Assembly (NCBI RefSeq): GCF_011751765.2
Contig: NZ_CP061169.1
Coordinates: 434,001 to 498,000, forward strand
Direction: 5' to 3'
Length of the DNA stretch: 64,000 nucleotides
Source: Paramicrobacterium chengjingii
Lineage (GTDB): Bacteria > Actinomycetota > Actinomycetes > Actinomycetales > Microbacteriaceae
The first letter of the stretch is position 1. Each line of letters begins with the position of its first letter. The notes beneath the pieces are model-generated. The model saw nothing but the letters and a program-made list of their open reading frames with translations. It was not told the origin of the DNA and ran no database searches. This document shows positions 1 through 64,000 of this stretch, piece by piece. A program made the position numbers and the translations under genes.

Positions 1-120
1 AGCTGCGGCAGCAGTGTGCTGTGGGCGCGCGAGTCCGGTCGCGGCGAAGAGGATGCCGCCGCCGGCTCCCTGGAGAAATTTCCTCCGATTGGTTCTGAAG
101 CGCATAATGCCATTGCCCAT
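1..120 (-). CDS. Tat-exported protein, N-terminal fragment (gene runs off the left edge)
   Basis: Forty codons are open from an ATG at 120 down to base 1 with no stop. The start is supported by GGAG at 126-129, five bases upstream. The peptide has a twin-arginine signal: residues 10-16 read T-N-R-R-K-F-L, followed by a glycine-rich hydrophobic stretch (about residues 17-30) and A-R-P-Q ahead of an alanine run that could hold the cleavage site. An internal ATG at 105-103 is an alternative start that still keeps the RR motif. The product is therefore probably folded in the cytoplasm, often with a cofactor, and exported by TatABC. The mature domain lies outside the window, so no function is assigned. 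Confidence 0.75.
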   Translation of the reverse strand, partial: MGNGIMRFRTNRRKFLQGAGGGILFAATGLARPQHTAAAA

Positions 121-229
121 GTGAACTCCGTTGTTCGAGTGTTGTGTAGGACACCAAGATTCGGGTGTCACTCTGTGCCAACTTCTGATTGCGTGTGGAT
201 GCCGCATCAAAATTGAAAGGTTTCAGAGA

Positions 230-258
230 ACTTTGTCAGAAGCCGGGCGGGCTGTCAA
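230..258 (-). promoter_or_regulatory. Candidate sigma-70-type promoter for the Tat protein gene
   Basis: Read on the minus strand, a perfect TTGACA lies at 258-253, then a 17-base spacer and CAAAGT at 235-230. It would start transcription near 223, about 100 bases before the ATG at 120. The -35 is perfect but the -10 is weak, so this is only a candidate. Confidence 0.35.
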
Positions 259-379
259 GCACCTCACGTGGTTTCGCTGCATGACCGCGCCCGCAGGTTG
301 TCGTTCTGGCAGCAGCGCTGTGTAGCGTGCTTCTATGTGGTCTGAGTCGATGGTCGGGCCGCACGCAACAACGTCAGGG

Positions 380-1318
380 TCACGTTTTTGATGACATTGC
401 GGACAACGGGGTCGCTAGCCAATCGGCGATTCGTTCTATGCTTCTCTGGGCATGGGGGCTGTGCGGTCGATCAAGATGGCCGTGCAGCGTCTCCGGCTCA
501 AGGGCGAGGTGCACGTGTACACCAGCATCCCTGGCTTGCCTGGCGAATTCCTCACCCGACAGGCGATGCTCGTCGTACTCAGAATTGAGAATGAAGATGG
601 GTGCCATCCCATGAAGCTGCGCATTGCCGGCAAAGGCATACGGGTCACCACGCGGTTGCTCGGGGCCAAGGTAGTTGGCAACGATCTGATTGACAAGGCT
701 TTGGGGAAAACGCGCCTCGGAGGGAGCCAGGGTGAGAGTCTTCTGCAACTCGGCAGACGCTTCTGGGAGCACCTCGTGCACGAGCGGATAGACAAGCACG
801 GCCGATGTGGGACGAGGGCCCTGGCCGTCGCGAAGTCTGACGGCAACCCCTGCCGCCAGGTTTGCGCCCGCACTTGCTCCGCCGATGTGCATGAGCTTCG
901 AATCGATTCCGAGCTCGTCGATTGCCCAATTCCATGCGTCGAGAAGGTCGATTGACGGCACAGGGAAATGTGCACCGAACAGCGCCTTGGTGTACTCGAC
1001 AGACAACACGGTGTACCCGCGCGCTGCGAGAGCGAGGGCCACCCAGTTGCTCTCGGGCATATCGAGGTTTCCGCCGACGAAGCTGCCGCCGTGCGCCCAT
1101 ACGAGAGCACCGCGCGGGGTGCTCGCCGGCGTATAGAGGCGAGCGGGTAGTTCGCCGCTCTGTGCGGGAATGAGCCGAGGCGTCACCGTCACCTGATTGA
1201 GCTCCGGATACCGTTCGATGAGCGATGCTGTGCCGACATCGGTACGCGGGTCAGGGTCAGATGTACCACTTTCCAAGCTGCGGATAGTTTCGGCGAATGA
1301 ATCAGCGGCGTCGTCCAT
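380..1318 (-). CDS. Alpha/beta hydrolase, HSL-type esterase/lipase
   Basis: The 312-residue protein fits the hormone-sensitive-lipase-like esterase family, which hydrolyses short acyl esters. The oxyanion-hole motif H-G-G is at residues 76-78. The nucleophile elbow G-A-S-A-G puts the serine at about 149; a likely acid is Asp249 (N-S-E-Y-D-E) and the likely histidine is His279 (T-L-H-G-H). There is no signal peptide, so it is probably cytoplasmic. The ATG at 1318 has AAGGA just upstream. It lies in the same direction as, and 170 bases downstream of, the C-S lyase gene, but a stem-loop in the gap argues for separate transcription. The natural substrate cannot be read from the sequence. Confidence 0.85.
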   Translation of the reverse strand: MDDAADSFAETIRSLESGTSDPDPRTDVGTASLIERYPELNQVTVTPRLIPAQSGELPARLYTPASTPRGALVWAHGGSFVGGNLDMPESNWVALALAARGYTVLSVEYTKALFGAHFPVPSIDLLDAWNWAIDELGIDSKLMHIGGASAGANLAAGVAVRLRDGQGPRPTSAVLVYPLVHEVLPEASAELQKTLTLAPSEARFPQSLVNQIVANYLGPEQPRGDPYAFAGNAQLHGMAPIFILNSEYDEHRLSGEEFARQARDAGVHVHLALEPETLHGHLDRPHSPHAQRSIERIADWLATPLSAMSSKT

Positions 1319-1362
1319 GCCATTCCTTGAATCGTTTCAGAAAAGTATCGTCTGAGCCTACG

Positions 1363-1394
1363 GTGCACCGTGTCAGTCGTCAACGACGGTGCAC
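1363..1394. terminator. Stem-loop between lyase and esterase genes (terminator or operator)
   Basis: GTGCACCGT at 1363-1371 and ACGGTGCAC at 1386-1394 form a 9-bp stem with a 14-base loop. It lies about 95 bases past the stop of the minus-strand C-S lyase gene and has no clear T tract. It could end that transcript. It contains GTGCAC, the same hexamer duplicated at 3678-3695, so it may instead be a regulator site. Confidence 0.35.
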
Positions 1395-1488
1395 GAGGAT
1401 CGATCGCGTGTCGCTCACGGCTCCAGAACGGTCAATGTGCGGGTGGGGTGAGTGAGAGTTGTCGGGTGAGACGACCTGACCTGAGATC

Positions 1489-2667
1489 TCAGACGCGGGC
1501 GTGCTCACGAACGGCCAGCGCCATGCGATTGATGGCCTGCTCGAGAATCGGCCGTGGTGTGGCGAAGATGAGCCGGGCGAATCCGGTGCCGTTAGAGCCA
1601 CACGAGGCGCCATCCGTGAGCGCGACCCCTGCCTTCTCTCGAAAGAATGCGGCAGGGCTGCCCTCGATCCCGAGCGCACGGCAGTCGAGCCAGGCGACGA
1701 ATGTTCCTTCCGGCGGCGTGTATGAGATTTCGGGGATTTTCTCCTCGAGAAGCTCGGCAAGGACGATGCGATTGCGAGCGTTGTAGGCGATCACCGAGTC
1801 CAGCCAGGAGCGCCCCGTTGCATAGGCAGCCGTATTCGCGATCACGCCGAGGGTGCTTGCCCCGTGACCTGCTTGATGCGCGATGCGCTCCCAGACGAGT
1901 GCATCAGCGTCATTGCTCGTGATGAACTGCGCACACTTCATTCCGGCGAGGTTCCACGCCTTCGCTGCCGACGTGCCGGTGACGGTATGCGATGCCGCAT
2001 CGCTCGACACCGATGCGTAGGGAACATGCTGAAACTCGTCGTACACCATGGGAGCATGCACCTCGTCGGCGAACACGCGCCCTCCATTGCGGGCAACGAC
2101 CTCGCTGATGGAGACCAGTTCTTCACGAGTGAACACACGACCGACCGGATTGAACGGGTTGCAGAGCAGCAGCAGGTGCGCTCCAGCTTGGAATGCCCGA
2201 TCGAGTGCTTCCAGGTCCATCTCCTGGCGACCATTTTTCACGGCGAGAGGCACCTCGATGATGTCTCGTCCGAGAGCTTGCGAAACCGAGATGAAGTTCA
2301 TGTACGTCGGTGTCGGGATGATGATGGGCGATCCCGGTCGCGAATAATTCTCGATCGCGATCTCAACCGTCTTCAGAACATCGGCGACGGGATGCACCTG
2401 CGACGCGTCGATCTCCCAGCCGTAGTTGGTTCCGTACCACGACGCTGTTGCCTGGGACATGCGATTTGCGACAGGTCCAGGAAGATATCCCAACATTCCG
2501 CGGTCCGTTGCTGCATGGATCGCCTGCTTCACCGTTGGTGCCGTTCCGAAGTCCATCTCGGCGACGAACGCACCAATCGAGTCAGGAAACGCCGACCACT
2601 TGGCGCCGCCTGTCTCGCGGAGGCACTCAATGCTGATCGCGTCGAACTCGCGTGTTCTGCTGGTCAT
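1489..2667 (-). CDS. MalY/PatB-family PLP-dependent C-S beta-lyase
   Basis: The 392-residue protein is a fold-type I pyridoxal-phosphate enzyme of the MalY/PatB group. Members cleave the C-S bond of cystathionine or other S-substituted cysteines to thiol, pyruvate and ammonia; some were annotated as aminotransferases. Visible signatures are the N-terminal G-A-K-W and V-A-E-M-D-F motifs (about 21-40), C-N-P-F-N-P-V-G-R (about 169-177), Asp201 in A-D-E-V-H, and the Schiff-base lysine about residue 236 in S-A-A-K-A-W-N. Its start overlaps the stop of the upstream regulator gene by 4 bases, so the two are co-transcribed. The divergent peptide-uptake operon suggests it acts on a cysteine conjugate released from an imported peptide; that link is inference. 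Confidence 0.88.
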   Translation of the reverse strand: MTSRTREFDAISIECLRETGGAKWSAFPDSIGAFVAEMDFGTAPTVKQAIHAATDRGMLGYLPGPVANRMSQATASWYGTNYGWEIDASQVHPVADVLKTVEIAIENYSRPGSPIIIPTPTYMNFISVSQALGRDIIEVPLAVKNGRQEMDLEALDRAFQAGAHLLLLCNPFNPVGRVFTREELVSISEVVARNGGRVFADEVHAPMVYDEFQHVPYASVSSDAASHTVTGTSAAKAWNLAGMKCAQFITSNDADALVWERIAHQAGHGASTLGVIANTAAYATGRSWLDSVIAYNARNRIVLAELLEEKIPEISYTPPEGTFVAWLDCRALGIEGSPAAFFREKAGVALTDGASCGSNGTGFARLIFATPRPILEQAINRMALAVREHARV

Positions 2668-3470
2668 TTCTCGTTCTTCTTCTTTCGTACGTCGTGTTCG
2701 CCTGTGGACTGGTCTCCGTCATCAGCAATTTCGTTGAGGTAGTTGTAGATCGTGAATCGGGTGACCGAGAGCTCATCCGCCACCATGTCGACGGCATCGC
2801 GGAGCAAAAACATCCCCCGTGACTTCAAGTCTCGAACGACCTCGATCTTGTGCCGCTTGTGCATGAGCTCAACGGGAACGCCAGCGGCACTGAGGGCAGT
2901 GTGGATCAGATGGGCAGCGAGCTCATCGACGTTATGGGCAAAAGTCTCGGTCTGGGGTTGCGATGCTGCAGCATCGGAGTCAGTGTGGAGCCCACGGAAG
3001 TTGTACGACGACCGATCGCCGTGCTCATGAATGCCGAGCATGGCATCGATCACCTGCTGGGCGGAGTTCCAGACCGTCAGATCAGAATTGATGCAGAGGG
3101 CGGCGACTGCTGTACCTGCCACATCGCGAATGACCATCGTTGAGGAGCGAATGCTTCGCCCGTCTGGGAGCGTCGTCTCGTAGCCGACCATGTTGTCGTC
3201 TGAGAAATTGGACACCTTCTCGAGCAGCAGATCCGTCGCGGGGTCGCCGACGCGCCTGCCTGTGACATCCCCGTAGATCGCAACGATGGAGTTTGGCAGA
3301 AGGCTCAGATCGTGAAGAACGACCTCGCTTGTGGTGGGAAGCGATCGGCCAATCGGCTCCACCATTCCGGCGAAGACGGCGATCAGACGCTCGCCGTCAA
3401 TGCTTCGTCGATTGTGCAACCCCTCAACGTGTTGTTGATTGCGGCCTTCGTTGATGTCTCCTGTGGGCAT
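2664..3470 (-). CDS. YheO-like transcriptional regulator (PAS_6 domain plus C-terminal HTH)
   Basis: The reading frame stays open to 3584, but I place the start at the ATG ending at 3470 (M-P-T-G-D), which has AGGA just upstream; this gives 268 residues. The N-terminal half resembles the PAS-like YheO domain: L-P-T-T-S-E-V-V-L-H-D, then D-G-R-S-I-R-S-S-T-M-V-I-R-D. The C-terminal end (S-R-G-M-F-L-L-R-D-A-V-D, then V-T-R-F-T-I-Y-N-Y-L-N) fits the HTH_22 domain. YheO-type regulators are known to control sulfur/cysteine and amino-acid utilisation genes in several bacteria. It is translationally coupled to the C-S lyase gene and divergent from the peptide transporter, so it probably controls both. 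Confidence 0.82.
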   Translation of the reverse strand: MPTGDINEGRNQQHVEGLHNRRSIDGERLIAVFAGMVEPIGRSLPTTSEVVLHDLSLLPNSIVAIYGDVTGRRVGDPATDLLLEKVSNFSDDNMVGYETTLPDGRSIRSSTMVIRDVAGTAVAALCINSDLTVWNSAQQVIDAMLGIHEHGDRSSYNFRGLHTDSDAAASQPQTETFAHNVDELAAHLIHTALSAAGVPVELMHKRHKIEVVRDLKSRGMFLLRDAVDMVADELSVTRFTIYNYLNEIADDGDQSTGEHDVRKKKNEK

Positions 3471-3608
3471 CGGTCCTGCTCTCGCTCGTCGTGTGATCCC
3501 TGCAGCTGCACGGCAGATCCTCGTCCCTTCGAGGGTACGTCGCCACACTCTTACTTTGGGGGCGTCAGTGAGAAAAGTCAACAAACCGTGCCATCATGCA
3601 ACGGTCTA

Positions 3609-3638
3609 TTGACTTTAGCGAGCGGTTCTGGGTACATT
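3609..3638 (+). promoter_or_regulatory. Candidate promoter of the peptide-uptake operon
   Basis: TTGACT at 3609-3614, an 18-base spacer and TACATT at 3633-3638 form a reasonable sigma-70-type promoter. It points at the binding-protein gene starting at 3716. The expected start site falls at or just before the palindrome at 3649-3665. Confidence 0.45.
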
Positions 3639-3648
3639 TTACACGTCT

Positions 3649-3665
3649 AGTTGAATGCTTCAACT
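3649..3665. promoter_or_regulatory. Palindromic operator candidate at the peptide-operon start site
   Basis: AGTTGAA and TTCAACT are perfect inverted 7-base arms around a 3-base centre. The site sits about 10 bases past the -10 box at 3633-3638, a position suited to repression of the ABC operon. The divergent YheO-like regulator is the obvious candidate binder; this is inference. Confidence 0.5.
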
Positions 3666-3677
3666 ATTTTTCCCGAC

Positions 3678-3695
3678 GTGCACAATGCAGTGCAC
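3678..3695. promoter_or_regulatory. Duplicated GTGCAC site upstream of the binding-protein gene
   Basis: GTGCAC is repeated at 3678-3683 and 3690-3695 with 6 bases between. GTGCAC is itself a palindrome, so the pair is both a direct and an inverted repeat, with 12-base pitch. It lies 20 bases before the ATG. The same hexamer occurs in the stem-loop at 1363-1394 beyond the lyase gene. Confidence 0.35.
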
Positions 3696-3715
3696 CTGAC
3701 ACTTACGAGGCGATC

Positions 3716-5272
3716 ATGACCAGAAGACCCGGCGCCGCGATCGCGGCACTCGGCGTTGCAGCAGCTCTTCTTTTAGGCGGCTGCACCGCAACAGCGTCCG
3801 GATCAACAAACGACAAGCCCGTGCGCGGAGGCGATCTTGTTTTCGCTCGGGCTACGGGCGTGACGTCGCTCGACACCACGACTGTTCACAACAACGTGTC
3901 GATCTTCACGGCTGAACAGCTCATGGAGACGCTGTTCACCGTCAGCGACGACGGCAAAGATATCGAGCCGTGGTTGGCCACGGGATACGAGATATCCGAC
4001 GACGAGCTCACCTACTCAGTCACTCTGCGCGACGATGTGGAGTTCTCGAATGGGCAGAAGATGACGGCAGAGGATGTGAAGTTCTCGATCGATCAAGACA
4101 CGAAGACGGCCGACACCGGATGGGGCTACATCAACGAGGCCATCAAAGAGGTGAGTGTTGTCGACGATCTCACAGTCGAGTTCGAGCTCAAATACGTGTC
4201 GACGCCGTTTCTCGCCGTACTCACGATGTTTAGCAATCAGATCGTCCCCAAGGATTACGCGGGCAAGAGTGCCGATGAGTTCTACGAGAACCCCATTGGA
4301 ACGGGCCCGTTCGTGCTCGACGAGTGGAAGAAAGGACAGTATTTCAAGGTCGTCAGGAATGAGAACTACTGGCAGACGGACAAACCCTATCTCGACAGCG
4401 TCCAGTGGAACGTCGTCGCGGACGTCAACACGCGCAAGCTTCAGTTGCAGGGCGGGCAGGTTCAGATTGACGTGCAGCCCGATTGGTCGAGCTTCGATTC
4501 CCTGAGCGAGACACCGGGCATCGTTACGAAGGCCTTCGAATCCACACTGCTCTCCGACATTGCCTTCAACCAAGAGCGCGAGCCGTTCAACGATGTGCAC
4601 GTTCGTCGAGCGATCGCGTACGCGATCGACAGAGAAGCCCTCGTCGATGCAGTTCTATTCGGGCACGGAACGCCGGCCAACTCGCTCATCGCACCGGGTA
4701 CACCGTATTACGACAAAAACGTCGAAGGCCCGTCGTTCGACCTCGAGAAGGCGAAGAAAGAACTGGCGAAGTCTGAGTATCCGGATGGCTTCTCGACGAC
4801 GCTTTTGATCTCATCGGGAAACACCGAGAAGTCCTCGACGGCTCAGATCATTCAGGCGGCACTGAAAAAGGTCGGAATCGATGTGGAAATCACGCCGCTC
4901 GGCCCGACGGCAGCGCATCAGGCGATGCTCTCGATGGACTACGACATGACCTTGAGTGGGTGGACGATGGATATTCCCGACCCCGACCAGTGGACGACAT
5001 TCGCTGTCGACCCGGCCGGCGGCTCGAACTCCGACAACACGGGGTACAACAATCCCGAGGTCATTGCCATCAATGACAAAGCAAAGCAGGAAAGCGATCC
5101 GAAGAAGCGCGCCGAGCTCTATTCGGAGCTTCAACAGATCACCGGCGACGACGCATTCCTCGCGTACCTGTACTACTCCCCGTACGGGTTCGCCCTCTCG
5201 GAAAAAGTGAAGGGGTTCCACGTCACACCGCTGGGCAACTACCACCTCGAAGATGTCTACCTCTCCGAGTGA
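3716..5272 (+). CDS. Di/oligopeptide ABC transporter substrate-binding lipoprotein (SBP family 5)
   Basis: The 518-residue extracytoplasmic binding protein belongs to the DppA/OppA/NikA family. The ATG at 3716 has GAGG upstream and begins M-T-R-R. A hydrophobic stretch then leads to lipobox L-G-G-C with the lipidated cysteine at residue 23; an open frame upstream to 3596 is not needed. Family-typical stretches include G-Y-E-I-S-D-D-E-L-T-Y-S-V-T-L-R-D-D-V, N-P-I-G-T-G-P-F and R-R-A-I-A-Y-A-I-D-R. It is followed by a hairpin and then the permease genes. The exact ligand is not visible; peptides are the best guess because the operon ends in an aminopeptidase. Confidence 0.9.
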   Translation: MTRRPGAAIAALGVAAALLLGGCTATASGSTNDKPVRGGDLVFARATGVTSLDTTTVHNNVSIFTAEQLMETLFTVSDDGKDIEPWLATGYEISDDELTYSVTLRDDVEFSNGQKMTAEDVKFSIDQDTKTADTGWGYINEAIKEVSVVDDLTVEFELKYVSTPFLAVLTMFSNQIVPKDYAGKSADEFYENPIGTGPFVLDEWKKGQYFKVVRNENYWQTDKPYLDSVQWNVVADVNTRKLQLQGGQVQIDVQPDWSSFDSLSETPGIVTKAFESTLLSDIAFNQEREPFNDVHVRRAIAYAIDREALVDAVLFGHGTPANSLIAPGTPYYDKNVEGPSFDLEKAKKELAKSEYPDGFSTTLLISSGNTEKSSTAQIIQAALKKVGIDVEITPLGPTAAHQAMLSMDYDMTLSGWTMDIPDPDQWTTFAVDPAGGSNSDNTGYNNPEVIAINDKAKQESDPKKRAELYSELQQITGDDAFLAYLYYSPYGFALSEKVKGFHVTPLGNYHLEDVYLSE

Positions 5273-5298
5273 CCGGAATCTCTGACCACTGACGTAGT

Positions 5299-5330
5299 GG
5301 CCGGAGCGACGCGCTCGTCTCGCTCCGGCC
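5299..5330 (+). other. Intra-operon hairpin between binding-protein and permease genes
   Basis: GGCCGGAGCGA (5299-5309) pairs perfectly with TCGCTCCGGCC (5320-5330) around a 10-base loop. It has no T tract and sits 27 bases after the stop of the binding-protein gene. Such hairpins commonly protect the upstream mRNA or attenuate read-through, giving more binding protein than membrane subunits. Confidence 0.6.
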
Positions 5331-5345
5331 GCTCAGGAGGCACTG

Positions 5346-6305
5346 ATGCTTCAACGACTGATGTTCATCCCTTCGCGGCTGCTCCAGGCGATCCCCGTCG
5401 TCTTCGGCGTGACTCTCATCGTCTTCTTCATGGCGCATCTGCTGCCAGGCGATCCGGCACAGGCGATCCTCGGCGATAAAGCGACCCCGGAAGGTGTTGC
5501 TGCTCTGCGCACGCAACTCGGGCTCGATAAGCCGATCTGGGCGCAGTACCTGCTGTTCCTCGCACATATCGGGCAAGGTGATCTTGGCACGAGCTTCACC
5601 TACCAGCGTCCAGTGACAGAAATCGTGCTGCAGGCAATTCCCGTCACAATGTCGCTTGTCGTCTTCGCCCTAATTCTCACCTTGGCTATCAGCATCCCGC
5701 TTGCTGCGATCGCTGCGACGGCACCGGACAAACCGCGGGACCTCGCGGTGCGAACGTTCACGCTCATTGGGCAGGGTATGCCTCAGTTCTGGGTCGGAAT
5801 CATGCTCATTCTGCTGGTCGCTGTGCGATGGCGTCTTTTCCCCGTGGGTGGATTCGGAACAACGTTTCTCGACCACATCTACTACCTGTTCCTGCCGGCG
5901 CTCACCCTCGCGATCTCACTCTCGCCGACGGCAATCAGGAGCTTGCGCACGTCGACGATCACGGTGCTGGGATCCGATTACGTGGCCACGGCCCGTTCGA
6001 AAGGCGCTGCCGGAGTCCCGCTCTTCCGCCAGCATGTTCTGCGCAACGCCGCGATGCCAACGGTCTCCGTCATTGGCGTGCACCTGGGATATCTCGTCGG
6101 CGGCTCGATTGTGATCGAGAAGGTCTTCGCAATTCCCGGTCTCGGCTCGCTGATGCTCGATGCTATCTACGCTCGCGATTTTCCGACGATCCAGGCGGTC
6201 ACTCTCTTCGTCGGCATCTTCGTGACGCTCGTCGGAATCTTCACAGACGTTGTCTACACACTCATGGACCCGAGGGTGAACCTCGGCGCGAAGGGACGAG
6301 CATGA
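5346..6305 (+). CDS. Peptide ABC transporter permease, DppB type
   Basis: The 319-residue inner-membrane protein has about six hydrophobic segments, beginning with a membrane helix at about residues 10-30. The DppB-type N-terminal motif D-P-A-Q-A-I-L-G-D-K-A-T precedes the large periplasmic loop. The EAA loop that contacts the ATPase is about residues 208-232 (Y-V-A-T-A-R-S-K-G). The ATG has AGGAGG eight bases upstream. It overlaps the next permease by 4 bases (ATGA) and forms the heterodimeric channel with it. Confidence 0.92.
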   Translation: MLQRLMFIPSRLLQAIPVVFGVTLIVFFMAHLLPGDPAQAILGDKATPEGVAALRTQLGLDKPIWAQYLLFLAHIGQGDLGTSFTYQRPVTEIVLQAIPVTMSLVVFALILTLAISIPLAAIAATAPDKPRDLAVRTFTLIGQGMPQFWVGIMLILLVAVRWRLFPVGGFGTTFLDHIYYLFLPALTLAISLSPTAIRSLRTSTITVLGSDYVATARSKGAAGVPLFRQHVLRNAAMPTVSVIGVHLGYLVGGSIVIEKVFAIPGLGSLMLDAIYARDFPTIQAVTLFVGIFVTLVGIFTDVVYTLMDPRVNLGAKGRA

Positions 6306-7192
6306 GCACGCCGACCGGGATGCTCGCGGAGTTCCGCGCCCAGCGCAAAGCGTCAAAACCAGCATCCAGAACGCTCAAACCCTGGCACCAAAACACGCCT
6401 CTCGTGGCAGGTGTCGTCGTTGTCGGCGCACTCGTGCTCATAGCCGTTCTCGCACCAGTGATCGCACCGTACGACCCCATCGCCCAGAACCTTCAGGCGA
6501 CGTTGCAGGGTCCGAGCCCAGAACACTGGCTCGGCACAGACAAATTCGGCCGCGACGTTTTTTCTCGGTTGATTTGGGGTGCGCGTGTCGACCTGCGTGT
6601 CGGCTTCATCGCCGTCATCATTCCCTTTACCTTCGGCACGATTATCGGCGCGCTCGCCGGTTACTTCGGAGGCTGGTTCGACGTGATCGTGATGCGTATC
6701 GTCGATGTGTTCTTCGCATTTCCTTTCTTTGTGATGATCATCGCGCTCGTCTTCATCTTCGGCGCGGGAGAGTCCAGCATCTACCTGGCAATCGCGATCG
6801 TGTCGTGGGTGGCTTACGCGAAGATCGTGCGGGGCGAGGTGATTGTCGCTAAAGAGCAGGACTACGTCGTCGGAGCACGTCTCGGCGGTATGTCGAACGC
6901 GCGGATTCTGTTTCGCCACATCGGCCCCAACGTTCTGTCGCAGGCCATCATCTACGGCATGAGCGACATCGTTATGGACATTATGGCGATCGTTGCTCTC
7001 GGCTACCTTGGCTTGGGCATCGCTCCACCCGTTGCCGAGTGGGGGAGCATGATTCTCGAGGGTCAGGAATTCATCACAACCCATTGGATGCAGGCAACGG
7101 TCCCCGGTCTGATCGTCGTGGTGACGAGTCTCGGGGTGTCGTGGCTGGGCGACGGCTTGTCCGACCTCCTCAATCCAGATCGGAGAAAGTGA
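6302..7192 (+). CDS. Peptide ABC transporter permease, DppC type
   Basis: The 296-residue second channel subunit starts at the ATG overlapping the previous stop (6302-6305). A longer open frame back to 5828 is only read-through inside the first permease gene. The DppC hallmark L-G-T-D-K-F-G-R-D-V-F-S-R-L lies before the second membrane helix, and the ATPase-contact loop reads D-Y-V-V-G-A-R-L-G-G. The C-terminus L-G-D-G-L-S-D-L-L-N-P is also typical. It is followed closely by the ATPase gene. Confidence 0.92.
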   Translation: MSTPTGMLAEFRAQRKASKPASRTLKPWHQNTPLVAGVVVVGALVLIAVLAPVIAPYDPIAQNLQATLQGPSPEHWLGTDKFGRDVFSRLIWGARVDLRVGFIAVIIPFTFGTIIGALAGYFGGWFDVIVMRIVDVFFAFPFFVMIIALVFIFGAGESSIYLAIAIVSWVAYAKIVRGEVIVAKEQDYVVGARLGGMSNARILFRHIGPNVLSQAIIYGMSDIVMDIMAIVALGYLGLGIAPPVAEWGSMILEGQEFITTHWMQATVPGLIVVVTSLGVSWLGDGLSDLLNPDRRK

Positions 7193-7194
7193 TC

Positions 7195-8232
7195 ATGTCT
7201 CGAATGACTACACTGCAGCCGAGCACGATGCCCAGCGTGCCGTCAGACGACGAGCTGCTCGCCGTGACTGACGTCGCGCTGGGAGTTCGACGCGGCGCTG
7301 CCGAGACGCGAATCGTCGACCGTGTCTCATTCGACGTTGCTCCGACGCAGAGATTCGGTATCGTCGGCGAGTCCGGCTCGGGTAAGTCAATGACGCTTCG
7401 AGCGATCGCTGGTCTTCTGCCACGCGGCGTCGAGGTGCTCTCTGGCCAGATCTCGTATCGTGGTCGCGACCTTTCGGCTCTCGGCCCAGCCGAGCGTCGC
7501 GCCCTGATGGGTCCCGAGATCGCCATGATCTTTCAGGAGCCCATGACCGCATTGAACCCGGTGACGCGCGTCGGCGATCAGATCGCCGAAGGTCCTCGCA
7601 GACATCTGAAGCTGAACGGCAAAGAGGCACGCGAACTTGCCGTCGACATGATGGCGAAGACCGGCATTCCCGACCCAGCGCGACGGGCCCAGGCATACCC
7701 GCACGAGCTGTCAGGAGGGCTGCGGCAGCGCGTCATGATCGCCATGGCGCTCTCGTGCCGGCCCAAGCTTCTGCTATGCGACGAGCCAACGACTGCCCTC
7801 GATGTCACAGTGCAGCACCAAGTGCTGCGGCAGCTCGAAGCGCTGTGCGACGATTTCGGTGCCGCGCTTGTCTTCGTCACCCACGATCTCGCCGTCGTCA
7901 ATCAGACGTGCAGCGACCTTGCCGTGATGTACGCCGGGCGTATCGTTGAATCTGGAGGAGTCAAGGACGTCTTCCGCGATCCGCGGCACCCCTATACCCG
8001 TGGTCTTCTCGATTCGGCTCCCGACTTTGACAGGCCCGATCGTGAGCTCGTCGCTATTCCCGGGTTTCCCGTGAACCTTGCAGACAGGCCGAAGGGATGC
8101 TCCTTCGCACCGCGCTGCTCGTTCGCGCAGAAGGCGTGTCTCGGCAGTTCGCCCGGACTGGCGGATGTCGCTCCGGGGCGCAAGGCAGCGTGCTTTCGTA
8201 CAGACGAGCTCGTTCAGGAGGCATCGGCATGA
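7195..8232 (+). CDS. Peptide ABC transporter ATP-binding protein, DppD type
   Basis: The 345-residue ATPase starts at the ATG at 7195 behind GGAGA. Walker A is at about 58-65 (G-E-S-G-S-G-K-S), the ABC signature reads L-S-G-G-L-R-Q-R, and Walker B is L-L-L-C-D-E-P-T-T-A-L-D. The C-terminal oligopeptide/dipeptide transporter region is present, with its cysteine pattern (G-C-S-F-A-P-R-C, K-A-C and A-A-C). The signature has L where Q is common (L-S-G-G-L), a tolerated change. It is one half of the DppD/DppF pair driving import. Confidence 0.92.
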   Translation: MSRMTTLQPSTMPSVPSDDELLAVTDVALGVRRGAAETRIVDRVSFDVAPTQRFGIVGESGSGKSMTLRAIAGLLPRGVEVLSGQISYRGRDLSALGPAERRALMGPEIAMIFQEPMTALNPVTRVGDQIAEGPRRHLKLNGKEARELAVDMMAKTGIPDPARRAQAYPHELSGGLRQRVMIAMALSCRPKLLLCDEPTTALDVTVQHQVLRQLEALCDDFGAALVFVTHDLAVVNQTCSDLAVMYAGRIVESGGVKDVFRDPRHPYTRGLLDSAPDFDRPDRELVAIPGFPVNLADRPKGCSFAPRCSFAQKACLGSSPGLADVAPGRKAACFRTDELVQEASA

Positions 8233-9276
8233 GCGGCGAGAGTGCGGTCCTTATCAGCGACATCACCAAGCGCTACACCATGCCGACGCCGGTGTGGGAG
8301 AGAGTGACGAAGCGCTCTGAGTCGGGGCGCTCTCTCGCGGCACTCGATGGCATCGACCTGGATGTGCGCCGTGGGGAGACTCTTGCTCTTGTGGGGGAGT
8401 CAGGGTCGGGAAAGTCGACGCTCGCGAAGATTCTCGTCGGCAGCGTCGCCCCAAGCAGCGGCGAGCTGCGCTACGACGGCGAGCCGATGCCGGTGCCACG
8501 GGGGAAAGACCTGACGCGGCGCATTCAGATGGTGTTTCAAGACCCGTATTCGTCACTCAACCCGCGCATCAGCGTGCGTTCGCTGCTGTCAGAACTGCTT
8601 CTGCTTCATCGCATCGTGCCGCGCAGGCAGGTGCGCACCGAGTGCGTTCGCCTGCTGAATCTCGTCGGCCTCGATGACGACGCACTTGATGCCTATCCCA
8701 GCCAATTCTCGGGTGGTCAGCGTCAGCGCATCGCCATCGCGCGGGCACTCGCCGTGCGACCTGACGTGCTCATCGCCGACGAGCCGGTGTCTGCTCTCGA
8801 CGTCTCCGTTCAGGCGACCATCCTCGATCTCTTCACATCGCTACAAGAAGAACTCGGCCTCACAATTCTGTTCATCGCGCACAACCTTGCCGTCGTGCAG
8901 CACCTGAGCCAACGCGTCGCCGTCATGTACCTGGGCCGGATTGTCGAAGTCGCAGACACAGATGAGATCTTCGCGAACCCGCAGCACCCGTATACACAGA
9001 GTCTGATCGCATCAATCCCCCCGCATGTCGGGTGACAGCGCCAACGAGGCGGCAATGCTCGAAGGGGAGCCGCCGAGCCCCATCGATATTCCCAGCGGAT
9101 GCCGGTTTCACCCGCGTTGCCCCGTCGCCGTCGACGCGTGCCGCAGCACAGATCCGGAGCTCCGTGCGGTGTCGATCAGCGGGGTCGGTGAGGTGCATGA
9201 GAGTGCGTGCATTCTCGCGGATGCGCTGCCCTCGGCAGGCACACGCATCGCAGTTCAGCACAAGGAGGAGCAATGA
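8229..9276 (+). pseudogene. Peptide ABC transporter ATP-binding protein, DppF type, split by a one-base frameshift
   Basis: The frame from the ATG at 8229 holds a complete nucleotide-binding domain (Walker A about 56-64, L-F-S-G or similar signature Q-F-S-G-G-Q-R-Q-R, Walker B V-L-I-A-D-E-P-V-S-A-L-D) but stops at 9033-9035. The missing C-terminal oligopeptide-transporter domain continues in the +1 frame from about 9023 to 9276: G-E-P-P-S-P-I-D-I-P-S-G-C-R-F-H-P-R-C-P. Deleting one C from the six-C run at 9017-9022 joins the two frames. The downstream stop overlaps the next ATG by 4 bases, the normal spacing of this operon, so the original gene ended there. Either a sequencing error or a real or phase-variable mutation; ATPase activity may survive without the tail. 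Confidence 0.85.
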
Positions 9277-10109
9277 AGGTCTGGATATCGTTCGACATGG
9301 AGGGCGTTGCCGGCATTGTCGACTGGGAGCAGTGCCGCGCGGGCAGCGGCGAACCGTATGCTCTCGGACAGAAGCTGCTGCAGAATGAAGTAAATGCGGC
9401 CATCGACGGCGCACTGGAAGCGGGGGCGACCGAGGTGGTGCTCAACGATTCACACGGGAAAATGTCGAATCTCGACCCCCGCGAAATAGCCGGTGGCGCC
9501 GCCTATATTTCCGGCAGGAACAAGCCGCTGCACATGATGCAGGGCCTCGACGCGAGCACTGACGCGATCTTCTTCGTGGCGTATCACGGGGCGATCTCTG
9601 GACCATCGTCGGTTCTGAGCCACTCATACAATCCCGACGTCTTTTCTGCGGCACGCATCAACGGCGTGCTCGTCGGCGAAAGCGGCATCAACGCACTCGT
9701 CGCGCAGCACTACGGTGTTCCGATCGCGTTGGTCACGGGCGACGCCATCACGCACGATGACACACGCCCGTTCGCACCGGATGCTGTCGGCGTCGTGACG
9801 AAGGAGTCAATCACCCGCTTCAGCGCGCGCAACCTGCATCCGGATGAGTCATGTCGGTTGATCAGAGCGGGGGCGGCAGAGGCGATCCGTCGAGTGTCTG
9901 AGGGGACTGTATCATCGCCGCAGATTGAGTCGCCCGTCATGCTCGATCTTGAGTTTCGCACGGCGGATCTCGCCGAAGTTGCAGCCTGGGCGAAGCACAC
10001 GACTCGCACGGGTGAGCGGGCTGTACGGGTGCAGAATGAGAGTCTGCTCGAGATGTTCGAGACGTTCATGGCGATCAACGCGCTCTCACTGCAGTTCGGA
10101 GGGCGCTGA
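9273..10109 (+). CDS. M55-family D-aminopeptidase (DppA-like metallopeptidase)
   Basis: The 278-residue protein matches the zinc D-aminopeptidase DppA family, which removes D-amino acids such as D-Ala from the N-terminus of short peptides in the cytoplasm. The expected metal ligands are visible: Asp8 and Glu10 (F-D-M-E-G), His61 (N-D-S-H-G), His105 (Y-H-G) and Glu136 (V-G-E-S-G). In Bacillus subtilis the family member is also encoded with a dipeptide transporter. Its ATG overlaps the old stop of the upstream ATPase gene by 4 bases and has AGGAGGAG ahead of it. It is the last gene of the operon and converges on the polyketide cluster. Confidence 0.92.
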   Translation: MKVWISFDMEGVAGIVDWEQCRAGSGEPYALGQKLLQNEVNAAIDGALEAGATEVVLNDSHGKMSNLDPREIAGGAAYISGRNKPLHMMQGLDASTDAIFFVAYHGAISGPSSVLSHSYNPDVFSAARINGVLVGESGINALVAQHYGVPIALVTGDAITHDDTRPFAPDAVGVVTKESITRFSARNLHPDESCRLIRAGAAEAIRRVSEGTVSSPQIESPVMLDLEFRTADLAEVAAWAKHTTRTGERAVRVQNESLLEMFETFMAINALSLQFGGR

Positions 10110-10114
10110 TTCAC

Positions 10115-11173
10115 TCAGAGCCGTGTCATTGTGAATGCCTGCGCGAGCCCGCGTGAGACCGGACCGCGGGCAAGACCGCGAATGGCGAGGTTCTTGACCG
10201 GCTGAAATGGGGCAGGTATCGGCGTGCCGACGCTCATGTTGAACGCCGCCTGGGCCATCGCCTGGCGCGCGCGTTGCTTTCGTTCACGCTGCCACACATC
10301 GAGCACGTCACTGCCGCCGTCGAGCGCGCTGAGCACCTGGGGGACGAGAGCCGCCGCATCCAGAATTCCCAAGTTCATGCCCTGCCCGCCGATGGGACTG
10401 ATCTCGTGGGCGGCATCGCCAAGCAGCACGATGCGCCCGTGAATCCAACGGTCGGCGAGGTGTTGCGCGGCCCTGAAGGAACTCGTTGCCTCAGCGCTGG
10501 TGCGCGGCAATCTGACGCCTGTGCGCTCTCTAACCAGCTGCGCCAGATCGGTGCCGACAGCCGCCCGTGCGACCCAGCGTCGCCGTGACGAGGGAAGCGG
10601 AAATGACTCGACGACGCCGCGCTGAGCAAACCACAGCACCGCCGCGTCGCCGAGCTCAGAGTCATCGTCGACATCGGCCATGAGATACCGGCCACTCCCC
10701 GCACGGCGCCGCCAGACGGCATCCGTTTCAGCCCGTATGCTGCTGTCGACGCCATCTGCGGCGATGACGATGCGCGCGCTCACGGATTCACCGGGCACGT
10801 GCACACGGGCAGAGTGCGCGCCGTTGTCGACCCCGAGAACTGGTGTCCCGCGGCGGAGATGGCGAACGTGTGCGTCGAGTTCGGCTTGAAGGAGGTGCTG
10901 CGGGTGCATGAGCACGGGAGGGTCGAAATTCATTGCGCCGAGCACGCTCGCGTGATCGCGTGCTTCACCGCGCTTAATCGATCGTGCTCCAGGAAGGGCG
11001 AGACCGAGGTGCCTCAGCACAGTGACGGCCGGAGGATGGATGCCGACGGCGCGCGGTCGCCGAGAGATGGCGTCGCGACTCTCGTACACGCTCGTCTCGA
11101 CGCCGCTGCGCTGAAGAAGTGCAGCGATCAGCACTCCGATGGGGCCTCCGCCCACGACGACAACGTCAGGCAC
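10115..11173 (-). CDS. FAD-dependent monooxygenase of the type III polyketide operon
   Basis: I place the start at the GTG at 11173 (V-P-D-V-V-V-V-G-G-G), which overlaps the methyltransferase stop by 8 bases and gives 352 residues. A longer reading to 11224 would put 17 residues with no family features ahead of the dinucleotide fold. The Rossmann motif G-G-G-P-I-G is at about 8-13. An A-D-G motif and the second FAD contact G-D-A-A-H-E-I-S-P-I-G-G-Q-G-M-N are both typical of aromatic hydroxylases. Order and coupling match the srsA-srsB-srsC phenolic-lipid operon of Streptomyces, where the flavoprotein oxidises a methylated resorcinol to a quinone. The product here is inferred. Confidence 0.82.
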   Translation of the reverse strand: MPDVVVVGGGPIGVLIAALLQRSGVETSVYESRDAISRRPRAVGIHPPAVTVLRHLGLALPGARSIKRGEARDHASVLGAMNFDPPVLMHPQHLLQAELDAHVRHLRRGTPVLGVDNGAHSARVHVPGESVSARIVIAADGVDSSIRAETDAVWRRRAGSGRYLMADVDDDSELGDAAVLWFAQRGVVESFPLPSSRRRWVARAAVGTDLAQLVRERTGVRLPRTSAEATSSFRAAQHLADRWIHGRIVLLGDAAHEISPIGGQGMNLGILDAAALVPQVLSALDGGSDVLDVWQRERKQRARQAMAQAAFNMSVGTPIPAPFQPVKNLAIRGLARGPVSRGLAQAFTMTRL

Positions 11174-11873
11174 GGGGCATCTCTCGGCGCAGGAGCACGC
11201 GGCTCGGCGATTGCGTGGTGACATGCCAGGGTGTGGGCACGACGACCCGAAGCTCGGAAGCCGTATAGCTGCGACGAATCGACAACAGACCGTCCTCGCG
11301 GATCAGATTGCCGCGAGTGAGCGGAAGAGCGAGTGCACTGAACGCCGCGTAGGCGAAGAGGGAGCGCTCGATGTCACTGTGCACGAGGAGGCCGCCGCTG
11401 GCGCAGCATCCGGCCGTCTCGTGAAGAAATGCCGGCAGGTCGTTGATGTGATGCAGCACATGATTCGAGACCACGATGTCGAACTCTTCGTCGATGTCGC
11501 CAGCGCGCACGCGCAGAAAACGGGCTCGAGAGCCGCTGTGCGATGCGGCGTTCGACGCCTCGCCGATGGCAACCGCATCGGGATCAACGCCCGTCACGGC
11601 GACCTGCAACCCGTCGCGCAACGCCCAGCGCTCGAGCGCACGCGTGACATCGCCTGCGCCGCACCCCACGTCGAGAAGGCGAGGCACACGCCCTCGCGAT
11701 TGCGCCGCCTGCAGCCGCGGTCGCACGTGCACCCTGTAGGTTCGCTGCCACCCGGCGACCAGGCGATTGACGACATCGAAGCGCCGATACGTGCGGCGGA
11801 GGAGTTCGGTGTCGCAATCGGGGTCGTCCATGCGCTCGGTGAGAGCAGCGTCGCGACGGCGCAGGTCGACCAT
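11166..11873 (-). CDS. Class I SAM-dependent methyltransferase of the polyketide operon
   Basis: The 235-residue protein has the SAM-binding motif L-L-D-V-G-C-G-A-G-D at about 67-76, an acidic motif II (V-T-G-V-D-P-D-A) and F-D-I-V-V-S-N-H-V-L-H-H. Its ATG (TAATG) overlaps the stop of the synthase gene by one base and its own stop overlaps the monooxygenase start. By analogy with srsB it would methylate the polyketide phenol on carbon or oxygen. That role is inferred from gene order. Confidence 0.85.
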   Translation of the reverse strand: MVDLRRRDAALTERMDDPDCDTELLRRTYRRFDVVNRLVAGWQRTYRVHVRPRLQAAQSRGRVPRLLDVGCGAGDVTRALERWALRDGLQVAVTGVDPDAVAIGEASNAASHSGSRARFLRVRAGDIDEEFDIVVSNHVLHHINDLPAFLHETAGCCASGGLLVHSDIERSLFAYAAFSALALPLTRGNLIREDGLLSIRRSYTASELRVVVPTPWHVTTQSPSRVLLRREMPRA

Positions 11874-12949
11874 TACTCGACCGTCAGCAGTGCGGATTCG
11901 ACAGTGAGCCCTGGCCCGAAGGCGAGAGCGCAGATGCTGTCGCCCGTTTTTGCATCGGCGAGGATGCGCTCGAGTACGAACAGGACGGTTGCGCTGCTCA
12001 TGTTGCCGAACTCCCGCAGCACCGAGCGTGACGCTGCGAGCTGATCGGGCGCAAGGTCGAGGGCTGTTTCGACTCGGTCGACAATGCTGCGGCCGCCCGG
12101 ATGCAGCGCCCAGTGAGTGATGTCGCGCGGTGTCGTGTCACCGATCAGTCCGTCGAGCGCGCCCGTGATGTGCTCGCCGATGATGTGCGGAACGTAGCTC
12201 GAGAGCACCATGAGGAACCCCTCGTCGCCAATCGTCCACGCCATCGCCTCTTCACCGGTCGGTGTCACTCGCGTGTCAAACGAGTCGAGGCTCGCCAAGC
12301 CAGGGCCCGTGTGCACGACAGCGGCACCGGCTCCATCGGCGAAGAGTGACGACGCGATGATCTGGTCAGGATCGCTCGATGACCGCACGTGCAGAGTGCA
12401 CAGCTCGACGCTCACGACGAGCACCGCGGCGTCGGGGTCGGCGGCGCAGAGTTGCTGGGCGAGGCGAAGCGCGGGCATCGACGCGTAGCATCCCATGAAC
12501 CCGAGGTTGTAGCGCTGCACGTTGGGCCGCAGGCCGAGCTCGCGAGCGATCAGAAAGTCGGGGCCCGGTGCGAAGAATCCTGTGCATGAGACGGTGATGA
12601 CGTGCGTGATCGTCGCTGTGTCGATGTCTGCTGTCGCCTTGCGAGCGGCGTCGACATACAGTTTCCCTGCGGCCTCTGTGAACAGCTCGTTGCGCGCCTG
12701 TGTGCCTGGCGAGAGCAGCAGACCTGACTGGCTATCGTAGAACTCCGGATGCTCGACGGCAACGCTGCGATCGAACTCGACGATCGCGGATCGCCTCGTC
12801 TCGATGCCCGACTGATCGAAGCTCGTAGAGATGAGCCGCTGCGCGAGTCTGCTGAGCTCCGGCTGCGAGGCGAAGACATCGCGAACCTCCTGCTGGTGCA
12901 ACACGGTATCGGGGGTGACGGTGGCCAGCGACGCGATCGATATGGACAT
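11873..12949 (-). CDS. Type III polyketide synthase (chalcone/stilbene synthase superfamily)
   Basis: The 358-residue ketosynthase carries the full Cys-His-Asn triad: Cys122 in V-S-C-T-G-F-F-A-P-G-P-D, His283 in L-H-P-G-G-R-S-I, and Asn316 in F-G-N-M-S-S-A-T. Type III synthases extend an acyl-CoA starter with malonyl-CoA and cyclise the product to pyrones, resorcinols or chalcone-like rings without an acyl carrier protein. Bacterial relatives of this length with these two partners usually make alkylresorcinols or alkylpyrones. It is the first gene of a tightly coupled three-gene operon and has a nested palindrome about 85 bases upstream. Confidence 0.93.
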   Translation of the reverse strand: MSISIASLATVTPDTVLHQQEVRDVFASQPELSRLAQRLISTSFDQSGIETRRSAIVEFDRSVAVEHPEFYDSQSGLLLSPGTQARNELFTEAAGKLYVDAARKATADIDTATITHVITVSCTGFFAPGPDFLIARELGLRPNVQRYNLGFMGCYASMPALRLAQQLCAADPDAAVLVVSVELCTLHVRSSSDPDQIIASSLFADGAGAAVVHTGPGLASLDSFDTRVTPTGEEAMAWTIGDEGFLMVLSSYVPHIIGEHITGALDGLIGDTTPRDITHWALHPGGRSIVDRVETALDLAPDQLAASRSVLREFGNMSSATVLFVLERILADAKTGDSICALAFGPGLTVESALLTVE

Positions 12950-13034
12950 AGTCGATGGTACGCAGCGGCGATCGGCCCTGGCTAGGGCACAGGCGAAGCT
13001 TCGTGTGCGTTGCAGCGCCCGCGGCGATGAACGT

Positions 13035-13076
13035 TACGGTCGCTATTGACTGCCGCGGCAGTGCAGATCGACCGTA
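13035..13076. promoter_or_regulatory. 42-bp nested palindrome upstream of the polyketide operon
   Basis: The pattern is TACGGTCG, six bases, ACTGCCGCGGCAGT (itself a perfect palindrome), six bases, CGACCGTA. Inner and outer arms share the centre at 13055/13056. It lies between the MFS stop (13104) and the polyketide synthase start (12949), both on the minus strand. It could be a two-fold operator for the polyketide operon or, less likely, the MFS terminator, since it has no T tract. Confidence 0.6.
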
Positions 13077-13103
13077 TTTGTCAGAAACGGCGGGACTCGC
13101 GTG

Positions 13104-14708
13104 TCAGTGGCGAGACTCTGCACGTCCGTCGTCTTCGTCGTCGAGGTACTTCACGCGAATCTGCCCCGTGAGGGTCTCGGGCTCAATGAGCGGCACCGCT
13201 TGCGGAGCCGACGCTGGCAGCGCGATGGATGCCGTCTCGAGGAACGTCTCTTCGGCGGGCGGCGTGGGGATCTCTTTCGTGTCGGCGCGCTCGCCGACAG
13301 CATCCGGAGTCGTGTCATTCGTGTCAGCGGCGAACGGTTTTCCATGCACATCGAGGTACTCGGCTCTGCCGTCATCGCCATGCACTACCTGAATCGGAGT
13401 GGTCAGGCCCATGCGCCCGAGGTTCGTTGTGGCCGCGCCTGGCATCGGCTTGCCGAAGTGCGTGACGACGAGCCTCCAGCGCGACGACGGATCGCGGTGC
13501 AGCCGCAGCTCTCGCGAGACGATCAGCCAGCCCAGACCGACAGCACACGCGGCGAAGCCGGCGAGAGCACCGACGCCGAGCGTCCATCGTGCGCCGAACG
13601 CGTTGGCAACCCAGCCGACGATCGGAGCGCCGACCGGTGTCGACCCCATGAGGATTGCGCCGTAGAGGGCCATCACCCGACCTCGGATGATGGGCGCTGT
13701 CGTCGTTTGGACGTAGCTGTTCGCCGTTGTCAGCAACGTCACGGTCGAGAAGCCGACGAGGATCAATGAGATCGCGAACGATATATACGTGGGCATCACG
13801 CCTGAAACCGTGGATGCTGCGCCGAACAGCCCTGCGGCCGTAATCACGATGCGCATCTGCGGTCTCGCGCGGCGCGCTGCGAGCAATGCGCCGGTGAGAG
13901 AGCCGATCGCCAAAATGGATGACAGCGCGCCATACTCACTCGCCCCTCGGCCGAACTCAACGGCCATCGTCGAGGCGACGATGGGGAAGTTCATGCCGAA
14001 CGCTCCCATGATGAACACGATCACGAAGATCACGGTGAGGTCGGGCCGCGCCTTCACATAGAGGAAGCCCTCGACGATGTTCTTAATTGGGCTGCCTGTT
14101 GCGCGCGGGCTTGGATACAGTTCTTTTACGCGCAGGCTGACGAGCACCGTAAGTACTGCGATGAACGACACTGCATTGATCATGAATACCCAGCCGGAGC
14201 CGACGAGGGCGATCAGGATGCCGGCGACCGCTGGCCCGATGAGTCGCGCCGTGTTGAAAGATGCAGAGTTGAGCGACACGGCATTCGCCATGTTGTCCTG
14301 CCCGACGAGGTCGGAGACGAAGACCTGCCTGGCCGGGGTATCGATCGCGTTTACCACGCCGAGGGTGAACGCGAAGATGAACACATGCCAGAGTTCGGCG
14401 ACGCCGGTAAGCAGCAGGATGCCAAGCCCAGCTGCCAGCAGTGCGAGCGCCGATTGCGTGCACATCAGGATCTTGCGCCTATCGAAGTGGTCGGCGATGT
14501 ATCCCGAGATCGGCACCAGCAGCAGCTGCGGCCCGAACTGCAGCGCCATCGTTGTTCCTACCGCGAGAGCATCGTTGTCTGTCAGGTCGACGAGCACAAC
14601 CCAGTCTTGCGTCGTAGCCTGCATCCACGCACCGATGTTCGACACAAGGGCGCCGATGAACCAAATGCGGTAGTTGAAGCTCGACAACGAGCGGAACATG
14701 GCTTTCAC
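13104..14708 (-). CDS. Major facilitator superfamily exporter with long cytoplasmic tail
   Basis: The 534-residue protein has about 10-12 membrane helices in the first 415 residues and an acidic, proline-rich C-terminal tail of about 115 residues. The N-terminal S-S-F-N-Y-R-I-W-F-I-G-A and the G-Y-I-A-D-H-F-D-R-R-K loop (MFS motif A) resemble the EntS-type subfamily of exporters. The GTG start overlaps the MarR stop by 4 bases (GTGA), so it is co-transcribed with and probably controlled by that regulator. Substrate unknown; drugs, siderophores or the adjacent polyketide are possible. Confidence 0.85.
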   Translation of the reverse strand: MKAMFRSLSSFNYRIWFIGALVSNIGAWMQATTQDWVVLVDLTDNDALAVGTTMALQFGPQLLLVPISGYIADHFDRRKILMCTQSALALLAAGLGILLLTGVAELWHVFIFAFTLGVVNAIDTPARQVFVSDLVGQDNMANAVSLNSASFNTARLIGPAVAGILIALVGSGWVFMINAVSFIAVLTVLVSLRVKELYPSPRATGSPIKNIVEGFLYVKARPDLTVIFVIVFIMGAFGMNFPIVASTMAVEFGRGASEYGALSSILAIGSLTGALLAARRARPQMRIVITAAGLFGAASTVSGVMPTYISFAISLILVGFSTVTLLTTANSYVQTTTAPIIRGRVMALYGAILMGSTPVGAPIVGWVANAFGARWTLGVGALAGFAACAVGLGWLIVSRELRLHRDPSSRWRLVVTHFGKPMPGAATTNLGRMGLTTPIQVVHGDDGRAEYLDVHGKPFAADTNDTTPDAVGERADTKEIPTPPAEETFLETASIALPASAPQAVPLIEPETLTGQIRVKYLDDEDDGRAESRH

Positions 14709-15130
14709 TGGGTGGCGAGACTCCTCATCAGTTCGCTTGCGGCCGCGAGTGTGGCGCGGTCTTCGGGGCTGAGCGTGCGCAGCTGCTGATGCAGCCAGCG
14801 ATCCCGCTTCTTCACGGTGTTCATGACGGTTTCGTGTCCAGAGTCAGTGAGCGTCACGATCACTTTTCTCTTGTCGCTTTTGTCAGCAATGCGCTCGATG
14901 TAGCCCCACTCCTGCAGGCAATTCACTGTGCGGTTCATCGAGGGGGCGGTGACGCCCTCGCGTTCGGCAAGCGCGGTCAGTGTTTCCTGGCCATGCTTGT
15001 GCAGCCCGGCCAGCACCGAGAAGTGGGCATCGCTCAACTCTCCGTCTGCCTTTTCGGCCCGAAGTCTGCGCGCCAGTCGAAACGTCGCGATGCGCAGCTC
15101 TGTGCTCTGCTCACCAATAGTACTTGCCAC
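14705..15130 (-). CDS. MarR-family transcriptional regulator
   Basis: The 141-residue protein has the MarR winged-helix layout: A-H-F-S-V-L-A-G-L-H, recognition helix A-P-S-M-N-R-T-V-N-C-L, and wing D-K-R-K-V-I-V-T-L-T. The start is a GTG at 15130. There is no Shine-Dalgarno sequence directly upstream; the operator-like repeats at 15132-15167 abut the start, so translation may be leaderless. It is coupled to the MFS gene and is expected to repress itself and the exporter until a ligand binds. The divergent hydrolase fusion may share control. Confidence 0.88.
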   Translation of the reverse strand: MASTIGEQSTELRIATFRLARRLRAEKADGELSDAHFSVLAGLHKHGQETLTALAEREGVTAPSMNRTVNCLQEWGYIERIADKSDKRKVIVTLTDSGHETVMNTVKKRDRWLHQQLRTLSPEDRATLAAASELMRSLATQ

Positions 15131-15131
15131 A

Positions 15132-15167
15132 GCTAATTAGCGTAGCTTATTAGCCTCGCTAAGTAAA
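15132..15167. promoter_or_regulatory. Three MarR operator-like repeats at 13-base pitch
   Basis: GCTAATTAGC (15132-15141, a perfect palindrome), GCTTATTAGC (15145-15154) and GCTAAGTAAA (15158-15167) begin exactly 13 bases apart. The first abuts the MarR start codon. The array is placed to control the MarR-MFS transcript and possibly the divergent gene at 15266. Confidence 0.7.
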
Positions 15168-15265
15168 TGGCGGAGCCTGAGATCTTGCTCAAGCATTGCG
15201 TACGCCGAACGTCTATGTGTACGGTGTGAACATACGTGACGGTGGAATCATTCTGAGGAGTAGGC

Positions 15266-16537
15266 ATGGCGACTTTCGTCTTGATCCCTGGTGCGGGCGG
15301 TGCTGGGGAGGAGTACTGGAGAGAGGCTGCGGCTGAGCTGAGGGCACGCGGGCATATGGCGATCCCGGTCGAGATTGAGGGGGATGACCCAGCGCTGGGT
15401 CTTCCTGAGTACGCGGCGGTCACTGACGAAGCGATCGGCACGCACCGCGACGTTGTTGTGGTGGCGCAGTCATTTGGCGGGTTCACTGTGCCGATGATCA
15501 CCAAACGTGACGTGATTTCGCGGATCGTATTCGTCAACGCGATGATTCCTCTCCCCGGCGAGACTCCAGGCCAGTGGTGGGAGGCTACCGGCTGGCAATC
15601 GGCACGTCATAACGCGAACGTGAAGGCGGGTCGCTCCGATGACTTTGATGTCGAGGAGGTTTTTCTGCACGATCTGCCTGATCATGTGAAAAGGGAGATG
15701 GTGGATTCCGACAGGGAGCCTGCAGAGACGCCGTTCAAGCAACCGTGCGCCTTTGAAGGCTGGCCCGACGTGCCGCTGCACGTGCTGGTGAGCGCCGATG
15801 ACCGGTTCTTTCCCGCCGATTTTCAGGTGCGTGTTGCCCGCAAGCGACTCGGGATTACCGCCGACATTGTCCCCGGCGGTCATCTTGTCGCGAAGAGCCG
15901 ACCCAGCGACGTGGCCGAACGGCTCATTCGCTACGTCGCCAATGACCCCGCGGAGGCCGACGGGCGACTGGTTCCCTTCGACCTCGTCGATGCCGCCGCA
16001 GAATTGCGCAGAGTGGCCGAGAATGTCGGAGACGACCAACTGGAATGCTCCACCCCGTGCACGGAATGGACGGTGCGTGACCTAGTCGAGCATGTCTGTG
16101 GATTGACCAAGGCTTTTACAATCGCAGCCCGACACGAAAAGGCTCCGGACGCTCCGATTGGCGAGGGCCTACCTCGACGTTGGCGAGACCAGCTGGACCA
16201 TGACCTGGAAACGCTCGTCGCCGCCTGGCGCGAACCGTCGGCTTGGGACGGCGAGGCCGAGGCCGGCGGGGTTCGGATGCCGTCGGCGGAATTAGCGGCT
16301 GTCGTTCTCGACGAACTGGTACTGCACGGTTGGGATCTCGCTCGCGCCACCGGACAGAACTTTGCCGCCACCACCAGAGACGTTGAGATCTGCACGGGCT
16401 TCGCAGCTGCGATGTCCACGCCGGAGACGCTGGAGAGCCGAGGTGGCCTCTTCGGCCCTCTTGTCGACACCGCGCCGGAGGCTTCGCCACTCGACACATT
16501 GCTTGGATTCGCGGGCAGAGACCCTGCGTGGCGGTAA
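15266..16537 (+). CDS. Fusion: alpha/beta hydrolase plus TIGR03086-type metal-binding (mycothiol-dependent isomerase-like) domain
   Basis: The 423-residue protein combines two families. Residues 1-232 form an alpha/beta hydrolase (L-I-P-G-A-G-G-A-G-E; nucleophile elbow A-Q-S-F-G with Ser69; likely His in V-P-G-G-H-L). The first elbow glycine is alanine. Residues about 233-423 are a DinB-like helical bundle of the TIGR03086/maleylpyruvate-isomerase type: C-S-T-P-C-T-E-W-T-V-R-D-L-V-E-H-V-C-G and D-E-L-V-L-H-G-W-D-L-A-R-A-T-G. These domains bind metal and in characterised cases use mycothiol. The ATG has GAGGAG upstream. A thiol-dependent detoxification role beside a MarR-MFS pair is plausible but unproven. 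No frameshift is needed: one continuous frame. Confidence 0.82.
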   Translation: MATFVLIPGAGGAGEEYWREAAAELRARGHMAIPVEIEGDDPALGLPEYAAVTDEAIGTHRDVVVVAQSFGGFTVPMITKRDVISRIVFVNAMIPLPGETPGQWWEATGWQSARHNANVKAGRSDDFDVEEVFLHDLPDHVKREMVDSDREPAETPFKQPCAFEGWPDVPLHVLVSADDRFFPADFQVRVARKRLGITADIVPGGHLVAKSRPSDVAERLIRYVANDPAEADGRLVPFDLVDAAAELRRVAENVGDDQLECSTPCTEWTVRDLVEHVCGLTKAFTIAARHEKAPDAPIGEGLPRRWRDQLDHDLETLVAAWREPSAWDGEAEAGGVRMPSAELAAVVLDELVLHGWDLARATGQNFAATTRDVEICTGFAAAMSTPETLESRGGLFGPLVDTAPEASPLDTLLGFAGRDPAWR

Positions 16538-16573
16538 ACCCACCCTATACAGGAGCCTCGGTACGCTGGGCTT

Positions 16574-17449
16574 ATGGAGCCCGATAACACTCGCACTCTC
16601 GTCGATGGCGACAACGTGCACGTCACCTACTACGAGTGGACGGCAGCGCAGCCGCGGGCGGTTGTGCACATCGCCCACGGCGCTGGCGAGCACGCACGCC
16701 GTTACGCGCCGCTTGCCGTCGAACTTGTCGCGGCTGGCTACACGGTGGTGGCCGATGACCATCGCGGGCACGGTCAGACCGGGCTCGACTACCTCGGGCT
16801 GTCGCACCTCGGGCCGCGCGGGATGAGAGGCGCCATCAGCTCGCTGCAGTGCGTAGCTGAGACGGTGCGCGAGCAGCATCCTGATCTGCCGTTCTTCGGG
16901 CTCGGACACAGCTGGGGCGCGCTCCTGATGCAGAAGGTCGTCGCTCGCTCCGGTGTGTACGACGGGGTGATTCTCACCGGCACGTCGTTGGCGGTGCCCG
17001 GCGTGCTCAATGGCGGTGACCTGAACAAGCCGTGGCGCGGCCCAGGGTCGACGGGACTCGAGTGGCTCAGCCGTGATCCAGCAGTCGGGCCTGCGTTCAC
17101 CGACGATCCGCTGTGCTTCGACATCGCCGAGAAGCCGGTGTGGAATCTCGCGCAGGCGCTGAGCTTCTTGGGTCGGCCGTCGCGGCGGATGCCTCGGGAC
17201 ATCCCGGTTCTGATCATGGTGGGCTCCGACGACACGGTCGGCGGGGAGCGGGGCGCCACGTTGCTTGCCGAGGCATACATCATTCGGTCCGGAGTGAGCG
17301 ACGTCGACTTGGAGATTTTCCCCGACGCGCGTCACGAGGTGTACAACGAAACGAATCGCGACGAGGTGGTGGCAAGGCTCATCGACTGGCTTGACGAGCA
17401 CAGACTGGATGAGGACTGGCACGATGAGCAAGCAATCGAGGGGCAATAG
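16574..17449 (+). CDS. Alpha/beta hydrolase, monoacylglycerol-lipase-like (Hydrolase_4)
   Basis: The 291-residue cytoplasmic hydrolase has H-G-A-G-E-H at about 35-40, D-D-H-R-G-H-G at about 61-67, the nucleophile elbow G-H-S-W-G (Ser113), a candidate aspartate in V-G-S-D-D-T-V-G-G, and a catalytic histidine in D-A-R-H-E-V-Y-N-E. This pattern is that of monoglyceride lipases and lysophospholipases, which release fatty acid from monoacyl lipids. The stop is three bases before the NRDE gene, so the pair is probably co-transcribed. Confidence 0.87.
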   Translation: MEPDNTRTLVDGDNVHVTYYEWTAAQPRAVVHIAHGAGEHARRYAPLAVELVAAGYTVVADDHRGHGQTGLDYLGLSHLGPRGMRGAISSLQCVAETVREQHPDLPFFGLGHSWGALLMQKVVARSGVYDGVILTGTSLAVPGVLNGGDLNKPWRGPGSTGLEWLSRDPAVGPAFTDDPLCFDIAEKPVWNLAQALSFLGRPSRRMPRDIPVLIMVGSDDTVGGERGATLLAEAYIIRSGVSDVDLEIFPDARHEVYNETNRDEVVARLIDWLDEHRLDEDWHDEQAIEGQ

Positions 17450-17452
17450 GCC

Positions 17453-18193
17453 ATGTGCACAGTCATCATCCAGGTCCCTGACTCACCCGAAGGCATCGTG
17501 CGTATTCTGGCGGTGCGTGACGAAGACCCTGGCCGACCCTGGCAGCCGCTCGGGGCGTGGTGGCCTGAGACGTATCCTGGCGTTGTCGGTGTGCGCGATG
17601 TTCGCGCCGGTGGAGCGTGGATGGCTGCCGACCCCGTGCGCGGACAAGTCGCTGTGATGTTGAACCGACCCGATTCGCTAGACGTGGCCCCGCGGAGTCT
17701 CGAGTCGCGAGGCGGTCTTGTGCTGGAGTCCGTTGCGGGTCGTTCGCCTCGTGCTCCCCGCACGGCGGGCTTCAACCTCGTCGAGGTGACCGGGCCGTCA
17801 GTCACCGTCACGACGTGGGACGGCGACAGCGTCGGCATCGAAGAGCTCGTGCCGGGCACGCACATGCTTGAGCATCACGACGTTGATGACCCGGGGTCGG
17901 CGCGCATTACACGGTGGCTGCCAGAATTTCGGGATGCTGCGCCGCAGGGCGATGGATTGCACGACGCGTGGTGGGGCGACTGGGCTGCCGTGCTCGAGCG
18001 CAGCGGAAAGCTGTCGCCTGGCGACGATGCCGCGATCATTCGTGACAATCGAGCCCATGGCTACCCGACGCTGTCGCTCCTCGCCTGCGTCGCGAGCGTC
18101 TCGCGTGACGCCGCCGACGTGCGCTTTGCTCCGTTGCAGACGCCGGGCGAGTGGAACGCGCTCGATTTCGTGCCGCCGGTGCAGCCGGAATAG
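17453..18193 (+). CDS. NRDE/TANGO2-family protein
   Basis: The 246-residue protein begins M-C-T-V-I-I and carries the family pattern: Cys2 becomes N-terminal after methionine removal; R-D-E-D follows at about 22-25; then W-W-P (about 33-35), G-G-A-W-M-A (about 48-53) and V-M-L-N-R-P (about 64-69). The first motif here is R-D-E rather than N-R-D-E. Family members are proposed N-terminal-nucleophile hydrolases, and eukaryotic TANGO2 is linked to haem or lipid handling; the bacterial role is not established. It follows the lipase gene with a 3-base gap. Confidence 0.8.
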   Translation: MCTVIIQVPDSPEGIVRILAVRDEDPGRPWQPLGAWWPETYPGVVGVRDVRAGGAWMAADPVRGQVAVMLNRPDSLDVAPRSLESRGGLVLESVAGRSPRAPRTAGFNLVEVTGPSVTVTTWDGDSVGIEELVPGTHMLEHHDVDDPGSARITRWLPEFRDAAPQGDGLHDAWWGDWAAVLERSGKLSPGDDAAIIRDNRAHGYPTLSLLACVASVSRDAADVRFAPLQTPGEWNALDFVPPVQPE

Positions 18194-18214
18194 TTCGCCG
18201 TCGCCTACATGGTG

Positions 18215-19000
18215 TTACGGCCGCGTGCCCGTATAGATGTAGAACTCATTGTCGTCGACGAGGGTTCCTTCCTCATCGGTCAGCGGACTCAGTTCTTCAC
18301 GAATTCGGGCATCGAAGTGGTCGATGCGGTCACCGAGCACAGCCGGAGAGGCGAACGATGTCGAATGCAGAAGGCCGATCATGCTATCGACAGTGTGGGT
18401 GCGTCTCGCGGGCACCGTTCGCGCGGTGATTCCTGTGAAACCGGCGTTGTCGAGATCGTCGATGAAGCTACCCGACTTCTGCCCATATGTACTGGGTCCC
18501 GCTCGACGAGCTTCCCCGAGAACTTCCTGAACCACATCACGTGCCGCGATCTTCCAATCTTGCCCTCCGGCCCAGATGCTCCGGTCCCCGAATACCGAGA
18601 GAGTTGCGCCGTCCACCATATAGCCAATGATGTTTGTGAGGAATGCCGGACGGTCGAACCAGTGAAATGCCCTGCACACGGTGACGAGGTGAGCGAGCCA
18701 TCCCGGTTCGAGCGTGAGCGATTCTGCGGGCCCGTGAATGAATCTCGCACGCCGGTTCGCTATCTCGTCGCTCATATCGGCGCGGGCGACCGCTAAGAGT
18801 TCTTCGTCGACGTCGACTCCGATTGCTTCGTCAAAGTATGGGAGGAGGGCCTGCACCACGAATCCAGTTCCCGTACCGACATCGAGAAGACGGCGCGGCG
18901 ATCCGTTCGGTGCGCTCTCGCTCAATACTCGAGATACGTCTTCCGGTATTCCCGAACGAAACCGACGATAGTAGTCGGCGGTCGAGGCAAAGAAGCTCAC
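18215..19000 (-). CDS. Class I SAM-dependent methyltransferase
   Basis: The 261-residue protein starts at a GTG (19000) and has motif I L-L-D-V-G-T-G-T-G-F at about 39-48, A-I-G-V-D-V-D-E-E-L-L at about 65-75, and a C-R-A-F-H-W-F-D motif typical of methyltransferase domain family 11/25 proteins with an unassigned small-molecule substrate. It is convergent with the NRDE gene. Upstream of it lies the remnant of another methyltransferase gene. Confidence 0.8.
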   Translation of the reverse strand: MSFFASTADYYRRFRSGIPEDVSRVLSESAPNGSPRRLLDVGTGTGFVVQALLPYFDEAIGVDVDEELLAVARADMSDEIANRRARFIHGPAESLTLEPGWLAHLVTVCRAFHWFDRPAFLTNIIGYMVDGATLSVFGDRSIWAGGQDWKIAARDVVQEVLGEARRAGPSTYGQKSGSFIDDLDNAGFTGITARTVPARRTHTVDSMIGLLHSTSFASPAVLGDRIDHFDARIREELSPLTDEEGTLVDDNEFYIYTGTRP

Positions 19001-19009
19001 GGGTCCACG

Positions 19010-19195
19010 TTACTGCCCAGTACTCGCCGCGTATTCGGGCAGGGGTCGAAGCTTGAAGATCATGATACCGAGGTACTTGTTCATCCAATCTTGTTTGTGG
19101 GGGTAGCGGCGTCGGTCATCTTCGGAGAGCTGAGGTTCGATGGTGGTCTCAATCCGCAGGCCCGCCGCAGTGAACGTGTTGATCAGGCTGGAGAT
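19010..19195 (-). pseudogene. C-terminal remnant of a methyltransferase gene
   Basis: On the minus strand a frame ending in TAA at 19012-19010 reads T-I-S-S-L-I-N-T-F-T-A-A-G-L-R-I-E, then R-R-Y-P-H-K-Q-D-W-M-N-K-Y-L and I-M-I-F-K-L-R-P-L. This is the normal C-terminal end of class I methyltransferases of the HRTLS..I/GF.I..EP type. No SAM-binding half precedes it; homology-like sequence fades near 19195. It looks like a truncated gene left after a deletion or insertion, and it directly precedes an intact methyltransferase gene. Confidence 0.6.
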
Positions 19196-19331
19196 CGTGT
19201 GGGCGCGTTTGGGTGATCTCTCTCAGCATCCGGTCTTCTCTCTTGCCGCGAACGGAATCGCGGGCCGGCCGCCACGAGACGGATTCGCTCGTGTGTGCGG
19301 GCCAGGAGTCGCTCTGATCCAAAGCTGCTCC

Positions 19332-19404
19332 AACCTGGAATAAGATCTGTCTTATTCCAGGTTATCGCAATAACCTGGAATAGGGCTCGCGTTATTCCGG
19401 GTTA
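19332..19404. repeat. Array of four alternating inverted repeats (AACCTGGAATA core)
   Basis: AACCTGGAATAAGA (19332-19345) and TCTTATTCCAGGTT (19350-19363) form a perfect 14-bp hairpin around TCTG. TAACCTGGAATA (19371-19382) and TATTCCGGGTTA (19393-19404) form a second hairpin with one G-T pair. The inner copies also pair (GGTTAT with ATAACC at 19361-19376). The core therefore appears four times in alternating orientation within 73 bases. It lies between the methyltransferase remnant and the end of the Gfo/Idh-aldo/keto fusion gene. Function unknown. Confidence 0.8.
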
Positions 19405-19445
19405 CGAATGCACGCCTCGTTGGTTGATTCGTTCGTTGCGCCTGA

Positions 19446-21449
19446 TCAGTGGGCGCGGTCAGAGCGCAGATCGAGCCACCGAACTTGCTCTTCGGTGAGT
19501 TCGATGTCGAGGCCGGCCATAGACGTACGGGTCTCCTCGATCGATCGCGGTCCAATGAGAGGGAACGTGGGGAACGACTGCGAGAGTACATAGGCAAGCG
19601 CGACGGCAGTCGGTGCAACACCGAGTTCAGCGCCGAGCGAGCGCGCGCGAGCGAGTCGCTCGAAGTTGTCATCGTCGTAGTAGCAGCGCACAAGGTCGGC
19701 GTCCGACGTGTTGACGCGGTCTGCCCGAGCAAAGAACCCGCGCGCCTGCGATGACCACGGGAGTAGCGCCGTCCCACTGCGCTCGAGCCACTCACGGTCC
19801 GCCGGTTCCGTGACGTGCTCGCAGCCAGCCCACGGCACGTCGAGGGCGTGAGCAAGCCCGAAGTGGTCGCTCAGCGCGGCAAATGCCTGCTTGTTGTTCG
19901 CTCGTGCGTAGGCCTGTGCTTCCTCGAACCGCGCGATGCTCCAGTTCGAACCACCGAACGCTCGGATGCGCCCCACGCGCACCTGCTCGTCAAGCACGTC
20001 CACGAATTCACCTACCGGAATGGCGGGGTTGTCGCGGTGCATGAGGTAGAGGTCCACATGGTCAGATTGGAGCCGATCGAGGCTCTCATCGAGCTGTCGC
20101 ACGATCGACTCTGGGTCACAGTGCGGAGTGTGCGCGCCCTTTCCGATAATCATGATGTCGTCACGGATGCCGCGGTTCGCTACCCATTGGCCGACGAGAC
20201 GTTCCATGAGGCCGCCGCCGTAGATGTACGCAGTATCAAAGGCGTTGCCACCTCGTTCGACGAAGTCGTCGAACATCGCGGAGGCATGCGACAGAGTCAG
20301 TTGGTTGTCACACCCGAGAATCAAGCGTGAAACAGGCTTGTCGATTCCAACGATGGTGCCGTACGGCATTGTCGAATCGTGGCGGCGTGCAAGTGTGCGG
20401 CCGCTCGCGGTTGGAATGGTTGCTGTCGGCGCCTCGAACGGGTACTCAAGATCGAGAGCGGCGCGCCAGCGATCGAGGGTGCTCGCATTTCCGAGGCTGT
20501 CTGCCCAGCTCATCGTCGGGCTCTGCCCTTGTTCGGCGAATTGAGCGAGCGCGTCCGCCTGAATCGCGTAGGAGAAGGCGGGTTCAAACTCGATGTGCTG
20601 TGCCGCTTCGCCTGGGCGCTGGACGTCAAAGAACGACGGCTCCTCGACACTTGGCAGCCAGGGGGACCGCACGGTGATGCGTCCTCGTGAACCGTAGACG
20701 ACGAGGTTGCTCGGCTCGGCCAACCCGATGCCGCACGTGACGTGAGCGGTGATGCCCGACGCGAATTCGAGTGAGGCGCTCGCCCATTCATCGACTCCGC
20801 TGTCTCCGATTGTTCCCGCGGCTGTAAGCGATGAGGGGTCGGCGAAGGCTGCACCAACGGCGGTGCCCGCAACCAGTCGGGCTGCGGAAATCGGGTACCC
20901 GCCAACGTCCAGAATTCCTCCACCTGCCAGGTCGGGATTTTTCAAGCGATGCCCGTGGGGGAGGTCTGCGGCGAAGGAGAAGGAGGAATCAATGTGCTGC
21001 ACCTCGCCGATCGCGCCGTCAGAGATGAGTTGCGTGAGGCGTTCCATCTGCGGATGGAAGCGATACATAAACCCCTCGGCAAGGTAGACACCGGCACGAC
21101 GGGCGGCCTCCACAAGCGTCATAACACCTGCATGGTTAACAGCGAGTGGCTTTTCGCAGATGACATGTTTGCCGGCCTCAACTGCCTGAATAGCCAAGCG
21201 AACGTGCTCGGTATGGATCGTTGCGATGTAGATGGCATCGACATCAGAATCAGCGTAGAGCTCGTCGTATGACCCGTAGGTGCGAATCGGAGTATCAGCA
21301 TTCGCGAACTCGGTAGCGAAATCTTGTGCGCGCTCAATCGTGCGGCTGCCGACTGCGACAAGTGTGCCGGTTCGGCTGTGCGTCAGCTGCTCAGCAAAGC
21401 GGTGCGCAATGTTGCCGGGCCCGACAATTCCCCAGCGTATGTGATCCAT
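19446..21449 (-). CDS. Fusion: Gfo/Idh/MocA oxidoreductase plus aldo/keto reductase
   Basis: The 667-residue protein joins two NAD(P)-dependent oxidoreductases in one frame. Residues 1 to about 340 are a Gfo/Idh/MocA dehydrogenase: Rossmann motif G-I-V-G-P-G-N-I-A at about 7-15 and the sugar-site C-E-K-P-L-A-V-N. Residues about 360-667 are an aldo/keto reductase: F-D-T-A-Y-I-Y-G, K-G-A-H, D-L-Y-L-M-H-R-D and F-G-G-S-N-W. Together they could run two consecutive redox steps on a sugar or inositol derivative. A perfect palindromic operator and a divergent LacI regulator lie at its start, which supports carbohydrate-linked control. Confidence 0.88.
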   Translation of the reverse strand: MDHIRWGIVGPGNIAHRFAEQLTHSRTGTLVAVGSRTIERAQDFATEFANADTPIRTYGSYDELYADSDVDAIYIATIHTEHVRLAIQAVEAGKHVICEKPLAVNHAGVMTLVEAARRAGVYLAEGFMYRFHPQMERLTQLISDGAIGEVQHIDSSFSFAADLPHGHRLKNPDLAGGGILDVGGYPISAARLVAGTAVGAAFADPSSLTAAGTIGDSGVDEWASASLEFASGITAHVTCGIGLAEPSNLVVYGSRGRITVRSPWLPSVEEPSFFDVQRPGEAAQHIEFEPAFSYAIQADALAQFAEQGQSPTMSWADSLGNASTLDRWRAALDLEYPFEAPTATIPTASGRTLARRHDSTMPYGTIVGIDKPVSRLILGCDNQLTLSHASAMFDDFVERGGNAFDTAYIYGGGLMERLVGQWVANRGIRDDIMIIGKGAHTPHCDPESIVRQLDESLDRLQSDHVDLYLMHRDNPAIPVGEFVDVLDEQVRVGRIRAFGGSNWSIARFEEAQAYARANNKQAFAALSDHFGLAHALDVPWAGCEHVTEPADREWLERSGTALLPWSSQARGFFARADRVNTSDADLVRCYYDDDNFERLARARSLGAELGVAPTAVALAYVLSQSFPTFPLIGPRSIEETRTSMAGLDIELTEEQVRWLDLRSDRAH

Positions 21450-21469
21450 CAGCGAGTCCTCCCAGGTAA

Positions 21470-21485
21470 CCGTGAACGTTCACGG
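21470..21485. promoter_or_regulatory. LacI-type operator between the fusion oxidoreductase and its regulator
   Basis: CCGTGAACGTTCACGG is a perfect 16-bp palindrome with the central CG usual for LacI/GalR operators. It sits 20 bases upstream of the oxidoreductase ATG (21449) and 68 bases before the regulator GTG (21553). Confidence 0.8.
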
Positions 21486-21552
21486 CAAGCGTAGCAGGCT
21501 CGAAGAAGTGGGTAGCATGCAGTCACGGCCCTCGTGGCACGTAGGAGGGAGC

Positions 21553-22548
21553 GTGAACAAATTGAGCTCGTCAAAGCCGACAACGATCAATGATGTTGCG
21601 CGTGCGGCGGGCGTCTCTCGCCAGACGGTCACTCGTGCGCTCAACAACATGCCGGACGTAAGTGCGGTCACTCGCGAACGCGTGATCGCTGCCGCCAGCG
21701 CTCTCAACTACCGTCCCAATCGTGCGGCGCAGGGACTCGTGCGGGGCAGTAAGCCCACCATCGGCCTCGTCGTGAGCGACCTCCGAAACCCTTACTATCC
21801 CGAGCTCGCTTCCGAGCTCACGCGTAAAGCCGGGTTGCGAGGGTGGAGCGTTGTGCTCTGCGACCTCGGCGACGACCCGGACGACGCTCACCGTCGGCTC
21901 GAGACCGTCGCCCAACGAGTTGACGCGATGGTGGGTCACGTAGCGGCAGGCGAATGGAAGGGAGCGCTCGCCAACACTCCGACGGTCGTTCTCGACGGGC
22001 CGTCCGATTCCGCAAAACACGCAGTGATCGCGATCGATTATGAACCCGGCATTCGCGCTGCCATCGATCATCTGAAATCGGCAGGATGCTCACGCATCGC
22101 CATGGTCGATGCAGGCCGTGCCCCATCGATTCGGCGGCAGATCTATCGGCGCCTACTCAACGAGTATGGCCTCCAATGGTCTCCCGATTCCGAGCTTGTC
22201 GCGCCCGACACGCACGACGGGGGAGTGCGTGCTGCCGCGCGTTTGTGCAAGCAGAACCCGCAGACGGATGCAGTACTCGCCTTCAACGATGTGATGGCCG
22301 TCGGGATGCTGAAAGGGTTCGCGCGTGCAGACGTCAACGTTCCCAGCGACATTGCCGTCGTCGGCATCGACGGTCTCGATATCGGCACTCTCGTGACGCC
22401 CGAGCTCACAAGCATCGCCATTGACAAGGCGAAACTCGCTGATATCGCTATCGAACTTGTCGACGCACTGTTAGATGGCGTCACGCCGCCAGACGAGCGA
22501 TTGCATCGAACCGCGACGCACACGCTCGCCGTCCGAGAGTCGGCGTGA
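21553..22548 (+). CDS. LacI-family transcriptional regulator
   Basis: I choose the GTG at 21553 (V-N-K-L-S-S-S-K-P), preceded by AGGAGGGAGC, giving 331 residues; the frame remains open to 21472 but the upstream part overlaps the operator region. The N-terminal HTH reads T-I-N-D-V-A-R-A-A-G-V-S-R-Q-T-V-T-R-A-L-N with hinge L-N-Y-R-P-N-R-A-A-Q-G-L, followed by a periplasmic-binding-like effector domain with I-A-V-V-G-I-D-G. It is divergent from the Gfo/Idh-aldo/keto fusion and probably represses it through the palindrome at 21470-21485. Confidence 0.9.
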   Translation: MNKLSSSKPTTINDVARAAGVSRQTVTRALNNMPDVSAVTRERVIAAASALNYRPNRAAQGLVRGSKPTIGLVVSDLRNPYYPELASELTRKAGLRGWSVVLCDLGDDPDDAHRRLETVAQRVDAMVGHVAAGEWKGALANTPTVVLDGPSDSAKHAVIAIDYEPGIRAAIDHLKSAGCSRIAMVDAGRAPSIRRQIYRRLLNEYGLQWSPDSELVAPDTHDGGVRAAARLCKQNPQTDAVLAFNDVMAVGMLKGFARADVNVPSDIAVVGIDGLDIGTLVTPELTSIAIDKAKLADIAIELVDALLDGVTPPDERLHRTATHTLAVRESA

Positions 22549-22550
22549 CT

Positions 22551-22987
22551 TCAGAAACGTGACCCGCCCAGAAGTTCCGACGGCTTGTGCCAGGTGAGGG
22601 CGTACCTCCACATGGCGAACTGCCGCCGGGGGCGGTGAGCTCCCTCAACCGGCCGAGCGCACTCTCAAGATCCTCGAAGTGATGCAATGCCGCGACCGAC
22701 GCGACGACATCGAATGTTCGACCGAAGTCATGGGTCATCGCGTCAGCGAGCACCCAGTTGATGCCGGCGTGAGTTCTTTGCGCGGCGGCGAGAATCGGCG
22801 CGTCCACATCGATGGCAGTGACATCGGGGAGCCGCTCGCGGAGATCGCGAGCAAGCATGCCATTTCCCGTGCCCACGTCCAATGCAGATGTCGCGGAATG
22901 TGGAATCGCCTCAAGCACGACACGGTGAAAGTGGATGTTGTGATTCCACAGCGGCCCGTCTTTCAATCCCATCTCCCCATCATGCAT
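22551..22987 (-). pseudogene. Class I methyltransferase with internal deletion
   Basis: The N-terminal half (residues 1-122) is normal: A-L-D-V-G-T-G-N-G-M-L, V-T-A-I-D-V-D-A-P-I, V-A-A-L-H-H-F and L-R-E-L-T-A-P-G-G. After about 22622 the frame loses all family sequence and runs into the 3' end of the LacI gene (22481). A different frame from about 22620 to a TGA at 22553-22551 reads F-A-M-W-R-Y-A-L-T-W-H-K-P, a typical methyltransferase C-terminus. The simplest reading is deletion of roughly 60-70 central codons with loss of frame. The gene is probably inactive. Confidence 0.7.
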
Positions 22988-23051
22988 GTCTATGGTTCAG
23001 CCCGTGCTGTTGTGCCCGATCGCGCGCAGTGAGCACTATGTGCGTTGCAGG

Positions 23052-23669
23052 CTACGACGCGCTGGCGAGGGGAACGTTGAAGCTCAGCAGAGACGCCTTG
23101 TCGTCTTCGAACGAGAGCGTCGTAAGCGCACAGTTGCCCACCTCGGGGAAGACGTCGCGGTAGAGGTTCGGGTCGATCGAGAACAGCGTGCACATGATGA
23201 GGCGCATCAGCGTGCCGTGGCCAACGACGAGCGCCGTTCCGCCGTCTGCATCGCGAATGATGCGCGCCAGCACCTTGAGAGCACGCGCAACGGCGATCGC
23301 ACCAGGCTCGCCAGATGGCATGGGCGACCGCGCCGGTGCCGAGACGAATGCCGCGGCAGCATCCGGATATTGCTCGTAAAGCTCGTCGATCGTGAGCCCC
23401 TCGCCCTTGCCGAAGTCGACCTCGGCCAGATCTTGCTCCGTCCAATGCTCAAGCCCCGTGGCCTTAGCGACGGCATCGGCCGTGAGCCACGCACGAGACA
23501 ACGCAGAGGAAACGAGCACGTCAGGCCGGTTGCGAGACGCCCACTCAGCAAGCTCTTCGGCCTGCTGCATCCCCCTCTCGGTCAGTGCAATGTCGCTGGA
23601 TCCGGCGTACCGGTGTTCGCCGTGCCAGACGGTCTCGCCGTGTCTGACCATAATCAAAGTGGTGCTCAT
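23052..23669 (-). CDS. Histidine phosphatase (phosphoglycerate-mutase-like) family protein
   Basis: The 205-residue protein starts at the ATG at 23669; the frame open to 24281 is a shadow of the lipoate ligase gene. The catalytic L-I-M-V-R-H-G-E-T motif (about 5-13) carries the phospho-accepting histidine. An S-S-A-L-S-R-A motif gives a phosphate-binding arginine and V-V-G-H-G-T-L-M-R gives the second histidine. Family members dephosphorylate small metabolites; the substrate cannot be told. It is divergent from the lipoate ligase gene with a 52-base gap. Confidence 0.85.
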   Translation of the reverse strand: MSTTLIMVRHGETVWHGEHRYAGSSDIALTERGMQQAEELAEWASRNRPDVLVSSALSRAWLTADAVAKATGLEHWTEQDLAEVDFGKGEGLTIDELYEQYPDAAAAFVSAPARSPMPSGEPGAIAVARALKVLARIIRDADGGTALVVGHGTLMRLIMCTLFSIDPNLYRDVFPEVGNCALTTLSFEDDKASLLSFNVPLASAS

Positions 23670-23721
23670 GACTCCATTGTGCCGCCCCTGAGCTTCGGCG
23701 CAACGGCGATAAGCTGAAACC

Positions 23722-24771
23722 ATGCACGGTGAATACAAGGTTCCAGGCGGAAAGCTCGTGGTTGTCGACCTCGATGTCGTCGACGGCGTGATCTCGGAAT
23801 TCGCTCTTGCCGGAGACTTCTTTCTCGAACCAGACGAGGCGCTCGGCGACATCAACCAGGCGCTGATCGGCATGCCGGCGGCCAGCGATACTGCGACGTT
23901 CGCCGCGGCGGTTCGCAGTGCGCTGCCTGACGATGCCGCGCTTCTGGGCTTTACCCCAGAGTCGGTAGGGGTTGCCACGCGTCGTGCGTTGTCGCAGGCG
24001 GCCAACTGGCGCGACTTCGAATGGCAGATCATCCACTCTGAGGCGGTGCCCCCGCGCATGCATCTCGCTCTTGATGAAGTGCTCACGAGCGAGGTCGGTG
24101 CCGGCCGGCGTGGGCCGACGCTGCGCATCTGGGAATGGAACGAGTCCGCCGTCGTGATCGGCAGCTTCCAATCGGTGAAGAACGAAGTCGACATGGATGC
24201 CGCGGCGGAGAACGGCTTCGACGTCGTGCGCCGCGTTTCAGGCGGCGGCGCCATGCTCATGAAGAAGGGCGAGGTTGTCACCTACTCGCTGTACGTTCCG
24301 GCCGAGCTGGTGCAGGGAATGTCGTTCGCCGACTCGTACGCCTACCTCGACGAATGGGTGATCGAAGCGTTGCGTTCACTCGGCATCGACGCCGAGTACA
24401 AGCCGCTCAACGACATCACGAGTCCTGGAGGCAAGATCGGCGGGGCGGCGCAGAAGCGACTCGGCAACGGCGGAGTGCTGCACCACGTCACCATGAGCTA
24501 CGACATGGACGGCGACGTCATGACCGATGTGCTGCGCATCGGTCGCGAGAAGATGAGCGACAAGGGCACGACATCCGCGGCCAAGCGTGTCGACCCGCTG
24601 CGCAGCCAAACCGGCCTCAGCCGCGCCGAGATCATCGAACGCATGAAAGAGACGTTTGTGTCGCAGACCGGTGCGACCGTCGGCGAGATCACACCGCAGG
24701 AGTTTGCCGAGGCCGAGAAACTCGTCGAGTCGAAATTCTCGACCGCGGCCTGGCTCAATCGGGTGCCGTAG
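23722..24771 (+). CDS. lplA: Lipoate-protein ligase A family protein with N-terminal accessory domain
   Basis: The 349-residue protein has the biotin/lipoate ligase fold at about 95-330: V-V-I-G-S-F-Q-S, R-R-V-S-G-G-G-A-M (lipoyl-adenylate loop) and N-D-I-T-S-P-G-G-K-I-G-G-A-A-Q. The first 90 residues (G-G-K-L-V-V-V-D-L-D-V-V-D-G-V-I, then F-F-L-E-P-D-E-A) look like the LplA accessory domain, which in Escherichia coli LplA is C-terminal; here the order is reversed. The enzyme would attach lipoate or a related acid to E2 or H-protein lysines. Its TAG stop shares a base with the GTG of the DNA methyltransferase. Confidence 0.85.
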   Translation: MHGEYKVPGGKLVVVDLDVVDGVISEFALAGDFFLEPDEALGDINQALIGMPAASDTATFAAAVRSALPDDAALLGFTPESVGVATRRALSQAANWRDFEWQIIHSEAVPPRMHLALDEVLTSEVGAGRRGPTLRIWEWNESAVVIGSFQSVKNEVDMDAAAENGFDVVRRVSGGGAMLMKKGEVVTYSLYVPAELVQGMSFADSYAYLDEWVIEALRSLGIDAEYKPLNDITSPGGKIGGAAQKRLGNGGVLHHVTMSYDMDGDVMTDVLRIGREKMSDKGTTSAAKRVDPLRSQTGLSRAEIIERMKETFVSQTGATVGEITPQEFAEAEKLVESKFSTAAWLNRVP

Positions 24772-25667
24772 TGGCGCACGACGAGGCTGTTGCGGTCGGT
24801 GCCGCGACAGCATCCGGTGATTCAGCTTCGGCAGACGAACGTCGGCTGCCCGAATCGAGCGCGATTCTTGAGGGTGACAACCTGCAGGTTGTTTCCCAAT
24901 TTCCGGATGCCGCGTTCACGCTGATCTACATCGACCCGCCATTCAACACCGGCCGCGAGCAGCGGCACACGAAGACGACGCACGTGCGATCGGCCGACGC
25001 GACGAGCGGAACCATCACCGGTTTCAAAGGGCAGACGTACGAGCGCATTCGCGGCCAGCTGCATCGTTACGATGACGCGTTTGATGACTACTGGGCGTTT
25101 CTCGAGCCACGACTGCTCGAGGCATGGCGGCTGCTTGCCGACGACGGCACGCTGTACCTGCATCTCGACTATCGCGAAGCTCACTATGCGAAGGTGCTGT
25201 GCGACGCGATCTTCGGGCGCGACTGCTTTCTCAACGAGATCATCTGGGCGTACGACTATGGCGGCAAATCAAAGTCACGGTGGCCGACAAAGCACGACAC
25301 GATTCTGGTGTACGTGAAGAATCCGCGAACGTACGTTTTCGACTCCGATGCCATCGACCGCGAACCGTACATGGCTCCAGGGCTCGTGACGCCAGAGAAG
25401 GCAGCACGCGGAAAACTGCCGACCGATGTGTGGTGGCACACGATCGTGTCGCCAACCGGCAGAGAAAAGACCGGGTACCCAACGCAGAAGCCCATGGGAG
25501 TGCTGCGGCGCATCGTGCAGGCGTCAAGCCGCGAGGACGATTGGGTGCTCGACTTCTTCGCGGGCAGTGGCACGACCGGTGCCGTGGCGAAAGCGCTGGG
25601 CCGAAATTACGTGCTCGTCGATGCCAACCCCGAGGCGATAGCGATCATGCGCGAGCGCTTGAAGTAG
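24771..25667 (+). CDS. Site-specific DNA methyltransferase (beta-class N6-adenine/N4-cytosine), orphan
   Basis: I place the start at the GTG at 24771, overlapping the lipoate-ligase stop by one base; this gives 298 residues. The longer frame to 24135 is a shadow. Catalytic motif IV, Y-I-D-P-P-F-N-T-G, comes before SAM motif I, D-F-F-A-G-S-G-T-T-G, the order of beta-class amino-methyltransferases. The W-A-Y-D-Y-G-G and K-H-D-T-I-L-V-Y-V-K motifs fit the group and Y-P-T-Q-K-P marks the C-terminal region. No restriction endonuclease or specificity gene is nearby, so it is probably a solitary regulator or protector methylase. Confidence 0.85.
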   Translation: MAHDEAVAVGAATASGDSASADERRLPESSAILEGDNLQVVSQFPDAAFTLIYIDPPFNTGREQRHTKTTHVRSADATSGTITGFKGQTYERIRGQLHRYDDAFDDYWAFLEPRLLEAWRLLADDGTLYLHLDYREAHYAKVLCDAIFGRDCFLNEIIWAYDYGGKSKSRWPTKHDTILVYVKNPRTYVFDSDAIDREPYMAPGLVTPEKAARGKLPTDVWWHTIVSPTGREKTGYPTQKPMGVLRRIVQASSREDDWVLDFFAGSGTTGAVAKALGRNYVLVDANPEAIAIMRERLK

Positions 25668-25808
25668 CTTCTGCCCTCATGTGCGGTCGCTGCTTGGCTG
25701 AGTGGGTCGATGTTCATGTGGCAAAGTTGTACGTTATCCGCGCGAGTCAGAGCTTATTTTGACATATGAAAATTGGCTCTGAGGGCTGAGCCGTCAGGCG
25801 GGCGCCGG

Positions 25809-27032
25809 TCAGCGCAGCGGATCGAACGGCGCGATCGCGGGGTCGGTTCGGCCCGTGACGATGCGCTCGGCCAGCAGCTTGCCCGTCGCCGGGCCGAGCA
25901 CGACTCCCCACATGCCGTGGCCGCCCGCGACGTACACATTGGGCGCACGCGTCTGCCCGACAAGCGGAAGCCCGTCTGGCGTGACGGGCCGCGAACCGAC
26001 CCATTCGTCGTGCCTGTTGTCGAGGTCGACGCCCGTCATGAGCGTGCGCACCCGATTGACGATCGCCTGAATGCGCCGGTGCTGCAGCGCATCATCTGGC
26101 CCACGAAACTCCATTGTTCCCGCGATGCGAAACCGGCCCTGGTACGGCGTGCACGCGATGCGCTGCGTCGGCAGATATACCGGATGCTCGGCGGGTTCGT
26201 CCGTGTCGACCGTGAACGAGTACCCGCGCCCGGCCTGTACAGGCACGTTGACGCCGAGCACCCGGGCAAGCCGCGGCATCCACGCGCCGGTGGCGATCAC
26301 AACGGAGTCGGCGGTGAGAGTCTCGCCGTTTGAGAGCATCACCGATGGTCTCGATGAGGAATCGACCGCCGACACCTCAAGGCCCATTCGCATCTCTGCG
26401 CCTCGCGCTGTGACGGACTCCGCGAGGGCGTGCATGAACGGGCCCGGCTCGATGAAGCGCTGGCCGTCCATGCGGTAGGCGGCACCGATCTGGGACGAGA
26501 GCTGAGGCGCGAGAGCGCGCGGGTCGTCGAGGCGCTCAACGTGAACGCTCTGGCCGTGCTGAATCACACCAGCAACGTCGCGCATGAAACCTCGTGCATG
26601 TCTTGCATGACCGAATCCGATGATGAACGGTCCTTCGTGGGTCGACGACTCCACGCCGCCATCGATCAGCTCGTCAAAGCTCTGCAGCGCCAGCCTGTCA
26701 ATCGGGGTGAGCGCAGCCATGGCGCGATCCCAGGCGCGTTGCGTGCCGTGCGCAGCGAAACGCGCGAGAAATGACCAGAGGTTCACGTCGACGCGAACCG
26801 GAACGTGCAGCGCAGCATCCGGATCGATCAGTGCTTTGGGGCCATACGTCCACAGGCTCGGGTCGGCGAGTGGAATCGTCTTGGCTGGAGCGAGCCAACC
26901 TGCGTTGCCCCACGATGACCCGGCCGCGACGCCCTCGCGGTCGATGATCGTCACCTCGACGCCGCGCTCCTGCAGATGCCAGGCCGTCGCGAGCCCCACC
27001 ATTCCCGCTCCGACAATGATCGACCGCGCCAT
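25809..27032 (-). CDS. FAD-dependent D-amino-acid dehydrogenase/oxidase (DadA-like, DAO family)
   Basis: The 407-residue flavoprotein starts with I-I-V-G-A-G-M-V-G-L-A-T-A (dinucleotide fold at about 5-17), has the G-S-S-W-G-N-A-G-W motif typical of DadA (about 37-45), and ends with V-A-G-G-H-G-M-W-G-V-V-L-G-P. DadA-type enzymes oxidise D-amino acids to keto acids and ammonia and feed electrons to the membrane. It lies 95 bases downstream of sufU on the same strand and might be co-transcribed. A substrate link to the M55 D-aminopeptidase at 9.3 kb is possible but they are not in one operon. Confidence 0.8.
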   Translation of the reverse strand: MARSIIVGAGMVGLATAWHLQERGVEVTIIDREGVAAGSSWGNAGWLAPAKTIPLADPSLWTYGPKALIDPDAALHVPVRVDVNLWSFLARFAAHGTQRAWDRAMAALTPIDRLALQSFDELIDGGVESSTHEGPFIIGFGHARHARGFMRDVAGVIQHGQSVHVERLDDPRALAPQLSSQIGAAYRMDGQRFIEPGPFMHALAESVTARGAEMRMGLEVSAVDSSSRPSVMLSNGETLTADSVVIATGAWMPRLARVLGVNVPVQAGRGYSFTVDTDEPAEHPVYLPTQRIACTPYQGRFRIAGTMEFRGPDDALQHRRIQAIVNRVRTLMTGVDLDNRHDEWVGSRPVTPDGLPLVGQTRAPNVYVAGGHGMWGVVLGPATGKLLAERIVTGRTDPAIAPFDPLR

Positions 27033-27127
27033 GAAACCTCCCTACTACGCACCGTAGTTGAGACGCGATGCCGAAACCACCCGTCGACGGTGACTGTTGC
27101 GGGGCACCGAGAGAGTGCGCTCTCGAG

Positions 27128-27568
27128 CTACGGCAGCTGTGCGAGCGAGTCTTCGAGCGCCACCCAGGCGAGCATCGCGCACTTGACGCGGGCGATGTAG
27201 CGCGAGACTCCCTCAAGCACAGCGGCGTCGCCCAGTGGCTCGTCGTCGTCAACACCTGCGCCCTTCGACCGCATCAGCTCACGAAACAGCGCAATGCGCG
27301 GGGGAGCGTCGGCCAGCGGCATCCCGGCCGCAAGATCGCTCAAGAGAGACGCCGACGCCATCGAGATCGAGCAGCCCGCTCCCTCCCATGTGACCGCCTC
27401 AATCGTCTGTCCGTCGTCAGTGAGCTGCACCTGCAGCGTGAGTTCGTCGCCGCACGTCGGATTCAGCTGGTGCGAGGATGCCGCAGCCGCATCGCGCAGC
27501 CCGAAACCGTGCTTCTCGCGCGAATGATCGAGGATCACCTGCTGGTAGAGGCTCTCAAGGTCACTCAT
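27128..27568 (-). CDS. sufU: SufU Fe-S cluster assembly zinc protein
   Basis: The 146-residue protein has the SufU zinc ligands: Cys39 and Asp41 (N-P-T-C-G-D), Cys66 (G-A-G-C-S-I-S) and Cys130 (V-K-C-A-M-L). An 18-21 residue insertion relative to IscU (about 87-108) marks it as SufU rather than a scaffold IscU. SufU accepts persulfide sulfur from SufS. Its ATG overlaps the SufS stop by 4 bases. The sufBCD genes are not in this window. Confidence 0.93.
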   Translation of the reverse strand: MSDLESLYQQVILDHSREKHGFGLRDAAAASSHQLNPTCGDELTLQVQLTDDGQTIEAVTWEGAGCSISMASASLLSDLAAGMPLADAPPRIALFRELMRSKGAGVDDDEPLGDAAVLEGVSRYIARVKCAMLAWVALEDSLAQLP

Positions 27569-28857
27569 GATGCGGCTCCGAAGAACGAGCGAACGTCGGC
27601 AAGCGCGTCGAGAAACGCATCGACGTCTGACGTCGTGTTGTACAGGTAGGTGCTTGCGCGCGTGGATGCTGTGAGGTTGAACCGGCGGTGCAGCGGTTGC
27701 GCGCAGTGGTGGCCGACGCGAACGGCGATGCCGCGGTCGTCGAGGAACTGCCCGGCGTCATGGGCGTGGACGCCCTCGAGGTCGAAAGCGGCGAGGCCCG
27801 TGCGAGCTGCAGCATCCGTCGGTCCGAGCAGCCGCACGCCCTCGATGCGCTGCAGCCCGTCGACGAGGCGCGCGGCCAGCTCGTTCTCGTGCGCGGCGAT
27901 GCGGTCGAGACCCACGATGCTCAGGTAATCACACGCCGCGGCAAGGGCGATCGCCTGCGAGATGCGCTGGGTTCCGGCTTCGAAGCGCTGCGGTGCGGGC
28001 AGGTACTCTGCCGATTCGAGAGTCACCGTTGTGATCATCGATCCGCCGGTCAAAAACGGCGGAAGCGCGTTCAGCAGCTCACGGCGGCCGTACAGCACGC
28101 CGATTCCCGTTGGCGCGAGCATCTTGTGGCCGGAGAACACGGCGAAGTCCACATCGAGAGCGCGAAAATCGACGGGCATGTGGGGAACGGACTGGCAGGC
28201 ATCGAGCACGACGAGCGCCCCGGCCGCACGCGCGAGGCGCACCAGCTCGTCAACGGGCGCAAGTGCCGCTGTTACGTTCGACGCGTGGGCGAAGGCGACG
28301 ATGCGTGTGCGCTCGCCGATGATCTCGGCGGCGGCGCCCGGCCGCAGCATCCCCTGCTCGTCGACGGGGATCGCTCGCACGACGGCGCCAGTGCGCGCGG
28401 CCAGTTCTTGCCACGGGATGAGGTTTGCATGGTGCTCTGCCTCGGTCACGACGATTTCGTCGCCCGCCTCGAGACGGAATCGAGCGGATGCCGCGCCGCC
28501 GCGCCCTGCCGTCGCATTGCCGATCGCGTACGCGACGAGGTTCACGGCTTCTGTGGCGTTCGACGTCCATACGATCTCGTCGGCCTCTGCCCCGACGAAG
28601 TCCGCCACCCGTACACGTGCCTGTTCGAACAACTCGGTCGCCTCTGCCGCGAGCGTGTGTGCCCCGCGGTGAACGGCCGCCGTGTAGTTCTCGGCGAACG
28701 ATCGTTCGGCATCGAGTACGTTCGCGGGTTTGAGGCTCGTCGCCCCCGAATCGAGGTAGACGAGGGGTTTTCCGTTCACCTGCGCTCGGAGCTCGGCAAA
28801 ATCTGAGCGGATGCGGGCAACCGCAGCATCGTCGAGGGGCAGAGTCTGAACAGTCAC
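27565..28857 (-). CDS. sufS: Cysteine desulfurase, SufS family
   Basis: The fold-type I PLP enzyme takes sulfur from cysteine for Fe-S clusters and passes it to SufU. The PLP lysine lies in F-S-G-H-K-M-L-A-P-T-G and the persulfide cysteine in R-V-G-H-H-C-A-Q-P-L-H, the class II (SufS) pattern. T-E-A-E-H-H-A-N and D-S-G-A-T-S also fit. I chose the GTG at 28857 (V-T-V-Q-T-L-P-L-D-D), giving 430 residues; a GTG at 28884 adds nine residues and neither has a strong ribosome site. It is coupled to sufU by a 4-base overlap. Confidence 0.93.
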   Translation of the reverse strand: MTVQTLPLDDAAVARIRSDFAELRAQVNGKPLVYLDSGATSLKPANVLDAERSFAENYTAAVHRGAHTLAAEATELFEQARVRVADFVGAEADEIVWTSNATEAVNLVAYAIGNATAGRGGAASARFRLEAGDEIVVTEAEHHANLIPWQELAARTGAVVRAIPVDEQGMLRPGAAAEIIGERTRIVAFAHASNVTAALAPVDELVRLARAAGALVVLDACQSVPHMPVDFRALDVDFAVFSGHKMLAPTGIGVLYGRRELLNALPPFLTGGSMITTVTLESAEYLPAPQRFEAGTQRISQAIALAAACDYLSIVGLDRIAAHENELAARLVDGLQRIEGVRLLGPTDAAARTGLAAFDLEGVHAHDAGQFLDDRGIAVRVGHHCAQPLHRRFNLTASTRASTYLYNTTSDVDAFLDALADVRSFFGAAS

Positions 28858-28920
28858 ACCACCATTGTCTCGCGCACCGCTCACGCGTGGGGCGGTGTTA
28901 CCGACACAGCGTCCGCTCGT

Positions 28921-29958
28921 TCAGGAGCGCGGCGCTGTCGATTCGCGCACCACCAGCTCGAGCGGCATCATCGTGGCGTTCGGAACGGACTCGTCTCCGT
29001 CGATGAGTCGCAGCAGAATGCCGGCCATGGCGTCGCCCATCTGCTCGGGTGACTGATCAACGGTGGTCAGGGGCGGGGATGCTGTCGCCGCATACCTGTC
29101 ATTGTCGAAACCGACGATCGAGATGTCGTCTGGCACACGGAGCCCCGCGCTGCGCAGTGCGGAGTATGCGCCGACCGCCATCTGGTCGTTTGCCGCGAAG
29201 ACCGCGTCGATGCGGGTCGAGTTCTCGAGCAGCGAGCGCATTGCCTCGGCACCGTCCGCGGGTGAAAAGTCGCCGTAGGCGACGAGCGAGTCGTCGAGCT
29301 TGGCGCGTGCGAGCGCGGCCCGCCAGCCGTCGAGCCGGTCGTGACCACCGGGCATATCGGTGCGCCCAGCGATCGTGGCGATGCGCGTGTGCCCCAAGTC
29401 GATCAGGTGCTGCGTTGCCATGCGTGCTCCATCGACGTTGTCGACATCGACGTAGTACCCCTCGATGGCTTCGGGAATCAGCGGCCGCCCTGCGAAGACC
29501 ATGGGCACAGTCGCGCCCAGCTGCGTGTACGAGTGGTCGCTGACGTGGTGCGACACGATGAGCGCACCATCGACATTGCCACCGCGCAGGTAGCGCCGTG
29601 TCTTCGCCGACGAGGTCTCCGTTTCCATCAGCAGGCTGAGCGTGTATTCAGTGTCGGCGAGATGCAGGGCGACGCCTTGCACGATCGACGAGAAGAACGG
29701 GTCATCGAACACCTTCGACGCCGTCTCGGGAACGATCACCGCGATCGCCTGAGTCTTCTTGCTTGCCAGGGATCGGGCGACGCGATTGGGCACGTAACCC
29801 AACTCGTCGATCGCGGCATTGACGATCGCCACGACCTCGTCTGTCACCTTCGGCGAGTTGTTGACGACGCGTGACACCGTCGCCCGCGAGACTCCGGCTC
29901 GTGTGGCGACGGCCTCGAGGGTGGGCGCGCTTGGTCTCGCGATCGTGCGATCCGTCAT
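28921..29958 (-). CDS. LacI-family regulator of the beta-glucoside operon (CebR-like role)
   Basis: The 345-residue repressor has the HTH T-L-E-A-V-A-T-R-A-G-V-S-R-A-T-V-S-R-V-V-N at about 14-34, a hinge near L-G-Y-V-P-N-R-V-A-R-S-L, and a sugar-binding domain (I-S-I-V-G-F-D-N). It lies 45 bases downstream of the beta-glucosidase gene on the same strand and is probably the last gene of that operon. The two operators at 34754-34793 resemble the Streptomyces CebR box, so this is the likely binder, induced by cellobiose or another beta-glucoside. Confidence 0.88.
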   Translation of the reverse strand: MTDRTIARPSAPTLEAVATRAGVSRATVSRVVNNSPKVTDEVVAIVNAAIDELGYVPNRVARSLASKKTQAIAVIVPETASKVFDDPFFSSIVQGVALHLADTEYTLSLLMETETSSAKTRRYLRGGNVDGALIVSHHVSDHSYTQLGATVPMVFAGRPLIPEAIEGYYVDVDNVDGARMATQHLIDLGHTRIATIAGRTDMPGGHDRLDGWRAALARAKLDDSLVAYGDFSPADGAEAMRSLLENSTRIDAVFAANDQMAVGAYSALRSAGLRVPDDISIVGFDNDRYAATASPPLTTVDQSPEQMGDAMAGILLRLIDGDESVPNATMMPLELVVRESTAPRS

Positions 29959-30003
29959 CGCGCCCGTCCCCCCTTTGCAGCCGAAAAACTGCGTGTCAAC
30001 AGC

Positions 30004-31425
30004 TTAATGCGCGGATGCCGTGTCGCGACGAACCTCGGAGCGAACCTGAGCGATCAGCTCGGAGTAGGCCCGGCCGGAGTCCTTCACAGTGCGCTCGAGC
30101 GTGTTGTAGTCGACCCGCACAATGCCGAACCGCTTGTCGTAGCCCCACGACCACTCGAAGTTGTCGAGCAGAGACCACACGAAGTAGCCGCGCACGTCAG
30201 CGCCGTCGGCGATGGCATCGGAAATCGCCTGCACGTGGTCGCGAATGTATGCCGTGCGTTCGGGGTCGTGCACGCGGCCATCCTCAGACACCACGTCGTC
30301 GTACGCGGAGCCGTTTTCGGTGACGTACAGCGGCGGCATGTTCGGGTACTCGCGCCCGAGTCGCGTGAGCAGCATCCGCAGTCCTGAGGGGTTGACCTCC
30401 CAGCCCATTGCCGTGCGGGGCAGTCCACGCGACGGGAACGCGAGGTGCTCGCTCCCGACCCAGGGGGAGCGGATGCTGCGGTCCGTCGCTCCGGAATGAC
30501 CGTCGGAACCCTCAGCGGGGTGCCCAGAAACCTGGTCATCGTGGTAGTGGTTCACACCGAGGAAGTCGATGGGCGTGCCGATGATCTGCATGTCGCCCGG
30601 CTCGATCAGCTCGCGCAGCCCGAATTGCTCAAGATCGGCGATCGTGTCGGCGGCGTAGGCGCCCGTGACGATGGGCTCGAGAAACACGCGATTCTGCAGA
30701 ACGTCGAACCGGCGAGCCGCTTCCACGTCAACCGGATCGTTGGCGTCGAGCGGAATCGAGTTCGACAGGTTCAGCGTGATGCCCAGGTTCTCGGCCCCCA
30801 GCTCACGGAGTCGGTTCACAGCGAGACCGTGGGCGAGATGCTGATGGTGGATCGCCGCGACTGCGGCATCCGGTTCTTGCCTTCCCGGCGCGTGAACGCC
30901 GGCCGCGTAACCGAGCAGTGATGAGCAGAAGGGCTCGTTGAACGTCGTCCAGTGCCTTACGCGGTCGCCGAGGGCGTCGTACATCACCTCCGCGTAGCGC
31001 ACGAAACGCTCGGCGGTCTCGCGATTCGCCCAGCCGCCGCGCTCCTCGAGGGCTTGCGGGAGATCCCAGTGGTACAGAGTCATCCACGGAAGGATGCCGG
31101 CCTCAAGAAGTTCGTCGACCAGGCGGCTGTAGAAGTCGATGCCCTGTTGATTCACATCGCCGTCGTCGGGCAGCACGCGGGCCCAGCTCGTCGAGAACCG
31201 GTAGGTGTCGAGCCCGATGTCGCGCATGATCGCGACGTCTTCGCGGTAGCGGTGATAGTGGTCGACCGCTACCTCGAGGTTCTCGCCTCGGGCGACCGCA
31301 CCGGGCACGCGAGCGAAAGCGTCCCACACGGAGTCGCGCTTTCCTTCCTCATGACCTGCACCCTCCACCTGAGCGGCGGCGGTGGCGGATCCCCACATGA
31401 ATGTCGGCGGGAAATTAAGTGTCAT
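30004..31425 (-). CDS. GH1 beta-glucosidase
   Basis: The 473-residue glycoside hydrolase family 1 enzyme starts at the ATG at 31425; the frame to 32190 is a shadow. The acid/base glutamate is Glu164 in T-F-N-E-P-F and the nucleophile is Glu370 in Y-V-T-E-N-G. The N-terminal F-M-W-G-S-A-T-A-A-A-Q-V-E-G motif and the C-terminal W-S-L-L-D-N-F-E-W-S-W-G-Y are family hallmarks. No signal peptide: it cleaves imported disaccharides, probably cellobiose or related glucosides, in the cytoplasm. It overlaps the permease stop by one base (TGATG). Confidence 0.95.
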   Translation of the reverse strand: MTLNFPPTFMWGSATAAAQVEGAGHEEGKRDSVWDAFARVPGAVARGENLEVAVDHYHRYREDVAIMRDIGLDTYRFSTSWARVLPDDGDVNQQGIDFYSRLVDELLEAGILPWMTLYHWDLPQALEERGGWANRETAERFVRYAEVMYDALGDRVRHWTTFNEPFCSSLLGYAAGVHAPGRQEPDAAVAAIHHQHLAHGLAVNRLRELGAENLGITLNLSNSIPLDANDPVDVEAARRFDVLQNRVFLEPIVTGAYAADTIADLEQFGLRELIEPGDMQIIGTPIDFLGVNHYHDDQVSGHPAEGSDGHSGATDRSIRSPWVGSEHLAFPSRGLPRTAMGWEVNPSGLRMLLTRLGREYPNMPPLYVTENGSAYDDVVSEDGRVHDPERTAYIRDHVQAISDAIADGADVRGYFVWSLLDNFEWSWGYDKRFGIVRVDYNTLERTVKDSGRAYSELIAQVRSEVRRDTASAH

Positions 31426-32309
31426 CAGCCCTTCACGGCTCCTTGCATGATTCCAGAAATGAGTTGTTTGCCTGCCACTACGAAGAGTACAAGCAGCGGG
31501 ATGGTTGAGAGTATCGCGCCAGCAAGCACGATGGAGTAGTCGACGTAGTGCGCGGACTGCAGCTGGCTGAGGGCCGTCTGCAGTGTCGGGTTCGTTGAGT
31601 CGAGTACGAGCAGCGGCCACAAGAAGTCTGTCCACGCCGTCATGAACGTAAACAGGGCGAGGATCGCCATAGCGGGGCGTGCCGCGGGAACGGCGACGTG
31701 GAAGAAGGTGCGAATCATATTCGCGCCGTCGACTCGGGCTGCCTCGATCAGCTCGTCTGGAATGACATCGACGAGATACTGGCGCATGAAGAACACGCCG
31801 AAAGCAGTGACAAGCAGCGGAATGATGACCGCGCCGATGCTTCCCGTCCAGCCCCAGGTGCGCATCAGCATGAACAGCGGAATGATGCCGAGCTGGGTGG
31901 GAACGGCGAGCGTCGCGATGACGAACACCATCAGCCCGTTGCGCCCGCGAAAGCGGAGCTTGGCGAACGCATAGCCCGCGAGGGTCGAGAAGGTCACCAC
32001 CGAGAGCGTGACGACGCACGAGATGATGAGGCTGTTGCCGAGCGCCTTCCAGAATGGAATCGACTCGAAAACCACCTGTGCATTGATCCAGAACCGTCCG
32101 CCGGGAAGCAGCGGAGGCCAATCGAGCCCGAAGTCGGAGTTCGTGCGCGTCGACATGACGAACGACCACCAGAGCGGGTACGCAGAGCACACGAGAAACA
32201 CCGTGAGCAGCCCGTACGTGAGAAAACCGGGGCGGCGATCGATGCCGAAGAAGCGGCGACGCTTCGCAGCATCCGGCGCTGTCTTTCTCTGCATTGCTGC
32301 CGTGCTCAT
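31425..32309 (-). CDS. Sugar ABC transporter permease, CUT1 MalG/CebG type
   Basis: The 294-residue permease starts at the ATG at 32309 behind GGAGGT and has about six membrane helices. The ATPase-contact EAA loop reads E-A-A-R-V-D-G-A-N and the C-terminus is typical (G-K-Q-L-I-S-G-I-M-Q-G-A-V-K-G). No ATPase gene is present in the operon, so it probably uses a shared MsiK/MalK-type ATPase encoded elsewhere, as known for Streptomyces CUT1 systems. It overlaps the preceding permease by 4 bases and the beta-glucosidase by one. Confidence 0.92.
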   Translation of the reverse strand: MSTAAMQRKTAPDAAKRRRFFGIDRRPGFLTYGLLTVFLVCSAYPLWWSFVMSTRTNSDFGLDWPPLLPGGRFWINAQVVFESIPFWKALGNSLIISCVVTLSVVTFSTLAGYAFAKLRFRGRNGLMVFVIATLAVPTQLGIIPLFMLMRTWGWTGSIGAVIIPLLVTAFGVFFMRQYLVDVIPDELIEAARVDGANMIRTFFHVAVPAARPAMAILALFTFMTAWTDFLWPLLVLDSTNPTLQTALSQLQSAHYVDYSIVLAGAILSTIPLLVLFVVAGKQLISGIMQGAVKG

Positions 32310-33346
32310 CGCGAGACCTCCTTGTTGCGGTACGCGGCCAGTCGTCTCTGGCGTCTGGTCGTCGACACCTTCGTCTCTGCCGTCGCGATCGACTTCGAGA
32401 GCAAGAAGTTGATCAGCCCGATACCGACGATGATGAGGAACAGCAGCCACGCGATCGCCGACGCTTCGCCGAAGTTCTGGCGGAAGAACGCCATCTCCCA
32501 CAGGTAAAGCACAGTCGTCTGAAACTGCCGTTGCGAGCCGCCCGCCGTCGCCGCGTCGAACATGCGCGGCTCGACAAAGATCTGAAGGCCCCCGATGGTC
32601 GCCGTGATGATGACGAACACCATTGTGGGGCGGATGCTGGGGAGAGTGATGCTGAAGAACCGACGCAGCATTCCGGCGCCATCGAGCGCCGCTGATTCGT
32701 GCACGTCACGGGGCACTGACTGCATGGCGGCCAGCAGGATGAGGGCGTTGTAGCCCGTCCAGCGCCAGTTCACCATTGTGGCGATGGCGATGTGGCTCGG
32801 CAGCGTGTCTGTCTTCCAGCCGATGGCGTCGAGCCCGAAGTTCTGCAGCATGTTGTTGATCAGCCCGTAGTTCTCGCTGAACATGTTCGAGAAGATCAGT
32901 GCAACGGCGGCCGGGGTGACGACGTAGGGAAGAAGGATGCTCATGCGCCAGAACGTCTTTGAGCGAATGTTCTGGTCGAGAATCGCGGCGATGAACGTCG
33001 CGGCGATGAGCTGCGGGATCGACGACAGAATGAAGATGCTGAACGTGTTGAACAACGAGTTCCAGAAGTACTCGTCGCTCAGTACGTTGACGAAGTTCTC
33101 TATGCCAACGAAGTCGCCTTGCCCCTTCAGCAAGTCCCAGTCGTACAGCGAGACGACGAATGTATAGATGAGGGGAAAGAGGCCGACGAGCCCGAAGACA
33201 ATGAAGAATGGGGCGACGTAGGCGTAAGGGGATGCCTTGACGTCGAGGCGGCTGAGCCAATGGCGCCGACGCTCGGCGCGATCTGGCGTGCGTGGCGAGG
33301 TGGAGCGGGGAGGCGTGGTCTTGCCCGGGGTGAGTGTTGCAGTCAT
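32306..33346 (-). CDS. Sugar ABC transporter permease, CUT1 MalF/CebF type
   Basis: The start at the ATG at 33346 (M-T-A-T-L-T-P-G) gives 346 residues; 17 further upstream residues in frame would read into the hairpin. A positively charged N-terminus precedes about six membrane helices. The EAA loop reads E-S-A-A-L-D-G-A-G-M-L. It pairs with the permease encoded next. It is separated from the binding-protein gene by a strong hairpin, which probably lowers its expression relative to the binding protein. Confidence 0.9.
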   Translation of the reverse strand: MTATLTPGKTTPPRSTSPRTPDRAERRRHWLSRLDVKASPYAYVAPFFIVFGLVGLFPLIYTFVVSLYDWDLLKGQGDFVGIENFVNVLSDEYFWNSLFNTFSIFILSSIPQLIAATFIAAILDQNIRSKTFWRMSILLPYVVTPAAVALIFSNMFSENYGLINNMLQNFGLDAIGWKTDTLPSHIAIATMVNWRWTGYNALILLAAMQSVPRDVHESAALDGAGMLRRFFSITLPSIRPTMVFVIITATIGGLQIFVEPRMFDAATAGGSQRQFQTTVLYLWEMAFFRQNFGEASAIAWLLFLIIVGIGLINFLLSKSIATAETKVSTTRRQRRLAAYRNKEVSR

Positions 33347-33362
33347 GAGAGCCCAATCGTGT

Positions 33363-33390
33363 GGGGTTCCCGGCTGGCGCCGGGAACCCC
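33363..33390 (-). other. Intra-operon hairpin between sugar-binding protein and permease genes
   Basis: GGGGTTCCCGGC (33363-33374) and GCCGGGAACCCC (33379-33390) form a perfect 12-bp stem with a 4-base loop and no T tract. It lies 6 bases past the binding-protein stop. It is likely to stabilise the upstream mRNA or attenuate read-through. Confidence 0.7.
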
Positions 33391-33396
33391 GTGACA

Positions 33397-34716
33397 TCAG
33401 TTGTCGATGACGAGGTCCTGCAGAAGGTCGAGCGCCTTCTGCCAGGCTTCATCTGCTGTCGCTTCCTGCTGGTCGAGCAGGTTGAGCGCTGGCCCGAAGA
33501 CGTTCTCCTGAATGACGGAGTCGTCAGGGCCCTTGAACTGCGCTTCCACGCCCTTGGCACGTTCGGCGAGGATCGCACCGGTGGGGGCGTCGTTGAACAG
33601 CTCGTTCGGTGTTGCTTCTTCGGCGAGCGTCTCTTCCGCTTTAATAGTGCTCGGGAAGTTGTTCGCTGCCTTGGACTGCTTCACCTGCTGCTCGGGATCG
33701 GTCAGCCATGCGGAGAGTTCGGCAGCTGCCTCAATGTGCTCTGACGTGGTGGGAACCGAGAGGAACGATCCGCCCCAGTTCACGGGTCCGCCAGGGAAGA
33801 CGTCGGCGAAGTCCCAGCCTGTGCTGGCGTCGCCGCCGCCGGACTCAAGTGAGCCCTGAATCGTGCCGAGCATCCAGCCCGGGCAGACGAACGTTGCGAA
33901 GGAGCCGTCAACGAAGGCCTTGCCTCCGCCCCAGTCCCACGCGGTCTGTGCGGCGGACTGGCCGTTCAGCGTCGCCTCGGCGAGCTGGTTGAAGCGATCA
34001 TGCATCTCGGTGTTGCCGTCGATGTTGAGCTCGCCGTCCTCGGTGTAGTAGCCCTCGTCCATCTGGTTGACCATGGAGTTCCAGACGAAGCCCGAGTGGT
34101 CGTACCACGCCTTGCCGGTCTTCTCTGTGTACTCGGCCCCCAGCTCGAAGTAGGTGTCCCAGCTTGCGTCGTCTCCGCCAAACAACTCGGCTACCTCGTC
34201 GCGATCGGTTGGGAGCCCTGCCTGCTCGAACAGCGGGCCGTTAAAACAGAGGCCGGTCGGGCCGATGTCTGTTCCGTAGCCGATGACGCGCCCGTCAGGG
34301 TCGGTGCCCTGCTCGAATTTCCAGTCGAGCCAGCGGTCCTTGATGTCTTGTGCGCCGTACTCGTTGAGATCGACGAAGCGGTCAGACACTTCCATGATGG
34401 CGCCGAGCCAGCCTTCTTCGACGGCGACGATGTCGCTCAGGCCGGAGCCGGCTGCGAGCTTCGTGAAGGCATCGGTGCGTGCGTTGCCGCCCGTGTCGAT
34501 GTTTGTCGGCTTGATGGTGATGTTCGGGTGAAGTTCTTCGTACTCCTTGTAGAGGTCGTCGTAGCCGAAGGTGCCGAACGTCGTGATGGTGAGGGTGATG
34601 TCTTCATCACCGGATGCTGCTGAGCCGCCGTCTGCTGAACAGCCTGTGGCAAGCATTGCGAAGGCGGCAACACCGGCAACGGTTGCTGCTGCTTTGGTGC
34701 GTCGTGAGAGTTTCAC
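33397..34716 (-). CDS. Sugar ABC transporter substrate-binding lipoprotein (CUT1, CebE-like role)
   Basis: The second of two adjacent GTG codons (34716, V-K-L-S-R-R-T-K) has AGGAG at the right distance and is taken as start, giving 439 residues; the first (34722) overlaps the ribosome site. A lipoprotein signal ends in M-L-A-T-G-C with the lipidated cysteine at about residue 26. The mature protein has the family 1 binding-protein pattern: I-T-L-T-I-T-T-F-G, L-A-A-G-S-G-L-S-D-I-V-A-V-E, and C-P-G-W-M-L-G. It opens an operon with permeases and a beta-glucosidase, so cellobiose or other beta-glucosides are likely ligands. Confidence 0.9.
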   Translation of the reverse strand: MKLSRRTKAAATVAGVAAFAMLATGCSADGGSAASGDEDITLTITTFGTFGYDDLYKEYEELHPNITIKPTNIDTGGNARTDAFTKLAAGSGLSDIVAVEEGWLGAIMEVSDRFVDLNEYGAQDIKDRWLDWKFEQGTDPDGRVIGYGTDIGPTGLCFNGPLFEQAGLPTDRDEVAELFGGDDASWDTYFELGAEYTEKTGKAWYDHSGFVWNSMVNQMDEGYYTEDGELNIDGNTEMHDRFNQLAEATLNGQSAAQTAWDWGGGKAFVDGSFATFVCPGWMLGTIQGSLESGGGDASTGWDFADVFPGGPVNWGGSFLSVPTTSEHIEAAAELSAWLTDPEQQVKQSKAANNFPSTIKAEETLAEEATPNELFNDAPTGAILAERAKGVEAQFKGPDDSVIQENVFGPALNLLDQQEATADEAWQKALDLLQDLVIDN

Positions 34717-34753
34717 GGTCACTCCTTTGTGGGTGGTGGGTTGGTGCGAGACG

Positions 34754-34793
34754 TGAGAGCGCTCTCATTTGGAGGCGTGAGAGCGCTCTCACG
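34754..34793. promoter_or_regulatory. Two LacI-type operators (TGAGAGCGCTCTCA) before the beta-glucoside operon
   Basis: TGAGAGCGCTCTCA occurs at 34754-34767 and again at 34778-34791; the second extends to a perfect 18-bp palindrome at 34776-34793. The centres are 24 bp apart. The sequence differs at two symmetric positions from the Streptomyces CebR box TGGGAGCGCTCCCA. The pair sits 38-77 bases upstream of the binding-protein GTG. Confidence 0.85.
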
Positions 34794-34936
34794 CAATCTG
34801 GAGAAGACTCTAAGCCGCGAAGCATCACTTTGTCAATGGGCACTCGGGTGCGCGTCATGGGTGATCATCAGGTTGCGCCGAATCGAGATCGCCTAAGATT
34901 GGGAAGATCCGGTCTCCCTGTTTTCCAAAGGTATCT

Positions 34937-35830
34937 ATGCGTCGCACGTCCCGAACCGCTGTCATGACAGCGCTGTTCGCCGCTGCGGCGATGCTTCTTG
35001 CGGGCTGTGCTGTTGCACCAGCGGATGCCGCGGCACGGCAACACTCTGATCGCCCCGTTCCGTTGGTCACGGCCACACCGGTTGCGATTCCAACCGTCTC
35101 CGAGGTCTCACCGGCATCCGGATCGCTCTCGGGCGGCGACACAGTCACTCTCACAGGAGAATCGCTATCTCAGGTGACCTCGGTGACGTTCGGAGATCGG
35201 GCAGCGAGCGAGCTCGCCGTCGTCGACCAGAACACCATCACCGTCGTTGCTCCGCGCCAGGCCACGTACCAAACGGGCACCGTTGAGATTGCCGCGATGA
35301 TCGGCGAACAAGCGGCTCCGGCATCCGGAGATCTCACGTACGAGTACACAGCAGTGACCGACGTCGACAGGCAGATGCAGTACGCGTTGACGTATTGGAA
35401 GGACTACAACGACGACGAGTGGGGCGACTACAATCCCCTCGGCGGGGACTGCGCAAACTTCGTGTCGCAGACCCTCGCAGCCCGGGGCTGGGAGCCGTCG
35501 AACACCTGGCATAACTACTCCGGATCGGCGACAACGGCGTGGGCTTTCGTGCCAGCTCTCGACAACTGGCTGCAGACCGTACCCGACGTCACGCGGCTCT
35601 CCAGCGACCAGCGGGACCAGATCGAGGTCGGCGATGTCGCCGTCTTCAGCTGGAGTGGCACCACCTACCGTGACCACGTGATGATCGTGTCTGACGTCGT
35701 CACCAACGACGACGGCAGCATCGACATCAAGCTCGTCGGGCATAACGTCGACAACGACTTCCGTGATTTCGACGAGACCGTCACCGAAGAGCACCCCGGT
35801 GGGGACGCCTGGTTCTACTCGATTCCGTAG
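34937..35830 (+). CDS. Secreted lipoprotein with IPT/TIG domain and putative amidase domain
   Basis: The 297-residue protein starts at an ATG behind AAAGG. The signal peptide ends in lipobox M-L-L-A-G-C (Cys24). Residues about 52-136 form an IPT/TIG immunoglobulin-like domain (P-T-V-S-E-V-S-P-A-S-G-S-L-S-G-G, then V-T-L-T-G). Residues about 143-297 match the amidase_6-type cysteine hydrolase domain: Cys172 in G-G-D-C-A-N-F-V-S-Q and His247 in Y-R-D-H-V-M-I-V, with the closing G-H-N-V-D-N motif. It probably acts on peptidoglycan or surface substrates outside the membrane. It stands alone between the sugar operon and pgm. Confidence 0.82.
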   Translation: MRRTSRTAVMTALFAAAAMLLAGCAVAPADAAARQHSDRPVPLVTATPVAIPTVSEVSPASGSLSGGDTVTLTGESLSQVTSVTFGDRAASELAVVDQNTITVVAPRQATYQTGTVEIAAMIGEQAAPASGDLTYEYTAVTDVDRQMQYALTYWKDYNDDEWGDYNPLGGDCANFVSQTLAARGWEPSNTWHNYSGSATTAWAFVPALDNWLQTVPDVTRLSSDQRDQIEVGDVAVFSWSGTTYRDHVMIVSDVVTNDDGSIDIKLVGHNVDNDFRDFDETVTEEHPGGDAWFYSIP

Positions 35831-36121
35831 CGGGGAGCTGGCAACCGCGTTATCGAACCGGGCCCCTCGAGGTGCGCCTCAGCGCCCCTGGTTGGCGTGA
35901 GGATGTTCAACCATTCGGATCTCTCGTGCGACACACCGCGATTTGGGCGGCGACACGCCGGTAACGGGGTCGGACCTCCGAATGAGTGAACGGTCGGGTG
36001 CGCGGCCGCGAAGGCCGGGATGCGTTGAGTGAGGGTGTGTGTCGAGACGGGTTCACGAGCACCGCGGGTCGGCGTCAGCAGCGAGCGCGCGACTCAGCAT
36101 CACAGATCGACGAGGGGTGTC

Positions 36122-37744
36122 TCAGCCTTTGAGCGCCGCATCGACGATGCTTTTCGCCTCGGTGAGCACTTGTTCGAGGTGCTCCGCACCGCGGAACGAC
36201 TCGGCATAGATCTTGTAAACGTCTTCTGTGCCGCTGGGGCGCGCAGCAAACCAGGCGTTCTCGGTGACGACCTTCACCCCGCCGATCGCGGCGTCGTTCC
36301 CCGGCGCGTGTGACAGCTTGGCAGTGATCTGCTCGCCAGCAAGCTCTGTGGCGCGAATGCTGTCGCCGTCGAGCTTCTTCAAAATGGCCTTTTGCTCAGT
36401 GCTCGCGGCTGCGTCGATGCGGCGGTATGCCGGTGCACCGAAGCGCTCGGTGAGTTGCGCGTACAGCTGCGACGGTGACGTGCCGGTGACGGCGCGAATC
36501 TCGGCGGCGAGAAGGCACAGCAGGATGCCATCTTTGTCGGTTGTCCAGACGGTGCCGTCCATGCGCAGGAAGCTGGCTCCCGCACTTTCCTCCCCGCCGA
36601 AGCCCACAGAGCCGTCGACGAGCCCGGGGACAAACCACTTGAAGCCGACCGGCACCTCCCACAGCGTGCGATCGAGGGATGCTGCGACACGGTCGATCAT
36701 CGAGCTCGAGACGAGCGTCTTGCCGACCGCGGCATCCGGATTCCACCCCGTGCGGTGCTGGTAGAGATACTCAACAGCCACGGCGAGGAAGTGGTTGGGG
36801 TTCATCAGCCCCGCGTCGGGGGTGACGATGCCGTGCCGGTCAGCATCCGCGTCATTGCCCGTGAGAATGTCATAGTCGCCCTGATGCTGCAGAACCGATG
36901 CCATAGCGGAGGGGCTCGACGGGTCCATGCGGATCTTGCCATCCCAGTCAAGCGTCATGAACCGCCACGTGGGGTCAACGAGTGGGTTTACAACAGTGAG
37001 GTCGAGGTCGTAACGATCTGCGATCGCCTGCCAGTAGTGCACGCTTGCCCCACCAAGGGGATCGGCGCCGATGCGGATGCCGGAGTTCTTGATGGCATCC
37101 ATGTCGATGATGTTCGCGAGATCATCGACGTAGCTGCCGCGAAAATCATAAGTGTCGACGGCGCTCGGCTCGGCGCGCTTCACCTCGGTGAGACCGCCCT
37201 CGATCAGCGCGTTGGCACGGTCGGCGATCCAGGTTGTCGCGTCGCTGTCGGCCGGACCACCGTGAGGTGGGTTGTACTTGAAGCCGCCGTCGCTCGGGGG
37301 ATTGTGGCTCGGCGTGATGATGATTCCATCGGCGCGATCGTGGTGTGCCGGATCGTTGTTGTACAGCAGAATCGCGTGGCTCAGCGCCGGCGTCGGCACA
37401 AAATCATCGAATTCGTCCACGAGCACGTGCACTTTGTTGCCCACGAGCACGTCGAGCGCTGTGGTGCGCGCCGGAGCGCTCAGCGCGTGGGTATCCGCGC
37501 CGAGAAAGAGCGGCCCCTCGACCCCGATCGACGCTCGATACTCCACGATCGCCTGCGTCGTCGCGGCAATGTGGTTCTCGTTGAACGCCGTGTTCAGCGA
37601 GGAGCCTCTGTGCCCGCTTGTTCCGAATGCCACGCGCTGAGAGGCGACCTCGGGGTCGGGCTTGAGCTCGTAGTACGCGGCTATCAGTGAGTCGATGTCG
37701 ACGAGGTCGTCGTCGGTGGCGAATGTTCCAGCACGCTCGGTCAT
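36122..37744 (-). CDS. pgm: Phosphoglucomutase (alpha-D-glucose phosphate-specific)
   Basis: The 540-residue enzyme interconverts glucose 1-phosphate and glucose 6-phosphate. The phosphoserine loop reads I-I-I-T-P-S-H-N-P-P-S-D-G-G, the magnesium loop T-G-N-D-A-D-A-D-R-H-G, the sugar loop G-F-G-G-E-E-S-A-G, and the C-terminal phosphate site A-R-P-S-G-T-E-D. The N-terminal A-F-G-T-S-G-H-R-G-S-S is also diagnostic. Length matches the Escherichia coli Pgm type. It is divergent from pheA with a 64-base gap. Confidence 0.95.
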   Translation of the reverse strand: MTERAGTFATDDDLVDIDSLIAAYYELKPDPEVASQRVAFGTSGHRGSSLNTAFNENHIAATTQAIVEYRASIGVEGPLFLGADTHALSAPARTTALDVLVGNKVHVLVDEFDDFVPTPALSHAILLYNNDPAHHDRADGIIITPSHNPPSDGGFKYNPPHGGPADSDATTWIADRANALIEGGLTEVKRAEPSAVDTYDFRGSYVDDLANIIDMDAIKNSGIRIGADPLGGASVHYWQAIADRYDLDLTVVNPLVDPTWRFMTLDWDGKIRMDPSSPSAMASVLQHQGDYDILTGNDADADRHGIVTPDAGLMNPNHFLAVAVEYLYQHRTGWNPDAAVGKTLVSSSMIDRVAASLDRTLWEVPVGFKWFVPGLVDGSVGFGGEESAGASFLRMDGTVWTTDKDGILLCLLAAEIRAVTGTSPSQLYAQLTERFGAPAYRRIDAAASTEQKAILKKLDGDSIRATELAGEQITAKLSHAPGNDAAIGGVKVVTENAWFAARPSGTEDVYKIYAESFRGAEHLEQVLTEAKSIVDAALKG

Positions 37745-37808
37745 ACGACCATTCTCTCAGTGCCGGTTCGGCCGGTGCACATTGTCTCGGGCGACTAGGC
37801 TCGATGCT

Positions 37809-38768
37809 ATGCCTCAGAACGACGCCTCCGCCCTCCGCACGTATAGCTATCTCGGGCCGCGCGGAACGTTTACCGAGGCGGCTCTTGCGCAGGTGTCAGA
37901 AGCCGAGGGGCAGATCTGGCGCAGCGTCAATAACGTCGGGGAGGCGTTCTCAGACGTCGCGAGCGGCGTCTCTCACGGGGCCGTCGTTGCTCTTGAGAAC
38001 TCGATCGACGGCGGGGTTTCGGCGGCGCAGGATGCCCTGGCCACCACGGCGGGTCTGCGTATCGTGGGCGAGTACCTCGTGCCCGTCGACTTCAACATCG
38101 TCGCGCAGCGCGGAATGACGCTCGAGCAGGTGTCTCATCTGAACGGGCATCCAGTTGCCTATGCACAGTGCAGACGCTGGATCGAGAAGCACCTTCCCAG
38201 GCACACGCACATCCCCTCGACGAGCAACGTCGCGGCGGCGGCGAACCTGCTCGAAAGCGACGTCGCCGATGCCGCCATCGCACCGCCGAACATCACGGAG
38301 CACTACGACCTCGAGGTGCTCGCCGAGCACATTGGCGACAACATCAACGCCGTCACGCGTTTCGCGCTCGTGACGACGTCGCGCAGCATCCCCGAGCCGA
38401 CGGGCGCCGACAAGACGAGCTTTGTCGCCGAGCTGCCGGTTGACCAGCCGGGCGCTCTGCTCGACATGCTCGAGCAACTCTCGACGCGCGGCGTCAATAT
38501 GACGATGATTCAGTCGCGGCCCATCGGCGACGAACTGGGCCGGTACCGGTTCGTGATCGACATCGACGGGCACATTCGAGACGAGCGTGTCGCCGATGCG
38601 CTCATGGGCATCCATCGCTTCAGCCCGCGCGTCACGTTCCTTGGCTCCTATCCGAGGGCAGACAAGGCACCCGTGCGCTTCGACGCCCGGTACGACGACG
38701 ACGTGTACATCGAGGCCCGCGACTGGCTGCGCGGCCTCATCTCGGGAGAGCCCAACCCGGAGGCGTAG
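37809..38768 (+). CDS. pheA: Prephenate dehydratase
   Basis: The 319-residue monofunctional enzyme makes phenylpyruvate for phenylalanine synthesis. The start is the ATG at 37809; the open frame to 37695 overlaps pgm. The catalytic half has Y-L-G-P-R-G-T-F-T-E-A-A, V-A-L-E-N-S-I-D-G-G-V and V-T-R-F-A-L-V-T-T, the T-R-F motif at the active site. A C-terminal ACT domain at about 210-290 (D-Q-P-G-A-L-L-D-M-L-E, then L-T-x-I-Q-S-R-P-like M-T-M-I-Q-S-R-P) would mediate phenylalanine feedback. It is followed by two small membrane-protein genes. Confidence 0.93.
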   Translation: MPQNDASALRTYSYLGPRGTFTEAALAQVSEAEGQIWRSVNNVGEAFSDVASGVSHGAVVALENSIDGGVSAAQDALATTAGLRIVGEYLVPVDFNIVAQRGMTLEQVSHLNGHPVAYAQCRRWIEKHLPRHTHIPSTSNVAAAANLLESDVADAAIAPPNITEHYDLEVLAEHIGDNINAVTRFALVTTSRSIPEPTGADKTSFVAELPVDQPGALLDMLEQLSTRGVNMTMIQSRPIGDELGRYRFVIDIDGHIRDERVADALMGIHRFSPRVTFLGSYPRADKAPVRFDARYDDDVYIEARDWLRGLISGEPNPEA

Positions 38769-38806
38769 GTACACACCGCGACCGCGATTCATCGAAGGAG
38801 CTGAAC

Positions 38807-39325
38807 GTGCCCGACCCGACAGCAGATTTTGACCCGCGCTTTGACCCGCGCTTTCAGCCGGGGTTCGACCCAGAAGTGCACAGCGACCGAACCCGCGCGT
38901 CGCGTCAGTCGACGAACGAAGCCCGTGCGAGCACGGATGCTCATGACGAGGTGCCCATTGTGGATGCCGAAGACCTCGCACACGGAGGAGCGCTCGACGA
39001 GAACGACCCTCAGGATGCCGCGGCCGCGCCGCCGCGCGGCGGCGTCGCGCTGCTTCTGCGCAACCCCTTCATATGGGTCATCGTCGTGCTAGCTGCAGCG
39101 CTCATCGCCTGGTCGCTGACCTCGTACGCGTCAGCGATCGAGACGACGTCGGACATTTTCTCTGGGACTTTCGGAAGCGACGAGGAGACCAAGGCCGAAT
39201 ACGCGTCTGCACAGTTCGCGATCGGCATAGCGCCGTTCACACTCGCCGTCGGAATTCTCGCGCTCGCCGGTGTCGCCTTCTTCGCCGCAGCGACATGGTG
39301 GCGCAAGCGGGACGCGAGACGATGA
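38807..39325 (+). CDS. Small membrane protein, unrecognised
   Basis: The 172-residue protein starts at a GTG behind AAGGAG. Its first 25 residues carry a repeat, D-P-R-F-D-P-R-F-Q-P-G-F-D-P, followed by a charged, probably cytoplasmic segment to about residue 80. Two membrane helices follow: about 87-112 (F-I-W-V-I-V-V-L-A-A-A-L-I) and about 140-165, ending in W-W-R-K-R-D-A-R-R. It overlaps the next gene by 4 bases (ATGA), so the two products probably work together. No family recognised. Confidence 0.75.
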   Translation: MPDPTADFDPRFDPRFQPGFDPEVHSDRTRASRQSTNEARASTDAHDEVPIVDAEDLAHGGALDENDPQDAAAAPPRGGVALLLRNPFIWVIVVLAAALIAWSLTSYASAIETTSDIFSGTFGSDEETKAEYASAQFAIGIAPFTLAVGILALAGVAFFAAATWWRKRDARR

Positions 39326-39843
39326 CATCGCGTCTCTCGCGACGCGCTCTCGTCACGACGTTCGTCGGCATCCTGCTGCTTGTCGGTGGCACGCTCGTGG
39401 TCGCCAACGGTCTGACGCACCGGTATGCATCGGCCCAGTCGGCGATTACGATTCATAGGCAGAAGCCTCCGGCCGATCTCAACGAGTACACGTACTACTC
39501 CTTCGAGGGCGACGGCAGCGGCGTTCTTGACGACAACCTTTCGTCCATCATCGACAGCATTTCGGATCTGTTGCTCTCTGACGCCGAGGCATCAGGGTCG
39601 TTTGAGATCCCGCGACTCGACGTCTATGTCGAAGACTCGAGTCTCGTCGCAGTGTCGGGCGCCGCTCCCGGATATCGGTCGTATGGCTACGGCACATTCT
39701 TTCAACCGTGGACTCCGCACGCGTACATGATCGCGCCGTTCATCGGAGGTCTGATCACGTTCGCCGGGCTCTTCTGGATGGCTGCACGCTGGCACGTGAC
39801 AGCATCCGTTCCACACCGTGAGATTGACGAAACCCCGCTGTAA
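39322..39843 (+). CDS. Small membrane protein with extracytoplasmic loop, unrecognised
   Basis: The 173-residue protein has an N-terminal membrane helix or uncleaved signal (about 8-28: L-V-T-T-F-V-G-I-L-L-L-V-G-G), an extracytoplasmic region of about 100 residues rich in Asp, Ser and Tyr, and a second helix at about 135-157 followed by a short tail. Its ATG overlaps the preceding membrane-protein stop. The pair might form a two-subunit membrane complex. Function unknown. Confidence 0.72.
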   Translation: MTSRLSRRALVTTFVGILLLVGGTLVVANGLTHRYASAQSAITIHRQKPPADLNEYTYYSFEGDGSGVLDDNLSSIIDSISDLLLSDAEASGSFEIPRLDVYVEDSSLVAVSGAAPGYRSYGYGTFFQPWTPHAYMIAPFIGGLITFAGLFWMAARWHVTASVPHREIDETPL

Positions 39844-39970
39844 CAGCGAAACTGTGTCTGGCCCCACGAAAGGTCACACCCCCTGTCTCGGTGCTTTGCG
39901 TGCCGCAATCCCGTATGCGCGTGCCCGCCAAGACGAGCTTCAGCCAGAGCAGCCTGATGCTTCGAAGTAA

Positions 39971-41341
<1,371 letters not shown>

Positions 41342-41395
41342 CCGCGTCACGTCGCGCCGCCCGGCCACGCCGTGCCGTCCGGCCCACACCGCAAC

Positions 41396-41442
41396 CGCCA
41401 AAATGGGCGAGGTTCTGCAACGAATCCTCGCCCATTTTGGCG
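41396..41442. terminator. Bidirectional terminator between gdhA and the lipid-kinase gene
   Basis: CGCCAAAATGGGCGAGG (41396-41412) and CCTCGCCCATTTTGGCG (41426-41442) form a perfect 17-bp stem with a 13-base loop. The A and T tracts inside the arms give a U-rich end in both directions. The core AAAxGGGCGAGG is shared with the terminator at 57026-57080. Confidence 0.85.
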
Positions 41443-41492
41443 AGCGCCCGGGACGGGTGTGGCTGCGGTCCGGTCCGGGGCGTGGCGGCGGG

Positions 41493-42512
41493 TCAGGCGT
41501 TGTCGGCAGCGCGCTGCTTTGCCGCCGCGCGGGAGCGCGGGGCCGGCACTTTTACCGTCAGCGCGAGCGCGTCGACCGTAAAGCGCGTCGCCGTTGTCAT
41601 GCCGATCTCATCGCCATCGAGCTCAAGCTGCTGCGGGTCGTCTGGCTTCACCGTCACCATGGGCGAGCGCAGGTACGTCACAGTGCGGTCGCGTCCCTCG
41701 GACGCTTTCAGAATGCGTCGTCCAATGCTGGAGCGACGCAGCACGCCGTTCTCCCAGCGCACCTTGCGCCACACCTGCAGCCACCCGAGGGCGCCCTTGG
41801 GCTGAAGCACAGCCAAGTCGAGCTTCCCGTCGTCGATCTTCGCATCGGGGAGCAGCTCGATGCCGGCCGGGAGCGTGCCGCAGTTGGCCACAAGAATGGT
41901 GCTGACGTGAGCACTGTGCGGCGCCGACTCCGCGAGCTGGTAGCGAATGCGAAATGGTTTGAGGTCTGCGAGTGAGCGCACGACAGCATCCGCGTATGCC
42001 AGCCACCCCACGGATTTCTTCAAATCGTCGTTGGTGTTCGCGATCATCTGTGCATCAATGCCCATGCCCGCCATCACGAGAAACACGTACTGCTGCGTGG
42101 GCACCTCTTCCGAACGAACTTCGGCGATGCCGATGTCGATCGCGCGGTCGCTGCCCGTATAGGCGACGGTCATCGACTGCTTGATATTGCTGAGCGGAAG
42201 ATCGAGGTTGCGTGCGAGCAGGTTGCCCGTTCCTGCGGGAACAATGGCAATCGGCACACCGCTCGAGCGCAGTCCTTCGGCCACGCAGCGCACGGTACCA
42301 TCGCCGCCCGCGGCGACAACGACAGACGCGCCCCTCTCGACGGCTTGTTTGGCCATGGAGACGCCAGGGTCATCGACAGTAGTTTCGACGAAGTGCGGTT
42401 CGCCCCACCCGTGTTCGGCGGCGCCCGCGGTGAAGATCCGCTTCAGCTTCTCGGCATCCGTCTTCACCGGGTTGAATACGATTGCCGCGAATTTCTCGCC
42501 TTCGACGCTCAT
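41493..42512 (-). CDS. Diacylglycerol kinase-family lipid kinase
   Basis: The 339-residue protein has the DAGK catalytic signature V-V-A-A-G-G-D-G-T-V-R-C-V at about 67-79 and P-A-G-T-G-N-L-L-A-R-N-L at about 97-108, with the N-terminal F-N-P-V-K segment. Such enzymes phosphorylate diacylglycerol or related lipids at the inner face of the membrane; the YegS/DgkB-like group is closest by motif. It converges on gdhA and is divergent from serS with a 36-base gap. Confidence 0.87.
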   Translation of the reverse strand: MSVEGEKFAAIVFNPVKTDAEKLKRIFTAGAAEHGWGEPHFVETTVDDPGVSMAKQAVERGASVVVAAGGDGTVRCVAEGLRSSGVPIAIVPAGTGNLLARNLDLPLSNIKQSMTVAYTGSDRAIDIGIAEVRSEEVPTQQYVFLVMAGMGIDAQMIANTNDDLKKSVGWLAYADAVVRSLADLKPFRIRYQLAESAPHSAHVSTILVANCGTLPAGIELLPDAKIDDGKLDLAVLQPKGALGWLQVWRKVRWENGVLRRSSIGRRILKASEGRDRTVTYLRSPMVTVKPDDPQQLELDGDEIGMTTATRFTVDALALTVKVPAPRSRAAAKQRAADNA

Positions 42513-42548
42513 AGAAGAAACCTACCCGCTTCCGCTTAGACTTGGCCT

Positions 42549-43814
42549 GTGATTGATCCCGTGATTCTGCGTGAAAACCCTGACCTCATCCGACGCTCGC
42601 AAGAAGCCCGCGGGTCCCGAGTCGAGAGCGTCGATGAGGCGATCGAGGCGGATGCTGCGCGGCGACGCGCGATCGGAGTCTACGAAGAGCTGCGCGCCGA
42701 GCAGAATGTCTTCAGCAAGAAGGTGGCGAAGGCACCGAAAGACGAGAAGAAGGCGCTCATCGCAGAGGTGCAGCAGCTGGCCGGGCGTGTGAAAGAGGCG
42801 CAGCGTGCCTCAAGCGAGGCCGAAGACGCTTTCACCGCCGTCGCCCGCACAATCGAGAACGTCATCATCGAGGGAATCCCGTCGGGCGGCGAAGACAACT
42901 TCGCACTTCTGCGCACCGAGGGGGAGCGGCCGACGTTCGACTTCGCACCGCGCGACCATCTGGAACTGGGGGAGAAGCTCGACGCGATCGACATGGCGCG
43001 AGGCACCAAGGTTTCTGGCGCGCGCTTCTACTATCTCAAGGGCATCGGCGCGCGCCTTGAGCTCGCGCTCATGACATTGGGCCTCGACAGGGCGCTCGAG
43101 GCTGGCTTCACCCCGCTCATCACGCCGACACTCGTGAAACCGGAGATCATGGCCGGAACAGGCTTTCTCGGCGAGCACTCTGATGAGGTGTACAAACTCG
43201 AAGCAGACGATCTCTACCTCACGGGCACGAGCGAGGTGGCGCTTGCCGGGTACCACGCCGACGAGATCGTCGACTTGTCGAACGGCCCGCTTCGCTATGC
43301 CGGATGGTCCACGTGCTACCGCCGAGAGGCCGGGTCGCACGGAAAAGACACACGCGGCATCATTCGCGTGCACCAGTTCAACAAACTCGAGATGTTCGTC
43401 TATACCGATCCCGCAGAGGCCGAGGCCGAGCACGATCGCCTGCTCGCGTGGCAGGAAGGGATGCTGCAGAGCCTCGGGCTGAGCTACCGCGTCATCGACA
43501 CGGCGGCCGGCGACCTGGGATCGAGCGCTGCCCGCAAGTTTGACGTTGAGGCGTGGGTGCCGACGCAAGATGCCTATCGTGAGCTCACGTCGACGTCGAA
43601 TTGCACAACCTTTCAGGCGCGCAGACTCGACACCCGTTACCGCACCGAATCGGGCAAGACGGCACCGGTTGCGACGCTCAACGGAACACTCGCGACAACG
43701 CGGTGGCTGGTTGCGCTGCTCGAGACGCATCAGCGCGCTGACGGCTCCGTCGTGATTCCCGAGGTGCTGCGCCCGTACGTCGGCGGACTCGAGGTCGCGG
43801 AGCCCGTGGCGTGA
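42549..43814 (+). CDS. serS: Seryl-tRNA synthetase
   Basis: The 421-residue class II enzyme charges tRNA-Ser. The N-terminal 110 residues form the long coiled-coil arm that grips the tRNA extra arm (Lys/Glu/Ala-rich, V-S-E-like pattern to about residue 100). Motif 2 reads [24 protein letters not shown]. Motif 3 includes [10 protein letters not shown]. Start GTG at 42549. The stop overlaps the HAD gene GTG (GTGA). Two tRNA-Ser genes follow within 4 kb. Confidence 0.96.
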
Positions 43815-44602
43815 CAGCCACGCCAAAGCTCATCGCGCTTGACATCGACGGAACCGTTCTTCACGAAGACGGCGAGGTGTCTGCCGCTGTGCGCGACGCT
43901 GTTGCGACAGCATCCGCCGATGGCCATGAAGTGATGCTCGCGACGGGGCGCAGCTGGGAATCAACCAAGCCGGTGCTCGAACAACTGGGCCTCGTGAGCG
44001 ACTACGCGGTGTGTGCAAATGGTGCCGTGATCATGAAGCGCGTCGGTGAAGACTATGTGCGGCACCACGTCGAGACCTTCGACCCGACCGAGGTGCTGCG
44101 CCTCATTCACAACCACCTCGACGACGGCCGTTACCTCATCGAGTACCCGGACGGCAATCGCCGCTACACCGAGGGCATGACCGACTGGAACCTCGACCGC
44201 GCCGAGAAAGTTGAGTTCGAGAAGCTGCTCGAGAACCCTGTGTCGCGCGTTGTGGTTGTCTCGCCCGGTCATGACGAGCAGCAGTTCTTGCAGGCGGTCG
44301 AAGACATGGGGCTGCACAAGGTCACGTACGCGATCGGTTGGACAGCATGGCTCGACATCGCGCCGTTCGGGGTCAACAAATCGACGGCGCTCGAGCATGT
44401 GAGATCGTGGCTCGGCGTCGAACGAGAGTGCATCATTGCCGTTGGAGATGGGCGCAACGACATCGAGATGCTTCGCTGGGCGTCTCAATCAGGCCGTGGC
44501 GTTGCCATGGGGCAGGCGCCCGCTGAGGTGAAGGATGCCGCGAATTTCATCACCTCCGGTGTCGAGAGCGACGGCCTCGTTCCTGTGCTCGCGTCGCTCT
44601 GA
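43811..44602 (+). CDS. HAD-superfamily Cof-type phosphatase
   Basis: The 263-residue protein has the HAD nucleophile motif L-D-I-D-G-T-V-L at about 9-16, motif II L-A-T-G-R-S at about 45-50, a type IIB cap, and motif [12 protein letters not shown]. The lysine of motif III falls in G-V-N-K-S-T-A-L. Cof-type phosphatases hydrolyse sugar phosphates or cofactor precursors. The GTG start overlaps the serS stop by 4 bases. Confidence 0.9.
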
Positions 44603-44668
44603 GCTCACCCGAATCGTTCCCGCACCGTCGGTCAGGTAGAATCATTCGCGCCGTCTTTTCGACGGTGA

Positions 44669-44756
44669 GGAGGGCTGTCCGAGCGGCCGATGGAGCTGGT
44701 CTTGAAAACCAGTGGGCAGAAATGTCTCGTGGGTTCGAATCCCACGCCCTCCGCCA
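44669..44756 (+). tRNA. tRNA-Ser (anticodon TGA)
   Basis: The acceptor GGAGGGC at 44669 pairs with GCCCTCC, followed by G and an encoded CCA (44754-44756). The anticodon loop C-T-T-G-A-A-A gives TGA, reading UCA codons. A long variable arm and the T arm GTGGG-TTCGAAT-CCCAC confirm a serine tRNA. TAGAAT at 44637-44642 is a possible -10 box. Confidence 0.96.
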
Positions 44757-44932
44757 TTTTTTCGCACGACGAGAGAGTCGCTTCAGTAAAGCTTCGGCAA
44801 CTCTCGAGCATCCTTCAATCGGATTTTCAGCAGTGTATGCGTAAAATCGAACATCCGAAGCCGTTTGCCCCCTATTATCACGGGTCGAAGAACGGCATCG
44901 TGTGAATCTGTCCCCTGTGAGAGGAAACTTCA

Positions 44933-46171
44933 GTGGCGCGACGAGCCGAAGCCGTTGCACGTCACGGCAAGCTGCCGAGGCGCAGTCCGTGGACGAGTGT
45001 CGGCAAGTTCGTCGCAGCAAGCCTCGCAGTCGTGCTGGTGAGCACGTCTGCTGTTGTCGCGTGGGCGATCGCTGATGTAGTGCAGACGGCGCCTGAAGGC
45101 GTGACGCTCGCTGGGGAGACGCCGGGGCAGGTGATTCCCGACATCAACTCGATCGAGGGTGGCGCTAACGTTCTTGTGATCGGCAGCGACAGCCGCGAGG
45201 GCCAGGGTGACGGCTACGGCAAGCACGAAACAGCGAAGCTCAACGATGTGACGATGCTTTTGCACATCGCCGAAGACCACAGCAATGCCACAGTCGTGAG
45301 CTTTCCCCGCGACATGTACGTGCCGATTCCCTCCTGCCCGAAGGTCGACGAGAACGGCAAGCCGACGGGCGAGAACAGTTATGCGATGAGCTCGCAGAAG
45401 ATCAACACGTCGCTCTCGTACGGCGGCATGGCGTGCACGGTGCTCACCGTTGAAGCGCTGACGGGGCTCGACATTCAGTACGCCGCCATGGTGCAGTTCA
45501 ACGGCGTGATCGCGCTCTCGAACGCGATCGGCGGCGTTGAAGTGTGCCTGGCTGAGTCGATCAAAGACTCGAAGACCGATCTCGACCTGCCCGCAGGCCA
45601 AGTCTCACTCAAGGGCAAAGACGCGCTGCAGTTTCTGCGAACGCGGCACGGCGTCAGTGACGGGTCTGACTTGGGGCGTATCAGCAACCAGCAACTGTTC
45701 CTCTCTGCGTTGGTTCGCGATCTCAAATCGGCTGAGACTCTCACCGACCCGGTGAAGCTTTACAGCATCGCCAAGGTCGCGGCGACGAACATGACGTTCT
45801 CGACGAGTCTCAACAACATCAACACGATGGTGGGGCTGGCCAAGTCGCTGTCTGAGATTCCGACGGACAAGATCACGTTCGTGCAGTACCCCAACTATTA
45901 CGAGGGCGACGGCGTTGCTCCGCTGACCAGTGACGCCGAGACGCTCATGGAGGCCATCAAGGCCGATAAGAACCTTTCGGTGACGGGTGGCACGGGCGGT
46001 TCGATTCCTGAAGATGGTGAGACGACAGCGCCCCCGGCAACGACCGACCCGAGTGCGACCGAGACACCCGATTCGACGGAGGCACCTGACGATGGAACGG
46101 TGGAGCTTCCCGATTCGATCCACGGCCAGAACGCCTCGCAGGTGACGTGCGCCGACGGAAACGGGTACTGA
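44933..46171 (+). CDS. LytR-CpsA-Psr (LCP) family cell-wall ligase
   Basis: The 412-residue protein starts at a GTG behind GAGAGGA. A basic N-terminus and one membrane helix at about 20-45 anchor it in the membrane with the LCP domain outside. LCP motifs visible are V-L-V-I-G-S-D-S-R-E, D-V-T-M-L-L-H-I, S-F-P-R-D-M-Y-V-P-I-P, and F-L-R-T-R-H-G-V-S-D-G-S-D-L-G-R, which hold the arginine and aspartate residues that bind the polyprenyl phosphate substrate. A Thr/Pro-rich tail follows. LCP enzymes attach anionic glycopolymers to peptidoglycan. Confidence 0.92.
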   Translation: MARRAEAVARHGKLPRRSPWTSVGKFVAASLAVVLVSTSAVVAWAIADVVQTAPEGVTLAGETPGQVIPDINSIEGGANVLVIGSDSREGQGDGYGKHETAKLNDVTMLLHIAEDHSNATVVSFPRDMYVPIPSCPKVDENGKPTGENSYAMSSQKINTSLSYGGMACTVLTVEALTGLDIQYAAMVQFNGVIALSNAIGGVEVCLAESIKDSKTDLDLPAGQVSLKGKDALQFLRTRHGVSDGSDLGRISNQQLFLSALVRDLKSAETLTDPVKLYSIAKVAATNMTFSTSLNNINTMVGLAKSLSEIPTDKITFVQYPNYYEGDGVAPLTSDAETLMEAIKADKNLSVTGGTGGSIPEDGETTAPPATTDPSATETPDSTEAPDDGTVELPDSIHGQNASQVTCADGNGY

Positions 46172-46260
46172 TCTGGGCGTCGTCGGGTACGGCATCCGCA
46201 TGATTCGCCGCTGAGGCTCTCACCCGTTATGATTGAACCCGCGCTCTTCGCGGAGCGCAT

Positions 46261-46350
46261 GGAGACGTCGCATAGTCCGGCCGAGTGCACCACCCTGCTA
46301 AGGTGGAGTCCCCTCTAAGGGGACCGAGGGTTCAAATCCCTCCGTCTCCG
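46261..46350 (+). tRNA. tRNA-Ser (anticodon GCT)
   Basis: The acceptor GGAGACG at 46261 pairs with CGTCTCC and is followed by discriminator G; CCA is not encoded. The anticodon loop C-T-G-C-T-A-A gives GCT, reading AGC/AGU. The long variable arm (AGTCCCCTCTAAGGGGACC) is typical of serine tRNAs. TATGAT at 46228-46233 is a good -10 box. Confidence 0.95.
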
Positions 46351-46418
46351 CACTTGTGATGTCTCGGCGCATCGTGTACCAATGAGTCGAGCCTCGGGCT
46401 TTCTATTGCTTAGGGCCT

Positions 46419-46446
46419 GTGTAGATATGCGCGTCAGACTGGGTAT
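46419..46446 (+). promoter_or_regulatory. Possible SigB-type promoter for the CsbD gene
   Basis: GTGTAG (46419-46424), a 16-base spacer and GGGTAT (46441-46446) resemble general-stress sigma promoters (GTTT-N13-17-GGGTAT). CsbD is a known SigB target in Bacillus. The -35 matches only three of the four core bases. Confidence 0.3.
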
Positions 46447-46517
46447 TCCTGCGAACCGCTTGGCGCAGGCGACTTCGCGCCGTAAGGTGAAGTTACAACT
46501 CACAAAGGGGGTCTCAT

Positions 46518-46724
46518 ATGGGTTTCGGAGACAAGATCAGCAACGCTGCCGAAGACGCTAAAGGCAAGGCCAAGGAGAAGATTGGCGACGCTACGGACAA
46601 CGAGAACCTCGAGAACGAGGGTCGCGCTGACCAGGCAAGCGCCACAGCCAAGAAAGTCGGCGAGAACGTCAAGGATGCCGCTGATAACGCCAAAGATGGC
46701 GCAAAGGATTTATTCAACAAATAG
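46518..46724 (+). CDS. CsbD-family general stress protein
   Basis: The 68-residue, highly charged Ala/Lys/Asp/Glu-rich protein begins M-G-F-G-D-K-I-S-N-A-A-E-D-A-K-G-K-A-K-E and repeats the amphipathic pattern A-x-D-x-A-K-x-G-A-K. This fits the small CsbD family induced by general stress in many bacteria, with no known enzymatic role. AAGGGGG precedes the ATG. A strong terminator follows. Confidence 0.85.
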   Translation: MGFGDKISNAAEDAKGKAKEKIGDATDNENLENEGRADQASATAKKVGENVKDAADNAKDGAKDLFNK

Positions 46725-46743
46725 CGCGTTGCGCTACTGAGAC

Positions 46744-46785
46744 GTGACGCCCTCGCGAGAAATCGCGAGGGCGTCACGATTTTTC
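46744..46785 (+). terminator. Rho-independent terminator after the CsbD gene
   Basis: GTGACGCCCTCGCG (46744-46757) and CGCGAGGGCGTCAC (46764-46777) form a perfect 14-bp stem with a 6-base loop, followed by GATTTTT. Confidence 0.9.
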
Positions 46786-46914
46786 GGAGATCGACAGCCT
46801 CGGAAGTTCGCCAACTTGACGCAGATGTGAGTTGCCTCTGCATCGCTCTAATTCGCGTGCACTCGCCGTATCGTCGCGATTAGTAGCATCATTCACAGAA
46901 AGAGGTGAGCCACA

Positions 46915-47181
46915 ATGCCTGGACGCAAGAACTCAAGCCTCAAGAAGCCCGACATGTACGAGAAACTGCGTGGTGAGGGAGCGTCGAAAGAAAAGGCAGC
47001 GCGCATTTCGAACGCTGCTGCGAACCGCGGAAAGTCGAAGGTCGGCCGCAAGGGCGGTAAGGCTGGCGACTACGACGATTGGACCGTTGACGAATTGAAG
47101 TCCCGGGCCAGAGAACTCGGCATCAGCGGGTACTCCGGCAAGCGAAAATCGGAAATTATCGGGATGCTACGGAATCACTGA
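46915..47181 (+). CDS. Small basic protein with Rho-N/SAP-like C-terminus (DUF7218-type)
   Basis: The 88-residue protein begins M-P-G-R-K-N-S-S-L-K-K-P-D-M-Y-E-K-L-R, then a segment rich in Lys, Ala and Gly (S-K-E-K-A-A-R-I-S-N-A-A-A). It ends in a Rho N-terminal/SAP-like helical motif, W-T-V-D-E-L-K-S-R-A-R-E-L-G-I-S-G-Y-S-G. SAP/Rho-N folds bind nucleic acid, so a DNA- or RNA-binding role is likely. GAGGTGAG precedes the ATG. Confidence 0.78.
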   Translation: MPGRKNSSLKKPDMYEKLRGEGASKEKAARISNAAANRGKSKVGRKGGKAGDYDDWTVDELKSRARELGISGYSGKRKSEIIGMLRNH

Positions 47182-47197
47182 CGGGCGCTCGCTCTCG

Positions 47198-47803
47198 TCA
47201 CTGCACGAGGAGGACCCCGAGCGCTGCCGTCACGTAGAAGACGTTGACACCGAGAATGAAGACTCGCTCCGAGAGCCCGAACACTCGCGTGCGCAGCGGC
47301 TGAATGACGAGAGCTGCAACAAGAGCGATGAGCGCGATGAGCGTGATTGTCGACACCGCAGACAGAGTGACGTCCAGAGGGCTCGGCGTCAGAGGTGTGA
47401 GCAGGCGCGTGAGGTTGCCCATGCACGCGTAACTCAGTGCAAACCAAGCGATTGCGGCGAGCAGGTGAAACCGGCCGATCGTTGTCGTCTTCTGCCCCTC
47501 CAGGTCGGTCGGGAGAAACGGGAGGACGATGAAGATCACGGTGAGCACAAGAAAGCAGACAGTGACGCCTGTCAGGTCGCTCCACGACGGGAATCCGCTG
47601 ATCAGGGTGCCTGCGAGGGCCAGCCACATTGCGCCGGTCGTCCACGTCATTGCCGAGCTCAGGGTTCGTGTTCGCCCGACGGCATAGTCGCTGACGGCGT
47701 GCCTGATGGGACTGTATTCATGAGAGACGATGTGAAGCGCAATGAACATCGCCAGGCGGGCGACTCCCAAAACGATGGTGGCAATGGCGAGGAAGGCGGT
47801 CAT
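47198..47803 (-). CDS. DUF998-type membrane protein
   Basis: The 201-residue protein has about six membrane helices and the DUF998-like N-terminal pattern H-E-Y-S-P-I-R-H-A-V-S-D-Y-A-V-G between the first two. Its function is not established. It lies 41 bases downstream of the MarR regulator gene on the same strand, so it is probably controlled by it. Confidence 0.65.
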   Translation of the reverse strand: MTAFLAIATIVLGVARLAMFIALHIVSHEYSPIRHAVSDYAVGRTRTLSSAMTWTTGAMWLALAGTLISGFPSWSDLTGVTVCFLVLTVIFIVLPFLPTDLEGQKTTTIGRFHLLAAIAWFALSYACMGNLTRLLTPLTPSPLDVTLSAVSTITLIALIALVAALVIQPLRTRVFGLSERVFILGVNVFYVTAALGVLLVQ

Positions 47804-47844
47804 TTGTTCTCCTTGTGAGATTGACCATGGCGGTAGGTGAACGG

Positions 47845-48258
47845 TCAGTGGTAGGTGCGGACTTCGTCATGGAGAGCACGAATCGTCGCGGCGAGCCCTG
47901 TGGGATCGATCCCGACGGCCAGGGCATTGTCATCAAGCGACGTGCCGAGCTCGAGTGAGCAACGTCGCAGAACATCAGCTCCGTCGTCCGTCAGGCGTAG
48001 CCGGCGAATGTTGCCGCTGCCTGTTCCAGCGGCGTCATGGATCAGACCGCGCGTGAGCAGTGACCGCACGATTCCACTTCCCGCGGCCTCGGTGACGCCG
48101 AGAGCGCCCGAGAGGTCGCGCCCGGTGAGCCCGGCGTGCTCCGAGATGATGACGAGCGCCACGTAGCGATTGACGTTGAGTCCGTGCGGGCGCAAGATCT
48201 TCTCGGCCATGCGGTCGAGCGTGCGAACCAGGTCGTGCAGTTCGTATGCGAGATCCAT
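47845..48258 (-). CDS. MarR-family regulator
   Basis: The 137-residue winged-helix protein has L-T-G-R-D-L-S-G-A-L-G-V-T-E-A-A-G-S-G-I-V-R-S-L-L at about 55-79 and a wing with N-I-R-R-L-R-L-T-D-D-G. The ATG at 48258 lies one base after a perfect 28-bp palindrome and has no Shine-Dalgarno sequence; TAAGTT within the palindrome ends 6 bases before the ATG, the arrangement expected for a leaderless mRNA. It probably autoregulates and controls the downstream DUF998 gene. Confidence 0.85.
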   Translation of the reverse strand: MDLAYELHDLVRTLDRMAEKILRPHGLNVNRYVALVIISEHAGLTGRDLSGALGVTEAAGSGIVRSLLTRGLIHDAAGTGSGNIRRLRLTDDGADVLRRCSLELGTSLDDNALAVGIDPTGLAATIRALHDEVRTYH

Positions 48259-48259
48259 A

Positions 48260-48287
48260 CGACTAACTTAAGGCCTTAAGTTAGTCG
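48260..48287. promoter_or_regulatory. Perfect 28-bp palindrome: MarR operator and promoter
   Basis: The half-site CGACTAACTTAAGG (48260-48273) is followed by its exact reverse complement (48274-48287) with no spacer. It overlaps the last bases of the hydrolase gene (stop at 48281) and abuts the MarR start. Confidence 0.9.
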
Positions 48288-49225
48288 AGCGCAAATTCTG
48301 TGACGATGTCGACTGCCGCGCGTGAAATTTGGCGACGGGCGGCGTCATCGCTGACCGTCGGTGTGCCGTCTCCCGATTGCGTGCCGTAGTCACCGAACTG
48401 AGCGTGCGAGGCGCCCTCGATCGCGACGAAGACAGTGTCGGCGGGGAGATTCTGGTGCGATGCCTCGATCTTCTCTGGCGTCGACAGGCCGTCACGAGTA
48501 CCAGAGATGGATGCTGCAGAGATGTCTGCACCGCTGATGTCTGACGCGGGATACGACGCGAACAGGATCAGACCAGACGCGGTGCTTTCCGTCGAAGCAA
48601 GCTGAGCCGCGACAGTTCCGCCGAGGGAATGCCCACCGATCACCCACTCGGCGACGTCGGGATGCGCCGCGCGTGACGCGTCGAATGCGGTGAGAGAGAG
48701 GAAAGCGATCCCGAGGGGCTGCTTCGCAATCACGACGGTGTGCCCCAATTCCGCCACGGGGCGCAGAACTGCAGCATAGGCGCGAGCGTCGACGAGCGCA
48801 CCGGGCTGGAAGAACAAGCCGACGCCCGCGTCCCCGACTGCCGGGGTAAACGTGATCGACGTCGCTGTCTCGGTCACCGTCACATCGGTGTCCGACATCA
48901 TCGCCGTGAGCGACGGATCGGTCGCGGTGTGAGGTCGCAGCCAACCGACGATCGCGATTCCAGCGATGGCGAGAAGCGTGGTCGTGACTCTGCCGACCGT
49001 GCGCCATCGTCCGCGACCGCGCTCGCGCGTGCCCACGGAAACGAGCGCGCCGATTGCCAGCAGCGTGGTGACCCCCAGCACCACAGCATATGCCGGATGC
49101 CCATGCACAATGCCGCCCCACTCTGTTGCGCACGCCCAGACGACGACAGCGAGCGCAGCCAGCGCGCACAGCCTCGTGATTCGCGCCGCCGTACGCCGGG
49201 TCTCAGACGTGTGATGCGCGCGCAT
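48281..49225 (-). CDS. Membrane-anchored alpha/beta hydrolase
   Basis: The 314-residue protein has three hydrophobic segments in the first 95 residues and then an alpha/beta hydrolase domain, probably outside the membrane. The nucleophile elbow is G-G-H-S-L-G-G (serine about 198). Likely acid and histidine lie in the last third, with E-G-A-S-H-A-Q-F-G-D-Y-G giving the histidine. This resembles alpha/beta hydrolases of Pfam abhydrolase_5 with unknown substrate. Its 3' end overlaps the MarR operator. Confidence 0.8.
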   Translation of the reverse strand: MRAHHTSETRRTAARITRLCALAALAVVVWACATEWGGIVHGHPAYAVVLGVTTLLAIGALVSVGTRERGRGRWRTVGRVTTTLLAIAGIAIVGWLRPHTATDPSLTAMMSDTDVTVTETATSITFTPAVGDAGVGLFFQPGALVDARAYAAVLRPVAELGHTVVIAKQPLGIAFLSLTAFDASRAAHPDVAEWVIGGHSLGGTVAAQLASTESTASGLILFASYPASDISGADISAASISGTRDGLSTPEKIEASHQNLPADTVFVAIEGASHAQFGDYGTQSGDGTPTVSDDAARRQISRAAVDIVTEFALD

Positions 49226-49245
49226 GAGCCCAATCTACGCCGAGG

Positions 49246-51153
49246 TCAGTTGGCGTGTTGCTCCGGATTCTGGACAAGCAGGCTCTGGTTGAAGAACGCC
49301 GTGAGCTCCTCTGTTGCAGCCAACGGCAGCACGTGTGCCACGTATTGGTCAGGTCGTACCACCACGACAGCTCCGTCGCGACTGATACAGCGCTGCTCAA
49401 AGATGTCGTCGCCGCTGAGCGTGCCATAGACCTTCTCGTAATCGACAAGCTGAAACGGGCCGCTCTTCGGACGGAAGAGTGGAGGCACCCGGCCGAAGTC
49501 CACGCCCTCCAGGCGCTGCTGGTAGATCACCTTGACGTCGAACAGGTTGTCGATGTCGGCGCCCTTCGGTGTAAATCGACGCACGGGGGAGTGCGGTGAG
49601 TCGTGCATCCACTCGGCCCACGCGGTGAGTGCCGACGGCTCGCCTGGCGCGGCGGCATCCGCAAAGGCATACACGCGCCAGCGTCCGTCTGCGCGCGCGT
49701 GATGGCCCAGGTGAATCGGGTTGGTGTCACCGATGCGAACGACGCGTGACGATTTAAAGCGCTTGCCAATGGGGAAGCCGGCAGCGAGCTCTTGATGCGA
49801 CGCCTCGCCCGTGATGATCGACGGCTTGTACTGCGTCATGAAGCCGGCTGGAAACTCCGCTGTCGCTGTGTAGAAGTCGCTCAACTCTTTGGGGTTTGCA
49901 AACTCCTCGGGCTTCTTCGCCATCATCGTCGACCATTCCTTGTCGAAGTCGATGAGATTCTGCGCGATCTCTTGCCGTTCGCCCGAGTACGTGCACAGCA
50001 ACTCGTCCGGGCTGGCGCCCGAGAGCACCTGGCCGAGCTTCCAGCCAATGTTGAAGCCGTCTTGCATCGAGACGTTCATGCCTTGCCCTGCCTTAGCGCT
50101 GTGGGTGTGGCATGCGTCGCCCGCAATGAACACGCGCGGCATTGTCGTCTCGGTCTGCTGCTCGGGCACGTTGTCGAATTTGTCAGTCACGCGATGGCCC
50201 ACCTCGTAGACGCTCCACCAGGCAACGTTGCGCACCTCGAGCGAATACGGGGTGATGATGTCGTTGGCCTTTGCGATGATCGCTTCGATAGGCGTGTTGC
50301 GCACCTCGTGGTTGTCGTCGGTGCCCACAACACCGAGGTCGACGTACCAGCGGGCGAGGTAGCCACCCTCGCGGGGAATGAGCAGAATGCTGCCGGACTC
50401 CGACTGGATGGCGCACTTGGTGCGCACGTCGGGGAAGTCGGTTTCGGTGAGAACGTCCATGACACCCCACGCGTGAAATGCCTGGTCGCCGTCGAGGGTG
50501 CGGCCGATCGACTCGCGCACGGCGCTTCGGGCGCCGTCGCAGCCCACGACGTACTTCGCCGAGACCGTGCGGATTTCGCCCTGCCGCGCGCCTGCTGTGC
50601 TGCGCAGCCTGACGCTCACGGGGTACTCGCCCTCGTCGCGGACGGTGAGGTTTACGAACTCGTAGCCGTAATCAGGGCGGATGCGCCCGGGGCCGTTCTC
50701 GGCGCAGAATGCGAAGTAGTCGAGTACTCGAGCCTGGTTGACGATGAGGTGCGGAAACTCGCTGATGCCGTGCGGGTCGTCGTGCTCTCTCGCCGAGCGG
50801 ATGATGTTCTGCGGGTTCCCCGGGTCGGGCGACCAGAAGTTCATCGAGGTGATCTCGTAGGCTTCGGCAATGATCGACTCAGCGAACCCGAACGCCTGAA
50901 ACGTCTCGACGCTGCGGGCCTGGATGCCGTCGGCCTGGCCGACTTCGAGTCGCCCTGGTCGTCGCTCAACGAGCCGTGTTGTGACGCCGGGGTACTGCGA
51001 GAGCTGGGCGGCGAGGAGCATGCCCGCCGGCCCGGAGCCCACGATCAGAACGTCAGTCTCGTCGGGAAGTTCGGCCAGTCGGTCGAGGCCGGTGCCCGCA
51101 GCGGGTTGCACACGGGGATCGCCAGAGACGTAGCCGTGATGATGAAACTGCAT
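49246..51153 (-). CDS. FAD-dependent aromatic monooxygenase (phenol 2-/3-hydroxybenzoate 4-monooxygenase type)
   Basis: The ATG at 51153 gives 635 residues. The FAD motif V-L-I-V-G-S-G-P-A-G-M-L-L-A is at about 35-48, the conserved D-G motif is in V-V-G-C-D-G-A-R-S-A-V-R, and R-V-F-I-A-G-D-A-C-H-T-H-S-A-K-A-G-Q-G-M-N is the second FAD contact. The C-terminal thioredoxin-like dimerisation domain of phenol hydroxylases is present (about 440-635). These enzymes ortho-hydroxylate phenols with NADPH and oxygen. A divergent IclR regulator supports an aromatic catabolic role; no ring-cleavage genes are in the window. Confidence 0.88.
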   Translation of the reverse strand: MQFHHHGYVSGDPRVQPAAGTGLDRLAELPDETDVLIVGSGPAGMLLAAQLSQYPGVTTRLVERRPGRLEVGQADGIQARSVETFQAFGFAESIIAEAYEITSMNFWSPDPGNPQNIIRSAREHDDPHGISEFPHLIVNQARVLDYFAFCAENGPGRIRPDYGYEFVNLTVRDEGEYPVSVRLRSTAGARQGEIRTVSAKYVVGCDGARSAVRESIGRTLDGDQAFHAWGVMDVLTETDFPDVRTKCAIQSESGSILLIPREGGYLARWYVDLGVVGTDDNHEVRNTPIEAIIAKANDIITPYSLEVRNVAWWSVYEVGHRVTDKFDNVPEQQTETTMPRVFIAGDACHTHSAKAGQGMNVSMQDGFNIGWKLGQVLSGASPDELLCTYSGERQEIAQNLIDFDKEWSTMMAKKPEEFANPKELSDFYTATAEFPAGFMTQYKPSIITGEASHQELAAGFPIGKRFKSSRVVRIGDTNPIHLGHHARADGRWRVYAFADAAAPGEPSALTAWAEWMHDSPHSPVRRFTPKGADIDNLFDVKVIYQQRLEGVDFGRVPPLFRPKSGPFQLVDYEKVYGTLSGDDIFEQRCISRDGAVVVVRPDQYVAHVLPLAATEELTAFFNQSLLVQNPEQHAN

Positions 51154-51210
51154 TGTTCTCGATCCTTCCCTCAGACTGCGTCGTCGAGGTTTCTGCAAAG
51201 ATGTCCCTGT

Positions 51211-51248
51211 GTTCTACTATTGAATACAACGTTCTACTATTAGATAAT
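51211..51248 (+). promoter_or_regulatory. IclR gene promoter with direct-repeat operator
   Basis: TTGAAT (51220-51225), a 17-base spacer and GATAAT (51243-51248) form a good promoter. GTTCTACTATT occurs at 51211-51221 and 51231-51241, exactly 20 bases (two helical turns) apart, so one copy covers the -35 and the other lies just before the -10. It is placed to control the IclR gene and the divergent monooxygenase (ATG at 51153). Confidence 0.7.
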
Positions 51249-51311
51249 GCTAGGCGTGGGTGTACTGCCGTGCAAGTCACGCGCCAGGCAACGGCGCTGA
51301 AAGGGGGAGAC

Positions 51312-52049
51312 ATGAGCAACGGCGGTGCGCAGGGAACGCGGGCAGCGACGGGCGGAACAGCTGCCGCCTCGCAGACGCTGAGTCGCGGCATCCGCATTCT
51401 TGAAATTCTGGCCGATGCGTCATCGCCTCTGACGATCGATGAGGTTGCAGCGGAGCTCGGCGTGCATCGCTCGAACGCGTACCGGCTGTTGCGCACGCTG
51501 GAGGAACACGGGCTCGTCGGTCGCGACTCGTCGGGACGACTAGCGCTCGGCGCGCGCATGGCGTCCCTCGCCGCCGGCGTCGCTCATGATCTGCAGGCGG
51601 AGGCGCTGCCCGAGCTCACCACCGTGGCGAACGAGCTGGGAATGACGTGCTTTCTCGCGATTCGAGACCACGACATGTGCACAACGCTCGCGAGCATCGA
51701 ACCGCGGCACGCGGTCGCCTCTGTCGCTCAGCGTCCGGGGGCCAGCCACCCGATCACGGTCGGGGCTCCGGGCAAAGCAATTGTTGCTCAGCTGCCCCGG
51801 AGTGAGTGGCCAGACGGCATGTCGCACGCACTGAGAGCTGAAGTTGAGAAGGTTGCGGCAGCGGGGTATGCCACGAGCCACAACGAGGTGATTCCCAGCG
51901 TGCAGTCTGTCGCCGTTCCGCTTGCCCTGCGTGGGCGGCAGCCAGCTGCGATTGCCGTTGTGCATGTCGCGCCCACCCTTGACGTGGAGCGGATCGTCGA
52001 ACATCTCGGTCGGTCTGCCGCTGCGATCAAAGGTGCCCTCGGCGGGTGA
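51312..52049 (+). CDS. IclR-family transcriptional regulator
   Basis: The ATG at 51312 behind GGGGGAGA gives 245 residues; the frame open to 51153 is upstream read-through. The N-terminal winged helix reads L-T-I-D-E-V-A-A-E-L-G-V-H-R-S-N-A-Y-R-L-L-R-T-L, and the effector domain (I-T-V-G-A-P-G-K-A-I and V-A-V-P-L) fits IclR. It is divergent from the aromatic monooxygenase and probably activates or represses it in response to the substrate. Confidence 0.92.
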   Translation: MSNGGAQGTRAATGGTAAASQTLSRGIRILEILADASSPLTIDEVAAELGVHRSNAYRLLRTLEEHGLVGRDSSGRLALGARMASLAAGVAHDLQAEALPELTTVANELGMTCFLAIRDHDMCTTLASIEPRHAVASVAQRPGASHPITVGAPGKAIVAQLPRSEWPDGMSHALRAEVEKVAAAGYATSHNEVIPSVQSVAVPLALRGRQPAAIAVVHVAPTLDVERIVEHLGRSAAAIKGALGG

Positions 52050-52062
52050 TTCGCGCTCATCG

Positions 52063-52440
52063 TCACAGCAGCGACATCAGCGCCCAGCCGAGCGCCGCAG
52101 CGGCGACGGCAAGCACAAGCATCCCGATGCCGTTGATCAGGCCGGCGAGCCAGCGGCCCTGCTGAGTGAGCCTGACGGTCTCGACACTCGCGGTGCTGAA
52201 GGTTGTGTATCCGCCGAGAAAGCCGGTGCCGACGATGAGTGCGACGCTTTCAGACACGAGCGCGCCCGCCGCCGCACCCATGAGCAGACCGAGCGCGAAT
52301 GATCCGCTCACGTTAATCACCGCGGTTGCGTAGGGGAATGGTTTGCGCAGGCGTGCGGTGATGGCGCCATCAAGCCAGAAGCGCAGTGCGGCTCCGAGCC
52401 CACCGCACAGCGCGAGGGAGACGAAGACGAGCGGAGTCAT
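52063..52440 (-). CDS. crcB: Fluoride ion channel FluC/CrcB, second subunit
   Basis: The 125-residue protein has four membrane helices, the N-terminal G-G-L-G-A-A-L-R, N-V-S-G-S-F-A-L-G, and the filter motif G-F-L-G-G-Y-T-T-F-S-T. FluC channels export fluoride as dual-topology dimers; in actinobacteria two different genes often make a heterodimer. Its ATG overlaps the upstream crcB stop by 4 bases. Confidence 0.95.
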   Translation of the reverse strand: MTPLVFVSLALCGGLGAALRFWLDGAITARLRKPFPYATAVINVSGSFALGLLMGAAAGALVSESVALIVGTGFLGGYTTFSTASVETVRLTQQGRWLAGLINGIGMLVLAVAAAALGWALMSLL

Positions 52441-52874
52441 GCGGTGCCCCCGTTCTGACTGCGGCGGCGATGAATGCCCGCACCAGCGACGACACCGAGC
52501 ACCGTCGCGACAACGCCAATGACGACGGTCATCAGCGCGTAGCCGACGGCGATGCCGAGCGAACTGTCGACGAGGCGAGCCGTTTCGAGCGCGAACGTGC
52601 TGTAGGTCGTGAAGCCTCCGAAGAAACCCGTGCCGCCGGCAAGCCGAAGAACACGTCGTCGTCCCCTGTCGTCGCCGAACCGGCTGAGCGCTTCAAGAAG
52701 CACCCCGAGCCCAAACGCACCGAGAAGGTTGACCGTGAGTGTTGCGGCCGGGAACACCGTGTCGGGGAAGGCGAGAGCGATGGCGGCTCGGGCGGCGCTG
52801 CCGATTGCGCCGCCGGCTGCGACGAGGACGAGAAACCGCCACTGCCTATGCGGTGGCCGATGCGTGCTGTTCAT
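52437..52874 (-). CDS. crcB: Fluoride ion channel FluC/CrcB, first subunit
   Basis: The 145-residue homologue has G-G-A-I-G-S-A-A-R-A, N-L-L-G-A-F-G-L-G, and G-F-F-G-G-F-T-T-Y-S-T-F. A longer basic N-terminus (H-R-P-P-H-R-Q-W-R) and C-terminal H-R-R-R distinguish it from its partner, as expected when the two subunits insert in opposite orientations. There is no room for a fluoride riboswitch: the gene starts 12 bases after the GntR stop. Confidence 0.94.
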   Translation of the reverse strand: MNSTHRPPHRQWRFLVLVAAGGAIGSAARAAIALAFPDTVFPAATLTVNLLGAFGLGVLLEALSRFGDDRGRRRVLRLAGGTGFFGGFTTYSTFALETARLVDSSLGIAVGYALMTVVIGVVATVLGVVAGAGIHRRRSQNGGTA

Positions 52875-52886
52875 CGTGGCGAGACG

Positions 52887-53648
52887 CTATGCGCGAGGCG
52901 ACTCGATGATGGGCTCAAAGCTCGGCGGAGCGGCATCGGGAGGAGTCTCGACAGTCTCGACTTCGGCGTCCTTGCCGATCAGCCGGGAGACGGCGTCGTC
53001 GAACTGAACGCTGAGTGCTGCGACTGCCGCATCGACGTCGCCCGTGCGCATCGCGTCGAGAAGCGTCTCATAGGTGGGAGAGACGCTGCGGCGCACGACG
53101 TATCCGTTCGGGGAGCTGAAGCTGGCAATGCGCGTTTCGATGATGAGGGTGCTCATGTACTGCGAGAGACGACGGCTGCCCGCGGCATCCACGAGCGCTT
53201 GGTGGAACGCAATGTCTGCATTGCCGATCGCGCGGGCGTCCGTTCCCTCGCTCACCTCTATGAGTGCGGCATACGACTTTTCCAGTTGAGACAGCGCGAC
53301 CGAGTCGCCACGTCGCATGACGCGGCGGAGTGACTCAGACTCGACGGCCATGCGTGCAGCATAAAGATCAGCGACATGCTCAGGCCCGATCTTGCTGACG
53401 CGGAGCCCGCGACCCGGCGTCGCCGTCAGCAGGCCCTCTTGCACGAGTCGCTGCATCGCCTCCCGGAGCGGGCTGCGGCTGACGCCGAGCTGGGACGAGA
53501 TCTCGACCTCGCCGATTTGACCGCCGACGGGGAGCGCGCCCGAGAAGATGGCATTGCGCAGCTCAATCGCGATGAGATCAACCGTGGACGTGCGTGGAAC
53601 TCGGAATACCGATACCGGCGCTCCCGAACGGCGTGTGCTCTGTGGCAT
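52887..53648 (-). CDS. GntR-family regulator, FCD/FadR subfamily
   Basis: The ATG at 53648 behind AAGGGAA gives 253 residues. The N-terminal winged helix reads I-A-I-E-L-R-N-A-I-F-S-G, then L-G-V-S-R-S-P-L-R-E-A-M-Q-R-L. The FCD ligand domain has D-L-Y-A-A-R-M-A-V-E-S-E-S and N-A-D-I-A-F-H-Q-A-L-V. Such regulators sense organic or amino acids. It is divergent from the ABC operon at 53923 and a GntR-type palindrome lies between. It may also read into the FluC pair downstream. Confidence 0.9.
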   Translation of the reverse strand: MPQSTRRSGAPVSVFRVPRTSTVDLIAIELRNAIFSGALPVGGQIGEVEISSQLGVSRSPLREAMQRLVQEGLLTATPGRGLRVSKIGPEHVADLYAARMAVESESLRRVMRRGDSVALSQLEKSYAALIEVSEGTDARAIGNADIAFHQALVDAAGSRRLSQYMSTLIIETRIASFSSPNGYVVRRSVSPTYETLLDAMRTGDVDAAVAALSVQFDDAVSRLIGKDAEVETVETPPDAAPPSFEPIIESPRA

Positions 53649-53771
53649 GAGAGTTCCCTTGTGTCTGTGCGACTGAGCGGCGCACGATTGGCGGCTCATC
53701 GGCGAGCGAACCGGAAGGTCCCGGCGCGCTGGAACGAGCATAATCCGCGGTCAGCGAGCTAACCATAACAA

Positions 53772-53783
53772 CTTTGTATACAA
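53772..53783. promoter_or_regulatory. GntR/FadR-type operator
   Basis: TTTGTATACAAA is a perfect 12-bp palindrome containing TTGTATACAA, which fits the T-G/GT-N-AC-A pattern of FCD-type GntR operators. It lies in the intergenic region between the GntR gene and the divergent ABC operon. Confidence 0.75.
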
Positions 53784-53922
53784 ACAGACAATAAGCCTGT
53801 CGGAATGTGCGCGTGTCTGAGAATGGGCATAGGGTAGCCAAAGCCATCCCCAATTTCGGGCCGGGTCCCCGCTCACAATGAAGGGTGAGGGTTCGCCCCG
53901 TCACTACCGAAAGAGGAACACG

Positions 53923-54831
53923 ATGACAAAGCGTCGAATGCTCGCCCGTACAGGCATTGCCGCGGTCGGAATCTTGGCACTCGGCCTCATGGCAGGGTGC
54001 AGCTCTGACTCAGGATCCGGTGGATCTGACGAATCAGGCAGCACTCTGCAGAAGGCCATTGATGCCGGCTCGATCACCATCGCCGTTGCCGACGAGCGTC
54101 CCTACTCGTGGGTTGACGACAACGGTGAAGCCCAGGGCGCCACAGTCGCCATGCACAAAGAGATCTTCAAGGCACTCGGTATCGACGAGGTCAAGGTCGT
54201 CGAGTCCGACTGGAACTCGCTGATTCCCGGCCTGAACGCCGGACGCTTCGATGTGATCAGCGCCGGAATGTCGATTCTTCCCGATCGCTGCGCGAAGGCA
54301 GCGTTCAGCGACCCGGAGATCATGTACACCACAACCCTGATGGTGCCCGAGGGCAATCCGGCAGGGCTGACCGACCTTGACTCGGTGAAGGCGACGAACG
54401 GTGACGTGAAGCTCGCCATCCTCGCCGGCGGCATTGAAGCCGGATACGCTGAATCGCTCGGGATCGAGAACACAGTCGAGGTCGACAACGCTCAGGACGG
54501 CATGGATCTCGTGTCCAACGGCCGCGCAGACGTCTTCGCAATGACCGCCATCTCGCTTAACTGGATGGCCGAGAACAACCCGGATGCCGGTGTCGAAACA
54601 ACTGACGCGTTCGTTCAGGTCATTGATGGCGTCGAGCAGATCGGTGCCGGCTCGACAGTCTTCCGACAGGACGACACAGAGCTGCTTGATGCATACAACA
54701 AGGAACTCAAGAACATCACCGGTGATCCCGAGGAATACATGTCGCTCGTGGGCGATTATGGGTTCACCGAGGAGAACCTGCCGCCAGAGGACCTGACGAC
54801 TGAGCAGCTTTGCGAAGGGGACCTGAGCTAG
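53923..54831 (+). CDS. Amino-acid/ectoine-type ABC transporter substrate-binding lipoprotein (EhuB-like)
   Basis: The ATG at 53923 behind AAAGAGGA gives 302 residues with lipobox L-M-A-G-C (Cys26). The family 3 binding-protein fold shows I-T-I-A-V-A-D-E-R-P-Y-S-W-V-D, L-I-P-G-L-N-A-G-R-F-D-V-I-S-A-G-M, and P-D-R-C-A-K-A-A-F-S-D-P. The last two are also found in the ectoine/hydroxyectoine-binding protein EhuB, so ectoines are a candidate ligand; polar amino acids are the alternative. The operon continues with two permeases and an ATPase. Confidence 0.85.
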   Translation: MTKRRMLARTGIAAVGILALGLMAGCSSDSGSGGSDESGSTLQKAIDAGSITIAVADERPYSWVDDNGEAQGATVAMHKEIFKALGIDEVKVVESDWNSLIPGLNAGRFDVISAGMSILPDRCAKAAFSDPEIMYTTTLMVPEGNPAGLTDLDSVKATNGDVKLAILAGGIEAGYAESLGIENTVEVDNAQDGMDLVSNGRADVFAMTAISLNWMAENNPDAGVETTDAFVQVIDGVEQIGAGSTVFRQDDTELLDAYNKELKNITGDPEEYMSLVGDYGFTEENLPPEDLTTEQLCEGDLS

Positions 54832-54832
54832 C

Positions 54833-55561
54833 TTGGGCGACAACATCGCGGCGCTCATCGGGGCGCTGCCGTTGGTGGGCGAAGGTGTATTGGTCACCAT
54901 TCAGCTCACCATCGGCGGCGCTCTGCTGGCGCTTGTCATCTCTATTGGTCTCGGGCTCCTCGCGCGCTTCACGAACGTCGTTCTTCGAGGCACCGCGCGA
55001 GTCATCATCGAATTTTTCCGTGGTACGTCGCTCGTCGTCCAGCTCTTCTGGTTCTTCTACGTGATGCCACAGCTCGGCATCGAGCTGCCCGCAATGTTCG
55101 TCGGCATCCTCGCCCTGGGACTCAACTACGGGGCGTACGGTGCCGAGGTCGTTCGCGGATCGATCAACTCGGTGCCCTCCGGGCAGTGGGAAGCGACGAC
55201 AGCGCTCAGCTTGAGCCGGTCTCAGCGCATGTGGCGCATTATCTTCCCGCAGGCGTGGGCGCTCATGATTCCGTCACTGACCAACCTACTCATTCAGCTT
55301 CTCAAGGGGACGGCGATCGTCAGCTTCATCACTTTGACCGATCTCACCTATGCGACAGATAAGCTGCGCAACTCGTCAGACACGTTCTTCGCCTACGGTG
55401 TGAGCCTCATCATCTACTTCCTCATTGCCTACGTGCTCACGCTCGTCATGAATGCACTTGAAGTGCAGGCCAAGCACAAGCTCGGTCGCGGTGAGTCGCT
55501 GAAGGAGGCCCTCAGCTTCCGCACTCCGCGGAGCGCCGACGGGAAGGCAGGCATCTCATGA
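54833..55561 (+). CDS. Amino-acid-type ABC transporter permease (EhuC-like position)
   Basis: The 242-residue permease starts at a TTG one base after the binding-protein stop; no ATG or GTG in frame would retain the first helix. It has about five membrane helices and the polar-amino-acid permease pattern: L-V-T-I-Q-L-T-I-G-G-A-L, F-R-G-T-S-L-V-V-Q-L-F-W, and the EAA loop S-V-P-S-G-Q-W-E-A-T-T-A-L-S. It overlaps the next permease by 4 bases. Confidence 0.88.
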   Translation: MGDNIAALIGALPLVGEGVLVTIQLTIGGALLALVISIGLGLLARFTNVVLRGTARVIIEFFRGTSLVVQLFWFFYVMPQLGIELPAMFVGILALGLNYGAYGAEVVRGSINSVPSGQWEATTALSLSRSQRMWRIIFPQAWALMIPSLTNLLIQLLKGTAIVSFITLTDLTYATDKLRNSSDTFFAYGVSLIIYFLIAYVLTLVMNALEVQAKHKLGRGESLKEALSFRTPRSADGKAGIS

Positions 55562-56214
55562 CCGGCCTTCAGTGGGATTGGACAATGGTCTGGGAGTCGC
55601 TCCCAGACCTGCTCATCAAATTCGTCGAAGTGACTTTGCTTGTCACCATCCTCGGAAGCATCATTGCGGCCGTTCTCGGCCTCATCATCGCGGTCGCGCG
55701 GCGTTCCGCACCGAGACCGATAGCCGCTGTGCTCACCTTTGTCGTGAACTTCATTCGAATGACGCCCATCGTCGTTCAGCTGCTGTTCGCGTACTACCTG
55801 TTTCTCGACCTGGACCCCGTGACGATCGGCGTGATCATCTTCGGCATCCATTACGCCACCTACATGGCGGAGGTGTACCGCGCCGGCATCGAGGCGGTTC
55901 CCGACGGCCAGTGGGAGGCAACGACCGCGTTATCCATGTCGCGCGGCCGAACATGGACGGCCGTTGTGATTCCACAGGCACTGAGATCGACGATTCCCGC
56001 GTTGGGAAACTACGTCATTTCGATGTTCAAGGACACCCCGTTCCTCATCGCGATCACTGTGACCGAGATGGTCAGAGCGGCTCTGGTCTTCGGCGGAAAC
56101 CATTTCACCTACATCGAAGCAATAACGACGGCGGGCGTCATCTTCCTGATCGCCAGCTACCCCACGTCATTGCTCATCGGCCGATTGGAAAAGCGACTTG
56201 CCTTCTCAAACTGA
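55558..56214 (+). CDS. Amino-acid-type ABC transporter permease (EhuD-like position)
   Basis: The 218-residue permease has about five membrane helices, F-I-R-M-T-P-I-V-V-Q-L-L-F, and the EAA loop A-V-P-D-G-Q-W-E-A-T-T-A-L-S-M-S-R-G. It is the partner of the preceding permease. The ATPase start lies inside its last codons (17-base overlap). Confidence 0.9.
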   Translation: MTGLQWDWTMVWESLPDLLIKFVEVTLLVTILGSIIAAVLGLIIAVARRSAPRPIAAVLTFVVNFIRMTPIVVQLLFAYYLFLDLDPVTIGVIIFGIHYATYMAEVYRAGIEAVPDGQWEATTALSMSRGRTWTAVVIPQALRSTIPALGNYVISMFKDTPFLIAITVTEMVRAALVFGGNHFTYIEAITTAGVIFLIASYPTSLLIGRLEKRLAFSN

Positions 56215-56989
56215 CACAGAGCCCGCAATCCGGTTCGACAACGTCGAAAAACGATTCGGCGACAACGTCGTGTTGCACGACTTGAACTTCAGCGTTGCGA
56301 AGGGTGACCGCGTCACGCTCATTGGGCCGAGTGGTTCGGGAAAGACGACGATTCTTCGCCTCGTCATGACGCTTGAAGAAGCGAACAACGGCTACATTTA
56401 CGTTGATGGTGAGCCTCTGACTCATGAAGAGCGCGGCGGTAAGCGTGTCGAACTGAAAGAGAAGCACAAGAACGAGGTGCGCAAGCGCATCGGAATGGTG
56501 TTTCAGCAGTTCAACCTGTTTCCCAACATGACGGTCATGGAGAACCTCATTGAGGCGCCCGTGCACGTTCTGAAGATGTCGAAGGCCGACGCCATTGAAA
56601 AAGCGAAAGGTCTTCTCGAGAAGGTTGGTCTCTCGGACAAGGAGAACGCGCACCCTCTCGAGCTTTCGGGCGGGCAGCAGCAGCGCGTCGCTGTTGCTCG
56701 TGCGCTGGCGATGGACCCCGAGATTCTGCTGCTCGATGAAGTGACCTCGGCGCTCGACCCTGAGATCGTGGGTGAGGTGCTGAACATTCTGCGAGACGTG
56801 GCGAAAGAGACCGACATCACGATGCTGATCGTGACGCACGAGATGCAGTTCGCGCGCGACGTCTCAAACCGCGTGTTGATGTTCGATGGCGGAAAGATCG
56901 TTGAGGAGTCAGACCCAGAGACGATGTTCACGTCGCCGAAGGAGCAACGCACTCGAGACTTCCTCTCGGCGGTGCTCGGCAACAACTGA
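56198..56989 (+). CDS. Amino-acid-type ABC transporter ATP-binding protein (EhuA-like)
   Basis: The 263-residue ATPase starts at a TTG (56198). Walker A is G-P-S-G-S-G-K-T-T at about 44-52, the Q-loop is V-F-Q-Q-F-N-L-F-P, the signature is L-S-G-G-Q-Q-Q-R-V, and Walker B is L-L-L-D-E-V-T-S-A-L-D-P. A charged insertion (H-E-E-R-G-G-K-R-V-E-L-K-E-K-H-K) between Walker A and the Q-loop and the phrase V-M-T-L-E-E are features seen in EhuA. It ends before a strong terminator. Confidence 0.9.
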   Translation: MPSQTDTEPAIRFDNVEKRFGDNVVLHDLNFSVAKGDRVTLIGPSGSGKTTILRLVMTLEEANNGYIYVDGEPLTHEERGGKRVELKEKHKNEVRKRIGMVFQQFNLFPNMTVMENLIEAPVHVLKMSKADAIEKAKGLLEKVGLSDKENAHPLELSGGQQQRVAVARALAMDPEILLLDEVTSALDPEIVGEVLNILRDVAKETDITMLIVTHEMQFARDVSNRVLMFDGGKIVEESDPETMFTSPKEQRTRDFLSAVLGNN

Positions 56990-57025
56990 CGCAACGCGTG
57001 TGTGCGCTGCCGTGACGTAACGGCG

Positions 57026-57080
57026 CACTCGTCAAAAAGGGCGAGGTTTCATCGCGAAACCTCGCCCTTTTTGACGAGTG
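57026..57080. terminator. Bidirectional terminator after the ABC operon
   Basis: A perfect 25-bp stem (57026-57050 with 57056-57080) has a 5-base loop ATCGC. The arm contains CAAAAAGGGCGAGGTTTC, so both transcripts end in a U-rich run. It serves the ABC operon and the convergent DUF5997 gene. Confidence 0.92.
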
Positions 57081-57110
57081 TGTGGTGTGGGTGTGGTGTG
57101 GGTGCGCCGG

Positions 57111-57503
57111 TCAGCCCTTCGAAGCTGAGCGCTTCGCGGCATCCTGAGCCTTGACCCGGGCGTTTTCCTCGTGCACCTTGGCCTGGCGCGCTCGCTCGTG
57201 AACCAGCCATTCGGGCTTGGCGACGAGCAGTTCCTTGATCTGATCCGTTGTGAGCGGCTCAGTGATCTCTGCGCGGGCGAGGCCCGATGTCGAGACGCCG
57301 AGCTTACGCGCAACTTCCTGTCGCGGGTGCGGTCCATTGCGGCGCAGCTCTGCCAACCACTCGGGAGGATTCACCTGCAGCTCGTTCAGCTCTTCTCGGG
57401 TCACGGGCCCGTCGCGAAACTCGGGCGGAGCCGCAGAAAGCAGTATGCCGAGCTTCTTGGCGGCCGTTGCGGCTTTCATCGACTGAGATGTGGGTGCGCT
57501 CAT
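57111..57503 (-). CDS. DUF5997-type small protein
   Basis: The start at the ATG at 57503 gives 130 residues. The protein begins A-A-T-A-A-K-K-L-G-I-L-L-S-A-A-P-P-E-F and contains two helical motifs of the form L-N-E-L-Q-V-N-P-P-E-W-L and I-K-E-L-L-V-A-K-P-E-W-L, with V-A-R-K-L-G-V-S-T-S-G-L between, which looks like a degenerate helix-turn-helix. This fits an actinobacterial family found beside LysR effector-domain genes, as here. Function unknown; DNA binding is plausible. Confidence 0.75.
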   Translation of the reverse strand: MSAPTSQSMKAATAAKKLGILLSAAPPEFRDGPVTREELNELQVNPPEWLAELRRNGPHPRQEVARKLGVSTSGLARAEITEPLTTDQIKELLVAKPEWLVHERARQAKVHEENARVKAQDAAKRSASKG

Positions 57504-57565
57504 AATGTTCCAGCGTACGTGAGTCGTGACGTAATACGCTTGCACAAGCGTGACGGGAGCGAAAC

Positions 57566-58357
57566 ATGGGCGAGAACACGACGGATGCTGTCGACGGGCG
57601 ACGCCTGCGGGTGGCATTTGTGCCGGGCGTCACGCCGGACAAATGGTTTCGTACCTGGCGCGAACGCCTGCCCGACGTCGGGATCGCTGCGGTGCCGCTC
57701 GAGGATGAGCTCGAGCAGCGGCTGGTTCTGACAGACGGCCGTGCCGACATGTCGCTGGTGCGATTGCCGATCGACGACGAGGGGCTCCATGTGATTCCGC
57801 TCTACACCGAGAATCCCGTCGTGGTTGCGCCGAAGGGGCACCAGATCTCGGCGGTGGATGCCGTCGACATTGCCGAACTCGCAGATGAGCACCTGCTGCA
57901 GCATCCGGATGCTGTGCCAGAGTGGCGAGACGTCGCCCGCGAAGTCGCCGACGGAACACGTATCGACGTGCCGCCGATGACGCCGCGTGTCGCGATCGAG
58001 CTTGTCGGCGCCGGAGCCGGCATCGTGATTGTGCCGTTGTCGGTTGCGCGGCAGTTCGACCGCAAAGACGTGATTCGCAGACCCGTCAGCGGCGTGGCAG
58101 AGACCCGCGTGGCGCTCTGTTGGCCGGCCGATGCTGAGGGAGAACTCATCGAGCAGTTCATCGGCGTGGTGCGTGGGCGTTCGGCGAGAAGCACTCGATC
58201 GCAGGGGTCCGTTAAGGCGGAGCAAGAGGCGGCAAAGCAGCGTGCGGCAAAGAAGAAGGATGCCGCCCGGCGATCCGCAGAACAGGCGCGAGAACGCAAA
58301 AACGCAGACCGTGCTGCACGGCGCAAGGCGGGCGGGCGCAAGCGCGGGCGACGGTGA
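57566..58357 (+). CDS. LysR-type effector-binding domain protein lacking a DNA-binding domain
   Basis: The 263-residue protein starts directly with the LysR substrate-binding fold: L-R-V-A-F-V-P-G-V-T-P-D-K-W at about 15-28 and R-V-A-I-E-L-V-G-A-G-A-G-I-V-I-V-P at about 136-152. There is no N-terminal helix-turn-helix. The last 55 residues are rich in Lys, Arg and Ala (K-Q-R-A-A-K-K-K-D-A-A-R-R), which could bind nucleic acid or a partner. It is divergent from the DUF5997 gene (62-base gap), whose product may supply the missing DNA-binding half. Confidence 0.82.
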   Translation: MGENTTDAVDGRRLRVAFVPGVTPDKWFRTWRERLPDVGIAAVPLEDELEQRLVLTDGRADMSLVRLPIDDEGLHVIPLYTENPVVVAPKGHQISAVDAVDIAELADEHLLQHPDAVPEWRDVAREVADGTRIDVPPMTPRVAIELVGAGAGIVIVPLSVARQFDRKDVIRRPVSGVAETRVALCWPADAEGELIEQFIGVVRGRSARSTRSQGSVKAEQEAAKQRAAKKKDAARRSAEQARERKNADRAARRKAGGRKRGRR

Positions 58358-58384
58358 CGGCCATCTGCGGCGTCGCCGATGCCG

Positions 58385-59494
58385 TCACGCCACGGAAGTG
58401 CCGAAAAGCAGTCCGAGCAGGTAGGTGACGAGTGCCGCCCCGTATCCGATGGCGAGCTGCCTCAACGCGCGCTTCACTGGGGAGGCCCCCGAGAGCACAC
58501 CGACGATCGCACCGGTCACCAGAAGTGCGATGCCCACGAGCAGGGCCGCGATGATGATCGCGATCAATCCAGACGCGCCGAAGAGCAGCGGAATTACCGG
58601 GATAATCGCTCCAGACGAGAAGAAGCAGAAACTGGATGCTGCGGCACCCCACGCTGAGCCGATCGCCGAGTGGCTTTCGCTCTCGGTTTCAGACGGATGC
58701 TGCACAGCGTCGTCCCTGCCGTGTACGCACTCGAGACCGTAGAGGCGTTCGCGCGCGTGAGACTCAGCATCCTCTTCGGACATGCCGCGGGCGCGGTAAA
58801 CCAGGGCGAGCTCATTCGCCTCGGCATCCAGGTTGGGCAGAATGTTCGTCGTGTCGGGGTTGGGGAGGGTGGAGCTGAGAAGTTCGCGTTGCGATCGCAC
58901 TGAGACGAACTCCCCGGCGCCCATGGAGAGCGCGCCGGCGAGGAGGCCGGCGATGCCTGAGGCGAGAACGATCGCGCTTGAGACTCCCGTCGCCGCCATG
59001 CCGATCACGAGGGCGAGATTGGAGACGAGCCCGTCATTTGCGCCGAAGACAGCGGCTCGAAACGTTCCCGAGAGGCGCGTGCGTCCGCGGGCAGCGAGGC
59101 CACGCACCACTTCTTCGTGAATCTGCTCGTCTGCGGCCATGGCTTCGGTGGCGTCGGCGTCGGATCCATAGGGGGACCGGGCTTCTGCCTGTTGCATGAG
59201 GGCGAGCACGAAGATGGAGCCGAAGCGGCGGGCCAGAAACGCCAGCATTCTCGTGCGCATCTTCGTTCGGATGGGAAGCCCCACGTTCTCGCCGAGCAGG
59301 GCGACCCAGTGCGCTTCGTGGCGGCGCTCGGCATCGACAAGTCCGAGAAGGATCGCGCGTTCCTCACCGGAGCGCTTACTGGCGAGTTCTTCGTAGACGG
59401 CGGCCTCAGCGCGTTCGTCGGCGAGATACTGCCGCCAGCGTTTGACGTCTGCGGGGGTGGGGGTTCGGGGTGCGGCTGACTGAGCGTCGGTCAC
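58385..59494 (-). CDS. Ferritin-like/VIT1 metal transporter (MbfA-type)
   Basis: The GTG at 59494 behind AGGAGA gives 369 residues; upstream codons to 59617 belong to the riboswitch. Residues about 15-150 are a rubrerythrin-like domain with the E-x(n)-E-x-x-H metal pattern (D-E-R-A-E-A-A-V-Y and D-A-E-R-R-H-E-A-H). Residues about 155-369 are a VIT1/CCC1 transporter (F-G-A-N-D-G-L-V-S-N-L-A-L, M-G-A-G-E-F-V-S-V). Such fusions export or sequester iron or manganese. Control by a manganese riboswitch points to manganese. Confidence 0.9.
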   Translation of the reverse strand: MTDAQSAAPRTPTPADVKRWRQYLADERAEAAVYEELASKRSGEERAILLGLVDAERRHEAHWVALLGENVGLPIRTKMRTRMLAFLARRFGSIFVLALMQQAEARSPYGSDADATEAMAADEQIHEEVVRGLAARGRTRLSGTFRAAVFGANDGLVSNLALVIGMAATGVSSAIVLASGIAGLLAGALSMGAGEFVSVRSQRELLSSTLPNPDTTNILPNLDAEANELALVYRARGMSEEDAESHARERLYGLECVHGRDDAVQHPSETESESHSAIGSAWGAAASSFCFFSSGAIIPVIPLLFGASGLIAIIIAALLVGIALLVTGAIVGVLSGASPVKRALRQLAIGYGAALVTYLLGLLFGTSVA

Positions 59495-59550
59495 GGTTGT
59501 CTCCTGGTCGGCGGCCGGAGAAAACGACAAGACTCCGACCGTGTTCGGCC

Positions 59551-59665
59551 GAAGGTCTCGTTCGCCCGCGTACGGGTGGAGTGCCGGGCGCCTACCGTGG
59601 CACCAGTATGTCGACACTCCGCTTTGCCCGATGCTCCGGGCCGTGGGAACTACTCCCCTTCAAGC
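59551..59665 (-). ncRNA. yybP-ykoY manganese riboswitch upstream of the VIT transporter gene
   Basis: On the minus strand the leader holds the hallmarks of the yybP-ykoY family in order: GAAGGGGAGTAG (59661-59650), GTCGACATACTGG in the middle, and GAACGAGACCTTC (59563-59551). The first and last elements pair (GAAGG with CCTTC) to close the aptamer. Below it, GGAG (59536-59533) can pair with CTCC (59520-59517), which could otherwise pair with the ribosome site GGAG (59504-59501). This suggests control of translation, with manganese turning the gene on. Motif recognition is by eye. Confidence 0.82.
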
Positions 59666-59785
59666 TCGGTAGTCTACCTGGAGGGTTCGGCGAAGACCAG
59701 GGCACGGATGCCGCAGGGCGGAACTGCCCGGCGTGTCGCCCGAACGTGGGCTATCAACGCGCCAACGAACGGTTAACATTAAGCC

Positions 59786-60256
59786 ATGCTGCGGTATGGC
59801 AGAGAAGCGTTCATCGGCGTTGTTGCCGGAGCGATTCTCGGTGCCATTCTGTATATCGGATCGGCGACTCCGTCACTCGTCGCCGGGAGCTCGATCGCCG
59901 CGCAGCTGCTTCCCATTGGCCTCGCCGTGTCTGCGCTCGCCGGATCGCTCGTCGGCGTTGTCGTCGTGTTTGGCGCGCTTGTGGCGCTGGTGATTCGAGA
60001 CCGAGAGCTCGATGCCACGCCGAAGACGCGCCAGAAGGCTGCAGCGTGTGGTGCAGCTGCCGGTGTGGTCGCGCTCACCGTCGGACTGTGGCTTATTGAG
60101 GGAGCCCCGGGCCTCGTGCAGGTATCAAGCCTCGCGCTCGTGGCAGTGTGCGCAGCGCTTGGCTCGTGGGGAGCCTGGGTCGGCGTTCGTCATGCAGACG
60201 CGCGCATCGCGCATGCCTCTGAGAGGCAGACCTCGCGGGGCCGCGCGTCGGTGTGA
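59786..60256 (+). CDS. Small four-helix membrane protein, unrecognised
   Basis: The 156-residue protein begins M-L-R-Y-G-R-E-A-F and has about four hydrophobic segments (about 10-30, 36-60, 88-108 and 114-134). A short polar loop follows the second helix, and the C-terminal 20 residues are polar (H-A-S-E-R-Q-T-S-R-G). No conserved family motif is visible. GGTTAACATTAAG lies just before the ATG with no clear ribosome site. Confidence 0.68.
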   Translation: MLRYGREAFIGVVAGAILGAILYIGSATPSLVAGSSIAAQLLPIGLAVSALAGSLVGVVVVFGALVALVIRDRELDATPKTRQKAAACGAAAGVVALTVGLWLIEGAPGLVQVSSLALVAVCAALGSWGAWVGVRHADARIAHASERQTSRGRASV

Positions 60257-60282
60257 CGGTTGAAAACCGCGGCATCCGGCCC

Positions 60283-61341
60283 CTAGAGCTCGCTTGACTT
60301 CGCCCAGATGTTCACGCCGGCATCGCCCGCGAACTCATCGATGCGCCGCAACTCCGCATCGCTGAAATCACGGTTGTCGAGCGCCGCGATATTCTCATCG
60401 AGCTGCTCGACACGCGATGCTCCGATGAGCGCCGATGTCACGGTGCGAAGCACCCAGGCGAGTGCCATCTGCGCAAGCGTCTGGCCGCGTTCCTGAGCGA
60501 TGCTATTGAGTCCCTCAAGCCGACGCAGGTTGTCGTCGCTGAGCATGTCGTCGCTGAACGACCGGCGGTTTGTAGCGTGCTCCTCGTGCTTGCCGCCGAG
60601 AAACTTGTCGGTGAGAAGTCCCTGGGCCAGGGGAGTAAAGCCAATGGAACCCATGCCGGCGTCCGCAAGCGTGTCGGTGAGGCCGTCTTCGATCCACCGA
60701 TTCAGCATGGAGTACGACGGCTGGTGGATCACGAGCGGTGTGCCGAGCGACCGTGCTACCTCAACGGCTTCGAGCGTGCGCTCGGGTGAGTACGACGAGA
60801 TTCCGGCATACAGGGCCTTGCCCTGGCGCACTGCGGTGTCGAGTGCGCCGATCGTCTCGGCGACCGGCGTATTGGGATCGAACCGGTGCGAATAGAAGAT
60901 GTCGACGTAGTCAACTGACATGCGCTTCAGCGACTCCTCGAGGCTCGACAGGAGGTACTTGCGGGTGCCGAGAAACCCGTATGGCCCGGGCCACATGTCC
61001 CAGCCCGCCTTGCTCGAGAGTATGAGCTCATTGCGGTATGGCTTGAAATCGCCGCGCATCATGCGGCCGAAGTTCTCTTCGGCGCTGCCGTAGGGCGGGC
61101 CGTAGTTGTTCGCCAGGTCGAAGTGGGTGATTCCCTTATCGAAGGCATGCCGCAGCACCTCACGCTGCCCGTCAAACGGCTTGTTATCACCGAAGTTGTA
61201 CCAGAGTCCGAGCGAGATCGGCGGCAGCAGCAGGCCGCTCTCTCCGACGCGCCGATACCCGAAATTGGTATACCGATCTGCAGCGGCGATGTATGGCTGA
61301 TGTGTCTCGGGCACGGGCTGGTCGAAGCGCTCTTCGTTCAC
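60283..61341 (-). CDS. mgrA: Aldo/keto reductase (L-glyceraldehyde 3-phosphate reductase type, YghZ/MgrA)
   Basis: The 352-residue NADPH-dependent reductase starts at a GTG behind AGGAG. The catalytic tetrad is visible: Asp in H-F-D-L-A-N-N-Y-G with Tyr following, Lys in I-L-S-S-K-A-G-W-D-M-W, and His in F-Y-S-H-R-F-D-P-N-T-P. The S-S-K-A-G-W-D-M-W-P-G-P-Y-G stretch is characteristic of YghZ. These enzymes reduce aldehydes such as L-glyceraldehyde 3-phosphate and methylglyoxal. Confidence 0.88.
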   Translation of the reverse strand: MNEERFDQPVPETHQPYIAAADRYTNFGYRRVGESGLLLPPISLGLWYNFGDNKPFDGQREVLRHAFDKGITHFDLANNYGPPYGSAEENFGRMMRGDFKPYRNELILSSKAGWDMWPGPYGFLGTRKYLLSSLEESLKRMSVDYVDIFYSHRFDPNTPVAETIGALDTAVRQGKALYAGISSYSPERTLEAVEVARSLGTPLVIHQPSYSMLNRWIEDGLTDTLADAGMGSIGFTPLAQGLLTDKFLGGKHEEHATNRRSFSDDMLSDDNLRRLEGLNSIAQERGQTLAQMALAWVLRTVTSALIGASRVEQLDENIAALDNRDFSDAELRRIDEFAGDAGVNIWAKSSEL

Positions 61342-61492
61342 CGTTTACTCCTTTTGCTGAGGGATGCTGTGAGGCAACTCATTTGAGAGTATCGATTCTG
61401 CCGGGCCAATGAGTGCGCGGTCATTTCGATTGGCGCGGGCACGGTTCGGTGATGTATCCTCTACTACGGCCCGCCACGCAGTTCTGGGCCAT

Positions 61493-61565
61493 GCGCCACT
61501 AGCTCAACGGATAGAGCATCTGACTACGGATCAGAAGGTTGGGGGTTCGAATCCCTCGTGGCGCA
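61493..61565 (+). tRNA. tRNA-Arg (anticodon ACG)
   Basis: The acceptor GCGCCAC (61493-61499) pairs with GTGGCGC (61558-61564) and is followed by discriminator A; CCA is not encoded. The anticodon loop C-T-A-C-G-G-A gives ACG, whose A34 is normally edited to inosine to read CGN. The T arm GGGGG-TTCGAAT-CCCTC is normal. Confidence 0.95.
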
Positions 61566-61648
61566 CGCTGTGTTGAGACAGTTCGAATCGGCTCGCGAAA
61601 GCGGGCCGATTTCGTTTTCTCCGGATTGTGAACCATTTCTCCACTGTC

Positions 61649-63373
61649 TCACGCCTTCACCACCCGCACGAACCGCACAGTCAGATCGTCTGCACCGTCG
61701 CCGAGCGACACCCGAAATGTCGTGTCGTCGTCGCTGAACGCGTCGTCGGGAAGCGCGATCGTCGCCGTCTTCCATTGGCCGTCACCCGTGCGCTCGATGT
61801 CTGGTGAAGACCAGTCGCCGACATCCACGGTGAACGCTCCAGAACCCGAGTCGAGGTACGTCACTTTCACTACAGGGCTCGATGATTCTGAGGATGCCGC
61901 GGCGAACCGCGCATCGAGCTCGAAGACGAAGCCGGTGTCGCCGTTCGCGGCATCCGTCACTAGCCCTTCGTGCGCCGTTCCGTTGTCTGGCTCGAACACT
62001 TCAGTGTGTACGTCTGCGTCTGAGCGGTGGGCAACCGAACCGGGCTTGTCAACCTGCACAAGCCAGCGTTCGAGATTGCGCACCCAAGGCCGGGTCTGCC
62101 ACTCGCCGTTGAACGGCCCGGTCTCATCGCCTGCCCAGTAGGTGTCTTCAGCATCGCGCAGTGCAGCCCATGCATCCGGTGAGTTCTGCGCTGTGTGTCC
62201 CATCGACAGGCGCACCCAGTCCCAGAGCTTCGGGTACTCGGCAAAATACGACGGTTCCGGAACCACATAGATCCAGTTCGTTTGCAGCTGCAGAGCCTTG
62301 AGATTCGATTGCCGCACCGCGTAGTACGGATCGTCGGTCTCGTACCCGCACTCGTTGTAGCACTCGTTCTCGGTGGCGACAATGCGGCTTCCATCGTGCA
62401 CGGGAAGCGTATCGTCGAGCGACATGTGACCGTTGGGCAGAATGTGCGAGCCGTAGGCAGGAGCTTCGCTCAAATGAAAGTTCGAAAGCTCGGTAATGCC
62501 GGTGCGAATGCCGAGTCCGGCATCGACAGCCTGCTTCGCAAGAAGGTCGTCATCGGTGCCGAAGGGACCCCACGGGTAGTCTTCGCCGGTGAAGACAAGT
62601 TTGTTCGCGTTGTCGCCGAACATGTCGGCGAGGTCGGTCCAGGCGTGGCCGTACCACGACAAATACGTCTCAAGGTCGAGATCTCCCGCGTCGACGGCGG
62701 CGGTGATCATCTCATAGTCGAACTCGGCCCAGGTAAACGCACCCGGAACATAGACGAAGGTGAGACGCTCATCGTCGGCGAGGCCGCTGTCGATGAACAA
62801 CGTCTGGTAGGTGTCCATCAGATGACCCCACACGCACTCATTCCAGATCGGCAGATGCCGCTGGCCGTCGTAGTCGGGGCCATATGTCGATACCCCGCAA
62901 TCGTCGACGACCCACTGCGGGGCCCACTCCTCGCCGCTCGCGAACACGCGCATCCAGAAGGTGTCCGGGCCCTCGAGCTGTTCATCGAGCGGCTCGAAGC
63001 TCATGTCCTGAGCCGTGCCGCTCGACTCGCGGTCCAGGGCGCCCGGTTCCGGCTGAATCTGCCCCCACGACACATCGACGGAGCGCGTATACACGTGGTC
63101 AGACGGGGACGCCTCCTCAGAGAAGAACCCTGAGTTTGCCGCCACACCCGCATCCGCTGGAAGGCTCCAGTCGTCGCCGTCGCGAATCGCGACGCCGTCA
63201 CCGGCATCCAGAAAAGGAAACGCCGGCCCGTCGTCTGACGCGTTGACCTGCTCGGATGCCGCCGGGCCCTGCCCGCACGCGGTGACACTCGCGACGGTCA
63301 GAGCAAGTCCGACAGCGATCGCGCTGCGGAGCCTTCGGTTTCGGCCGGCCTGCTGGGTGATGATCTTGGTCAC
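61649..63373 (-). CDS. Large secreted lipoprotein with glycoside-hydrolase-like features, unrecognised family
   Basis: The GTG at 63373 behind GGAGG gives 574 residues; the ORF start at 63439 is upstream of this site. A basic N-terminus (R-N-R-R-L-R) and hydrophobic segment lead to lipobox S-V-T-A-C (Cys about 33). The middle (about 60-430) is rich in Trp, Tyr and acidic residues, as in TIM-barrel glycoside hydrolases (V-S-W-G-Q-I-Q-P-E, K-L-V-F-T-G-E-D-Y-P-W-G, N-W-I-Y-V-V-P-E-P). The last 110 residues look like a beta-sandwich carbohydrate module. I do not assign an enzyme; a surface polysaccharide-active role is a guess. Confidence 0.7.
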   Translation of the reverse strand: MTKIITQQAGRNRRLRSAIAVGLALTVASVTACGQGPAASEQVNASDDGPAFPFLDAGDGVAIRDGDDWSLPADAGVAANSGFFSEEASPSDHVYTRSVDVSWGQIQPEPGALDRESSGTAQDMSFEPLDEQLEGPDTFWMRVFASGEEWAPQWVVDDCGVSTYGPDYDGQRHLPIWNECVWGHLMDTYQTLFIDSGLADDERLTFVYVPGAFTWAEFDYEMITAAVDAGDLDLETYLSWYGHAWTDLADMFGDNANKLVFTGEDYPWGPFGTDDDLLAKQAVDAGLGIRTGITELSNFHLSEAPAYGSHILPNGHMSLDDTLPVHDGSRIVATENECYNECGYETDDPYYAVRQSNLKALQLQTNWIYVVPEPSYFAEYPKLWDWVRLSMGHTAQNSPDAWAALRDAEDTYWAGDETGPFNGEWQTRPWVRNLERWLVQVDKPGSVAHRSDADVHTEVFEPDNGTAHEGLVTDAANGDTGFVFELDARFAAASSESSSPVVKVTYLDSGSGAFTVDVGDWSSPDIERTGDGQWKTATIALPDDAFSDDDTTFRVSLGDGADDLTVRFVRVVKA

Positions 63374-63594
63374 AATCGCCTCCGTGAGATTCTCAGGCGA
63401 TTCTCGCTGATGTTGCGCGATCTGGGCCCAGATGATCACTTGCGGTGACCGTTTCAGCTCGATCAGTGGTCAGCATTCTCGCTGGAAAGAAGCCCGTGAC
63501 GCGCCGATCGATCGTTGCAGAAACAGTCAATGCAGTTCGCTAGGGTGAACCGGATGCTGCTGTGGCAGCCACTGACGGACGACCGCCGTTCTGA

Positions 63595-64000
63595 GTGCAA
63601 CCTTCGAGGAGTACCGCTATTCGTCGCCACGCTTTCGCCACCGCACTTGCCGCACTCGCGCTTCTCGGACTCGTCGGCTGCGCACCCGCCGACTCCGAGG
63701 CCGGCCCGACGAAGACGCCGTCCGTTCCGCAGAGCCTCGCGCCATCGGCCACGGACGTCGCCGTCGGCGAGCAGAACGCAGAAGAGCTGTGTGCGGCCGA
63801 GAGCTCGTCTGGATCCGACGACGTCTGCGTGCTCGAGAACACCGAGATCGACGGCAACATCGTTTTCGCCACACAACGGGTTGTGAAGCTCATCGGGGCA
63901 ACGGTCACCGGCGCAGCATCCATCACGGGCGCAGACAGCGTCGTTGTAACAGATAGCACGGTGGAGGGCGACCTCGAGATGGCAGGAAACGTTGATGCTG
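63595..64000 (+). CDS. Lipoprotein, N-terminal fragment (gene runs off the right edge)
   Basis: An open frame from a GTG at 63595 to the end encodes R-R-H-A-F-A-T-A-L-A-A-L-A-L-L-G-L-V-G-C, a lipoprotein signal with lipobox L-V-G-C, followed by a Ser/Ala/Pro linker. The mature part has a repeating pattern (D-G-N-I-V-F, then I-T-G-A-D-S-V-V-V-T-D-S-T-V-E-G-D-L-E-M) like a beta-solenoid. A strong GAGGAG at 63606-63611 lies inside the frame, seven bases before an ATT at 63619; translation might start at that rare codon instead, which would leave a 20-residue signal. Confidence 0.72.
   Translation, partial: MQPSRSTAIRRHAFATALAALALLGLVGCAPADSEAGPTKTPSVPQSLAPSATDVAVGEQNAEELCAAESSSGSDDVCVLENTEIDGNIVFATQRVVKLIGATVTGAASITGADSVVVTDSTVEGDLEMAGNVDA

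What the first reader, a model, noticed from the sequence alone, without database searches (positions are those of the whole stretch)
59495..59680. Manganese riboswitch controls a ferritin-like/VIT transporter
The leader of the VIT gene holds the conserved yybP-ykoY elements in the right order and spacing, plus alternative pairings that could hide the ribosome site. The switch is known to sense Mn2+ and usually controls exporters. This ties a rubrerythrin-VIT fusion, usually discussed for iron, to manganese in this organism, and suggests translational rather than terminator control.
Basis: partly seen in the sequence, partly recalled or inferred. Interest (0 to 1): 0.75.

Follow-up and report, generated by a model that had tools for sequence, protein, structure and literature searches.

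The report
Manganese switch on ferritin-like VIT gene
The RNA leader of a gene for a ferritin-like VIT metal transporter in this actinobacterium looks like a genuine manganese-sensing riboswitch that the standard RNA library misses at its cut-off, which suggests that a transporter usually discussed for iron also serves manganese.

Summary
Confirmed. Window 59662-59550 (minus) is a yybP-ykoY (Mn2+) aptamer just upstream of a VIT fusion gene (start 59494). Rfam RF00080 stays below its cut-off (19.0 bits against 45), but also on the E. coli mntP leader (41.6), and finds nothing on alx. The element precedes 23 of 110 related VIT genes and covaries strongly. A model built from 100 leaders of other genes (97 of them GDT1) hits the window at E 2e-15, and both E. 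coli Mn switches. The VIT-leader model finds the element in 170 of 394 class genomes. Of 163 loci read, 162 precede GDT1 (116), VIT (24, nine of them picked as VIT relatives), Na/Ca-exchanger (12), TerC (5) or MntP (5) genes. A relay of four segments ending on the ribosome site predicts translational ON control; a terminator-like hairpin in the window leaves transcriptional control possible. GDT1 and MntP are not found in the host, but TerC, two CDF proteins and three P-type ATPases are, so VIT is a candidate Mn exporter, not proven the only one. Ligand binding, switching and transport are inferred.

The parts
59671..59676 (-). -10-like box TAGACT, just upstream of the aptamer
   Evidence: read; 23 TAnnnT places start 12 to 15 nt before the aptamer in 24 VIT leaders, 94 such places in 116 GDT1 leaders, but only 2 in 11 Na/Ca-exchanger leaders. 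The sigma-70 scan reports no promoter here.
59550..59662 (-). yybP-ykoY (Mn2+) aptamer: P1.1, L1, P1.2, P2, P3.1, L3, P3.2, P4
   Evidence: R2 68.6 bits, E 2.1e-15; covariation; RF00080 19.0 bits, below cut-off
59651..59656 (-). L1 loop GGAGTA (Mn/Mg site; adenine 59654 taken as the A-minor adenine A10)
   Evidence: GGGAGTAG in 158 of 163 R1 loci; role of L1 from PMC6754395 (passages)
59605..59611 (-). L3 loop ACATACT; 59609 corresponds to A48, whose N7 touches Mn2+
   Evidence: letter for letter the L3 of the Xanthomonas oryzae aptamer, ACA48UACU52 (PMC6754395, passages); ACA in 23 of 23 VIT leaders; TCGACA found by pattern in 152 of 163 loci
59626..59641 (-). P2 hairpin GCCCG...CGGGC
   Evidence: a hairpin of at least 4 pairs in this place in 23 of 23 VIT leaders, each folded alone; no shuffle control was run for it
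59546..59554 (-). segment A, CTTCGGCCG: 3' strand of P1 and following bases
   Evidence: A:B and P1 exclude each other (read)
59533..59541 (-). segment B, CGGTCGGAG: pairs with A (aptamer open) or with C (aptamer closed)
   Evidence: 9 pairs with A, 8 with C counted by eye; energies
59513..59520 (-). segment C, CTCCGGCC: anti-ribosome-site
   Evidence: C:D -12.8 kcal/mol, covers all 5 bases of AGGAG, shuffle p 0.047 for this leader
59501..59505 (-). ribosome-binding site AGGAG (segment D)
   Evidence: mean unpaired probability 0.64 with aptamer closed, 0.20 open
58385..59494 (-). ferritin-like/VIT fusion protein, 369 aa, GTG start
   Evidence: PF01988 residues 145-361; Rubrerythrin below cut-off; E30, E56xxH59, E104, E123xxH126 invariant in 30 of 30

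Best explanation
The leader is a Mn2+ riboswitch of the yybP-ykoY class that turns on translation of the VIT gene when cytosolic Mn2+ is high. Shown by sequence: the aptamer fold, the metal-site loops, the conserved pairings and the gene families that share the element. Inferred: with Mn2+ bound, L1 and L3 dock and P1 is held, so segment A is taken, B pairs with C, and the ribosome site D is free (ON). Without Mn2+, A leaves P1 and pairs with B, C is released and covers D (OFF). The VIT protein then exports Mn2+, possibly with Fe2+; its ferritin-like domain would bind or oxidise the metal on the cytoplasmic side. Confidence is for the Mn2+ riboswitch with ON control of this gene; the export step is less sure.
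For: Cross-family model R2 hits the window and 26 of 26 further sources: 23 VIT loci, the host's own TerC leader and both E. coli Mn switches. Covariation in VIT leaders and in leaders of other genes. L3 identical to the X. oryzae aptamer. 162 of 163 loci read precede GDT1, VIT, Na/Ca exchanger, TerC or MntP genes; without the nine VIT loci that were picked as VIT relatives it is 153 of 154. Relay: the summed A:B+B:C+C:D energy beats shuffles at p<0.05 in 20 of 21 leaders tested, the window among them (p 0.003); A fits its own B better than other leaders' B; ribosome site freer with the aptamer closed in 19 of 23. GDT1, MntP and Na/Ca exchangers were not found in the host.
Against: RF00080 is far below cut-off, though it passes in 2 of 14 control genomes. 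87 of 110 related VIT leaders lack the element, so the Mn link is not general for this protein family. C:D alone beats shuffles in only 7 of 21 leaders. In the window the unassisted fold favours the open state by 11.4 kcal/mol, so the ON state needs Mn2+ docking and co-transcriptional folding. Closed is not freer than open in 4 of 23; in L016 and L042 the ribosome site stays buried in both states. The host has TerC, two CDF proteins and three P-type ATPases that could also export Mn2+. No binding or transport data exist here.
Confidence: 0.85

Rival explanations
1. Same Mn2+ aptamer, but control is by transcription termination: the A:B hairpin followed by TCTTGTCGTT stops RNA polymerase when the aptamer is open.
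For: The scan calls this hairpin terminator-like; 2 such sites were found in the region against 0.1 expected in shuffles.
Against: Only 2 of 23 leaders have 4 or more T in the 8 bases after B (L003, the window's, and L015), whereas the relay to the ribosome site is widespread.
Confidence: 0.15
2. The riboswitch is real, but the VIT protein is mainly an iron exporter; Mn2+ is used as a signal for Fe/Mn balance and induces Fe efflux.
For: MbfA proteins of the same build are described as iron exporters under Irr (PMC7762939, passages; PMC7540006, passages). The latter says that VIT proteins carry Fe2+ and also Mn2+ and Co2+, iron being the main physiological one.
Against: The other genes under the same element here, all but one unassigned (L159), belong to families described as Mn exporters (GDT1/UPF0016, TerC, MntP; PMC9334652, passages) or to Na/Ca exchangers. 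GDT1 and MntP were not found in the host, though TerC, CDF and P-type ATPase genes were.
Confidence: 0.3
3. Chance resemblance: a GC-rich leader that happens to contain the motifs.
For: RF00080 below cut-off.
Against: Cross-family E 2e-15, covariation, gene associations.
Confidence: 0.005

Closest known systems
yybP-ykoY / Manganese riboswitch (RF00080), e.g. E. coli mntP and X. oryzae aptamers
   Same: L1 GGGGAGUA, L3 with the invariant A (window L3 is letter for letter that of X. oryzae), four-way junction, P1 switch helix, GAGACC 3' strand, upstream of metal exporters; models cross-match.
   Different: Actinobacterial form: G-C-rich pairs directly above L3 (CUGG...CCCGG, 20 of 20), variable P2, 19 bits with RF00080 (cut-off 45); the expression platform is a four-segment relay.
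MbfA membrane-bound ferritin (alphaproteobacterial iron exporter)
   Same: N-terminal ferritin-like domain plus C-terminal VIT-like domain (PMC7762939, passages).
   Different: MbfA is described as controlled by Irr at the promoter; here a Mn2+ riboswitch precedes the gene. No direct alignment with an MbfA was made.
UPF0016/GDT1 genes under yybP-ykoY
   Same: Same element, and A:B pairing with covariation, before GDT1 genes in this class; the association is known (PMC7380456: 328 of 333 screened strains, passage).
   Different: Different transporter family; GDT1 has no match over cut-off in the 60 genomes of the window's family that were searched.

Membership tests
yybP-ykoY Mn2+ riboswitch | Passes the RF00080 gathering score (a library cut-off, not a structural feature) | tested here: not met
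   19.0 bits against 45; E. coli mntP also fails at 41.6 and alx has no match at E<=1, so I do not treat this as defining
yybP-ykoY Mn2+ riboswitch | L1 GGGGAGUA with A-minor adenine and L3 with the Mn-contacting adenine | tested here: met
   residue roles from PMC6754395 (passages)
yybP-ykoY Mn2+ riboswitch | Four-way junction P1-P2-P3-P4 with covariation | tested here: met
   P1, P3, P4 covary; P2 hairpin in 23 of 23, folded one by one, its covariation not counted
yybP-ykoY Mn2+ riboswitch | Cross-match with known members | tested here: met
   R1 and R2 hit E. coli mntP (37.4 and 37.8 bits) and alx (20.5 and 34.7 bits); 5 of the 7 RF00080 places in the class coincide with R1 places
yybP-ykoY Mn2+ riboswitch | Binds Mn2+ and switches expression | not testable with these tools
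   needs in-line probing and reporter assays
Ferritin-like/VIT fusion (MbfA type) | C-terminal VIT1 domain | tested here: met
   PF01988 188.3 bits; solved relative VIT1 6iu3, E 8.9e-12
Ferritin-like/VIT fusion (MbfA type) | N-terminal ferritin-like domain with E and ExxH metal ligands | tested here: inconclusive
   Rubrerythrin below cut-off, 25 of 30 members at E<=0.1, E30, E56xxH59, E104, E123xxH126 invariant in 30 of 30; no fold could be predicted
Ferritin-like/VIT fusion (MbfA type) | Exports iron or manganese | not testable with these tools
   needs a deletion or transport assay

The most novel reading that the evidence does not exclude
In Microbacteriaceae, where UPF0016/GDT1 was not found in 60 genomes, the ferritin-like/VIT fusion has been recruited as a main Mn2+ exporter under an actinobacterial form of the Mn2+ riboswitch that works by a four-segment translational relay. 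The same switch also sits on Na/Ca-exchanger-type genes, so two transporter families outside the usual list of Mn exporters belong to the Mn2+ efflux set.
Probability: 0.43. Interest if true: 0.68.

Novelty: new member of a known kind. Interest (0 to 1): 0.55.

Why it matters
It ties a transporter family usually described for iron to manganese through an RNA element with a known ligand, gives a testable Mn2+ exporter for bacteria in which the common exporters GDT1 and MntP were mostly not found (0 and 5 of 60 over cut-off), and shows that the Rfam model at its cut-off misses a form of the Mn2+ riboswitch that our model finds in 170 of 394 genomes of the class.

Tried and rejected
RF00080 on the host genome gave two weak matches; both lie inside long ORFs (L001 309 aa, L002 406 aa) and are taken as chance. 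The window itself was not among that call's matches, although it scores 19.0 bits: the fast first look loses weak places. The alternative start GTG at 59617 (ORF of 410 aa) lies inside the aptamer; 59494, which follows AGGAG, is preferred. Literature: no paper linking VIT and a Mn2+ riboswitch was seen in the listings; the survey most likely to list such a gene (Dambach 2015) and Zeinert 2018 are not held, so a prior mention cannot be excluded. A tree of 70 VIT proteins (of 110; loci above L042 without the switch were thinned to one in three) needs 13 changes of switch presence, at least 5 forced by well-supported branches; it cannot tell gain from loss. Structure prediction of the fusion protein was tried six times and the machine was busy, then dropped.

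Limits. R1 was built from 20 of 23 leaders (L013, L042, L089 with long inserts left out). The genome searches score few candidates per genome and missed the host's own TerC leader, so their counts are lower bounds. Of the 120 listed class hits without a locus, 100 were fetched and 20 were not; weaker hits were not listed at all. The platform test used 21 of 23 leaders (L010, L047 too short after B); the permutation test used 153 of 163 loci (10 without a recognisable segment A). The L3 pattern TCGACA was found in 152 of 163 loci; the other 11 were not examined one by one. Downstream genes were assigned by tblastn against one representative per family; Pfam was run on the representatives and on two odd cases. 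A4 was made from 30 chosen relatives.

Full report
Observation. On the minus strand the window reads, from 59662 down, TGAAGGGGAGTAG, a short hairpin, GTGTCGACATACTGG...CCCGGCACTCC, a second hairpin and CGAACGAGACCTTCGG, followed by a leader and GTG at 59494. The gene is a VIT1 protein (PF01988, E 2e-55). RF00080 does not pass its gathering score; a permissive search gives 19.0 bits over the L3 hairpin.

Is the Rfam failure decisive? No. On the E. coli K-12 mntP leader the same library gives 41.6 bits, also below the cut-off of 45, and nothing at E<=1 on the alx leader; neither is reported at the gathering score. Both leaders are called Mn-sensing riboswitches in an abstract seen (PMC9603457). 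The model does pass its cut-off in 2 of 14 control genomes.

Related leaders. I took 110 loci with relatives of the VIT protein: 30 of the whole-genome matches and 80 named contigs. A few genomes occur in both sets. 23 of 110 hold the whole pattern upstream of the gene and 87 do not; no two of the 23 aptamers are identical. The 23 include Kocuria dechangensis (L047) and Arthrobacter koreensis (L089) besides several genera of the window's own family. Twenty of the 23 were aligned. The consensus fold has 27 pairs, 95.5% of cells paired, 14 pairs with changes on both sides, covariation 0.340 against 0.152 shuffled, 0 of 500 shuffles as high; with partners slid by one to three columns, 32 to 44% of cells pair. 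The P2 hairpin, which the alignment does not line up, is present in 23 of 23 when folded singly (no shuffle control).

Metal site. The X. oryzae crystal structure paper (PMC6754395, passages) gives L3 as ACA48UACU52, with N7 of the invariant A48 contacting Mn2+, and A10 of L1 making the docking A-minor contact. The window L3 is ACATACT, the same seven letters; ACA is present in 23 of 23 VIT leaders. Over 163 loci, GGGAGTAG of L1 is present in 158 and TCGACA of L3 was found by pattern in 152.

Cross-family test. Model R1 (from the 20 VIT leaders) finds the element in 23 of 60 genomes of the family and 170 of 394 genomes of the class. RF00080 finds 0 of 197 over cut-off and 7 of 197 at E<=0.01; 5 of those 7 places coincide with R1 places. 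I read 163 R1 loci: 25 family hits, 29 class hits that came with loci, 100 of 120 further listed class hits, and nine named VIT loci. Downstream are GDT1/UPF0016 in 116, VIT in 24 (nine of them the named loci picked as VIT relatives), Na/Ca exchanger in 12, TerC in 5, MntP in 5, unassigned in 1 (L159). R2 was built from 100 of these, none a VIT leader (97 GDT1, 2 TerC, 1 Na/Ca exchanger; own covariation). It hits the window at 59662-59550 with 68.6 bits, E 2.1e-15, and 26 of 26 further sources, including E. coli mntP and alx and the host's own TerC leader. The sequences of R2 are independent of VIT genes, but they were found with R1 and aligned to it.

Host inventory. By Pfam search the host has no MntP, GDT1 or Na/Ca exchanger, one TerC, two CDF proteins and three P-type ATPases; CDF, P-type ATPases and TerC are also listed as Mn exporter families (PMC9334652, passages), so other routes for Mn2+ may exist. 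The TerC leader holds a second, divergent copy of the element (34.4 bits with R1; 46.5 with R2), missed. In the family, GDT1 is over cut-off in 0 of 60 genomes (one weak match) and MntP in 5 of 60. The 25 switch copies found in 23 of 60 genomes sit on VIT (14), Na/Ca exchanger (7), TerC (3, all weak at 28 to 34 bits) and MntP (1). So the switch sits on different exporter types in different genomes.

Mechanism. After the aptamer come four segments: A (59554-59546), B (59541-59533), C (59520-59513) and D, the ribosome site AGGAG (59505-59501). A is also the 3' strand of P1. A pairs with B, B with C, C with D. In the 21 of 23 leaders that could be tested, the summed energy of the three helices beats dinucleotide shuffles at p<0.05 in 20; singly A:B does in 16, B:C in 11 and C:D in 7. 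For the window: A:B p 0.060, B:C 0.007, C:D 0.047, sum 0.003. Swapping A among leaders lowers the A:B score (0 of 200 permutations reach it for 153 loci; 1 of 200 for the 24 VIT leaders alone). With P1 held, the ribosome site is freer in 19 of 23 (mean 0.48 against 0.30; window 0.64 against 0.20; in L016 and L042 it stays buried in both). This predicts translational ON control by Mn2+. A -10-like box 12 to 15 nt before the aptamer (23 places in 24 VIT leaders) suggests that transcription starts at its edge. Against a purely translational reading, the window's A:B hairpin has a T-rich tail and scores as terminator-like; 21 of 23 leaders have 3 or fewer T in the 8 bases after B. The unassisted fold of the window favours OFF by 11.4 kcal/mol.

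The protein. The VIT part is clear. The N-terminal part matches Rubrerythrin below cut-off and keeps E30, E56xxH59, E104 and E123xxH126 in 30 of 30 aligned members, the E/ExxH pattern of ferritin-like sites (recalled, not from a call). MbfA proteins of this build are described as iron exporters (PMC7762939, PMC7540006, passages); the latter says VIT proteins also carry Mn2+ and Co2+. A 2022 review lists Mn exporters as MntP, CDF, P-type ATPase, UPF0016 and TerC (PMC9334652, passages), without VIT or Na/Ca exchangers.

Known or new. The riboswitch class is known, and its presence in actinobacteria was reported with older Rfam scores, e.g. Corynebacterium glutamicum terC at 49.1 bits (PMC3890552, one passage). 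GDT1 under yybP-ykoY is known (PMC7380456, passage). In Rhodococcus erythropolis a UPF0016 gene and a VIT gene both fall during phage infection (PMC10986025, passages), which would fit shared control but proves nothing. I saw no statement that a VIT gene is under this switch in the searches; the 2015 survey by Dambach is not held.

Verdict. Observation confirmed, interpretation supported, with Mn2+ binding, switching and transport still to be shown at the bench.

Noticed in passing
L274:1157-1252 (host genome G000:C1, upstream of the TerC match at 1438486-1439091): A second Mn2+ riboswitch-like element in the host, before its TerC gene, with a different L3 region and GTAT instead of GTAG after L1; missed by the genome searches with R1, found when the locus was searched directly.
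   Followed up: partly
L117, L122, L123, L126, L129, L131, L132, L140, L143, L144, L162, L244: Na/Ca-exchanger family genes (PF01699 checked on L117, L162, L244) lie under the same Mn2+ switch in 12 of 163 loci; possibly Mn2+ exchangers.
   Followed up: partly
L159:1689-3116: A long ORF without a Pfam match in its first 476 residues follows a 66-bit R1 match; the gene was not identified.
   Followed up: no
L275:4466-4572 and L276:4376-4499: RF00080 in Rfam 15 misses the E. coli K-12 mntP and alx Mn riboswitches at its gathering score; cut-off or seed could be revised.
   Followed up: yes
window 57566-58357 (+): ORF of 263 aa matching only the LysR substrate-binding domain; whether a DNA-binding part is present nearby was not examined.
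   Followed up: no
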